Shown one piece after another: positions 1 to 32,491 of a DNA stretch of 32,491 nucleotides. The notes beneath the pieces are model-generated. The model had not been told where the DNA came from. It searched no databases and saw only the letters and a program-made list of their open reading frames with translations. Within the stretch, counting starts at the first letter, position 1, and every line of letters starts with the position of its first letter. Made by a program: the position numbers and the translations under genes. This stretch comes from a virus, in the IMG/VR virus record IMGVR_UViG_3300032246_001121, positions 1 to 32,491 of that record; one strand, written 5' to 3'.

Positions 1-2
1 CT

Positions 3-329
3 AAGGCTTCGCAAACTTTGTCGGCCAATGTTGGTATTGATGCCACAACTATTACTACAAGTGCCGCGGTTACCGCATCGGCGATTGTTGTTGGTAATGA
101 GTTTATGACTGTTACGGCTGGGTCTGGTACAACTTCTTTAACTGTTGTTCGTGGTACTCCTGATTTAGCAACATGGGGTGTGTTGGGTCTGTCACCGCAC
201 TATCAGGGTGATGCTGTTTATGTGGTTACTAACGCTGGATGTAGTAGCACTTATGCGGTGGGGTCTGCGATAATTGAGGGATACAATGTTTCATCCGTGA
301 CGGATGGTTCGGCAAGGTTAGGATTCTAA
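3..329 (+). CDS. Tail/fibre-type structural protein, 3'-terminal part
   Basis: The reading frame is open to the left edge, so this is the C-terminal part of a longer gene; the first start-like codon inside (TTG at 18) need not be the real start. The roughly 109 visible residues are rich in Thr, Ser, Val, Ala and Gly with alternating beta-strand-like stretches (for example VTAGSGTTSLTVVRG) and end in RLGF. Such low-complexity beta-rich composition is usual for phage fibre or minor tail proteins. The next gene starts immediately after the stop codon, so the two are co-transcribed. No specific family is recognised; the structural role comes from composition and from its place before another fibre-like gene and the lysis cassette. 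Confidence 0.6.
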   Translation, partial: KASQTLSANVGIDATTITTSAAVTASAIVVGNEFMTVTAGSGTTSLTVVRGTPDLATWGVLGLSPHYQGDAVYVVTNAGCSSTYAVGSAIIEGYNVSSVTDGSARLGF

Positions 330-872
330 ATGATTGTTCCGAGTACCCGTATTTTTACGGCTGGCGAAGTTGAAACGGGCGCGTACCTGAATAGTGCTGT
401 AACTAATTTGGGTAACTTTATGTTGGGTAAACCTGTTGCATCTTTGTATACAGTTAATACTCAATCGTTTACGGCCAGCACTACTGCCGCGGTTACATGG
501 GCTACGGGTTCAGGTGGCGTAATTGCTTTGAATCGTGACAATGGTTGGAGTTCGTCTAACGCGACTTACTACACGGCTCAGACTTCAGGTTGGTATTGGA
601 TTACTGGCGGTGCTAGTTGGGCTTCTACCGCGGCAACTTACAAGGGAACATTCTTGCGGCTTAACGGTGCGACTGCTATTCAGGGTTCATCTACTATTAA
701 TGGTTCGGCTTCTACAACTGCTCAAACAAATAGTGTTGCTTTTGTTTATTTGAATAGTGGTGATTACATAGAGTTGATGGGTCGCGCTCAGGGTACGACT
801 ACTGCTCTTGCCGCACCTGCTATCGGTTCAACTGCTACCGCTTTCCTGAATCTTGTGTGGGTTAGTTTGTAA
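330..872 (+). CDS. Putative fibre/receptor-binding protein with C1q/TNF-like jelly-roll C-terminus
   Basis: This 180-aa protein starts directly after the preceding stop. The first ~40 residues (IFTAGEVETGAYLNSAVTNLG) look like the short attachment segment found in phage minor tail proteins. From about residue 40 to the end the beta-strand pattern is that of a C1q-like jelly roll: a TAQTSGWYWITGGASW block, then FLRLNGATAIQGSS, an AFVYLNSGDYIELMG block and a final AFLNLVWVSL strand. Such heads form trimers at the tips of phage fibres. The stop codon overlaps the start of the next gene by one base (TAATG). The fold is inferred from sequence pattern only; receptor binding is an inference from position. 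Confidence 0.6.
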   Translation: MIVPSTRIFTAGEVETGAYLNSAVTNLGNFMLGKPVASLYTVNTQSFTASTTAAVTWATGSGGVIALNRDNGWSSSNATYYTAQTSGWYWITGGASWASTAATYKGTFLRLNGATAIQGSSTINGSASTTAQTNSVAFVYLNSGDYIELMGRAQGTTTALAAPAIGSTATAFLNLVWVSL

Positions 873-1183
873 TGTTAAATCTTGGTGATGTTGCTAGTGT
901 GATGCAGATTGTTTCTGTTGTCGTGCCGTGTGGATTTGCTGTGTATGGTGTGTGGCGCAAGATTGATAAACGCGAATCTAAATTAGAGTTTGATTTGATT
1001 CGTGTGAGTGACAAGTTAGATTTTATAGTGCGACAGTTTGGCAACAATGGTGGCGGCCTACGGCAAGCGGTGAATGAATTAACTGAAAAAATTTGCCACA
1101 TTGAGGATAGGCAAATTGAAATAGGGGATAAGGTTGCTCGTCTTGATGGGAAGTTTGAACAGCACATTGTAGAGAATGATTGA
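872..1183 (+). CDS. Membrane-anchored coiled-coil protein of the lysis cassette
   Basis: The 103-aa protein has an N-terminal hydrophobic segment (about residues 8-28, ASVMQIVSVVVPCGFAVYGV) followed by a charged heptad-rich region (about 30-100) typical of a coiled coil, with a GNNGGG break near residue 57. One membrane helix plus a coiled coil just before an endolysin is a frequent arrangement in actinophage lysis cassettes, where such proteins are proposed holin partners or spanin-like factors. The gene overlaps its upstream neighbour by one base, and its stop region overlaps the possible TTG start of a tiny membrane ORF. The precise role is not shown by the sequence. Confidence 0.65.
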   Translation: MLNLGDVASVMQIVSVVVPCGFAVYGVWRKIDKRESKLEFDLIRVSDKLDFIVRQFGNNGGGLRQAVNELTEKICHIEDRQIEIGDKVARLDGKFEQHIVEND

Positions 1184-1263
1184 CGGTGTGGGTTACAATA
1201 TTGCTTCTAGCAATTTGTTTGCTGGGTTTGTTTTGGGATGCGTTCCACGATAGTAGGGATTAG
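1180..1263 (+). CDS. 27-aa single-pass membrane microprotein in the lysis cassette
   Basis: A short ORF fills the gap between the coiled-coil membrane protein and the endolysin. Reading from TTG at 1180 (overlapping the previous stop as TTGA) or GTG at 1186, it encodes VTILLLAICLLGLFW followed by DAFHDSRD and a stop at 1261-1263. That is one clean transmembrane helix with a charged C-terminal tail. The endolysin ATG follows two bases after the stop. Tight packing on both sides and position in the lysis cassette support a real gene, perhaps a small holin, antiholin or pinholin-like protein. Start codon and function are uncertain. Confidence 0.55.
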   Translation: MTVWVTILLLAICLLGLFWDAFHDSRD

Positions 1264-1265
1264 TT

Positions 1266-1682
1266 ATGTCGTTAAGTAGATTCACAGGATTACAGGCTTA
1301 CGGCCACATGAAACATTTAATGATAAATCATGTCAGCGGTGTGCAGGGTCATTGCCACGCTACTTGTCAGAACGCATGGGGGCTTCCTGTTAAGTATGCG
1401 AGTGCGTTAGATGCTTGGAATCATATCCCAGCAAAACATCGTCACACGGATTTGAGTAAAGCCCCGATTGGTGCGCCTATCTTTTTTGATGGCGGTCAAT
1501 ACGGTCATGTTGTTTTGCAGTCGGGCAAAAAGGGAATCGTGATTGGTACGGATGCTCCAACAAATAACTATGTTGGTGAAGTTCCTTTGACTTGGTTTGC
1601 TACTCATTGGGGTAAGAAAGTTTTGGGATGGGCATCAATGTATAACGATGTTCAATTACAACTAAAGGATATGCCAAAATAA
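1266..1682 (+). CDS. Endolysin, CHAP/NlpC-P60-like peptidase
   Basis: The 138-aa protein looks like a single-domain cysteine peptidase that cuts peptidoglycan peptides at lysis. A Cys pair lies near the start (GHCHATCQNAWG; C30 and C34) and is followed by a helix, and about 47 residues later comes the pattern PIGAPIFFDGGQYGHVVLQS with H81, matching the usual CHAP order of nucleophilic Cys (probably C34) then His in a Gly-His-Val strand. There is no signal peptide and no separate wall-binding domain, so it is compact for an endolysin and would depend on a holin. The stop overlaps the holin start by one base (TAATG). Confidence 0.72.
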   Translation: MSLSRFTGLQAYGHMKHLMINHVSGVQGHCHATCQNAWGLPVKYASALDAWNHIPAKHRHTDLSKAPIGAPIFFDGGQYGHVVLQSGKKGIVIGTDAPTNNYVGEVPLTWFATHWGKKVLGWASMYNDVQLQLKDMPK

Positions 1683-1921
1683 TGACTAAGAAAAAAGCAT
1701 TAGGACTTTTACAGCATTACGCTTATGCGGCTGTGTCGGGTGTTGTTGCCGCGTATGTCGCTGGATATCACACTCCTAAAGATTTAGTAATTGCTGTTGT
1801 GGCGGCGATTGTTGCGCCTGTATTGGTTGCGCTTGACCCTACGAATTCTCTTGCTGGGATTCATTCTGCACCTGAGATTGTTCAGATTGGTGCGGATGCT
1901 GGGTTGCATAACAAACACTAG
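1682..1921 (+). CDS. Holin, two transmembrane helices
   Basis: The 79-aa protein has a Lys-rich N-terminus (MTKKKALGLLQ), a first hydrophobic helix (about residues 13-29), a short polar turn (HTPKD), a second hydrophobic helix (about 34-52, VIAVVAAIVAPVLVALD) and a polar C-terminal tail. Size, two helices and place directly after the endolysin are those of a class II-type phage holin, which forms the membrane lesion that releases the endolysin. Its ATG overlaps the endolysin stop by one base, so the genes are translationally coupled. Assignment rests on topology and context. Confidence 0.7.
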   Translation: MTKKKALGLLQHYAYAAVSGVVAAYVAGYHTPKDLVIAVVAAIVAPVLVALDPTNSLAGIHSAPEIVQIGADAGLHNKH

Positions 1922-1928
1922 ATTGCTT

Positions 1929-1945
1929 TCACGCAACTAGCGTGA
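1929..1945 (+). other. Small hairpin after the holin gene
   Basis: TCACGC and GCGTGA form a perfect 6-bp stem around the loop AACTA, just after the holin stop. No U-run follows, so it may be a weak terminator, an mRNA 3' stabiliser or chance. It lies in the 37-base gap before the HTH gene. Confidence 0.35.
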
Positions 1946-1958
1946 TTGGATTTATGTT

Positions 1959-2147
1959 ATGCCTCCGATTTGTGGTATCGCGAAAGTTCTCTCAGCCATG
2001 TCCGCTGACGATAAGAAAGCGTTGTTTGCGTTACTGGCCGCACCGATTTCTGCTAAGGCTGTGTCGCGTGAATTGCAGTCCGCTAAGTATCAGGTGTCTT
2101 ATCAAACTGTCTATCGCCATCGTGCAGAAACTTGTAGTTGCGAATGA
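1959..2147 (+). CDS. Small helix-turn-helix protein with Cys tail
   Basis: The 62-aa ORF reads with a helical N-terminal half (AMSADDKKALFALLAA) and then ISAKAVSRELQSAKYQVSYQ followed by TVYRHR, which fits a helix-turn-helix: the segment KAVSRELQ is helix 2 and SYQTVYRHR the recognition helix. It ends in CSCE. Small proteins with a TVxRHRxxxCxC ending are common in actinophages, without known function. The stop overlaps the start of the phosphoesterase gene as ATGA, which decides this frame over the overlapping longer frame starting at 1942. It is probably a DNA-binding regulator; no target is known. Confidence 0.6.
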   Translation: MPPICGIAKVLSAMSADDKKALFALLAAPISAKAVSRELQSAKYQVSYQTVYRHRAETCSCE

Positions 2148-3337
2148 GTGAATTTAGCGAACGAGTTGAACGGCTATTGGATTCGGTTGAGGGCGGTGGT
2201 CTTGATACGAGTGTGCCGATTGTTAAGGGTTCAGGTTCGCAAGGTTCACCGTGGGTTGCTGGCGTAACTTTTGATGGCCGCGAGGGTGAGATTACAACTA
2301 AGCCTCGCTCTGCTCCTGTCGGTAATTGGGATGAGGAGTTGAAGTCGTGGGGCTTTGACCCTGCTCTGTTTGAAGTTGTTGAGCCGATTCGTTTTAGCAC
2401 TTGGCAGACTTATGATGAGCGTCAGTTGTGGGCGTATAAAGCAACAATCAAATCGCGTTCAGGTTTGAATCGGGATGAGTTGGATTCTCTGACCGCACCT
2501 GTTAAGCGAGATAAGCGTAAGCCTGTTAAACGGCCACAGGGGGAGTATACGCTTGTTCTGCCTCTGGGTGACTGGCAGATAGGCAAGAGCGATGGTGACG
2601 GTCTGCGTGGCTCTGTGGCTCGTATAGAGGCATCCTTTGATTCGGTGCTGGATAGGGTCGCTTTGTTGAGGAAGTCTGGATACAACATCGGCGGTCTTTT
2701 AGTTTGTTCGCTCGGTGATTTGGGTGAGGGCTGTGACGGATTTTATGCTCAACAAACTTTCAATGTGGAGTTGGATAGGCGCGACCAAAACAAAGTTGTT
2801 CGCAGGTTGGCTCGTAATGCTTTGATGAAACTTGCCCCAGAGTTTGACCGCGTAACTGTCGCGGCTGTCGCTGGCAATCATGGTGAGAATCGTAGAGGCG
2901 GAAAATCGTTCACCTCAAATAACGACAATGACGATGTTGCGATTTGGGAATCCGTTGCTGAAACGCTGAGTGTGAATCCTGATTTGTATGGTCACATAAA
3001 TTGGTTGATTCCTCGCGGTGAGTTATCGGTTTCGGTTCAGGTTGGTTCGCAAGTTTTGGGATTGGCTCATGGGCATCAGGCGCGTGGCGGTGATGTTGGT
3101 AAGTGGTGGGCTGGTCAAACTCTTGCAGGTTTGAATACGGCTAGTGCGAGCATGATGTTGTACGGCCATTGGCATCATTTCAAAATGATTGAAGTTGCAA
3201 AAAATAAATGGACTCTCGGTATCCCTGCTCAGGATGGCGGCTCGGATTGGTTCAGCGAAACTAACAGCAACTCATCTACTGGTCAGGTTTCGTTTTTGTT
3301 GTCTGATTCGGGTTGGACTGAGTTAGCAATTTTGTAA
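2144..3337 (+). CDS. Calcineurin-like metallophosphoesterase
   Basis: The 397-aa protein carries all signature motifs of the metallophosphoesterase superfamily: DWQ (D143, Q145), GD (G191-D192), GNH (244-246), His in AHGH (309-311) and GHWH (341-344). These residues bind two metal ions and hydrolyse phosphodiester or phosphomonoester bonds; the Mre11-like DNA nucleases belong here. Residues 1-130 form an extra N-terminal region with a basic linker (KRDKRKPVKRPQ). ATG at 2144 is chosen because it overlaps the HTH stop as ATGA. Related phosphoesterases in actinophages are often annotated as Mre11-like, but the substrate cannot be read here. It is the last gene before a strong terminator. Confidence 0.85.
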   Translation: MSEFSERVERLLDSVEGGGLDTSVPIVKGSGSQGSPWVAGVTFDGREGEITTKPRSAPVGNWDEELKSWGFDPALFEVVEPIRFSTWQTYDERQLWAYKATIKSRSGLNRDELDSLTAPVKRDKRKPVKRPQGEYTLVLPLGDWQIGKSDGDGLRGSVARIEASFDSVLDRVALLRKSGYNIGGLLVCSLGDLGEGCDGFYAQQTFNVELDRRDQNKVVRRLARNALMKLAPEFDRVTVAAVAGNHGENRRGGKSFTSNNDNDDVAIWESVAETLSVNPDLYGHINWLIPRGELSVSVQVGSQVLGLAHGHQARGGDVGKWWAGQTLAGLNTASASMMLYGHWHHFKMIEVAKNKWTLGIPAQDGGSDWFSETNSNSSTGQVSFLLSDSGWTELAIL

Positions 3338-3340
3338 ATG

Positions 3341-3380
3341 TTAAAGCCCCTGAGTCGGGGAAGTGACTCAGGGGCTTTAA
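3341..3380. terminator. Bidirectional terminator between convergent operons
   Basis: TTAAAGCCCCTGAGTC pairs perfectly with GACTCAGGGGCTTTAA (16 bp) around the 8-nt loop GGGGAAGT. A-rich and T-rich arm ends give a U-run on either strand. It sits 3 bases after the phosphoesterase stop and 10 bases beyond the end of the convergent leftward gene, so it should terminate both. Confidence 0.88.
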
Positions 3381-3390
3381 GTTTGTTTGA

Positions 3391-3792
3391 TTAAATCACA
3401 CCGCCCTTGTCGCAGTTTGGGCAAGTGTATGAGCGACTAGCGCAAACTTCGTTGCAACATTCACAAAATTCTTTTGTAGTTATGCCAACTAATTCGGCCT
3501 TAGTGTTTGCGCTGATTGTTGTGTCATGCAGGTTACAGATTGCAGACCATTTGCCGTCTGTATCATCTAGCCCTAAATCAACTGACTTACCAATTTCAAT
3601 TTCTACTTTCGCTAATTTGGCTATACATCTTGTGCAAGCAAAATCATCTGCGTAATGTGCCTGTGTTTCTGAACCAATAAAACGAGAGTTGCAGGTTGCT
3701 GTTGTTCCATCATGTGAAAGATGCACAAGGTTTGTTTTGTAATCGTGCATTAGTTTGAAACCTAGTGCGACTGCTTTAACTTTTGCGTTCAT
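3391..3792 (-). CDS. Cys-rich putative zinc-binding early protein
   Basis: The 133-aa protein has several metal-ligand pairs: CTRC near residue 54, the segment KWSAICNLHDTTISANTKAE, a CECCNEVC cluster and a final CPNC. The block W-x2-ICxxH followed by a helix and an FCxxC pair resembles a small zinc-finger-like unit common in actinophage proteins of unknown role. Start ATG at 3792 has AGGAG 11 bases upstream and its own promoter cassette. It is the most downstream gene on the leftward strand and ends at the shared terminator. It is transcribed from a separate promoter and is not coupled to the upstream gene (gap of 90 bases). Confidence 0.7.
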   Translation of the reverse strand: MNAKVKAVALGFKLMHDYKTNLVHLSHDGTTATCNSRFIGSETQAHYADDFACTRCIAKLAKVEIEIGKSVDLGLDDTDGKWSAICNLHDTTISANTKAELVGITTKEFCECCNEVCASRSYTCPNCDKGGVI

Positions 3793-3812
3793 TGCTCTTG
3801 CTCCTTTTTTCT

Positions 3813-3905
3813 GCCCCCTCTGGGCTATGCCTCAATCATACGAGCAAAAGAAACAAACGCGCAACTCTTTTACAAAACTTTTTTATTCCCCTTTATTTGC
3901 AAGGG
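3813..3905 (-). promoter_or_regulatory. Early promoter cassette, copy A (leftward)
   Basis: Read leftward: dyad CCCTTGCAAATAAAGGGG (3905-3888), an A-rich stretch, -35 TTGCGC (3864-3859), an 18-bp spacer, -10 TATGAT (3840-3835), then at about +4 the mini-hairpin GCCC-AGAGG-GGGC (3825-3813), followed by an AAGGAG ribosome-binding site. The dyad overlaps the 3' end of the DUF6378-like gene. The same order of elements occurs at five other places in the window. Confidence 0.75.
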
Positions 3906-4215
3906 ATTCCGAGCGTGTCGCACATTCCCCAGCCCCAGCAAAATAGGCCGCTCCGTCTATGAAATGGTCTAAATCTTTACTCGCCGCTGTCCTCGCTAAC
4001 TTAACGCCAGCCATGCACAATGCAACCTGATACGCCTCAACTTCAACTCCAAGAATCACAGACCAGATTCGTGCGATGTTCGTGTGATTAGTTACGAAGT
4101 CACCTGCCTTACGATTGCGGTCACCATAAGTAAGTAACTTCGCGGTGTCTAAAATTTCACCGCGATTCATGCTGTTGAGTTGTAGTGCTAAATCTAGATT
4201 GCTCATGTTGCTCAT
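3883..4215 (-). CDS. DUF6378-like phage protein
   Basis: The 110-aa protein shows the pattern of DUF6378: an N-terminal RGEILDTAKLLTYGDRNRKAGD segment (split here as RGEILDTAKLL / TYGDRNRKAGD), then NIARIWSVILGVEV, then VALCMAGVKLARTA, then HFIDGAAYFAGAGEC. This all-helical domain is widespread in phages and has no established function; its acidic-histidine pattern has led others to compare it with nucleotide-binding or MazG-like folds, which I cannot confirm. The start overlaps the stop of the upstream gene (ATGA); a second in-frame ATG lies 9 bases later. Confidence 0.72.
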   Translation of the reverse strand: MSNMSNLDLALQLNSMNRGEILDTAKLLTYGDRNRKAGDFVTNHTNIARIWSVILGVEVEAYQVALCMAGVKLARTAASKDLDHFIDGAAYFAGAGECATRSESLANKGE

Positions 4216-4400
4216 TGCTCATCGCCAATCAGTTGAATTGTTTTGCACGGATACTCGGTAAAACATTCGGCACAATATCCGATGTAACTTAATGGCTGAT
4301 GTATCTCGCGAATCTTGTTCAGCGTTATACGCGAGGCCGCCAACAATTTGATTGCTGATTCAATCGCATCGCTATCAGTTTTACTCCACGGTTTCAGCAT
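4212..4400 (-). CDS. Small CxxC...YPC-type protein
   Basis: The 62-aa protein has a helical N-terminal half, then the pattern IREIHQP, CAEC and YPCKTIQL. His plus three Cys (IHQP...CxxC...PC) is a recurring motif of small actinobacterial and actinophage proteins and probably binds one zinc ion. It overlaps the start of its downstream neighbour by four bases and its own start lies inside the end of the 4381-4551 gene. Function unknown. Confidence 0.62.
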   Translation of the reverse strand: MLKPWSKTDSDAIESAIKLLAASRITLNKIREIHQPLSYIGYCAECFTEYPCKTIQLIGDEQ

Positions 4401-4551
4401 TGATTACCCTTTCGTATTCAATCAACTTCGCTCGTTTTTTGATTGAGCGTTTATGTCCTGTCAGTTTTACTTTCACAGGATTGCCATCGGCATCAGTTAG
4501 CCACAACTCGGCCAACACAACCACATTGTTTTTCTTTCGTTTCTTACTCAT
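4381..4551 (-). CDS. Basic 56-aa protein
   Basis: The ORF starts with ATG at 4551, overlapping the upstream stop as ATGA, and ends with TAA at 4383-4381, 20 bases inside the next gene. The product begins MSKKRKKNNVVVLAELW and continues with LTDADGNPVKVKLTGHKRSI; it is very basic with a short predicted beta region and a Lys/Arg-rich C-terminal half. The exact start/stop coupling on the upstream side and the absence of any other gene in this stretch support it. Nucleic-acid binding is possible from charge alone; no family recognised. Confidence 0.65.
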   Translation of the reverse strand: MSKKRKKNNVVVLAELWLTDADGNPVKVKLTGHKRSIKKRAKLIEYERVINAETVE

Positions 4552-4736
4552 AGCCGCTCACTTTTCATCCACATAAATACTTCAGGATAGTCTAACGCCA
4601 TTTGGTTATAGATTGGTGTGCTGGCATCGGTGACCTCATCAAACTGGTCAGCGGTCTTGTAGCCCTTTGTGTGACCTAGTAGGTATGAAATGAATCCGAT
4701 TACTGGAATTGAAATGATTAGGATTGCGTTAAGCAT
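4548..4736 (-). CDS. Small single-pass membrane protein
   Basis: The 62-aa protein starts with the hydrophobic segment MLNAILIISIPVIGFISYLL (residues 1-20), then GHTKGYKTADQFDE and an acidic/aromatic C-terminal part (YPEVFMWMKSERL). One membrane helix with a cytoplasmic or external tail. I chose ATG at 4736 rather than the in-frame start at 4799 because GAAAGGAAAAG lies just upstream and because the longer version would run deep into the WhiB gene. The start overlaps the WhiB stop by eight bases. Unknown function; a membrane-targeted early protein. Confidence 0.6.
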   Translation of the reverse strand: MLNAILIISIPVIGFISYLLGHTKGYKTADQFDEVTDASTPIYNQMALDYPEVFMWMKSERL

Positions 4737-5085
4737 CTTGCTTTTCCTTTCTTGTTTTTGCCGATTTCTTGGCTCGTAGTTTTCGGTGCGCTTTTGCATC
4801 GTCTGATTGGGATAGAAAGTAGTCTAGGTATTGTGCGGTTAGTGGGATGCCTACGATGCCGCGTTGCTTTCGCATGGTGCGCCGTTGTGCCTCTGTTGTG
4901 CCAGCCCAGATTCCCTCAACCTTTACGGCCAGAGAGTAGTCCAAGCATTTTGTGTATAGCGGACAGGTTGAGCAAATCCCGATTGCGGTTTTTACTGCCG
5001 CGGATTCTTGTTCGCGGCTGTCGGGGAAAAAGAAATCAACTCCGACTTCCGCACAGGCCGCATCGCTAAAGTCTGGCATCTTCAT
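4729..5085 (-). CDS. WhiB-family Fe-S transcription factor (first of two)
   Basis: The 118-aa protein has the WhiB Cys set C11, C38, C41, C47 (C...CxxCxxxxxC), which ligates a [4Fe-4S] cluster, followed by the G(I)W turn EGIWAGTT (58-64) and a basic C-terminal region (RRTMRKQRG and a Lys/Arg-rich tail). WhiB proteins act with the principal sigma factor of Actinobacteria; phage versions can block or redirect host promoters. The start has GAGG seven bases upstream and overlaps the upstream gene stop as ATGA. It sits in the middle of the leftward operon, so it should be made early. A second WhiB lies at 9293 on the other strand. Confidence 0.9.
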   Translation of the reverse strand: MKMPDFSDAACAEVGVDFFFPDSREQESAAVKTAIGICSTCPLYTKCLDYSLAVKVEGIWAGTTEAQRRTMRKQRGIVGIPLTAQYLDYFLSQSDDAKAHRKLRAKKSAKTRKEKQDA

Positions 5086-5315
5086 TTCTTGTCCTCTAAT
5101 CCGTCTGCGTAGCCGCGTGAGTATGCGTCTAGTTGTATGTTGTCGCTCACTAGGTTCATGCCTGATAGAAATCCCTCTATGCGTGTATCAATCAAAGCAT
5201 CGGCGATGAGTTTGAATACAGGGCTGTTCCACGGCAGATTCTCTAGGTGTTCTATGAGTGCATCGTGTGAGCGTTGCGCGTTTTGCGCGGCTTGGTCGTG
5301 AAGTGTTTTTGCCAT
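5082..5315 (-). CDS. Small helical protein of unknown function
   Basis: The 77-aa product (MAKTLHDQAAQNAQRSHDAL...) is mostly helical and ends SRGYADGLEDKK. The start at 5315 is preferred over the in-frame ATG at 5363 because CGAAAGGATAAGACA directly precedes it and because it leaves only a four-base gap after the upstream gene. The stop overlaps the WhiB start (ATGA). The motif IEGFLSGMNL...AYSRGYADGL is reminiscent of small phage proteins with a GxxxG-containing helix, but I recognise no family. Confidence 0.6.
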   Translation of the reverse strand: MAKTLHDQAAQNAQRSHDALIEHLENLPWNSPVFKLIADALIDTRIEGFLSGMNLVSDNIQLDAYSRGYADGLEDKK

Positions 5316-5319
5316 TGTC

Positions 5320-5496
5320 TTATCCTTTCGTTCGTGGGTGTTTGTGAAACTGGTCAATTTCATTTAAGTTTTCAATGAACCATGTAATGAGGCCGTCTTT
5401 GTATTCGTTGCCGATTACCCATAGTGCCTCTGTATCTTTATCGTTTTCTCTGTTGGCCGCTCGTTGTGCGGTTGCTTTTGATGTGTATGTTTTCAT
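5320..5496 (-). CDS. Small early protein, paralogue of the 15810 product
   Basis: The 58-aa protein begins MKTYTSKATAQRAANREN, continues EALWVIGNEYKDGLITWFIE and ends in a basic tail. ATG at 5496 overlaps the upstream stop by one base (TAATG), which decides it over the longer in-frame start at 5523. The pattern of a short strand, a TSKATAQRAANREN-like helix, WVI strand, a turn and a W-F-I strand is shared with the protein encoded at 15810-16016 on the opposite strand. It may be a small alpha-beta domain; function unknown. Confidence 0.62.
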   Translation of the reverse strand: MKTYTSKATAQRAANRENDKDTEALWVIGNEYKDGLITWFIENLNEIDQFHKHPRTKG

Positions 5497-5717
5497 TACG
5501 CATCTACCTTTTTGCAAATCCAATTTGTGTCTGTGATTTCAAGTTGAACCAAGCCGCGAGCAAACAAACTTTTTGCTGTTGCAAGATTCGCGCATGGCAT
5601 ACCTTTTTCAATAACCCAACCTGCGTTTATTTCGCGCAACATATTTAGTTGTTTGTGAGTTAAACCTGCGCGTGTGTAGCGGTGGCCGCCGTTCGCTCCG
5701 TTGTGACGATTTGCCAT
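5496..5717 (-). CDS. Small basic early protein
   Basis: The 73-aa product starts MANRHNGANGGHRYTRAGLT and has a helix (HKQLNMLREINAGW), then CANLATAKSLFARGLVQLEI and a final WICKKVDA. The arrangement helix - helix - strand pair suggests a minimal winged-helix, with AKSLFARGLV as the recognition-like helix, though this is only a pattern impression. Both ends use TAATG junctions with the neighbours, so it is clearly part of the operon. Confidence 0.6.
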   Translation of the reverse strand: MANRHNGANGGHRYTRAGLTHKQLNMLREINAGWVIEKGMPCANLATAKSLFARGLVQLEITDTNWICKKVDA

Positions 5718-5947
5718 TACGCACCGACCAATTCTGCAACAAACTTTTTAGCATCAGACAGTTTTGAAAAAGAACGGCTCTCTGTCATTAAGTCAGAAAC
5801 AAATACTGAGTAACTAACTTCGTTGAAAGAAATGCCGCGCTCGCTCCGACTACTGAAACGGTCAATGCGAATTTCTTTGTTATCAACTTCAGTTACATAA
5901 GCAACGATGTCATTGCTAAAGAAACTGCGTTCGATTGTGTATTTCAT
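5717..5947 (-). CDS. Small early protein, family 1 paralogue (AKKFV type)
   Basis: First gene of the leftward operon; 76 aa, MKYTIERSFFSNDIVAYV at the start and FSKLSDAKKFVAELVGA at the end. ATG at 5947 is chosen because AAAGGCAAGAAA precedes it and because the longer in-frame start at 6010 would run through the promoter and leader hairpin. Three or four beta strands followed by one C-terminal helix match the proteins at 6177 and 10801, with a shared ending F-[SK]-x-[LI]-x-x-AK-[KE]-[FY]. The final codons GGTGCG plus stop TAA form a recurrent junction with the next ATG. Function unknown; first position suggests an immediate-early role. Confidence 0.68.
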   Translation of the reverse strand: MKYTIERSFFSNDIVAYVTEVDNKEIRIDRFSSRSERGISFNEVSYSVFVSDLMTESRSFSKLSDAKKFVAELVGA

Positions 5948-5968
5948 TTTCTTGCCTTTCGTTTGTCC

Positions 5969-6069
5969 GTACCTCTCTGGTACAAAACAAACACTACACG
6001 AATCAAACAAAGATGCAAGTTGATTTGAAAACTTTTTTTAGAAACCTTGAAAACCCTTGCAAATAAAGG
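5969..6069 (-). promoter_or_regulatory. Early promoter cassette, copy B (leftward)
   Basis: Read leftward: dyad CCTTTATTTGCAAGGG (6069-6054, shared with the divergent rightward cassette), an A7 tract near 6040-6033, -35 TTGCAT (6018-6013), probable -10 TAGTGT (5996-5991, 16-bp spacer), then the leader hairpin GTACC-AGAGA-GGTAC (5983-5969) and the AAAGGCAAG site before ATG 5947. The -10 is the least certain part. Confidence 0.7.
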
Positions 6070-6157
6070 CCGACACGCGGTACAAAAAATTAATCATGAA
6101 TAAGTTGCATCTCAATTCAAACTGTGTGTATGCTAGGGGTAACAGGTCAGAGTGACC
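6054..6157 (+). promoter_or_regulatory. Early promoter cassette, copy C (rightward)
   Basis: Dyad CCCTTGCAAATAAAGG (6054-6069), A6 tract near 6083, -35 TTGCAT (6105-6110), 18-bp spacer with TCAATTCAAACTGTG, -10 TATGCT (6129-6134), leader hairpin GGTC-AGAGT-GACC (6145-6157), then AAAAGGAG seven bases before ATG 6177. The dyad is shared with the divergent leftward promoter, so one regulator could control both early operons. Confidence 0.8.
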
Positions 6158-6176
6158 CGAACAAAAGGAGTATAAA

Positions 6177-6380
6177 ATGAACAACATCAAATGGGTTCGT
6201 GAGGATTACGGTTTTGGTAATCTCGCTTACAAGAGCGAAGTTGGTTACATTCAAAAAGTTGTCAAACCTCGTAACCCTGCTTGCCGCTCACGCAAAGATT
6301 ATTTTGAATATCAGATTGCTGGCAAAAGATTTAGCACACTTGCTCAAGCAAAAAAGTTTGCAGAAAAAGTAGGTGCGTAA
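6177..6380 (+). CDS. Small early protein, family 1 paralogue
   Basis: First gene of the rightward early operon; 67 aa with MNNIKWVREDYGFGNLAYKS at the start and RFSTLAQAKKFAEKVGA at the end. The N-terminal NIKW and the C-terminal F-S-x-L-x-x-AKKF helix match the proteins at 5717 (opposite strand) and 10801. Predicted as a few beta strands and one helix, basic overall. AAAAGGAG lies seven bases upstream. The gene ends in GGTGCGTAATC, with the next ATG two bases after the stop. Unknown function; likely an early host-takeover or regulatory protein. Confidence 0.68.
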   Translation: MNNIKWVREDYGFGNLAYKSEVGYIQKVVKPRNPACRSRKDYFEYQIAGKRFSTLAQAKKFAEKVGA

Positions 6381-6382
6381 TC

Positions 6383-6763
6383 ATGACCGAAATCAAACTA
6401 ACAAAAGCAACATCAAATGACTTTGCAAATTGCGTAGACATTTACAACGCTGAGGTAAGCCGCGGCGAGTACGCGCCAGATTTATTTTATGTGAGCGCAA
6501 AATCAAATGGTTATGAAAGACAAAGGCATGATGCTTTAACTATCAACGGCATTGATGGCGCAATGATGGTACTTGAAATGTTGCTCGGCGAAATAGAGCA
6601 TTGCACTAACGCCATGTATGAAGATGGCTCAGACTCAGACGGCTACCAACAGGCTTACCGCGTTAGAAAGCGTATGCGGAAATTGATGGAGCAAGTGTTA
6701 GATGCGTTCCCAGAATCGGAAACACATCCTGACCGCTCAGAAAACTTTAGGGCTTACATCTAA
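6383..6763 (+). CDS. Acidic early protein of unknown function
   Basis: The 126-aa protein (MTEIKLTKATSNDFANCVDI...) is acidic and mainly helical, with ALTINGIDGAMMVLEMLLGE in the middle and an acidic GSDSDGYQQAYRVRKRMRKL segment before a C-terminal helix. The start follows the preceding GGTGCG-TAA-TC junction; that GGTG is the only ribosome-binding-like sequence, embedded in the upstream gene. I recognise no family. It is followed by a hairpin, so it probably ends the first transcription unit. Confidence 0.6.
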   Translation: MTEIKLTKATSNDFANCVDIYNAEVSRGEYAPDLFYVSAKSNGYERQRHDALTINGIDGAMMVLEMLLGEIEHCTNAMYEDGSDSDGYQQAYRVRKRMRKLMEQVLDAFPESETHPDRSENFRAYI

Positions 6764-6801
6764 AAAATGTCAGACCTGAATGGTACAACTGAATAAGAAA
6801 G

Positions 6802-6835
6802 GGCTGGCCACTCCGAGCAACTAGAGTGGCCAGCC
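6802..6835 (+). terminator. Strong hairpin between early genes
   Basis: GGCTGGCCACTC pairs perfectly with GAGTGGCCAGCC (12 bp) around the loop CGAGCAACTA. No U-run follows (AACTGCAAC), so it could be a leaky or factor-dependent terminator or an mRNA processing/stability element between the small early genes and the recombination module. No promoter is obvious in the 49 bases before the next ATG. Confidence 0.6.
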
Positions 6836-6884
6836 AACTGCAACAAACAATGGAAGCAATAACAACAATGATACAGGAGTAACA

Positions 6885-7487
6885 ATGGAACAACAACAGC
6901 AAGATGCTTTACGGAAACCATTTCCAAAAGAGCGTATTCAAAAACTGCCCACGGGTGGAGTGCAATTAGATTATGTTTCTCACGCATGGGTCACAGACCG
7001 ACTACTTGAAGTAGACCCTGAGTGGACTTGGAAGCCGCTCGCGTTTGATTCGGATGGCTTGCCTAAGTTTGATGAGCATGGCGGACTATGGATTGAACTA
7101 ACTGTGTGCGGCGTAACTCGTTACGGCTACGGTGAGCCACAAGGTCGCGACAGGTTTGACCAGACTAAGGGTGCAATCGGTAACGCGATTCGTAACGCGG
7201 CTATGCGTTTCGGTGTAGCCCTAGATTTGTGGGCAAGGGAATCACAAGCAAGCAAGGTTGAATCTAAGCCTGTTGAGAAACCTGCACGGCCAGCCAAGAA
7301 ACTTCCTGCTAATGTGCCAGCCGCATCAAGCGAAGAAACGATTGCTGAAGCCTATGTAAAAATTGGATTGGCCACCGATGCGGATGCGCTTAAAACAATC
7401 TGGGCTGACAACAGCGATGTGTTAGATGTTGAATACAACGGCACAACAATTCGCAAATACATCATGCAACGAAAAGATGAAGTGTAA
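6885..7487 (+). CDS. Rad52-like single-strand annealing protein
   Basis: Residues about 25-116 match Rad52/DUF1071-type single-strand annealing proteins: QLDYVSHAWVTDRLLEVDP, then WTWKPLAFD, a beta hairpin GLWIELTVCGVTRYGYGE, and the hallmark helix KGAIGNAIRNAAMRFGVALD. These proteins form rings that anneal complementary single strands during phage recombination. A Pro/Lys/Ala-rich linker (about 120-150) leads to a small helical C-terminal domain (151-200), often a partner-binding region. AGGAG lies close before the ATG. A Cas4-like nuclease follows three genes later and an SSB lies at 13517, giving a complete annealing-type recombination set. Confidence 0.82.
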   Translation: MEQQQQDALRKPFPKERIQKLPTGGVQLDYVSHAWVTDRLLEVDPEWTWKPLAFDSDGLPKFDEHGGLWIELTVCGVTRYGYGEPQGRDRFDQTKGAIGNAIRNAAMRFGVALDLWARESQASKVESKPVEKPARPAKKLPANVPAASSEETIAEAYVKIGLATDADALKTIWADNSDVLDVEYNGTTIRKYIMQRKDEV

Positions 7488-7489
7488 TT

Positions 7490-7918
7490 GTGGGCGCACA
7501 ATTTGAAACCGTATTGCCTTACGGTGGAAACTCAGGTTGGTCAGGGTCGGACACTAGCCGCACAAGGGCTACTGACTCTGACCGCAAGGGCGATACTAAG
7601 CGGAGGCAGTTAGCAACTCTGAGCGCATTGCTAGAGGCTGGCGATGAGGGTTTAACTGTGCATGAGTTGGATGGTTTGTTTGGCTGGAATCACCACGGTA
7701 AATCCTCTGGCGTACTTTCAACATTGCACAAGGCCGAAAAAATTGCACGGCTAAAAATTTCTCGCGATGGGTGTAAAATCTATGTGCATCCCAATTTCAT
7801 AAATGGGCGCAACACAGAAACACACGGTAGAAAAAAACCATCAGTAGAGGCGATACAAAATCTTATTTGTGGATGCTACTGTTGCACATCTATCCTTGAC
7901 CGATTGGAAAAACTATGA
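7490..7918 (+). CDS. Winged-helix DNA-binding protein
   Basis: The 142-aa protein starts with LPYGGNSGWSGSDTSRTRAT, a motif of many actinophage proteins, and then has a winged-helix-like region: QLATLSALLEAGDEGLTVHE, the helix LDGLFGWNHHGKSSGVLSTL (recognition-helix region), and a wing KIARLKISRDGCKIYVHP ending NFINGRNT. Start GTG at 7490 directly follows the annealing-protein stop. A CGCYCC cluster lies in the C-terminal helix. It probably binds DNA, either as a regulator or as part of the recombination/replication complex. The stop overlaps the next microgene start (ATGA). Confidence 0.7.
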   Translation: MGAQFETVLPYGGNSGWSGSDTSRTRATDSDRKGDTKRRQLATLSALLEAGDEGLTVHELDGLFGWNHHGKSSGVLSTLHKAEKIARLKISRDGCKIYVHPNFINGRNTETHGRKKPSVEAIQNLICGCYCCTSILDRLEKL

Positions 7919-8007
7919 GCCATCCCATTTCACGCGACAATGTTATTTGTATCAAGTGCGGATACCTGCGACCTGTTGATGAATTTTGTACGAGGTGTGG
8001 CGCATGA
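7915..8007 (+). CDS. 30-aa zinc-ribbon microprotein
   Basis: The product MSHPISRDNVICIKCGYLRP followed by VDEFCTRCGA has two CxxCG knuckles (C12, C15, C25, C28), the smallest arrangement able to bind one zinc ion. Both ends are coupled by ATGA overlaps: its ATG overlaps the stop of the winged-helix gene and its stop overlaps the ATG at 8004. This coupling and the intact zinc motif make it a convincing gene although it is only 30 codons. Role unknown; a nucleic-acid or protein adaptor is possible. Confidence 0.72.
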   Translation: MSHPISRDNVICIKCGYLRPVDEFCTRCGA

Positions 8008-8351
8008 TTGTTACGCCAGCATCGGTAGAGAAACGCCTTGTTGAATTGTCAAAAGAAATTGATGAGGCTCAAAAGTTTCTTAATGAATCCGAACAAGAGT
8101 ATTTTGATTCTAAGAGTGCGTGTGAAATTGCGTTAGCCGAATCTCGGTTGGCTATGCGTAAAGATGGATTGAAATTTACGGTGCAAGAGAAAGAGGATTT
8201 AGCCACGGTTGAATGTTCTGCGTTGATTCGCAGAGTGTACGCGGCTGAAGCAAAAGTTAGAGCCGCGAGGGGTAATGCTCAACGGGTGCGAACCCAGATT
8301 GATATTGCTCGTAGCATTGGAACAAGTGTCAGAGCGGCATTGGACAATTAG
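8004..8351 (+). CDS. Coiled-coil protein in recombination module
   Basis: From ATG at 8004 the product has 115 aa and is almost wholly helical and charged (VEKRLVELSKEIDEAQKFLN, then SKSACEIALAESRLAMRKDG, then AALDN at the end), consistent with a long antiparallel coiled coil. The ATGA overlap with the zinc microgene argues for this start rather than the in-frame TTG at 7986. Similar coiled-coil proteins often sit next to phage Cas4/RecB-type nucleases and annealing proteins; its role is unknown. A four-base gap separates it from the nuclease gene. Confidence 0.65.
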   Translation: MIVTPASVEKRLVELSKEIDEAQKFLNESEQEYFDSKSACEIALAESRLAMRKDGLKFTVQEKEDLATVECSALIRRVYAAEAKVRAARGNAQRVRTQIDIARSIGTSVRAALDN

Positions 8352-8355
8352 AAAC

Positions 8356-9267
8356 ATGGAAACAAAAATGAGCATCAAAGAAACATTGATTACGAAACTG
8401 ACAGAGCAAGATAAGACACGGCCACGGAGCGTACAAACGCAGGTCGGTGTTAGTGAGATTGGCGGATGTGCAACGCGAGTCTGGCACAAGGTAAACGGTA
8501 CAGAGGTAACGAATCCCGACACACTACGCCTAGCCGCCATCATGGGTACAGCATTGCACTCAATGATTGAGGAAGTGTTTGAGCCTGACCCACGGTATAA
8601 GGTTGAAACTGAAGTTGCTGTTGGCGATATCCTCGGACACATTGATTTGATTGATACCGAAACAAACACTATTTGGGATTGGAAAACTACAACCAAAAAC
8701 AGTCTTGCTTATTTTGGTAGCAAGCAACAGTTGATGCAGGTGCAGTTGTACGGTTGGTTAGCGAATCAGAACGGCATCAAGATTGAGCGTGTGGGTTTGG
8801 TTGCGATTGCTCGTGACGGTAACGAGTCAGACATTACAGAGTTGTCGTGGGCTTACGATGAGGCGATTGCTCTTGAAGCGGTGGAGCGTTACCACGAAAT
8901 CAAACAACAGTTTGAACCTCCAGCACCTGAAAAGGATGCAAAGTTTTGTGCTAACTATTGTCCGTTTTTTGGTGCGTGTGATGGCATTGTTGAACCGACT
9001 CCAACGAACATGATTGCCAGCATGGAAATTGCTACGCTCGCTGAGGATTACAAGACCATCGCCGCTCAAGTTAAGGAACTGACAGCGCAACAGGATTACA
9101 TCAAAGAGCAGTTGGATGGCACGACTGGTACAACTGCGACAGGAACGGTAATCAAGTGGGCGCAAGTTGCTGGCCGTCAAAGCATTGACGAGGCTGAGGT
9201 TGAGAAGTTGTTAGGGTTCGTTCCTAAGAAACAGGGCAACGGCTACAACAGGCTCACCATCAAGTGA
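8356..9267 (+). CDS. Cas4/RecB-like Fe-S PD-(D/E)XK exonuclease
   Basis: The 303-aa protein has the RecB/Cas4 nuclease motifs: SEIGGC (C38), GTALHSMIEEVF (H68), GHIDLID (D97), IWDWKT (D108, K110) and the QxxxY-type motif near QLMQVQLYGW (Q128, Y132). Three further Cys near the C-terminal side, C198, C202 and C208 (CANYCPFFGAC), together with C38 give the four-Cys [4Fe-4S] arrangement of Cas4 and AddB. Residues 225-260 look like a coiled coil. It probably resects DNA ends for the Rad52-like annealing protein. Start ATG at 8356 (or 8368) is preferred over the in-frame start at 8275, which lies inside the previous gene. No cas1/cas2 or CRISPR array is nearby. Confidence 0.85.
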   Translation: METKMSIKETLITKLTEQDKTRPRSVQTQVGVSEIGGCATRVWHKVNGTEVTNPDTLRLAAIMGTALHSMIEEVFEPDPRYKVETEVAVGDILGHIDLIDTETNTIWDWKTTTKNSLAYFGSKQQLMQVQLYGWLANQNGIKIERVGLVAIARDGNESDITELSWAYDEAIALEAVERYHEIKQQFEPPAPEKDAKFCANYCPFFGACDGIVEPTPTNMIASMEIATLAEDYKTIAAQVKELTAQQDYIKEQLDGTTGTTATGTVIKWAQVAGRQSIDEAEVEKLLGFVPKKQGNGYNRLTIK

Positions 9268-9280
9268 CATTAAGTTGTGT

Positions 9281-9286
9281 CACAAT
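9281..9286 (+). promoter_or_regulatory. Candidate -10 for a leaderless WhiB mRNA
   Basis: CACAAT lies six bases before the GTG start of the second WhiB gene, which lacks a Shine-Dalgarno sequence. That spacing would put the transcription start at or next to the start codon. The same geometry recurs before four other genes in the window. Confidence 0.45.
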
Positions 9287-9292
9287 GTTTAG

Positions 9293-9589
9293 GTGACTGG
9301 CTACTATCCAAAATTTACGATACCGAATTTACCTAACGCCTCGTGTAACGATAAGACTATTGACCCTGACATTTTTTACGCCGATGATTGCCAGATACCT
9401 GATAAGGCTGTTGTAGAAAAAGCGCGTGAGATTTGTTTGCCATGTGTTGAGCGCGTGGCTTGTTTGATGTGGGCATTACAGAATGAAACTTTTGGTATGT
9501 GGGGCGGCATGACAGCGAACGAACGCAGATACTTTAAGCAACGCAAGATGAAAAAGTTAGAACACTTGAAAGACTTAGGATTGATTTAG
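9293..9589 (+). CDS. WhiB-family Fe-S transcription factor (second)
   Basis: The 98-aa protein has C18 and C33 upstream and then CxxC-x5-C (C48, C51, C57), followed by FGMWGGMT (67-74), the WhiB glycine-tryptophan turn, and a basic end (RRYFKQRKMKKLEH). Either C18 or C33 completes the four-Cys cluster; C33, inside a YADDC context, is the likelier by alignment. It differs clearly from the WhiB at 4729 (shorter tail, longer N-terminus), so the pair is not a recent duplication. The GTG start has no Shine-Dalgarno sequence but a -10-like box at leaderless distance. It probably modulates host RNA polymerase at a different stage from the leftward WhiB. Confidence 0.88.
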   Translation: MTGYYPKFTIPNLPNASCNDKTIDPDIFYADDCQIPDKAVVEKAREICLPCVERVACLMWALQNETFGMWGGMTANERRYFKQRKMKKLEHLKDLGLI

Positions 9590-9597
9590 GAGCAACG

Positions 9598-10017
9598 ATG
9601 ATACCAACGCAAGAGCAACGCGATGGATTCATAAAAGAATACATAGAAAGTTTACCGCCAGAGATGCGGCCAGATTCAATCACGCGAACGATTGATATCT
9701 TTTTAGCGAATAGTTTTCACTATGGTTGGAATCCGAAACAGTTGGCTCATGCTGTTGCGGCTGGCGTTCGTAATACGGATAACCCTGTTGGTGCGGCGGT
9801 GAAGCGGTTACATGGTTTGAGTTTGCATCGGCCACCTAAAACAAACACTACGCCTAAGTTTGTTCCTGAACCTAAAGCACCTAAGTTGCCTGATGAGTTG
9901 CGTCAGGAACGCGCTCAGGTGATGAAAGATTTGATGCGAAAAAAAATTACTGAGGATGAGGCCGTGAAAATGATTCAAGATATCTATGACCGATTTGCTC
10001 AAACCGATTCTCTCTGA
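9598..10017 (+). CDS. Conserved-looking phage protein of unknown function
   Basis: The 139-aa product begins MIPTQEQRDGFIKEYIESLP, has a helical region (ITRTIDIFLANSFHYGWNPK followed by QLAHAVAAGVRNT), an NPVGAAVKRLHGL helix, a Pro/Lys-rich linker (about 80-100) and a C-terminal helical pair. AGGAG lies six bases before ATG. The last gene before a 487-base gene-free region and next to recombination genes, it could be involved in replication initiation or helicase loading, but nothing in the sequence shows that. Confidence 0.55.
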   Translation: MIPTQEQRDGFIKEYIESLPPEMRPDSITRTIDIFLANSFHYGWNPKQLAHAVAAGVRNTDNPVGAAVKRLHGLSLHRPPKTNTTPKFVPEPKAPKLPDELRQERAQVMKDLMRKKITEDEAVKMIQDIYDRFAQTDSL

Positions 10018-10384
10018 TTAAGATTCAAGTCCAACCACACGATGTTGTAAAACTTGTGCCACGGTCTGACCGACCTGAGCCACGCTTTAGAGGCGTTAGG
10101 TAGTCTTGCCCGAATGTCTGTCGGGTAGCCATCACAACGATTCGGGCTTAGTACGAATTTCAATGTGAGCCTTATGGGTGTTGTTCAATACGGATTGCCT
10201 GAGCGATGATAGAAAAAACTTTGTAAGGATATGACGCAATCGGATTTCATCCTCAACTTTTTTTAGTCAATCCTGTGTGCTGGGTTCGCGGTCAGGGCTG
10301 GGTCAGGTTGCTCTTGTGTGTGTATAAATTTAGACATACATAGTTACGGAAGTTAAGTGCGCTGGTAAGTGTCGTACCGAAAAG
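10018..10384. other. Gene-free, structured-looking region (ncRNA or origin candidate)
   Basis: No convincing ORF on either strand. The stretch holds many short inverted repeats: CGGTCTGACCG (10052-10062), ACGC...GCGT (about 10082-10096), nested CCCGA/TCGGG and CCCGAAT/ATTCGGG (about 10109-10145), GGAT...ATCC, a near-dyad around TGTATAAATTTAGACATACA (10320s-10350) and GGTA...TACC (10364-10378). Direct GTCAGG repeats lie near 10291 and 10302. A nested helix set of this kind fits a structured noncoding RNA or a replication origin. Strand and function cannot be fixed by eye. Confidence 0.4.
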
Positions 10385-10486
10385 CCTTGCGGTTAAAGGG
10401 AAATTTTGCCTAAAAAAATAATTGCGAAATAAGTTGTATCTCAATTCAAACTGTGTCTATACTAGAGATGTGGGTCAGGGTGACCC
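10385..10486 (+). promoter_or_regulatory. Early promoter cassette, copy D (rightward)
   Basis: Dyad CCTTGCGGTTAAAGG (10385-10399), A7 tract near 10412, -35 TTGTAT (10434-10439), 18-bp spacer, -10 TATACT (10458-10463), leader hairpin GGGTC-AGGGT-GACCC (10472-10486), then AGAAAGGCAAGAAAATG with the start at 10505. The segment from -35 to -10 is nearly identical to copy C (TCAATTCAAACTGTGT shared). Confidence 0.8.
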
Positions 10487-10504
10487 GAACAGAAAGGCAA
10501 GAAA

Positions 10505-10801
10505 ATGAACATCACAACCGCTAAAGAAATCGTTGCTCAGTTTGAATCAAAGGGCTGGGAAATCAAAGTAGAACAAGACACTAATGACCGCTACTGGGTA
10601 TTTGTTTCTAACTCAAATCACACAGCATGGTACGACTCATTTGATACATACTTCATTGCAGTCAATCTAGATACTTACACCAAGCGTTGCCACACTCGTA
10701 TCTCGGCACATCGTTTCGGCAAGGTAGTTGAAGTTAAGCAACGCGCACTTGCAACCTACGCTTTGTACGCAATGAACTACAACGCAAAGGTAGGTGCGTA
10801 A
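10505..10801 (+). CDS. Small early protein of unknown function
   Basis: The 98-aa product begins MNITTAKEIVAQFESKGWEI, has a strand-turn-strand region (DRYWVFVSNSNHTAWYDSFD) and ends in a helical/basic part with NYNAKVGA. AAAGGCAAGAAA precedes the ATG directly. The final GGTGCGTAATG overlaps the next start by one base. The YWVFVSNSN strand pattern is loosely like the other tiny early proteins, but I cannot assign it to either paralogue family. Unknown function. Confidence 0.62.
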   Translation: MNITTAKEIVAQFESKGWEIKVEQDTNDRYWVFVSNSNHTAWYDSFDTYFIAVNLDTYTKRCHTRISAHRFGKVVEVKQRALATYALYAMNYNAKVGA

Positions 10802-11010
10802 TGATTAGCAACATCAAGTGGAGCGCATCACGCGATTCAGAAACAAACATTGTTAGTCACACAGCGGAAGTCAATGGCCGCGGATTTGTTATCAGTCGCG
10901 TTGATGTTATCGGTGAGGGCTGGGTTGTTGTGCTAAACGATATACACATTTTCAAAAGCATTAAGACCGCTAAAGAATATGTTGCTCGCTTACAGACAGT
11001 AGGTTTCTAA
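10801..11010 (+). CDS. Small early protein, family 1 paralogue
   Basis: The 69-aa product begins MISNIKWSASRDSETNIVSH and ends HIFKSIKTAKEYVARLQTVGF. The NIKW start and the F-K-S-I-x-x-AKEYV helix match the proteins at 6177 and 5717. Between them lie alternating hydrophobic strands (GFVISRVDVIG, GWVVVLN). Its ATG overlaps the upstream stop in a TAATG junction with GGTG as the only ribosome-binding-like sequence. Unknown function; duplicated small domain. Confidence 0.66.
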   Translation: MISNIKWSASRDSETNIVSHTAEVNGRGFVISRVDVIGEGWVVVLNDIHIFKSIKTAKEYVARLQTVGF

Positions 11011-11106
11011 ATGGATTGTTATGGCCGTCACGAATGGATTGAAGATGAGAACGAAACAACCTGCTCACAATGCGGAGCAGTAGAAAGAGAGAGCGAAGAT
11101 GTTTAG
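11011..11106 (+). CDS. 31-aa Cys/His microprotein
   Basis: ATG at 11011 follows the preceding TAA with no gap. The product MDCYGRHEWIEDENETTCSQ continues CGAVERESEDV. C3, H7, C18 and C21 form a CxxxH...CxxCG arrangement able to bind one zinc ion, similar to other tiny actinophage proteins. It overlaps the next small gene by eight bases. The exact abutment at both ends supports a genuine gene. Confidence 0.58.
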   Translation: MDCYGRHEWIEDENETTCSQCGAVERESEDV

Positions 11107-11215
11107 TAAATGGGAACAGTTGCCGTGGACAGCGCGTGGCCTAAAATTCAAATTCATTGTTGAGATGATTGCAATAACTTGTTTTGTGATTGTCGGGTCT
11201 ATTGATATAAAATAA
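11099..11215 (+). CDS. 38-aa membrane microprotein
   Basis: ATG at 11099 inside the end of the previous gene gives MFSKWEQLPWTARGLKFKFI followed by VEMIAITCFVIVGSIDIK and TAA at 11213-11215. There is one transmembrane helix (about residues 18-35) with a basic, Trp-containing N-terminus. A purine-rich AGAAAGAGAGAG tract precedes the start. It ends this small operon before a terminator. Membrane location is inferred; function unknown. Confidence 0.52.
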   Translation: MFSKWEQLPWTARGLKFKFIVEMIAITCFVIVGSIDIK

Positions 11216-11269
11216 AACTGCCGTGTTGGGAAGTGCGGCGAGGAAACAAATAACTGAATAACAAACACT

Positions 11270-11306
11270 AGGTCAATACTCTTGGGGAGTGTTGGCCTTT
11301 TGTTTT
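11270..11306 (+). terminator. Rho-independent terminator
   Basis: AGGTCAATACTC pairs with GAGTGTTGGCCT (12 bp with two G-U pairs) around TTGGG, followed by TTTTGTTTT. It closes the 10505-11215 operon just before a leaderless-type start. Confidence 0.82.
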
Positions 11307-11329
11307 GGTCAAACAACATCCGCTGGTAT

Positions 11330-11335
11330 TAGACT
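11330..11335 (+). promoter_or_regulatory. Candidate -10 for leaderless mRNA
   Basis: TAGACT lies six bases before the ATG at 11342, directly downstream of a terminator; no Shine-Dalgarno sequence exists between the two. Confidence 0.5.
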
Positions 11336-11341
11336 GATGCC

Positions 11342-11560
11342 ATGTCACTCAGCGACCAGATACAACAAATCATTGATGAAAGCCCCAGCGCACGAACCGA
11401 GGGCGGCGTTTGCACATCTTGGATTCTTTTAACTGAGTGGGTTGATTCTGATGGTTCAGTATGGCTAGAGGAAAACCGCACCTATGGGATGCCAGCATGG
11501 AGGCGGCTCGGAATCCTAAACTATGTCGTAGTTGAGTCTGAGGACTTAGACGATGAGTAA
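11342..11560 (+). CDS. Small conserved-looking protein, operon leader gene
   Basis: The 72-aa acidic product reads MSLSDQIQQIIDESPSARTE, then SWILLTEWVDSDGSVWLEEN and GMPAWRRLGILNYVVVESED. The WxLLxEWVDxDG and MPAWRRLGIL pattern occurs in many small actinophage proteins without known function. It is the first gene after a terminator and is likely translated from a leaderless mRNA. The stop lies eight bases inside the PP-loop gene. Confidence 0.62.
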   Translation: MSLSDQIQQIIDESPSARTEGGVCTSWILLTEWVDSDGSVWLEENRTYGMPAWRRLGILNYVVVESEDLDDE

Positions 11561-12377
11561 TCATGTAGTGATGTTCAGCGGTGGGATTGGCTCATGGGCG
11601 GCGGCTAAACGAGTGGCTGAAAAGCATGGAACTGAGAATCTTTATTTGCTGTTTACGGATGTTAAAGGCAACAACGAATCCCCTCATGTCGGCGAGGATG
11701 AGGATACTTACCGATTTATAAATGATGCTGTTGCTAACATTGGTGGCACTTACATTTATTTGAATACAGGGAAAGATATCTGGGATGTATTCAAACAGAA
11801 AAAGTTTTTAGGTAACTCACGCATTGCCTCATGCTCGCATGAGTTGAAACAAAAACCTGCTCGCGAATGGCTAGATGCGAACTGTGACCCAGCCGAAACA
11901 ATCGTTTATGTCGGAATTGATTGGACAGAAACTCATCGGATGCCATCAATCGTTCGTAACTATTTGCCGTACCAAGCGCAAGCCCCACTAACCGAGCCTC
12001 CGTATCTGAGCAAGCAACAACTAATTGATTGGGCTAAGTCTGAGGGATTAGAATCGCCACGGCTGTACGGATTGGGATTCCCTCATAACAACTGTGGCGG
12101 TGGATGTGTTCGTGCTGGACAAGGCCAATTCAAAAAACTACTTGCGCTTATGCCAGAGCGGTACGCGGAGTGGGAAAAACAGGAACAAAAAATGCGCGAC
12201 CTGCTAGGCAGAGATGTAGCAATTTTACGCAGGACAATTAATGGTGAGAAAAAACCTTTGACACTTGTTCAGTTGCGTAAAGAATTGACAGAGCAACCTA
12301 GCCTGATTGACGATTTTGATTTAGGTGGATGCGGATGTTTTGTGGACTATGAGGATACTGATGAGTCAGCATCGTAA
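11553..12377 (+). CDS. PAPS-reductase-like PP-loop ATPase with Cys cluster
   Basis: The 274-aa protein starts with a beta strand and the PP-loop SGGIGS (residues 9-14), which binds ATP pyrophosphate in adenine-nucleotide alpha-hydrolases. A second signature HRMPSIVRNYLPY follows at about 128-140. Five Cys (C94, C181, C185, C260, C262; NNCGGGCVRAG and GGCGCF) are placed as if to bind a metal or Fe-S cluster. The family is usually called phosphoadenosine phosphosulfate reductase in phages, but the real substrate is unknown; roles in sulfur assimilation, nucleotide thiolation or DNA modification are all possible. It shares an operon with DNA enzymes, which favours a nucleic-acid role. Confidence 0.78.
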   Translation: MSNHVVMFSGGIGSWAAAKRVAEKHGTENLYLLFTDVKGNNESPHVGEDEDTYRFINDAVANIGGTYIYLNTGKDIWDVFKQKKFLGNSRIASCSHELKQKPAREWLDANCDPAETIVYVGIDWTETHRMPSIVRNYLPYQAQAPLTEPPYLSKQQLIDWAKSEGLESPRLYGLGFPHNNCGGGCVRAGQGQFKKLLALMPERYAEWEKQEQKMRDLLGRDVAILRRTINGEKKPLTLVQLRKELTEQPSLIDDFDLGGCGCFVDYEDTDESAS

Positions 12378-12717
12378 GCATCGTGGCTACGCCAGCCAAC
12401 GAATCGTAGCCGACTACCTCAAAGCCCACGGATTCCCTTACGCCGAATCAACAGGTGCAGGTCGGCAAGGCTCAGACATTACAGGTACGCCGTGTCTAGA
12501 TTGGGAAATCAAAGCGCGAACAAACTTTGACCCATCAGGAACAATCAAACAACTCGCGGCTCGTAGTAAAGATGGAACGCTCGGACTGGCCGTACTAAGA
12601 CTCAACGGACAAGGTGAAGCAAGCGTGGAACAATGGATAGGGATGCTACCGCTATCCGTGCTGGTACAACTTTTGAATGAGGCAGGTTATGGCGATAACT
12701 CCACGACTGCTAACTAG
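12361..12717 (+). CDS. Hjc-like Holliday-junction resolvase / PD-(D/E)XK nuclease
   Basis: From ATG at 12361 the product has 118 aa: RGYASQRIVADYLKAHGFPY, then the catalytic strands GAGRQGSDITGTPCLDWEIK. D39, E49 and K51 form the D-(X)n-E-X-K motif of archaeal-type Holliday-junction resolvases and related nucleases; the helix QLAARSKD after it fits the usual fourth motif. It would cut branched DNA made during recombination or replication before packaging. The earlier in-frame start at 12325 is rejected because it adds unrelated residues deep inside the PP-loop gene. The gene overlaps its upstream neighbour by 17 bases. Confidence 0.75.
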   Translation: MSQHRKHRGYASQRIVADYLKAHGFPYAESTGAGRQGSDITGTPCLDWEIKARTNFDPSGTIKQLAARSKDGTLGLAVLRLNGQGEASVEQWIGMLPLSVLVQLLNEAGYGDNSTTAN

Positions 12718-13189
12718 CGAGTGTGCCGCTCACTATCCGCGACTCTGGAACTTAATTGAATCCTCAAGTAACAATCGTGATGTACGCAAATATCCAATCC
12801 TGTTAGACATGATTAACTTTTGCCAAGAGTTTGAAAATTGGCTCGTAGTCACAACCGACCACATGGCTTTAGTGCTAAAAGAGGATGCCCCTAATCACGC
12901 CGTAGACCATCCCTACGGGGCTAATCCAATCATTGAGTTACGGTTAGATTGGTTCGCAGATAACATCGGCAGGTTTCTTTTACTGCAAGAGGAAATCGCT
13001 ACACAAATGTTATGGGATTTAGCCGACTGGCATGAATCAATTTTGATACGAACAGCCCCAGCCGTGCTACCTAAACACAACGCTAAGCGAAAGTGTCCTG
13101 AGTGTTCACAACATTCCGTCATGCAATACAGCAATGATTTTTTTTGCGTAAATCGCGAGTGTCAAAACTCGTGGAGCAAGGATGAATAA
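12689..13189 (+). CDS. Helical protein with C-terminal zinc ribbon
   Basis: From ATG at 12689 (GAGG seven bases upstream) the product has 166 aa. The body is helical with many Trp/Leu (FEQ-like segment FCQEFENWLVVTT, then QMLWDLADWHES), and the C-terminus holds a zinc ribbon: KRKCPECSQHSVMQY then FFCVNRECQNSW (CPEC ... CVNREC). The ATG at 12677 would lack a ribosome-binding site. Such proteins accompany replication genes in actinophages; function unknown. The stop overlaps the HNH gene start by eight bases. Confidence 0.62.
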   Translation: MAITPRLLTSECAAHYPRLWNLIESSSNNRDVRKYPILLDMINFCQEFENWLVVTTDHMALVLKEDAPNHAVDHPYGANPIIELRLDWFADNIGRFLLLQEEIATQMLWDLADWHESILIRTAPAVLPKHNAKRKCPECSQHSVMQYSNDFFCVNRECQNSWSKDE

Positions 13190-13538
13190 AGAATTACGGT
13201 TGCAATTATGGTGGAGGTCAGAGGGCTACTGCGAAAAATGTGGAACAGGTTTGAATCAAAAAGCGTTCGCCGCACATCACCGAAAACTACGCTCACAAGG
13301 CGGCCAAGACGAGATAACAAACCTTGTAGCCCTATGCCACAACTGCCACAATCTAGGCACAAAATCTATCCACCTAAATCCTGCCATGTCATACAAAACA
13401 GGCTGGATGGTACACAACTGGCAAAACCCAGCCGATGTATTGATTTGCACGGATGAGGGTTTGATTGTAGGTTTGAATCACGATGGAACGAAAACAAACT
13501 ACAAGGAGCAATTAACATGGCTGGAGAACCAACCGTAA
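13182..13538 (+). CDS. HNH endonuclease
   Basis: The 118-aa protein shows a compact HNH core: GYCEKCG (C17, C20), AAHHRKLRSQGG (H32/H33), NLVALCHNCHN (N47, C52, C55, H56). The two CxxC pairs bind structural zinc and the His-Asn-His residues form the nicking centre. The rest (KSIHLNPAMSYKTGWMVHNW) fits the C-terminal part of free-standing phage HNH proteins that start R-x-E-G-x-C. It is embedded in the replication/recombination operon and overlaps both neighbours, so it looks like a working phage gene rather than an inserted homing nuclease. It may assist DNA processing or packaging. Confidence 0.83.
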   Translation: MNKELRLQLWWRSEGYCEKCGTGLNQKAFAAHHRKLRSQGGQDEITNLVALCHNCHNLGTKSIHLNPAMSYKTGWMVHNWQNPADVLICTDEGLIVGLNHDGTKTNYKEQLTWLENQP

Positions 13539-13873
13539 CATTCACAGGTCGTTTAGGTAATGACCCCGAAATCAATTTCACACAGACAGGCAGAGCAGTA
13601 GCGAACCTATCCGTGGCCGTCACACCAACAACAAAAGACGGTGACAAGTGGATTGATAAAGACACAATCTGGTTTCGCGTATCGCTATGGCGTAACGCTG
13701 AGGCCGCGGTAAACGAATTCGTTAAAGGTGACCTCGTAACGGTTGCTGGCAAATTTGCGTACACAACCTACACAACAAAAGAGGGCGCAACTAAAACCGC
13801 TCTAGAGATTGATGCAGACTATGTAGGTCTAATCCCAACTGAGAAGAAAACAAAAGAGGATGTACCGTGGTAA
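13517..13873 (+). CDS. ssb: Single-stranded DNA-binding protein
   Basis: The 118-aa protein is an OB-fold SSB: VTFTGRLGNDPEINFTQTGR at the start, AVANLSVAVTPTT, IWFRVSLWRNAEAAVNEFVK and GDLVTVAGKF. It ends EDVPW, the acidic-hydrophobic tip by which bacterial SSBs recruit partner proteins (normally DDIPF). With only about 16 residues between OB fold and tip, the linker is very short. It protects single strands in replication and in the Rad52-type annealing pathway. The gene starts inside the end of the HNH gene, and AAGGAG precedes it. Confidence 0.9.
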   Translation: MAGEPTVTFTGRLGNDPEINFTQTGRAVANLSVAVTPTTKDGDKWIDKDTIWFRVSLWRNAEAAVNEFVKGDLVTVAGKFAYTTYTTKEGATKTALEIDADYVGLIPTEKKTKEDVPW

Positions 13874-14070
13874 CCCGTGCAGAAATTGTAAACAAAATTG
13901 TTAGCAACGCATACTTATCAACGATTGTAGCCAACACTCTTAGCAATCACATTGCCGATGAGTTAAACGCTTTCGCCGATGCACTCATAGAATCGGGTGA
14001 CGAATTCTCGCAGGTCGCTGGAATCCGTAGAGCCGCAAAAATAGTCCAAATGAAACAGGAGCAAGACTGA
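13867..14070 (+). CDS. Small helical protein
   Basis: The 67-aa product starts at GTG 13867 inside the SSB end and is all-helical: VTRAEIVNKIVSNAYLST, then HIADELNAFADALIESGD and GIRRAAKIVQMKQEQD. Its stop overlaps the following ATG by one base, with AGGAG just before, so it belongs to the operon. No family recognised. Size and all-helical build are compatible with a small adaptor or regulator. Confidence 0.58.
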   Translation: MVTRAEIVNKIVSNAYLSTIVANTLSNHIADELNAFADALIESGDEFSQVAGIRRAAKIVQMKQEQD

Positions 14071-14300
14071 TGGAAAACAATGTAATCCCTTTAACCGTAG
14101 ATAACTCTTTTGGTCGTGCAGACTTCCAACCTGAGTATGAGGAATCAAAGAAACGCACATACACAGATAACACAAGTTTGAAAGCAAACGGAATAGATGT
14201 ACCAACATTCCGCACATGGGCTAACGAAAACGGAATCGCAATCCCCAGCCGTGGCCGTATCCCTGTAACAATCGTTCAACAGTATTTGAGCGAACACTAA
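14070..14300 (+). CDS. Lsr2-type DNA-binding protein
   Basis: The 76-aa protein has a short N-terminal part and, from about residue 42, the pattern DVPTFRTWANENGIAIPSRG followed by RIPVTIVQQYLSEH. This matches the C-terminal domain of Lsr2, the actinobacterial H-NS-like nucleoid protein: W50 in the first helix and the RGR (61-63) loop that enters the minor groove of AT-rich DNA. The Lsr2 N-terminal dimerisation domain is absent, so the protein could compete with host Lsr2 or anchor other proteins to AT-rich phage promoters. Both ideas are inference. It is the last gene before two hairpins. Confidence 0.78.
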   Translation: MENNVIPLTVDNSFGRADFQPEYEESKKRTYTDNTSLKANGIDVPTFRTWANENGIAIPSRGRIPVTIVQQYLSEH

Positions 14301-14302
14301 TC

Positions 14303-14345
14303 TTGAGTGAGGTTGTTCTTATTCCTTTCTAACAATCTCACTCAA
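14303..14345 (+). terminator. Long hairpin 1 of a tandem pair
   Basis: TTGAGTGAGGTTGTT pairs with AACAATCTCACTCAA (15 bp, one G-A mismatch) around a pyrimidine-rich 13-nt loop. It directly follows the Lsr2-like gene. There is no clear U-run, but the length suggests termination or a transcript-processing signal. Confidence 0.6.
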
Positions 14346-14348
14346 TCC

Positions 14349-14390
14349 GAGTAGGGCTAATGTTTTCTGTCCGTTCCGTTAGCCCTACTC
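14349..14390 (+). terminator. Long hairpin 2 of a tandem pair
   Basis: GAGTAGGGCTAA pairs perfectly with TTAGCCCTACTC (12 bp) around an 18-nt U/C-rich loop, three bases after hairpin 1. The next gene has AAGGAG seven bases after the stem, so the hairpin would sit in its leader. Confidence 0.6.
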
Positions 14391-14406
14391 AACCCTAAGG
14401 AGCATG

Positions 14407-14592
14407 ATGAGCGAATACATTTCAACAACAAAAACATCAACGAACCACCCAACATACGAACAGTTGGAATCAATCGTTAAAGCATTAGACGAGTATGCAG
14501 ACCGACTTAATGAGCAACCAACAGCGCAAGCAACGGCACACATCATCGCTAACGCAATCAAAAAGAAAATTCAATGCGGCCTATCAGAATGA
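14407..14592 (+). CDS. Small helical early protein
   Basis: The 61-aa product starts MSEYISTTKTSTNHPTYEQL and continues with two helices (ESIVKALDEYADRLNEQ and AHIIANAIKKKIQ). ATG at 14407 is chosen over 14404 because AAGGAG ends four bases before it. The stop overlaps the following 22-codon gene as ATGA. No family recognised. Confidence 0.55.
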   Translation: MSEYISTTKTSTNHPTYEQLESIVKALDEYADRLNEQPTAQATAHIIANAIKKKIQCGLSE

Positions 14593-14657
14593 AACCAACT
14601 TTTGTTTTCTCGCTCGCATCATTCATAGCGTTAATCGTCTGGGTCAATCGTGATTAA
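14589..14657 (+). CDS. 22-aa membrane microprotein
   Basis: ATG at 14589 overlaps the previous stop (ATGA). The product is MKPTFVFSLASFIALIVWVN then RD: a single hydrophobic helix with one Lys at the start and a charged end. The stop overlaps the GTG of the next small ORF (GTGATTAA). Coupling at both ends supports translation; function unknown. Confidence 0.45.
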   Translation: MKPTFVFSLASFIALIVWVNRD

Positions 14658-14796
14658 CTGGTATGAGTGTTTACATTGCCAGCATCAAAACGAATGGAAT
14701 GCACTCATGAAACATTTACGGGATGAACACAACACAAAACTGATTAGAGCGTATGCAGATTTCAAACCAATCACACGACCAACAATTTACAGTTGA
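14650..14796 (+). CDS. 48-aa C2H2 zinc-finger protein
   Basis: GTG at 14650 begins a product reading MINWYECLHCQHQNEWNALM, then KHLRDEHNTKLIR. C7, C10, H22 and H27 give C-x2-C-x11-H-x4-H, a classical C2H2 zinc-finger spacing with a hydrophobic core (W14-L18-L23 region). The start overlaps the previous stop. Its end overlaps the next annotated frame by 44 bases, which is unusual and makes one of the two extents doubtful; the zinc pattern makes this ORF the better supported one. Confidence 0.5.
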   Translation: MINWYECLHCQHQNEWNALMKHLRDEHNTKLIRAYADFKPITRPTIYS

Positions 14797-14959
14797 GAAA
14801 ATCTTTTGGCATTGCACACAATCAGAAATGATTGAACGCACTTGTAACTATTGCAACAGTAAAGGCTACACACGGCCAGACCTGAGCGGTGCTGGATTCT
14901 TTGAATTGCACAAAGATTGCAAACCTAAGACACGCCGAAAACGCGCCGAAAACCCTTGA
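14753..14959 (+). CDS. Small basic CxxC protein, start uncertain
   Basis: The frame opens at ATG 14753 (68 aa) but a later ATG at 14828 gives a 43-aa product, MIERTCNYCNSKGYTRPDLS followed by GAGFFELHKDCKPKTRRKRA. C31, C34 (of the long form), H and a later Cys could bind zinc (CNYC...H..C). The shorter form avoids the overlap with the C2H2 ORF and has a CACAAT box at leaderless distance, so it is the likelier start. The strongly basic C-terminus suggests nucleic-acid binding. Function unknown. Confidence 0.5.
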   Translation: MQISNQSHDQQFTVEKIFWHCTQSEMIERTCNYCNSKGYTRPDLSGAGFFELHKDCKPKTRRKRAENP

Positions 14960-15044
14960 AAACAAAGGGAAAAAAATAGTTGTGAAATAAGTTGCATCAA
15001 GATTCAAACTATGCGTATACTAGAACCACAAGCCCAGAGAGGGC
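14953..15044 (+). promoter_or_regulatory. Early promoter cassette, copy E (rightward)
   Basis: Dyad CCCTTGAAAACAAAGGG (14953-14969), A-tract directly after it, -35 TTGCAT (14992-14997), 18-bp spacer, -10 TATACT (15016-15021), leader hairpin GCCC-AGAGA-GGGC (15032-15044), then AGAAAAGGAAAAAC and ATG 15067. The dyad overlaps the 3' end of the preceding small gene, as in copy A. Confidence 0.8.
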
Positions 15045-15066
15045 AGAACAGAAAAGGAAAAACAAA

Positions 15067-15423
15067 ATGAACGCAACAACCGAAGTAACAACAACCGAAT
15101 ACCTAAATGAAATCAAATTCCGTAACGCTGTAAAGCGCACACTAGGTTCAGTCATTGGCAAAAATTCTTATGACCGTAGCGGCTACACAGTAAACCCAAT
15201 CACTAGCGTTGATGGTGGATGGTTCACAGTTGGTTACATGACATACGGAACAATAGGCAAGATGAACGAGGAATCAGTTTTAAGATTCATGCAAACTCGC
15301 GAGAACATGATTTACAGTTTGATTGAGGCAGGATTTGAAACCAAGAAAATTGAAATCACTAAGACATGGGGCGGCGTTAAAGAAACTACACAGGTTCGTG
15401 TATGGCGCAAGGCCGCGAAGTAA
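15067..15423 (+). CDS. Early protein of unknown function
   Basis: From ATG at 15067 the product has 118 aa: MNATTEVTTTEYLNEIKFRN, VKRTLGSVIGKN, a strand pair around DRSGYTVNPITSVDGGWFTV and a helical middle (LRFMQTRENMIYSLIEAGF) with a basic last strand (TQVRVWRKAAK). The in-frame extension to 14992 would cross the promoter and hairpin and is rejected. First gene of the third rightward early unit. No family recognised. Confidence 0.6.
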   Translation: MNATTEVTTTEYLNEIKFRNAVKRTLGSVIGKNSYDRSGYTVNPITSVDGGWFTVGYMTYGTIGKMNEESVLRFMQTRENMIYSLIEAGFETKKIEITKTWGGVKETTQVRVWRKAAK

Positions 15424-15456
15424 ATAACAACGAGAACAGGAACAGGACAAAACAAA

Positions 15457-15807
15457 ATGAGCAAATACTTTTACAAAGCAGAATTCAAAGGCGTAACCTA
15501 CCTACGCTCAAGCAATGGCCGCTACTCAGTAGTGTTCCCAAAAACACGCTCACTACAAGAGGGCATCACAGTTACAGCAAGTAACGCCTCATGGTCATAC
15601 ACCGAGTTTGTTGAAGAAACAATCGCGAAAGAAAAATACCGCATAGTGTTAGCCGCTCAGGAAATCACCGAAAAAGAATTTCGCGCTCTATCCAAAATTG
15701 GTCGCGCTCAGGTGAACGAAAAGATTGCTAAAGACCGTGCAGAATTTGATAAGGCTTTGGCCGAGGCTTTGGCTGAACTAAAAACAGAAAAGGAAAAAGG
15801 TGCGTAA
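15457..15807 (+). CDS. Early protein with charged helical C-terminus
   Basis: The 116-aa product begins MSKYFYKAEFKGVTYLRSSN and continues RYSVVFPKTRSLQEGITVTA, i.e. a small beta domain (about 1-55), then a long charged helix (about 60-112, including RAEFDKALAEALAELKTEKE). It ends KGA in a GGTGCGTAACC junction before the next ATG. The beta part is of the same style as other tiny early proteins here. Function unknown. Confidence 0.6.
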   Translation: MSKYFYKAEFKGVTYLRSSNGRYSVVFPKTRSLQEGITVTASNASWSYTEFVEETIAKEKYRIVLAAQEITEKEFRALSKIGRAQVNEKIAKDRAEFDKALAEALAELKTEKEKGA

Positions 15808-15809
15808 CC

Positions 15810-16016
15810 ATGAACACAACATCACTTAAAGGCACAGACAAAAAGATTTACTTCAAGACTCGTCAATCAGCAATCAACGCCGCGGAAAACCTAAATTACG
15901 ATTACGGTTCAGGCACTTGGATTTTCAATTTTGATTCAAATAAATCTAAATGGTTTATCCAAATGAACATCTATGCAATGGCCGAACTCAGGCAAGCAAA
16001 AGAGGCAGGTGCGTAA
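15810..16016 (+). CDS. Small early protein, family 2 paralogue
   Basis: The 68-aa product reads KIYFKTRQSAINAAENLNYD, then GTWIFNFDSNKSKWFIQMN and a short helical end with EAGA. The order strand - TRQSAINAAENL helix - WIF strand - turn - KWFI strand parallels the product of the leftward gene at 5320. Last gene of the unit, ending in the same GGTGCGTAACCAT sequence seen at gene junctions, but here followed by C instead of G, so no gene starts. A terminator follows. Confidence 0.62.
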   Translation: MNTTSLKGTDKKIYFKTRQSAINAAENLNYDYGSGTWIFNFDSNKSKWFIQMNIYAMAELRQAKEAGA

Positions 16017-16034
16017 CCATCCAACAACAAAACA

Positions 16035-16066
16035 AACAGCCCTCATCAGAAACGGTGGGGGCTGTT
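16035..16066 (+). terminator. Terminator between early and late regions
   Basis: AACAGCCCTCA pairs with TGGGGGCTGTT (11 bp, one T-G pair) around TCAGAAACGG, followed by CCCTTGCCC rather than a clean U-run. It separates the last early unit from the terminase operon. Confidence 0.7.
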
Positions 16067-16099
16067 CCCTTGCCCAAAACAAACGACAACCAACTACGC

Positions 16100-16105
16100 T
16101 AAAAT
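16100..16105 (+). promoter_or_regulatory. Candidate late promoter -10, leaderless terminase mRNA
   Basis: TAAAAT within GCTAAAATA lies seven bases before the terminase small-subunit ATG at 16113, with no Shine-Dalgarno sequence. The same GC[TG]AAAATA core at the same distance precedes the gene at 23526 and also occurs before 20527. Confidence 0.55.
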
Positions 16106-16112
16106 AGCAACC

Positions 16113-16604
16113 ATGACCAATAGTAAACTCCCACAAGGGAAACCAACACGAGCCAACAAAGTAGAAATGCTACGCCGTGAACAAAAGGTTATGGAACTAC
16201 GAGCGCAAGGCTGGACATGGCAACGCATCGCAGACGAAACAGGATACGCCTCACCATCCGCGGCCAAGACCGCTTTTGATAACGCCATCAAACGAACCAT
16301 GCAACCAATCGCTGATGAGGTACGCACACTAGAACTAGAACGCTTAGACAGATTCCTGAGTTACCTGTGGCCTAAGATTGAAGAGGGTGACCCTACCGCC
16401 ATAGACAAAGGGTTAAAGATTATGGACAGGCGAGCCAAGTATCTCGGACTAGATGCACCAATCAAACAAGAGGTTGAAGTAACGAACTATGACGGGGGAA
16501 CAGAAGTTGATAGAGAACTCCAACGGCTTATCGCATTACTGGAAACAGGCAATAGCAAGACGAGCGAGATGGCTGACACAACAAGCGAGAACGAATCAGA
16601 TTGA
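16113..16604 (+). CDS. Terminase small subunit
   Basis: The 163-aa protein has an N-terminal helix-turn-helix-like region (about 20-60): REQKVMELRAQGWTWQRIAD then ETGYASPSAAKTAFDNAIKR, a pattern found in phage small terminases that recognise the packaging site. Residues 60-125 are helical (ERLDRFLSYLWPKIEEGDPT, DKGLKIMDRRAKYLGLDAP), as in the oligomerisation core, and the C-terminus is acidic. The IMxRRAKYLGLDAP motif is a frequent signature in this family. It overlaps the large subunit by 116 bases, and the start appears leaderless. Confidence 0.8.
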   Translation: MTNSKLPQGKPTRANKVEMLRREQKVMELRAQGWTWQRIADETGYASPSAAKTAFDNAIKRTMQPIADEVRTLELERLDRFLSYLWPKIEEGDPTAIDKGLKIMDRRAKYLGLDAPIKQEVEVTNYDGGTEVDRELQRLIALLETGNSKTSEMADTTSENESD

Positions 16605-17889
16605 GCCTGAGGGTAACTGGAATATTTGGTTAATCCTGTCGGGTCGTGGCTGGGGCAAAACTCGTACAGGTGCAGAGTGGTTAGCGTGGCAAGCAATCCA
16701 CCATCCCAAAACTCGTTACGCAATCCTGACCCCTACATTCGCTGACGCTCGCGATACTTGTGTTGAGGGTGACTCAGGTCTGCTCAAAGTTTTACGAGAG
16801 TACGGTGCGTTGCGTGAACCTAACGGATGGAATCGTAGTATCGGTGAAATCGTTTTAGCCAACGGCTCACGCATCAAACTATTCTCAGGCGATGTACCAG
16901 ACCGACTCCGCGGCCAACAGTTTCACGGAGCATGGATAGACGAGTTAGCGGCGTTCCAATACCCCGATGCCTATGACCAACTGCAATTCGGTTTACGCCT
17001 CGGAGCGCACCCACAAACAATCATTACAACCACACCTAGACCGAAACCCCTAATCAGGAATCTGTTACAGCGCGTTGATGGAACAGTCACAGTTGTACGC
17101 GGCTCAACCTTTGAGAACGCCGCCAACCTCGCACCTGCCGCGCTCGCAGAACTACAAGCACGATACGCAAACACACGACTCGGTAAACAAGAATTGTACG
17201 GTGAACTGCTAGAGGACATTGAGGGCGCACTATTCAAACAATCAAACATTGATGAGCATCGTGTAGCCAACGCACCACACGGCCTACAACGAGTCGTAGT
17301 AGCCATTGACCCAGCCGTAACCAACACAGCCGATTCAGATGAAACAGGAATCGTAGTAGCAGGAAAGAATCAAACAGGTGAAGCGTATGTGATAGCGGAC
17401 TACACAACTAAAGCCTCACCAATGCAATGGGCGCAACGAGCAATAGACGCATACCGTGAACATCGTGCAGATGCAATCGTGGCTGAAGTAAACAACGGCG
17501 GCGATATGATACCCACACTAATCAAACAAATAGATTCATCAATCAATGTGAAAACAGTTAGAGCAACAAGAGGTAAAGCCCTACGCGCTGAACCAATCGC
17601 ATCATTCTACGAACAAGGCCGCGTACATCATGTAGGCGAATTAGAAAAACTAGAAACCCAAATGTGTATCTGGACTCCCGAAGACCCTAAGTCACCTGAC
17701 CGTTTGGATGCGCTCGTATGGGCATTGACCGACCTACTAGAGGGAAGCAACTTGCAAGGGTACTTGAATAACCTTGCTGTGTTCTGTCAGAATTGTTATC
17801 TACCAATGCCGAAAAGTTATAGCGCGTGTAGCGGTTGCGGAACATCACTAACCGAGAGTGATGAACCCTCGCACATACTAGGAGTATAA
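16489..17889 (+). CDS. Terminase large subunit with C-terminal zinc ribbon
   Basis: The 466-aa packaging motor has Walker A SGRGWGKT (51-58), Walker B GAWIDE (D151, E152), the coupling motif TTTPRP (180-185), and the RNase H-like nuclease with D274 (VAIDPAV), E333 (VAEVNNGG) and D404/D407 (PDRLDALVWAL). After the nuclease, residues 433-450 form a C-x2-C-x10-C-x2-C zinc ribbon (FCQNCYLP...ACSGCG), an uncommon addition. The N-terminal helix WKQAIARRARWLTQQ and QIEPEGNWNIW fit the family, so ATG 16489 is plausible although it overlaps the small subunit by 116 bases in another frame; TTG 16507 is an alternative. Confidence 0.92.
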   Translation: MTGEQKLIENSNGLSHYWKQAIARRARWLTQQARTNQIEPEGNWNIWLILSGRGWGKTRTGAEWLAWQAIHHPKTRYAILTPTFADARDTCVEGDSGLLKVLREYGALREPNGWNRSIGEIVLANGSRIKLFSGDVPDRLRGQQFHGAWIDELAAFQYPDAYDQLQFGLRLGAHPQTIITTTPRPKPLIRNLLQRVDGTVTVVRGSTFENAANLAPAALAELQARYANTRLGKQELYGELLEDIEGALFKQSNIDEHRVANAPHGLQRVVVAIDPAVTNTADSDETGIVVAGKNQTGEAYVIADYTTKASPMQWAQRAIDAYREHRADAIVAEVNNGGDMIPTLIKQIDSSINVKTVRATRGKALRAEPIASFYEQGRVHHVGELEKLETQMCIWTPEDPKSPDRLDALVWALTDLLEGSNLQGYLNNLAVFCQNCYLPMPKSYSACSGCGTSLTESDEPSHILGV

Positions 17890-19722
17890 GTGGCCATCTT
17901 TGACCGTCTACGCAACATCAACAAGTCACCATCGTTACCACAAGGCGCGGTGACAACAACCTTTACACAAGAGCAGTTGCGTGAGATTGTCAGCAACGCT
18001 TATCAAACAGGTTCGTTTGAGGCGATGCAACGCAATCCGTTCTATGCATCAACTCCATTCGGTTCAGGTAACCCACTCATCCCAGCGGCTATCAACAATG
18101 TTGGTGAAGATGGTCGGCCAGACCCTCGCAAGTTTGAATACCCTGTTGCTTGGAATGTGTTTGTTACCGAGCAACGGTTAGTGCCGTGGAAAGTTTTACG
18201 CCTAGCCGCTGACCAGATTGATATCTTGCGCCGATGTGTTGAAGTGTTGAAATCTAAAGTTGCTGGCATGGATTGGGATGTAACTTTCTCAGACTCAGCA
18301 TCAGAACTATTTTCTAAAGGCTCAGACAAGAATCATGTACGCGCAATGCAAGATGCTCGCGATGAATTCGGTGACGAGATTGCACGGCTACGAACTTTCT
18401 GGCAAACCCCAGACCGCATCAACGGACTCGGATTCAAAGACTGGGTAAACATGGTGCTAGAGGACTTACTTGTCCTAGATGCAATCGCTATCCATCCACG
18501 GCCAGACATGAAAGGCGATTTACACTCGCTCGTAGTTTTAGATGCAACAACAATCAAACCTGTATTGGATGAATACGGTAACCGACCAATGCAACCATTC
18601 CCTGCATACCAACAAATCTTGTACGGATTCCCACGCGGCGAATACACAGCAACAAGTGACGATGCTAGTGAAGATGGAAACTTTACCGCTGACGATTTGA
18701 TTTACCTAAAGCGCAATCACCGCACTTGGACTCCATACGGCTACTCACCTGTTGAACGCTCATTACCTGTTGCCGACATTTACATCAAACGCCAGCAATG
18801 GTTACGCGCCGAATTTACTGACGGTGTATTGCCGCAAGTATGGCTAAAGAGTGATGGCTCATTCGTGGCTACACCTGAACAGTTACGCGCATACGAAGCA
18901 ATCCTGAATGACGATTTGGCTGGACAAACTGAACAGCGTCACCGCGCTCGTCTGCTACCTGCTGGACTTGAACCCGTAGACAACAGCGGCAGTAGCGAAA
19001 AGTTTAACGACACAGTAGACAACTATTTGATTACCTCAATCACAGGACACTTCGGAGTGCTACCTACTGAGATTGGATTCAGTAGCAAGGGTGGACTCGG
19101 TGCATCAGGGCATCAAGACGGTGAGGCTGAGGCCGCATCACGCATCGGTGCAGAGCCGTTAGTGAAATGGTTAGAGCAACAACTATCAGATATCAGTTAC
19201 AAGTTTTTGGGTATGCCTCGCGAGTTAGTTTTCAAATTCCAGACAGGTAACGAAACAGATACAGGTGAGGGTGCATCACGCCGCGATACTGAAATCAAAT
19301 CAGGTCAGCGCACAATCAATGAGGCTAAAGCCGAATTAGGTTTACCGCTTGTTGATTCTGAGTATGCAGATATGCCTATGATTCAGGCAGGTGCAAATAC
19401 TTTCTTTATTTCGCCAGAGGGAATCATTGCTGTTGGTACTAACACGGCTACCCCAGCGGACACAGCAACGAATCCTGTTGAGCCGTTAGATGATGTGACT
19501 GATGAGAATGTTGCAGACCCACTAATCAAACCTCCGAGTGAGATTGGTAACGAACAGGCCGAGGTTAAAGCGTTTCTAAAGTGGGCTAAGAAATCACAAG
19601 AGCGCGAGTTTGAATTCGTCACTCTTGATTCAATCAACGCATCAGCCTTAAACCGTGCATACAAAAACGGTGACACAGATTTAGTTAAAGCCCTTGCGGA
19701 TGGTGTCCTAAAAAAAGCGTAA
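17890..19722 (+). CDS. Portal protein
   Basis: The 610-aa protein has the features of phage portals: VPWKVLRLAADQIDILRRCV, VAGMDWDVTFSD, FKDWVNMVLEDLLVLDAIAI, LVVLDATTIKPVLDEYGNRP and PYGYSPVERSLPVADIYIKR, and the long helix ending VDNYLITSITGHFGV. It forms the dodecameric ring at one capsid vertex and docks the terminase. The last ~110 residues (from about 500) are Pro/Thr/Asp-rich and then helical. GTG at 17890 is preceded by AGGAG and abuts the terminase stop. Confidence 0.9.
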   Translation: MAIFDRLRNINKSPSLPQGAVTTTFTQEQLREIVSNAYQTGSFEAMQRNPFYASTPFGSGNPLIPAAINNVGEDGRPDPRKFEYPVAWNVFVTEQRLVPWKVLRLAADQIDILRRCVEVLKSKVAGMDWDVTFSDSASELFSKGSDKNHVRAMQDARDEFGDEIARLRTFWQTPDRINGLGFKDWVNMVLEDLLVLDAIAIHPRPDMKGDLHSLVVLDATTIKPVLDEYGNRPMQPFPAYQQILYGFPRGEYTATSDDASEDGNFTADDLIYLKRNHRTWTPYGYSPVERSLPVADIYIKRQQWLRAEFTDGVLPQVWLKSDGSFVATPEQLRAYEAILNDDLAGQTEQRHRARLLPAGLEPVDNSGSSEKFNDTVDNYLITSITGHFGVLPTEIGFSSKGGLGASGHQDGEAEAASRIGAEPLVKWLEQQLSDISYKFLGMPRELVFKFQTGNETDTGEGASRRDTEIKSGQRTINEAKAELGLPLVDSEYADMPMIQAGANTFFISPEGIIAVGTNTATPADTATNPVEPLDDVTDENVADPLIKPPSEIGNEQAEVKAFLKWAKKSQEREFEFVTLDSINASALNRAYKNGDTDLVKALADGVLKKA

Positions 19723-19739
19723 GCCCTAGAGAGAGGGCT
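19722..19739 (+). other. AGAGAG-loop hairpin before the MuF-like gene
   Basis: AGCCCT and AGGGCT form a perfect 6-bp stem around AGAGAG at the end of the portal gene. It resembles the AGAGN-loop hairpins of the early promoter cassettes but has no adjacent promoter. Confidence 0.5.
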
Positions 19740-19766
19740 AAACAAAAACTCATCACCGAGAATACT

Positions 19767-20474
19767 TTGTTAATCCTTGCAGGGCTGAAACGAACCATTG
19801 ATGTTAATACGGTTGCCCGTAAATGGGTTGAACATAAAGCAACAGAGTTGGCCGCAAAATCACCTGCATCGGATTCTGCTCGCTCATGGCTTGATGTGAA
19901 TTTCAATCTTGAAACCAATGCGTTAGAGGATGCACTCAAAGAGGTTTACGGTAGCGGTTGGGCTTTCGGTAATACGGATAGTGAGCAACAGTTAGGCGGT
20001 AGTGTCGCTGACCCGTGGGCTGGATGGAACGCAGGTAACGAAGCCGCCGCCGCACTCGTAGACCCACCTAAAGGATTACAATCTTTGTTAGACAAATCAA
20101 AGGTAACGATTGACGGAATCAAAGGCACAACATTAGACCAGATGGGTACACAGTTAGCCGCATCATTGTCACAGGGTTTAGGTGCTGAACAAACTGCTAA
20201 CAATCTTTTGAATGTCATTGATGATTCTGCACGGGCGATGGTCATTGCTCGGACTGAAACTGCTCGCGCTATCTGCGATTCAAATGTTTCAAACTATCGC
20301 GAGAACGGTGTTGAGCAGATGCAATGGATTACGGCTGACCCTTGCGATGTGTGTGCTGAGAACGATGGCGAGATTGTAAACATTGGTGATACTTTCTCAA
20401 CGGGTGACGAGTATCCGCCAGCACATCCGAATTGTGTTTGCGATGTTTCCCCTATCGGTTCAGTAACCGAATAG
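19767..20474 (+). CDS. MuF-like minor head protein
   Basis: The C-terminal half carries the Mu gpF signature: AMVIARTETARAICDSNVSN, then GVEQMQWITADPCDVCAEND and EYPPAHPNCVCDVSP (the C-x2-C-x-E/D-x-DG and PPxHPNCxC motifs). Such proteins are carried in the capsid next to the portal and aid head assembly or DNA injection. The visible product from TTG 19767 has 235 aa. No ATG exists upstream in frame and the frame stays open into the portal gene, so the true start is uncertain; a weak GAG-type site precedes TTG. Confidence 0.78.
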   Translation: MLILAGLKRTIDVNTVARKWVEHKATELAAKSPASDSARSWLDVNFNLETNALEDALKEVYGSGWAFGNTDSEQQLGGSVADPWAGWNAGNEAAAALVDPPKGLQSLLDKSKVTIDGIKGTTLDQMGTQLAASLSQGLGAEQTANNLLNVIDDSARAMVIARTETARAICDSNVSNYRENGVEQMQWITADPCDVCAENDGEIVNIGDTFSTGDEYPPAHPNCVCDVSPIGSVTE

Positions 20475-20495
20475 ATAAACTTGTAACACTTGTGC

Positions 20496-20501
20496 GAAAA
20501 T
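20496..20501 (+). promoter_or_regulatory. Candidate late promoter -10
   Basis: GAAAAT within GCGAAAATAG, the same core as at 16100 and 23513. The predicted start near 20508 gives an 18-20 nt leader that includes AGGAGTATAA before ATG 20527. No good -35 is visible. Confidence 0.4.
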
Positions 20502-20526
20502 AGACCATAACAATCTAGGAGTATAA

Positions 20527-20808
20527 ATGGCACTCGTTCACTTAAACCTGCAAGTTAATACAACTGCTACCAGACTATTCACGGTGCAACCTGCAATGAA
20601 GTCTGTTGCTGTTTCTATTCAAAACAATCACAGCGCATCAATCTATGTAGGTGACTCAAGCATCACAACATCAGGTGCGACACAAGGCCACATTATTACC
20701 GCAGGTTCAACCTATCAACTATGGCTAAATGCTGGCGATATGGTTTACGCAATCAGCGCGGCTCAAACTTCCGCAGGTGCTATCTCGGTTTTGTATTCTG
20801 GAGTTTAA
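20527..20808 (+). CDS. Small head/decoration-type structural protein
   Basis: The 93-aa protein is all-beta: VHLNLQVNTTATRLFTVQPA, then VAVSIQNNHSASIYVGDSSI, HIITAGSTYQLWLNAGDMVY and AISVLYSGV. The NNHSASIYVG...G...G..Y.LWL..GD.VYAI pattern matches small phage virion proteins often found near portal or capsid genes. It may be a head-decoration or fibre-base protein; the beta-barrel call is inference. AGGAG precedes the ATG and the next gene follows immediately. Confidence 0.6.
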   Translation: MALVHLNLQVNTTATRLFTVQPAMKSVAVSIQNNHSASIYVGDSSITTSGATQGHIITAGSTYQLWLNAGDMVYAISAAQTSAGAISVLYSGV

Positions 20809-21135
20809 GTGCAAACAGGAATCTATAACATAACAATTCCACAAGGCACAGACCAAACTTTACCGTTCACTATTGCAGGTTACGACCTAACAACTTACAC
20901 GGCCAAGTTACAGGCTCGTACTCAGTACGGTGCATCTACCGCTTTTGTGACTTTAACTAACGGCTCAGGTATCACTTTAGGTAACGGTTCGTTCTCTATT
21001 ACTTTTACTAACACTCAAACTAATGCAATGCCGTTGGGTCGCTGGGTTTACGATTTAGAAATAACTTCAGGTGCAGGAAAGATAGACCGTTTGATTCAGG
21101 GTTCGTTCACGGTTACGCCACAAGTGACGGTATAA
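20809..21135 (+). CDS. Beta-rich virion protein, probably fibre adaptor
   Basis: The 108-aa protein from GTG 20809 reads TGIYNITIPQGTDQTLPFTI, then DLTTYTAKLQARTQYGAST, GSFSITFTNTQTNAMPLG, and WVYDLEITSGAGKIDRLIQG. The I-x-QG-x-(D/T)...YDL-I-x...L-I-QG-x-F-V pattern is typical of small phage baseplate/fibre-associated proteins with an immunoglobulin-like fold. It abuts both neighbours and lies directly before a collagen-like fibre gene. Confidence 0.62.
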   Translation: MQTGIYNITIPQGTDQTLPFTIAGYDLTTYTAKLQARTQYGASTAFVTLTNGSGITLGNGSFSITFTNTQTNAMPLGRWVYDLEITSGAGKIDRLIQGSFTVTPQVTV

Positions 21136-21136
21136 C

Positions 21137-21934
21137 ATGGCTGGCGAGATTACTGTAACTCCAACTGTTGTTAATGTTAATGCAACTACTTCACCTGTTG
21201 CCATAACTGTTACCGAATCGCCTGTTACTGTCACTACAACTAATCAAGGTATTCAGGGTGCGACTGGTAGTGCAGGGCAAATCAATTCTGTTTCGGCTAC
21301 TACTCTTGCGGCAGGTTCGTCAGCAACAGTTGTAAACAATGGCACGACTACTAATGCTCAACTCGCGTTTGGTATCCCTAAAGGTGATAAAGGCGATACA
21401 GGTACGGCGGCAACTGCAACGGCAGGTTCAACTACTACGGGTGCGGCAGGTACAAGCGCAACTGTTGTCAATAGCGGTACTTCATCGGCGGCAGTTTTTG
21501 ATTTCACTATCCCTCGCGGTAACACAGGTGCAACAGGTCAGGGATTCACATATCGCAACGCATGGGTATCAGGTACAAGTTATGCGGCTTACGATGTTGT
21601 TACTTACAACGGTTCAACTTATGTTTGTATCTTGGCCGTATCGGGTACTACTGTTCCATCTAGCGATTCAAGTCATTGGACTTTAACAGCATCTAAAGGC
21701 GATACTGGCGATACTGGTACAGCGGCTACCGCAACCGCTGGCACTACTACAACTGTTGATGGTTACACTTCCGCGAATGTTGTTAATGATGGTTCTACAA
21801 GTGCGGCAGTTTTCAATTTTACTATCCCAACGGGTGTAGCAATCGGAGCATCCTCCCCGTCTAACACGGGTGTATTGTGGGCTGATACAACTACATCACC
21901 AACTATCACCGCTATCAATGGAGGCACAGCATGA
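21137..21934 (+). CDS. Collagen-like fibre protein with CBM5/12-like insert
   Basis: The 265-aa protein combines an N-terminal beta region, short Gly-X-Y stretches (GDKGDTGTA, GNTGATGQG, GDTGDTGTA) and, at about residues 138-185, a module reading YRNAWVSGTSYAAYDVVTYN then GSTYVCILAVSG...HWTLTA, which resembles carbohydrate-binding modules of families 5/12 (W...Y..YDVV.Y.GS.Y......P...HW). It repeats a unit ending GTAATATAG twice. Such proteins are trimeric fibres that may bind host-surface or particulate polysaccharides. The stop overlaps the next start (ATGA). Confidence 0.72.
   Translation: MAGEITVTPTVVNVNATTSPVAITVTESPVTVTTTNQGIQGATGSAGQINSVSATTLAAGSSATVVNNGTTTNAQLAFGIPKGDKGDTGTAATATAGSTTTGAAGTSATVVNSGTSSAAVFDFTIPRGNTGATGQGFTYRNAWVSGTSYAAYDVVTYNGSTYVCILAVSGTTVPSSDSSHWTLTASKGDTGDTGTAATATAGTTTTVDGYTSANVVNDGSTSAAVFNFTIPTGVAIGASSPSNTGVLWADTTTSPTITAINGGTA
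21376..21830 (+). repeat. Duplicated fibre repeat unit
   Basis: Two related segments, beginning near 21380 and 21694, encode KGDKGDTGTAATATAGSTTT and KGDTGDTGTAATATAGTTTT, each followed by a SANVVN/SATVVN and AAVFxFTIP block. The DNA copies differ mostly at third codon positions, so the duplication is old or under selection. Confidence 0.6.
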
Positions 21935-22680
21935 CCCAATTAAAATATTGGAACGGCTCAAGTTGGGTATCTGTTGTTTTAGGTGCTACGGGCGCAACAG
22001 GTGGCACGGCTTATGGTGATGCGTCACAAATTATTACAGGACAACTTGCGGTTGCTAATGGTGGTACGGGTTCTAACAATGCATCAGGGGCTAGGGCAAA
22101 CCTTGCCGCTTTAGGTATTGCCGATAACAATAAAAATGATTTTCAACCAACTGTCGGTTTAGATATTTATCCGAGGCTATATGCTCAGGGTGTTGCCGCA
22201 CATACTAACGGTGTTATTCGTGCAACAAGTTTTACACCAACAGTCACCACTACTGTAAATACAGTCACGGCCTATTGCACAACAGCCAAAACATCAACAG
22301 CCTCAACAACAGAATTTGGTCGTTTTGCCCTTGCAACATATGACGGAAATACCACTTACAACATTATTTCTTTTACACCTCAAAGCACTACTCACGGTAC
22401 GGCTACTGGCGCGGTAACAGCAACGCTAGATACTAGCGTCACATTAAATGCTGGTACAACTTATGCTGTTTTATTTTTCTGGTATTCAAATGGTACAGTT
22501 ACGGTTCTTCCGCAATTTTTAGGTTATGCGCCATCTCAAATTGCGGCAATTAGTTTTTTGAATCCGAAACTTGGTACATCATTAACAGCACAAACAGACA
22601 TTAATGGCGGTGTTGCTGGAACACTTACTATGGGTACGGCGGCATCCGCTATTTATTGGGCAAGATTGTCATTCGTCTAA
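21931..22680 (+). CDS. Tail-fibre-like protein with GGTG-AR-NL motif
   Basis: The 249-aa protein starts with a short strand (LKYWNGSSWVSVVLG) and a collagen-like GATGATG, then VANGGTGSNNASGARANLAA, a motif found in many phage tail fibres. The C-terminal ~160 residues are Thr-rich beta strands ending YWARLSFV, a plausible jelly-roll or fibre head. It overlaps the collagen-like gene by four bases and probably forms a trimeric receptor-binding or head fibre. Confidence 0.68.
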   Translation: MTQLKYWNGSSWVSVVLGATGATGGTAYGDASQIITGQLAVANGGTGSNNASGARANLAALGIADNNKNDFQPTVGLDIYPRLYAQGVAAHTNGVIRATSFTPTVTTTVNTVTAYCTTAKTSTASTTEFGRFALATYDGNTTYNIISFTPQSTTHGTATGAVTATLDTSVTLNAGTTYAVLFFWYSNGTVTVLPQFLGYAPSQIAAISFLNPKLGTSLTAQTDINGGVAGTLTMGTAASAIYWARLSFV

Positions 22681-22695
22681 TGGGGGGTAAATTAA

Positions 22696-23367
22696 ATGGC
22701 TAGAGAAACACTTATCCAATTACGCAGAAGTATTGCAAGTTTGTGGACTTCCACTAACCCAACATTGGCCGATGGTGAATTAGGTTACGAGTCTGACACT
22801 AATGCAATCAAAATTGGTACTGGCGCATTGTGGAACAACACAGCCTATTTATCTAATGGCATTGGTGCTACACAAGTATTGACTAGCGCAACAACTAGCA
22901 CAACAGGCACAACTTTGTATCCTGTGTTTCCTAGCGCAACAGCAAGATTATCTTTACTACCTAACACAACTTATTTGTTTGAAGGTTTTTTATCAATTTC
23001 AAAACAGGCATCTAGCGCGTCAGGTTCTTGGACTCTTGGATTTACTTTTAGTAACGCTCAACAGAATTTGTGGTGGGATGCGTTCTTTACAAGTTTCAAC
23101 GCAACAGCCGCAACATTAACAGGCTCGTATATTACTAACGCTACATCACTTGTAATAGGTGGTGCAGGTACAACAGCCGCTACTGGTCTTATTCGTTTCA
23201 AAGGAACATTCCAAAGCAACGCAACAACAGGTGGAACAATTACACCAACTTTTGCACAATCAGCCGCGCCAACTTCTACCCAGCCAAGTGCCAACGCAGG
23301 TTCATGGATTCGCCTAACGCCTATCGGTAACTCGTATCCTGTTGTTGCTGGCGCGTGGGGTGCGTAA
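22696..23367 (+). CDS. Fibre protein with tropism-determinant-like N-terminus
   Basis: The 223-aa protein begins IQLRRSIASLWTSTNPTLAD then GELGYESDTNAIKIGTGALW, the R-R...W...NP.L..GE.G.E.DT...KIG.G pattern of phage fibre N-terminal domains (hyaluronidase/Mtd-type). Residues 55-223 form a Thr/Ala-rich beta domain (YLFEGFLSISKQ, WTLGFTF, LIRFKGTFQ) ending in WGA. The gene ends with GGTGCGTAATG, overlapping the following microgene by one base. Confidence 0.72.
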   Translation: MARETLIQLRRSIASLWTSTNPTLADGELGYESDTNAIKIGTGALWNNTAYLSNGIGATQVLTSATTSTTGTTLYPVFPSATARLSLLPNTTYLFEGFLSISKQASSASGSWTLGFTFSNAQQNLWWDAFFTSFNATAATLTGSYITNATSLVIGGAGTTAATGLIRFKGTFQSNATTGGTITPTFAQSAAPTSTQPSANAGSWIRLTPIGNSYPVVAGAWGA

Positions 23368-23483
23368 TGAAATCAAATCCTAACTGCCGTTCAGGTTGCA
23401 AAACACAAGACCACAAATCATACGGTGACTGTTTGAAAGATGCCAGCATTGCGATTGATAAAACAAGTTTGAAAGTTAAATAA
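23367..23483 (+). CDS. 38-aa CxxxC-H-C microprotein
   Basis: ATG at 23367 overlaps the fibre stop (TAATG). The product MKSNPNCRSGCKTQDHKSYG continues DCLKDASIAIDKTSLKVK. C7, C11, H16 and C22 in the pattern CxxGCxTxDHxSYxxCL occur in many small actinophage proteins lying in the structural gene region; one zinc ion is likely bound. Role unknown. The junction and the conserved pattern make it a convincing gene. Confidence 0.72.
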   Translation: MKSNPNCRSGCKTQDHKSYGDCLKDASIAIDKTSLKVK

Positions 23484-23512
23484 CCTCGTAGACAAACCAA
23501 CCTAATGTTTGC

Positions 23513-23518
23513 GAAAAT
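23513..23518 (+). promoter_or_regulatory. Candidate late promoter -10 before protease
   Basis: GAAAAT within TTTGCGAAAATAT lies seven bases before ATG 23526; no Shine-Dalgarno sequence is present. The core aligns base for base with the promoter before the terminase gene (16100), giving a leaderless mRNA. Confidence 0.5.
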
Positions 23519-23525
23519 ATAACCT

Positions 23526-25205
23526 ATGGCTGAAACCTATAAACCCACACAAGGGATGATAGAGGAAGCCAAGCGAGCGTTGAAATGGATTGCTGACGGT
23601 AAGGCTGGTCAGGGGTTCACAGATACAGGTCGCAAACGCGCAAGCGACTTAGCCGCAGGGCGCGTACTATCGGCAGAAACCGTTAAGAGGATGTATTCAT
23701 TCTTCGCACGGCACGAAGTTGATAAAAAGGCTTTAGGCTTTAACGCTGGCGAAGATGGTTTCCCATCCGCTGGCCGAGTTGCTTGGAGTGCATGGGGCGG
23801 TGATGCTGGATTCTCTTGGTCTAGTAAAATCCGCAACCAACTACAAGATGAGGAAAAGATGTCAAAAGTTAATACTGATACTGCCGTGTATGCCGCAATC
23901 CTAAAAATGGATGAGCAACCTGATGGCTCTTTATTAGTCCACGGTAAAGCAACTGACGATACTTTAGATTCTGACGAGCAAGTATGTGACCCTACTTGGC
24001 TTGCTAGTGCAATGCCTGAATGGTTTAAGTACGGCAACATTCGTGAACAGCACTCAAGCGTAGCCGCTGGCGTAGCAACCGAATACAAGGCTGAGGGTAG
24101 CGAACACTTTATTACCGCTCATGTTGTTGATGCAGGTTCAGTTGCAAAAGTTAAGGCTGGCGTTCTCAAAGGATTCTCTATCGGTATTCGTAAGCCACGC
24201 ATCGCGAAAGATAACAAGGCTCTTGGTGGTCGTATCGTTGATGGTCAGATTGTTGAAATCAGTCTTGTAGACCGACCTGCTAACCCAGCGTGTACCTTAA
24301 CTATGGCTAAAACAATTAATAGTGAATTGGTGCAGGTTGAGGAATTGGCCGAATTGGAAACCGTAATTGAAACATCTATTGAAACTGAGGGCGTAACTGT
24401 GAAAGAAATCACCGCAACATCAATCATTGAATCTGCTAAATCTTTTGTTGGCGATTTGAATAAGTTTGACCAAGCCGCGTTTGATACTGCTCGTACCGCG
24501 CTCGCTACTTTGATTCAGGTTGAGGCTGGCGAGATGGCTGAGGGTTCAGATGAAATCTATTCAATCGCTTGTTTGCTTAACGCTGTTCATGCATTACTTG
24601 AATGGCATGAGGGCGAAGCCGCTGAGGGTGAAACTGAACCATTGGCAGAGATTGATGAGATGGTTGAAATGTCTACTGAGCCTGAAACAGTCAAAGATGA
24701 TTCTGTTGAAATGTGCGACAAGTGCGATAAAGAAATGAAAGAATGTAAATGCGCTGAGGGAGGCTACTCGGATACTGAAATCAAATCCGATGAGGCTGAT
24801 GTTGTCGCTGAAGTTGCTGTTGAGGTAACTGATGAACCTGCTATTGAGTCGGCAGATGAAACCGTTGAGGTTGAAGAAAAGGCTCTAACAGTTTCCGATG
24901 TGCAACAGATTGTTGCTGACATTGTGAAAACGCTACTAACCCCTACCGAGGTTGGCGAGGATACCGTAACAAAGTCCATTGAGGCCGAACGCATTGAGGC
25001 GTTGGAATCAGAGTTGGAACAGGTTAAGGCTCTTGCCGCACCATCAAGTGTAAAGCGCATGGGCGCGGTGGGTAGCACAAGTACGGTTGATGAGAATTTA
25101 GTTAAGGCCGCGAATTTCCGCGCTAAGGCTAATGCAACTAATGACCGTACATTGGCTCGCGGCTATATAGAAATGGCTCGCGAGTTAGAAACCAAATCCA
25201 ACTAA
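23526..25205 (+). CDS. Prohead protease-scaffold fusion with accessory N-terminal domain
   Basis: The 559-aa protein has three parts. Residues 1-105 form an accessory domain (EEAKRALKWIADGKAGQGFT, RHEVDKKALGFNAGEDGFPS, WSAWGGDAG) seen in other phage head proteins. Residues about 115-260 are the HK97-type prohead protease: REQHSS (H176), GFSIGIRKP (S218, probable nucleophile) and IVEISLVDRPANPAC. The rest (270-559) is acidic and helical, as expected for a scaffold, with a Cys cluster CDKCDKEMKECKC. The protein would scaffold the prohead and then cleave itself. Major capsid protein follows. Confidence 0.83.
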   Translation: MAETYKPTQGMIEEAKRALKWIADGKAGQGFTDTGRKRASDLAAGRVLSAETVKRMYSFFARHEVDKKALGFNAGEDGFPSAGRVAWSAWGGDAGFSWSSKIRNQLQDEEKMSKVNTDTAVYAAILKMDEQPDGSLLVHGKATDDTLDSDEQVCDPTWLASAMPEWFKYGNIREQHSSVAAGVATEYKAEGSEHFITAHVVDAGSVAKVKAGVLKGFSIGIRKPRIAKDNKALGGRIVDGQIVEISLVDRPANPACTLTMAKTINSELVQVEELAELETVIETSIETEGVTVKEITATSIIESAKSFVGDLNKFDQAAFDTARTALATLIQVEAGEMAEGSDEIYSIACLLNAVHALLEWHEGEAAEGETEPLAEIDEMVEMSTEPETVKDDSVEMCDKCDKEMKECKCAEGGYSDTEIKSDEADVVAEVAVEVTDEPAIESADETVEVEEKALTVSDVQQIVADIVKTLLTPTEVGEDTVTKSIEAERIEALESELEQVKALAAPSSVKRMGAVGSTSTVDENLVKAANFRAKANATNDRTLARGYIEMARELETKSN

Positions 25206-25232
25206 CTAGCCCCCGAAAGAGGTTAAATTACT

Positions 25233-26909
25233 ATGGCTACATTGCCACCCGTATCAGACTTGTACGCAGGTCTAACGGCGAAAGAGGCGGCTGTTCAGCA
25301 TGAAGAATTTACTACTGCTCTGAACAAAGCCAACTCAGCACCTAAGAGTGCCGCCAACCTAATGGGTATCGCTCCAAGCGCACCTACTTCACCATCCGCG
25401 GCAATCGCTGGCATCCTTGCTGACGAAAGCCTAACCAAGTCAATGAGTGCAGATGTTTTGAGTTCTCTTAACTCTGCTCTTGAAACACAACAGATGATTC
25501 AAAAAGATATCACCGTACCTAACAACTCTGGTCTATCTAACGGTAGCCCGATTGGTACTGGTCTTGTTGCGTTTGATTTGGCCGCACCTGCAAAACTCAT
25601 CTTCCCTAAGATGACTCCACTTCGTAACAAACTTGCTCGTAAGAGTGGTTTTGGTACTTCACATCGTCAGAAAGTTATCAACGCAATCTCAGGTTCTGAA
25701 ACTGGCGTACTAGATACATGGGCTGGTATCACCGACTCATCTAGCGAAACTTTTGGTGCAAGCACTTTCAACCGTGGTAAGAAAATCGGTTACGCAGGTT
25801 ATGACCGTCAGTTCAACTACAAGCAGTTCTCACTATCTGACAATGTTCCGTTCTCGGCACAGTTTGAGGGTCAGGGCTACCAAGATATCCGTCAGTTAGC
25901 ACAGACAACTACTCTTTACGCGGCGATGCTGTTTGAAGAAAAGGCGTTGCTAATGAGCCGTGGTACTGATACAGGTATGATTGGTGCAATCACCGCTCCA
26001 ACAATCGCATCCGCAACTGCTCGTACTAAGGTTGCTGGCGAAGTTGGTTTGACCGCTGGTACTTACTACTTCAAGACTGCGGCTGATGCTGGTCAGTTTG
26101 GTGCATCGGCTGTTTCGTCTGCTACCTCTGGCATTGTTGTTACCGCTGGTCAAGTTGTAGATGTTGTTATCAACGATGTTGCTGGCGCACTAGGTTACGA
26201 AATCTTTGCTGGTACAGTAAACGCTAACGCCTCTCTTTACTATCAGGGTCGTACAGGATACAACACTTTCGTATTCGGTGGCGCGGCTGACTACTCAACC
26301 ACAGGTGCGGCGGCTACAACTGTTGCCTCTGATACCTCTGCATACGCAACAGGTTACGATGGTATCTTCGCACAGATTATCGGTGCGTCAGGTCAGCCAT
26401 CAGGTCAGGTTAGCCGTATCAACAGCGCGTTCAGCACAACTAACGCTGGCGCGGAATACCAGAATCTATTTGCAAGTCTTTACACAAGTGTTAAGGCTGA
26501 CCCAGATGAGATTCTTATCAACGGTTCAGACCGCAAGCAACTCTCTGATGCAATCAAGGGAAGTGGAACAGTCGGTGCTTACCGTCTAAACATCTCTCAG
26601 GATGAGGCTAGTGGAGTTATTGCTGGCGATGTTGTTACTGGTCTACACAACGAAATTACTGGCAAGCCTGTTGCTCTTACTGTTCATCCGTGGATGCCAC
26701 AGGGTAACTCTGCCGTACTTTCATACACACTACCTATCCCAGATAGCAATGTGAGTGAAGTATGGGCTGTTCACACAGTTCAAGATTTCATGGCAGTTGA
26801 ATGGCCTGTAATTGATTTCAATTACAGCAACTCTGTTTACTTCAATGAAACTCTTGTTGGTTCAGCACCACAGTTCAACGGTCTACTACAGGGCATCAAA
26901 GCCGTCTAA
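25233..26909 (+). CDS. Major capsid protein (HK97 fold) with inserted beta domain
   Basis: The 558-aa product has an N-terminal helical arm (1-95), a capsid core with APAKLIFPKMTPLRNKLARK and GYAGYDRQFNYKQFSLSDNV, and a C-terminal part with VKADPDEILINGSDRKQLSD and PVALTVHPWMPQGNSAVLSY. Residues about 254-350 look like an inserted immunoglobulin/fibronectin-like domain: YYFKTAADAGQFGASAVSS, VVINDVAGALGYEIFAG and SLYYQGRTGYNTFVFGG. This makes the protein long for an HK97-fold capsid; the insert would sit on the capsid outside. Order after the protease and size support the assignment. Confidence 0.85.
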   Translation: MATLPPVSDLYAGLTAKEAAVQHEEFTTALNKANSAPKSAANLMGIAPSAPTSPSAAIAGILADESLTKSMSADVLSSLNSALETQQMIQKDITVPNNSGLSNGSPIGTGLVAFDLAAPAKLIFPKMTPLRNKLARKSGFGTSHRQKVINAISGSETGVLDTWAGITDSSSETFGASTFNRGKKIGYAGYDRQFNYKQFSLSDNVPFSAQFEGQGYQDIRQLAQTTTLYAAMLFEEKALLMSRGTDTGMIGAITAPTIASATARTKVAGEVGLTAGTYYFKTAADAGQFGASAVSSATSGIVVTAGQVVDVVINDVAGALGYEIFAGTVNANASLYYQGRTGYNTFVFGGAADYSTTGAAATTVASDTSAYATGYDGIFAQIIGASGQPSGQVSRINSAFSTTNAGAEYQNLFASLYTSVKADPDEILINGSDRKQLSDAIKGSGTVGAYRLNISQDEASGVIAGDVVTGLHNEITGKPVALTVHPWMPQGNSAVLSYTLPIPDSNVSEVWAVHTVQDFMAVEWPVIDFNYSNSVYFNETLVGSAPQFNGLLQGIKAV

Positions 26910-26925
26910 GTAAATCATGTAGGGT

Positions 26926-26960
26926 TGCGCCCTCATCCCACTTATCGGGGTGGGGGCGCA
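26926..26960 (+). terminator. Terminator/attenuator after the major capsid gene
   Basis: A 14-bp stem (TGCGCCCTCATCCC with GGGGTGGGGGCGCA, two T-G pairs) around ACTTATC lies 16 bases after the capsid stop, followed by CTCTCATAAA. It probably lowers readthrough into the connector genes so that capsid protein is made in excess. Confidence 0.75.
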
Positions 26961-26986
26961 CTCTCATAAATAGGGAGGTAAATTTT

Positions 26987-27325
26987 ATGGCTAAGTATTT
27001 TGGTTCTAATGGTGTTGCTCAAGTTGATATCACAGGCACACGAACAGGGGCAAGCAACACTCTCAAGAGAGGTAAAGATGGATTCTTTACAACTGATTCC
27101 AAGATGGCGGCTAAAGCATTGTTACAGGCTGGGTTTGCTGAGGCTTCTCTCATGGGTGTTGCTGATTCTGGAGTTGGCTACCTTTGTAGCGGTTGTGGCT
27201 TTAACGGATTCTTCGCGATGTGTAGCCGTTGTGGAACGAATAACAAAGTTGTTTCGGCGGATGAAACAAAAGTTATCACGGATGATTGTAACTGTGATGA
27301 TTGCGATTGTAAGGATGCAGAGTAA
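26987..27325 (+). CDS. Zinc-ribbon head protein with Cys-rich acidic tail
   Basis: The 112-aa protein has a basic N-terminal region (ITGTRTGASNTLKRGKDGFF), a zinc ribbon at about 67-84 (LCSGCGFNGFFAMCSRCG, C-x2-C-x8-C-x2-C) and an acidic tail DDCNCDDCDCKDAE carrying four more Cys. GGGAGG precedes the ATG. It lies right after the capsid gene, where decoration or head-completion proteins are common, and overlaps the next gene by one base. The tail could bind a second metal ion or form disulfides. Confidence 0.65.
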   Translation: MAKYFGSNGVAQVDITGTRTGASNTLKRGKDGFFTTDSKMAAKALLQAGFAEASLMGVADSGVGYLCSGCGFNGFFAMCSRCGTNNKVVSADETKVITDDCNCDDCDCKDAE

Positions 27326-28218
27326 TGGCTAACGCTTATGGCAATACAAGTAAACTTTTTAGTACCCCGTATTTGACGGTTGCTGAATACAAGGCCGCTC
27401 CGACTGCGATTGATTACAACAATCTTGTTGTTGATTCGTCTGACCCAGCGGCTCAGGATGCAGAGTTAGCAAATAACATTGCACGGGCTTCGTCTTGGAT
27501 TGATACGCATTGTAATCAGGTTTTGGCGGCTACGGTTGAAACTGAGCAACAGCGTGTTCGCGTTGGTCTTGAGGGTTATCTAAAAGTTCATCCTAAGTAT
27601 TTTCCGATTGTTGCTGTTACGGCCATGTCTTACGGTTCTGTTCCTAATAGCCTGACCGCTTACAATGATTGCTCTCAGGCGTGGGTTGAGGAGCAGTCAA
27701 TTATTTTCCCATCGGCTACGGGTGCATTAACTTCATCGGCTGGGCAACTTCAATTTGGGTCTAACACTTCACCGCGTAGCACGGTATACATTCAATACAA
27801 TTATGTTTCGGGTTATGCGAATACGACTCTAGGTGCGACTTCATCGGCTGGCGCAACTAGCATCACCGTTGCGGATGGTACAGGTATTGTTGCAGGTTCT
27901 CGTTTAACAATTTTTGATGGCTTGGCTACTGAAACTTTTACTGTGAAATCTACTTACACTTTTGGTTCTACAACTGTTCCTATTGATGGCACTTTAGTTT
28001 TTGCTCACACATCGGGTGTTGCTATTTCGGCGTTACCGCCAGCCGTGAAAGAGGCCGCAATTCTCGCTACGACTGCGTTCCTTAAAGTGCGTGGAGATTA
28101 CTCTATGACGATGCAGGTTACTTCTCAGGTTGGTACTGCCTCACCTAACATGGGGTCTTTGAATAGTGATTTGGATTTAGCGAAAGAGTTATTGATTCCG
28201 TTCCGTAGGACTCGTTAA
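27325..28218 (+). CDS. Head-tail connector protein with Ig-like insert
   Basis: The 297-aa protein starts with TPYLTVAEYKAAPTAIDYNN and ELANNIARASSWIDTHCNQV, the helical pattern of adaptor (gp6/gp15-like) connectors that dock onto the portal. At about 165-235 lies a beta insert (GATSITVADGTGIVAGSRLT, FTVKSTYTF, VFAHTSGVAI) resembling a bacterial Ig-like fold, and the protein ends helical (AAILATTAFLKVRGDYSMT). It overlaps its neighbours by one base at both ends, as connector genes typically do. Confidence 0.72.
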   Translation: MANAYGNTSKLFSTPYLTVAEYKAAPTAIDYNNLVVDSSDPAAQDAELANNIARASSWIDTHCNQVLAATVETEQQRVRVGLEGYLKVHPKYFPIVAVTAMSYGSVPNSLTAYNDCSQAWVEEQSIIFPSATGALTSSAGQLQFGSNTSPRSTVYIQYNYVSGYANTTLGATSSAGATSITVADGTGIVAGSRLTIFDGLATETFTVKSTYTFGSTTVPIDGTLVFAHTSGVAISALPPAVKEAAILATTAFLKVRGDYSMTMQVTSQVGTASPNMGSLNSDLDLAKELLIPFRRTR

Positions 28219-28703
28219 TGTCTAGGTCTAATGTTCGTTCGCAACTAACTTCATTTTTGCAGACTGCTACTATCCCTGATTTGAATCAGGTGTTTAGTTC
28301 GTTCCCTAAGCAAATCAATTTTCAGGTTAATGCTCAGGCTGGTCAGAGGTCACGCGCCGCGGCTGTCGTGTTTGTTGAGCGTGAGCATGAGGAGCGTATT
28401 GCTCTGGGTGGTGCAACATCGGGTAAGAAAAGAATTGATTACGATGTTGTGATTGAGGTGTTTCATCACTCGCTCCAATCTAATGCGGAGGATGCGATGA
28501 CCGATTTTGATTTAACGATTGATGGCATCAAAGATAGGTTGCGTAGTGACCATCGTTTCGGTGATACATCGGGTGATGTTATTTGGCAGGGTGCTGAACC
28601 AATGTTGGATGTTGAGTATTCTGAGCCGTCTACTTCTGAGCGTGGGGCTACTGAAACTTGGGCTGTGATTCGTTTTCAGGTTACACAGATTTATACTGCG
28701 TAG
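28218..28703 (+). CDS. Head-closure/tail-terminator-like protein
   Basis: The 161-aa protein has an N-terminal helix (SNVRSQLTSFLQTATIPDLN), an alternating beta core (RAAAVVFVEREHEERIALGG, KRIDYDVVIEVFHHS), a helix (AMTDFDLTIDGIKDRLRSDH) and a last strand pair (ETWAVIRFQVTQIYT). This order is that of tail-terminator or head-closure proteins in siphophages. Its place between the connector and the gp10-like gene agrees. A terminator and a moron gene interrupt the operon right after it. Confidence 0.68.
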   Translation: MSRSNVRSQLTSFLQTATIPDLNQVFSSFPKQINFQVNAQAGQRSRAAAVVFVEREHEERIALGGATSGKKRIDYDVVIEVFHHSLQSNAEDAMTDFDLTIDGIKDRLRSDHRFGDTSGDVIWQGAEPMLDVEYSEPSTSERGATETWAVIRFQVTQIYTA

Positions 28704-28710
28704 CCTGATT

Positions 28711-28747
28711 GGTGCAGGGTTGCACCGCCCTCCTGTGACCCTGCACC
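28711..28747 (+). terminator. Terminator before the moron gene
   Basis: GGTGCAGGGT pairs perfectly with ACCCTGCACC (10 bp) across a 17-nt loop that itself contains TGCACC, followed by GCTTATTTT. It separates the connector genes from the early-type promoter at 28758. Confidence 0.78.
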
Positions 28748-28757
28748 GCTTATTTTC

Positions 28758-28846
28758 CCTTTGTTTGTAAGGAAAAAAACTTTGTGTAAATAGTTGCATC
28801 TTTGTTTGTTTTGGGTTTATGATTGAGGTACAAGGTCAGAGCGACC
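28758..28846 (+). promoter_or_regulatory. Early promoter cassette, copy F (moron promoter)
   Basis: Dyad CCTTTGTTTGTAAGG (28758-28772), A7 tract directly after, -35 TTGCAT (28794-28799), 18-bp spacer, -10 TATGAT (28818-28823), leader hairpin GGTC-AGAGC-GACC (28834-28846), then AGAAAGGCAAGAAAATG with start at 28866. The 17 bases before the start equal those of copy D. Confidence 0.82.
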
Positions 28847-28865
28847 AGAACAGAAAGGCAAGAAA

Positions 28866-29351
28866 ATGGCAAAGCAAGCAATGTGTACGAAGTGCGGTTC
28901 AACCGATGTATTTTGGCATGAGAATCGTAACGGCAAGTGGGTATTGTGTCGCAAGGTTGAATCACTTTATGAAAATGGCCGCGCTAGTTGGATTGAACCT
29001 CATTACTGCGATTACAAAGAAATGTCTGTTGAGTTCATGATTGAACAATACATTGAGAAAGTTGAAAAAGTTTTTTCAAAGCCAACTGCAAAAGATTGGA
29101 AAGAGTTAAGTGCTGTTGCTGACTTCAACGGTCAGTTGAAATCATTGCGTACAAAACTTGGCGAGAATGTTCCATCAATTCCTGTTGAAGTTTTTAAGGG
29201 TCGTAAAGTTCCTACTGGTACTGTCGGCGAGGTTATTTGGTTTGGTGTTGATGGTTTCGGCACAATCAAAGTTGGTATCAAAGATGCTGAGGGTAACGCT
29301 CACTTCACCGCGATTACCAATGTGCGATTTGTAGAAACTGCGAACGCTTAA
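28866..29351 (+). CDS. Moron protein: zinc ribbon plus SH3-like domain
   Basis: The 161-aa protein begins with a zinc ribbon (CTKCGSTDVFWHENRNGKW then VLCRK, with H and C ligands around CDY), has a helical middle (YIEKVEKVFSKPTAKDWKEL) and a C-terminal SH3-like unit: FKGRKVPTGTVGEVIWFGVD followed by FGTIKVGIKDAEGNAHFT and NVRFVE. The K-G-R-K-V-P-x-G-T-x-G-x-V pattern is common in actinophage proteins. It has its own early-type promoter and terminator inside the late structural operon, which is the definition of a moron. It may act on nucleic acids or on translation; unproven. Confidence 0.78.
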   Translation: MAKQAMCTKCGSTDVFWHENRNGKWVLCRKVESLYENGRASWIEPHYCDYKEMSVEFMIEQYIEKVEKVFSKPTAKDWKELSAVADFNGQLKSLRTKLGENVPSIPVEVFKGRKVPTGTVGEVIWFGVDGFGTIKVGIKDAEGNAHFTAITNVRFVETANA

Positions 29352-29368
29352 ACAAACTAAACAAACTG

Positions 29369-29392
29369 CCCACTCTACGGAGTGGGTTTTTT
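29369..29392 (+). terminator. Rho-independent terminator of the moron gene
   Basis: CCCACTC pairs with GAGTGGG (7 bp) around TACG, followed by TTTTTT. A classical terminator 17 bases after the moron stop. Confidence 0.9.
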
Positions 29393-29405
29393 GTTGTGTC
29401 TGATT

Positions 29406-29411
29406 TACAAT
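29406..29411 (+). promoter_or_regulatory. Candidate -10 for leaderless tail-gene mRNA
   Basis: TACAAT lies five bases before ATG 29417, directly after the moron terminator; no Shine-Dalgarno sequence. It would restart late transcription downstream of the moron. Confidence 0.5.
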
Positions 29412-29416
29412 TAAGC

Positions 29417-29863
29417 ATGGCCACATCTAGCACTAAAAAAACAATAGAGGCTCTTAACAAAAAGATTCTTAAAGGTGCTGAGTCCGCAGTTAAGAAAGCG
29501 ACAACTGAGGTTGCAATTCGGACTACGGCAGAGATGAAAGGTTTGATTGACAAGAAACGGGCATACACAGGTAGGGGCAAATCAAAGCGATATGCTAAAG
29601 GCAATCCGCCAGAGCCTCCCCAGAATCGTACAGGTGCATTACGCCGCTCAATCAGATTCAAAGTTAGAAAAGGCTACGGGGGAAAATACATTGCCACGGT
29701 TGCGCCTTACATGATTTACGCTCGTCGTCTTGAATTTGGCGGCGGTAACTGGCCAGCAGGAACGCGCTACCCTTTTGTTGAACCGACTGCTAAAATTATG
29801 AGAGCGAATAACCTTGCTCGTAGCATTTATGTCAAAGCGTTACGCGCTGAATATAACAAGTAG
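29417..29863 (+). CDS. HK97 gp10-like head-tail joining protein
   Basis: From ATG 29417 the product has 148 aa (GTG 29396 would add seven residues but lies close to the terminator). Helical N-terminus (KKTIEALNKKILKGAESAVK), then NRTGALRRSIRFKVRKGYGG, the strand AVAPYMIYARRLEFGGGNW-like segment (VAPYMIYARRLEFGGG) and YPFVEPTAKIM. The TGxLRxSI...YAxxLEFGG...PFxxP pattern is that of HK97 gp10-type neck/tail-completion proteins. The -10 box at leaderless distance fits this start. Confidence 0.8.
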   Translation: MATSSTKKTIEALNKKILKGAESAVKKATTEVAIRTTAEMKGLIDKKRAYTGRGKSKRYAKGNPPEPPQNRTGALRRSIRFKVRKGYGGKYIATVAPYMIYARRLEFGGGNWPAGTRYPFVEPTAKIMRANNLARSIYVKALRAEYNK

Positions 29864-29871
29864 GAGTGTCT

Positions 29872-30078
29872 GTGGCTAAGTACCGCGCCGATGTGGATGA
29901 ACCACGCTATTACCCTGATTTGGGTTTGAGTGTTAATCCTGCCGATGAAGTTGAGTTGGCTGATGGCATTGTTGCCGCTGGTCTAACTTTGATTGATGCT
30001 CCTGTTAAATCTAAAAAATCTGCAACTGTTGAATCAACTGCATCTGACGATGCCGACTCTCAAGGAGTGACAAACTAA
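29872..30078 (+). CDS. Small tail-module protein
   Basis: From GTG 29872 (GGAG five bases upstream) the product has 68 aa: AKYRADVDEPRYYPDLGLSV, then NPADEVELADGIVAAGLTLI and an Ala/Ser/Asp-rich tail. The RYYPDLGLxVxPxDxVEL strand pattern occurs in small proteins before major tail genes in many siphophages and is of unknown function. It overlaps the tail-tube start by one base. Confidence 0.62.
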   Translation: MAKYRADVDEPRYYPDLGLSVNPADEVELADGIVAAGLTLIDAPVKSKKSATVESTASDDADSQGVTN

Positions 30079-31058
30079 TGGCATTGCCACGCTATAAATC
30101 CTTTTTAGGTATTGCAAAAGAAGCATCTCGCGCGGCTGGAGTTAATCCAACCGCTGTTGCCGCAACTGACTTCATTCCTGTTAAAGAAATTTCACCGTTT
30201 GATAACATCAAGTATTTGGATGATAACAACTGGCGCGGTTCTATGGTTGAAACTTATGGCACAGTTCAAGGTGTTATTCATGCTGAGTTCCAATTTGGTG
30301 GCGATGTTTTCCCTGATACTTTCGGTTACCCTGTTGCTGGCATTTTGGGTGACTATGTAAAGTCTGGCGCATCTGCTCCGTACACTCACACAATCGCAAC
30401 GCTTAATAGCGGTACTGGTCAGGCTACTTCCTACACTCTTACTGATTACAATTCTTACAATGCTCGTCAGTTTGCAGGTTGTCAGTTTGGTGGACTTGAT
30501 ACAAAGTTTAGTGCTGATGGTCTTTTGGAATACACGGCCACGGCTCAGGGTTATGGTTCTGCTACCGCGGCTACACCAACTGCATCTTATTCAAGTATCA
30601 CCAATGTTCCTGCATGGACTGGCGTTACAACTATTGCTGGTACTGTTTCGGCGAAACTTGCTGAGGGTAACATCAACATCACTCGCCCACTTGATGCAAT
30701 CAATACGGTTGATGGTTCACAAGCCCCGTACCAAATTTTTCAGGGTGCGGTCAGCGTTGATGGTTCTTTGAAACTCATCTTTGAAGATGATACAGATTTA
30801 ACTCGTTACCTAACAAACACTCAACCATCTTTAGATATTGCGTTTAGTCAGGGTACGGGTGCATCTTTAACTAAGGTTCAGTTCACTATGACTAAGTGTG
30901 CGTTCCAAGTTGCTAAGATTGACCGTAGTAAAGATTATGTTGAATTGGATGTAACCTACAAGGCTATCGCTAACACTACTGATGTTGGTGCTAGTGCAGG
31001 ATACAGCCCAATCAAGGTAGTATTACAAAATGCGAAAGCAACCGCTGTTTACGCATAA
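30078..31058 (+). CDS. Major tail tube protein
   Basis: The 326-aa beta-rich protein begins MALPRYKSFLGIAKEASRAA and FIPVKEISPFDNIKYLDD, continues with VQGVIHAEFQFGGDVFPDTF and has a second half with VSAKLAEGNINITRPLDAIN, GSLKLIFEDDTDLTRYLTNT and YVELDVTYKAIAN. This layout (strand pairs, a shielded loop and a long final part) is that of siphophage tail tube subunits of the actinophage type. It directly precedes the tail chaperones and tape measure, the canonical order. AGGAG-like sequence is absent, but the start is coupled to the preceding stop. Confidence 0.82.
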   Translation: MALPRYKSFLGIAKEASRAAGVNPTAVAATDFIPVKEISPFDNIKYLDDNNWRGSMVETYGTVQGVIHAEFQFGGDVFPDTFGYPVAGILGDYVKSGASAPYTHTIATLNSGTGQATSYTLTDYNSYNARQFAGCQFGGLDTKFSADGLLEYTATAQGYGSATAATPTASYSSITNVPAWTGVTTIAGTVSAKLAEGNINITRPLDAINTVDGSQAPYQIFQGAVSVDGSLKLIFEDDTDLTRYLTNTQPSLDIAFSQGTGASLTKVQFTMTKCAFQVAKIDRSKDYVELDVTYKAIANTTDVGASAGYSPIKVVLQNAKATAVYA

Positions 31059-31078
31059 CAATCTAGGAGGGCTTATTT

Positions 31079-31444
31079 ATGCGAGTAGAAATTTTTAGTG
31101 GCTGGATTCAGTTACGCGACCCAGAGTTAGTTCCTGAACGGCTACGCCGACCTGTGTTTGAAAAGTCGGTACAGGGTTCAGCGTTGTTCAATGACGAGGA
31201 CATGGATTCAGATACAATCAAATTCTTTAGCGAGTTCAATGACTTACTTGCTATCGCAATGATTAGTGAATGGTCTTTTGATTTACCTGTAACTTTAGAT
31301 GGCCTATTGGATTTACCAATTAAAGCGTATGACGATGTTCGTAATGCTGTTGCTCCGTTCATTGATAAATTGATTCCTGATTTCGGAGTAGATGTAAACC
31401 CAAAAGCCATTACCGAACCCTTGAACGAGTCCGCTGGGTCTTAA
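31079..31444 (+). CDS. Tail assembly chaperone (gpG-like)
   Basis: The 121-aa product (MRVEIFSGWIQLRDPELVPE, then ESVQ-like and SEFNDLLAIAMISEWSFDLP, then LDLPIKAYDDVRNAVAPFID) lies between tail tube and tape measure, the place of the G chaperone. It has an AGGAG site before ATG. Its frame contains the heptamer CCCAAAA at 31399-31405, read as C CCA AAA, the canonical -1 frameshift signal; without a shift translation ends at 31444. It is required in many copies to coat the tape measure during tail assembly. Confidence 0.8.
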   Translation: MRVEIFSGWIQLRDPELVPERLRRPVFEKSVQGSALFNDEDMDSDTIKFFSEFNDLLAIAMISEWSFDLPVTLDGLLDLPIKAYDDVRNAVAPFIDKLIPDFGVDVNPKAITEPLNESAGS

Positions 31445-31617
31445 AAGGTGGTACGCCTGATGAGCGTTACCCCATGCCAACTGTTGTTCGCGACTATATG
31501 TTGGTTAAACATTTCGGTTGGACTAAACAACAGATTGATGAGCAACCTGCCGTTTGGCTTGATTGGATTCTAAATCTGCATGGCGTTTTTTCTGAGGTAG
31601 AAAATGATGCACAGTAA
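31079..31617 (+). CDS. Tail assembly chaperone gpGT-like -1 frameshift product
   Basis: After slipping at 31399-31405 the ribosome would continue in the -1 frame from 31405 to the TAA at 31615-31617, adding 70 residues (SHYRTLERVRWVLKGGTPDE...WLDWILNLHG...) to the first 109 residues, 179 in total. The extension has no start codon or ribosome-binding site of its own and contains YMLVKHFGWTKQQIDEQPAV, typical of the T part that binds the tail tube. Conserved position and an ideal slippery heptamer make the fusion likely; slippage efficiency is unknown. Confidence 0.8.
31399..31405 (+). promoter_or_regulatory. Programmed -1 frameshift site
   Basis: CCCAAAA in the phase C CCA AAA obeys the X XXY YYZ rule, so both tRNAs can re-pair in the -1 frame (CCC AAA). 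It is located 39 bases before the zero-frame stop. Confidence 0.8.
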
Positions 31618-31621
31618 AAGG

Positions 31622-31627
31622 TAAAAT
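31622..31627 (+). promoter_or_regulatory. Possible -10 before the tape-measure gene
   Basis: TAAAAT in GGTAAAATTG precedes TTGGAG and the TTG start at 31652. It resembles the TAAAAT/GAAAAT boxes at 16100, 20496 and 23513, but no -35 is visible; low certainty. Confidence 0.3.
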
Positions 31628-31651
31628 TGTAATCTACCTTTTGGAGTTATT

Positions 31652-32491
31652 TTGGCTACTGACATTCCACCTATTCTCATTGAGTTTCAGGGTGACATTA
31701 AAGGTATCAAAGAGGCACTTGTTAAAGTGCAGGGCGAGTTAGAAAAATTTGATAAGCATACTAAAAAGGCTGGGGATTCTTCTAAGGATTTGTCGGCCAA
31801 GACTGTTGCGGCTGGCGCGGTTATGGCGAGTGTTTTTCAAAAGGTTGCTGGCGAGGCATTAAAGTTTGCTAAAGAAACTGTTGGTGCTTTTAGTGAAGTG
31901 TCTGGCGAGGTTCGTAAACTTCAACGCAACATTGGTGGTACGGCTGAGGATGTTTCTCGTTTGCGTTTTGCTGGCGAGGAATTGGGTGTCACAAGTACGA
32001 AAATGGGCATGGGCTTTAAGATGCTCTCTACTCATTTGGCGAAGAATGATGAAGTCGCTAAACAATTAGGTATTAGTTATCGTGACCAACATGGTCAGTT
32101 ACTTCCTATGACTGATATTGTGGCTAACCTTTCTGACAGGTTCAGCAATATGCCAGCAGGTGTTAATCGTACTGCGTTGGCTGTTGCCGCTTTTGGCCGT
32201 AGCGGTTTAGATATGTTACCTATTTTGACTAAGGGTAAAGATGGTCTAAAAGAGTTGTATGACGAGTCGGACAAACTTGGCTTAACAATGTCTGGTAAAG
32301 ATTTAGAGGCCGCTAAAAAATTCACATTGCAACAGCGTTATTTACACGCGGCTGTGCAGGGCGCGCAAGTTGCTATCGGTAGGGCGTTGATGCCTACGCT
32401 GATTCGTATGGCTGATTACATTAAAGAAAATGTTGTGCCGTGGATTCAACAGTTTGTTAATGGTTTGACTGGTAAAGATAGTTTGGGTGGC
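31652..32491 (+). CDS. Tape measure protein, N-terminal part
   Basis: From TTG 31652 (GGAG five bases upstream) the frame is open for 280 codons to the window edge. The product starts ATDIPPILIEFQGDIKGIKE and continues with a charged helix (LVKVQGELEKFDKHTKKAGD), then the phage tape-measure pattern VRKLQRNIGGTAEDVSRLRF, EELGVTSTKMGMGFKMLSTH, LPMTDIVANLSDRFSNMPAG and RTALAVAAFGRSGLDMLPIL. These match the TP901-type tape-measure domain (GxSAxDVSRLRF...FGRSGxxLLPLL). It sets tail length. The 3' part lies outside the window. Confidence 0.9.
   Translation, partial: MATDIPPILIEFQGDIKGIKEALVKVQGELEKFDKHTKKAGDSSKDLSAKTVAAGAVMASVFQKVAGEALKFAKETVGAFSEVSGEVRKLQRNIGGTAEDVSRLRFAGEELGVTSTKMGMGFKMLSTHLAKNDEVAKQLGISYRDQHGQLLPMTDIVANLSDRFSNMPAGVNRTALAVAAFGRSGLDMLPILTKGKDGLKELYDESDKLGLTMSGKDLEAAKKFTLQQRYLHAAVQGAQVAIGRALMPTLIRMADYIKENVVPWIQQFVNGLTGKDSLGG

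Follow-up and report, generated by a model that had tools for sequence, protein, structure and literature searches.

Six leaders in the window, by which we mean the whole analysed stretch of 32,491 bases (an IMG/VR virus record), carry a mini-hairpin at the predicted 5′ end of the transcript. Covariation strongly supports it as an RNA element of these uncultured phages. At a probability of roughly one in two, we interpret it as the 5′-terminal element of a cassette of promoter and leader, serving to protect the front of the mRNA without obstructing the ribosome site. The hairpin would form from the first ~20 nucleotides of the phage mRNA, in a cassette of promoter, 1–4 unpaired nucleotides, 4–5 bp hairpin, purine-rich linker, Shine-Dalgarno sequence and start codon; the structured 5′ end would slow the onset of 5′-end-dependent decay, and the hairpin would be kept clear of the ribosome-binding site. 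That transcription starts there, that the RNA folds so in the cell and that mRNA lifetime and translation are affected are inferences. The hairpin probably shields the 5′ end of the message, and it may act as a lineage-specific tag.

Six promoter-leader cassettes in a tailed phage

The window encodes a large terminase, a portal, a single-strand annealing protein, an exonuclease, SSB, HNH and two WhiB-like genes, and is therefore assigned to a tailed phage. WhiB is considered an indicator of actinophages (PMC10202952), and the best relatives of the single-strand annealing protein are in mycobacteriophages; the phages bearing the leader hairpin probably infect actinobacteria. The two WhiB-like genes (Pfam PF02467) lie on opposite strands, at 4729–5085 (−) and 9293–9589 (+). 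Collagen-like glycine repeats (GATGSAGQ, GDKGDTGT) at 21137–21934 perhaps belong to a tail fibre. A strong 13-bp inverted repeat at 6802–6835 (GGCTGGCCACTC...GAGTGGCCAGCC) separates two plus-strand genes and is terminator-like on the minus strand only, the plus strand having no T run after the repeat.

All six cassettes share one order: TTGC or TTGT, 16–18 nt, TANNNT, the predicted start, 1–4 nt, the hairpin, the linker and ATG. Hairpins begin between predicted +2 and +5, and the ATG lies 18–22 nt past their end. The predicted start base is A in four leaders, G in one and T in one, and the linker is GAACAGAAAGG-like and carries the Shine-Dalgarno sequence. All six hairpins were found exactly where the earlier note had located them; the position of about +5 that it gave is right for three, the others beginning at predicted +2, +3 and +4.

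Two of the cassettes are on the minus strand. The hairpin GCCC-AGAGG-GGGC (3813..3825, predicted +4 to +16) follows the promoter-like pair TTGCGC (3859–3864) and TATGAT (3835–3840), 18 nt apart, with a start predicted from conservation at A3828; the 133-aa gene behind it (3391..3792, −) is without a Pfam match and has no assigned function. GTACC-AGAGA-GGTAC (5969..5983, predicted +2 to +16) follows TTGCAT (6013–6018), 16 nt and TAGTGT (5991–5996), and stands before a 76-aa gene (5717..5947, −; start codon 5945–5947).

On the plus strand, GGTC-AGAGT-GACC (6145..6157, predicted +5 to +17) is preceded by TTGCAT (6105–6110), 18 nt, TATGCT (6129–6134) and the predicted start A6141. Downstream of it come a Shine-Dalgarno sequence, AAAGGAG (6164..6170), which is not within the hairpin, and a 67-aa gene (6177..6380) heading a run of genes, among them those for the single-strand annealing protein and the exonuclease. 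The hairpin GGGTC-AGGGT-GACCC (10472..10486, predicted +3 to +17) lies between the pair TTGTAT (10434–10439) and TATACT (10458–10463), spaced by 18 nt, and a 98-aa gene (10505..10801). Behind TTGCAT (14992–14997), again 18 nt from its TATACT (15016–15021), GCCC-AGAGA-GGGC (15032..15044, predicted +5 to +17) leads a 118-aa gene (15067..15423). The last hairpin, GGTC-AGAGC-GACC (28834..28846, predicted +5 to +17), sits within the structural-gene region; its promoter-like pair is TTGCAT (28794–28799) and TATGAT (28818–28823), 18 nt apart, its predicted start is A28830, and a 161-aa gene with no assigned function (28866..29351) follows. Given this site, the early timing that the earlier note ascribes to the transcripts is presumptive.

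The window promoters fall below the threshold of a generic sigma-70 scan. Upon folding of the six leaders, the hairpin was the main structure and the Shine-Dalgarno sequence was essentially unpaired. Folding energies ranged from −5 to −9 kcal/mol, with shuffle z-scores of −0.7 to −3.6, and were not exceptional in every case.

Pairing is kept while the arms change

The window holds six AGRGN hairpins (5-nt loop, at least four Watson-Crick pairs) against 1.8 expected anywhere, and 6/6 are in leaders; the loop motif taken by itself, whatever its stem or position, shows no enrichment (11 vs 8.5 expected). Hairpins with AGAGN or AGGGN loops are confined to such leaders in four phages: the window, G005 (found through its capsid protein, 72% identity), G007 (found by a promoter pattern blind to the hairpin) and G024. 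The AGRGN hairpin totals in the latter three (2, 3 and 2) are near chance expectation, only their placement being remarkable.

In an alignment of 14 leaders from three phages, the window and its relatives G005 and G007, every leader (14/14) retains its four base pairs. Standard pairs fill 56 of 56 pair cells, and 17 cells are altered on both sides. As the earlier note had claimed, the stems covary: both-side changes occur at three of the four pairs; the innermost C-G pair is invariant. The covariation score of 0.788 (0.145 when shuffled) was reached by 0 of 500 shuffles, a test that asks which arms match and is favoured by the choice of rows for having a hairpin. Shuffled 3′ letters still paired in 67% of cells, and sliding the partner by 1–3 columns destroyed the pairing. 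When whole 3′ arms were shuffled in 20,000 trials, a mean of 3.9 and a maximum of 11 of the 14 leaders were fully paired.

These results bear on the least probable explanation considered, a recent duplication of one leader cassette whose hairpin has no function. The leaders of one phage do share promoter and Shine-Dalgarno sequences, as duplication would leave them. However, without function the arms should drift out of pairing, and the stems differ yet are always paired, an outcome matched by none of the 500 shuffles.

Placement was assessed across 12 phage contigs, where TANNNT lies 9–10 nt upstream of the hairpin in 20 cases, compared with 0–2 in shuffled genomes; because the contigs include those in which the pattern was first noticed, this figure gauges strength and is not a blind test. 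For hairpins before Shine-Dalgarno starts in these contigs, the distance to TANNNT peaks sharply at exactly 10 nt.

The loop, which is not palindromic, reads without exception in the sense direction of the gene downstream. Together with the pairing kept despite arm changes and the occurrence in leaders only, this supports a structure in the RNA over a DNA operator bound by a protein, in agreement with the earlier note. We regard it as very improbable that the element acts as DNA, as an operator or a promoter part within the initially transcribed region, and that its pairing is a by-product of palindromic recognition. A repressor would be well served by the +2 to +17 position, and the promoter is conserved too, but the two arms vary freely and in concert, what stays constant is the non-palindromic middle, and the orientation of the element always follows transcription.

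Loops are shared within lineages and differ between them

The leaders of G005 and G007 include GCCC-AGGGT-GGGC, GCGC-AGGGT-GCGC, GCGC-ACAGG-GCGC, GGTC-AGAGT-GACC, GCGC-AGAGT-GCGC and GTGCC-AGAGT-GGTAC. A covariance model found further leaders in both phages and in a new one, G024, with stems such as GTCC/GGGC and GGGC/GCCU. Since rows beyond the first 14 were found by a model of those 14, not all are independent, and leaders from hairpin-blind patterns are the cleaner support. In total, the family (fam1) comprises 21 leaders from six phages with many stem types, G022 and G006 giving single examples. Mean pairwise identity over the 21 leaders is 0.76 in the loop, 0.42 in the stem and 0.37 in the −10 region, the last being somewhat reduced by small register shifts. 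In the wider family the loop varies at its second, third and fifth positions (AGRGN, ACAGG). The close relative G006 has only two weak versions of the hairpin and none was seen in G026, an incomplete contig; as the contigs are incomplete, such scarcity or absence says little.

Outside this family, the layout is retained with other loops. All five leaders of G025 have the loop GTAAGAA (5/5) on the stems CGGG/CCCG (twice), CGGC/GCCG, GGG/CCC and GGC/GCC. In G001, an unrelated phage, 3/3 leaders have the loop [CA]GGACA, all on one stem. Four further phages (G009, G010, L201, L207) show the same layout with A-rich loops that differ within each phage. A hairpin-blind scan with a 20-nt Shine-Dalgarno/start pattern revealed a hairpin directly upstream of the leader pattern in most contigs, for example GGTTCG-AGAGAA-CGAACC, GATCCG-AGAGAA-CGGATC, GGTTCA-AAAGAA-TGAACC and GGGCT-GGTT-AGCCC; L099, L111 and L114 have the pattern and no hairpin. 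Relatives by terminase (~55–62% identity) have a hairpin in the same place with varied loops, including GCCC-AAAG-GGGC, GGGGC-ATAA-GCCCC, GGATC-AAACA-GATCC and GGGGC-AACC-GCCCC.

A universally constant AGAGN loop, as the earlier note had it, is therefore contradicted by relatives with GTAAGAA (G025), [CA]GGACA (G001) or A-rich mixtures. That note had also named unpaired stems or random loops in homologous cassettes as evidence against the element; in the relatives the stems stay paired, and other loops do occur. Because stem and position are kept while the loop changes, the loop is a lineage trait.

Shared genes stand behind the leader of the resident phage

The 161-aa gene of the window is 96% identical to a gene of G001 (at position ~27.9 kb, minus strand), where the copy follows G001's own promoter and the hairpin ATCAGC-CGGACA-GCTGAT. 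No counterpart of the window's terminase was detected in G001, which is 63.7 kb long. Similarly, the G001 gene 77% identical to the 133-aa gene carries G001's hairpin type, and the G025 gene 81% identical to the 98-aa gene has the leader CGGG-GTAAGAA-CCCG. These three clear cases (77–96%) indicate that the promoter-leader belongs to the phage and that genes are exchanged, a natural experiment that sets the same gene behind the leaders of different phages. The pattern fits either a lineage-specific loop reader or the entry of genes into resident cassettes by recombination at the start codon. The window's 161-aa gene (28866–29351), lying among structural genes with its own promoter, appears to be a recently transferred moron.

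Probable 5′-end protection and a possible reader of the loop

In E. coli and B. subtilis, 5′ hairpins stabilise mRNA (PMC3997798, PMC7509114). A hairpin located at the 5′ end or close to it can stabilise an mRNA over long stretches and hinder 5′-end conversion by RppH (PMC3997798), and in B. subtilis a stem-loop too near the Shine-Dalgarno sequence lowered stability (PMC7509114), a spacing that the linker of the phage leaders avoids. The fixed place near the predicted 5′ end, the free Shine-Dalgarno sequence and this reported stabilisation favour 5′-end protection. Known stabilising hairpins (E. coli ompA and papA, the B. subtilis aprE leader) resemble the phage leaders, whose 5′ ends are predicted, in lying near the 5′ end with an unstructured ribosome-binding site downstream, and in keeping pairing while stem sequence is free (PMC3997798). 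In contrast to them, the phage hairpin is repeated in up to 5–6 leaders per phage within a stereotyped cassette and its loop is constant within some lineages; stabilisation in the phages is our proposal. Among the roles suggested in the earlier note, protection of 5′ ends fits the wider data best, and binding of a specific protein is one hypothesis among several.

Pure protection demands no loop conservation, yet loop identity exceeds stem identity (0.76 vs 0.42, 21 leaders), and G025 is uniform (5/5). That three lineages each conserve their loop suggests a further constraint, specific to the lineage, beyond plain protection. A possible, though less likely, explanation is that the hairpin is an RNA operator whose loop is read by a lineage-specific RNA-binding protein, of phage or host, controlling translation, stability or timing; the stem would merely present the loop and could drift with compensation. 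This would account for constant loops on varying stems in fam1 (21 leaders, 6 phages) and G025, the 3/3 loops of G001, and the resident phage's loop before shared genes (96% and 77% for G001, 81% for G025). On the other hand, no RNA-binding family was recognisable among the scanned shared ORFs and leader genes, which include many unknown proteins, and the four phages with A-rich loops lack a common loop inside each. Moreover, promoter sequences are also lineage-specific, so cassette duplication accounts for part of the likeness.

The precedent for such an operator is that of gp43 in T4/RB69, a hairpin with a conserved loop, of different length, ~40 nt upstream of the start codon (PMC3014915). 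Like the leaders described here, it is a phage leader hairpin with a conserved loop and a less conserved stem ahead of a start codon (PMC3014915). In contrast to gp43, one gene autoregulated by its product, the present hairpins precede many unrelated genes and lie at the predicted 5′ end. A more specific and more doubtful version is that the hairpin serves as a self-identity tag, a lineage-specific factor reading its own loop and acquired genes being regulated by landing behind the leader. If the loop is truly recognised, these leaders would make up an RNA regulon spanning the phage, its identity specific to the lineage; if not, they would be a compact natural device for 5′ mRNA protection, useful as a leader part and for marking where transcription starts in such phages.

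Short hairpins with a 5-nt, phage-specific loop also occur in early transcripts as the boxB of lambdoid nut sites. An antitermination signal resembling nut/boxB or put, modifying RNA polymerase soon after initiation, is improbable here. The 5-nt loop on a short GC stem, its lineage specificity and the promoter-proximal position in several operons are shared features. The leader hairpin, unlike boxB, lies at the predicted 5′ terminus and is tied to the start codon; the 1–4 nt ahead of it in the predicted transcript are too few to accommodate an upstream boxA. No boxA was found, the Shine-Dalgarno sequence being the sole other conserved element, and the constant distance from hairpin to start codon suggests a role in translation or at the 5′ end.

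Among stabilisers of another kind, phage SP82 has a polypurine, Shine-Dalgarno-type 5′ stabiliser of mRNA. In mycobacterial katG, a short leader element near the ribosome site stabilises mRNA (PMC2358910). Both are unpaired purine tracts, whereas the phage leaders form hairpins. Cluster K mycobacteriophages carry SAS and ESAS repeats just upstream of the start codons of non-structural genes, in subcluster-specific versions (PMC3203893); SAS is the 13-bp GGGATAGGAGCCC, and ESAS repeats span 17 bp, their pairing not being supported according to the authors (PMC3203893). The leader hairpin is likewise a repeated element of probable actinophages, upstream of start codons and with group-specific versions, but its pairing, unlike that of ESAS, is supported. 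SAS itself was rejected as a match: GGGATAGGAGCCC is absent from the window, the best matches having 9 and 10 of 13 positions and lying away from the leaders.

Wider searches and similar elements

Rfam covariance models gave 0 matches above the gathering score in the window, and a fixed DNA pattern of −35 element plus loop returned chance matches only across IMG/VR. Hairpin loops with the complement (CTCT, CCCT) were not enriched, and a kissing-loop partner was discarded. Among 84,980 bacterial and archaeal genomes, the 20-nt Shine-Dalgarno/start pattern had five scattered matches in unrelated taxa, which pointed neither to use of the leader by a host nor to a host itself; one genome match that was inspected, L178, had no such hairpin. 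The phage collection gave no DNA match to the first 24 kb of the window and, in a short-query search, no comparable leader. The three isolated actinophages IndiRoo, MellowYellow (20–70 kb) and DLane (25–58.9 kb) likewise showed no repeated leaders of this type.

Two other elements were observed along the way. In G012 (L189, L190, L182), a phage of 62% GC, the palindrome TGTCCAAGCTTGGACA closely precedes at least two start codons and could be an independent case of a leader hairpin or a DNA operator. In four contigs of 32% GC (L076, L084, L117, L154), an apparently unrelated group of low-GC phages, the hairpin CGGTAGT-ACAC-ACTACCG stands directly before AACAGAAGGGGAAGAAAATG.
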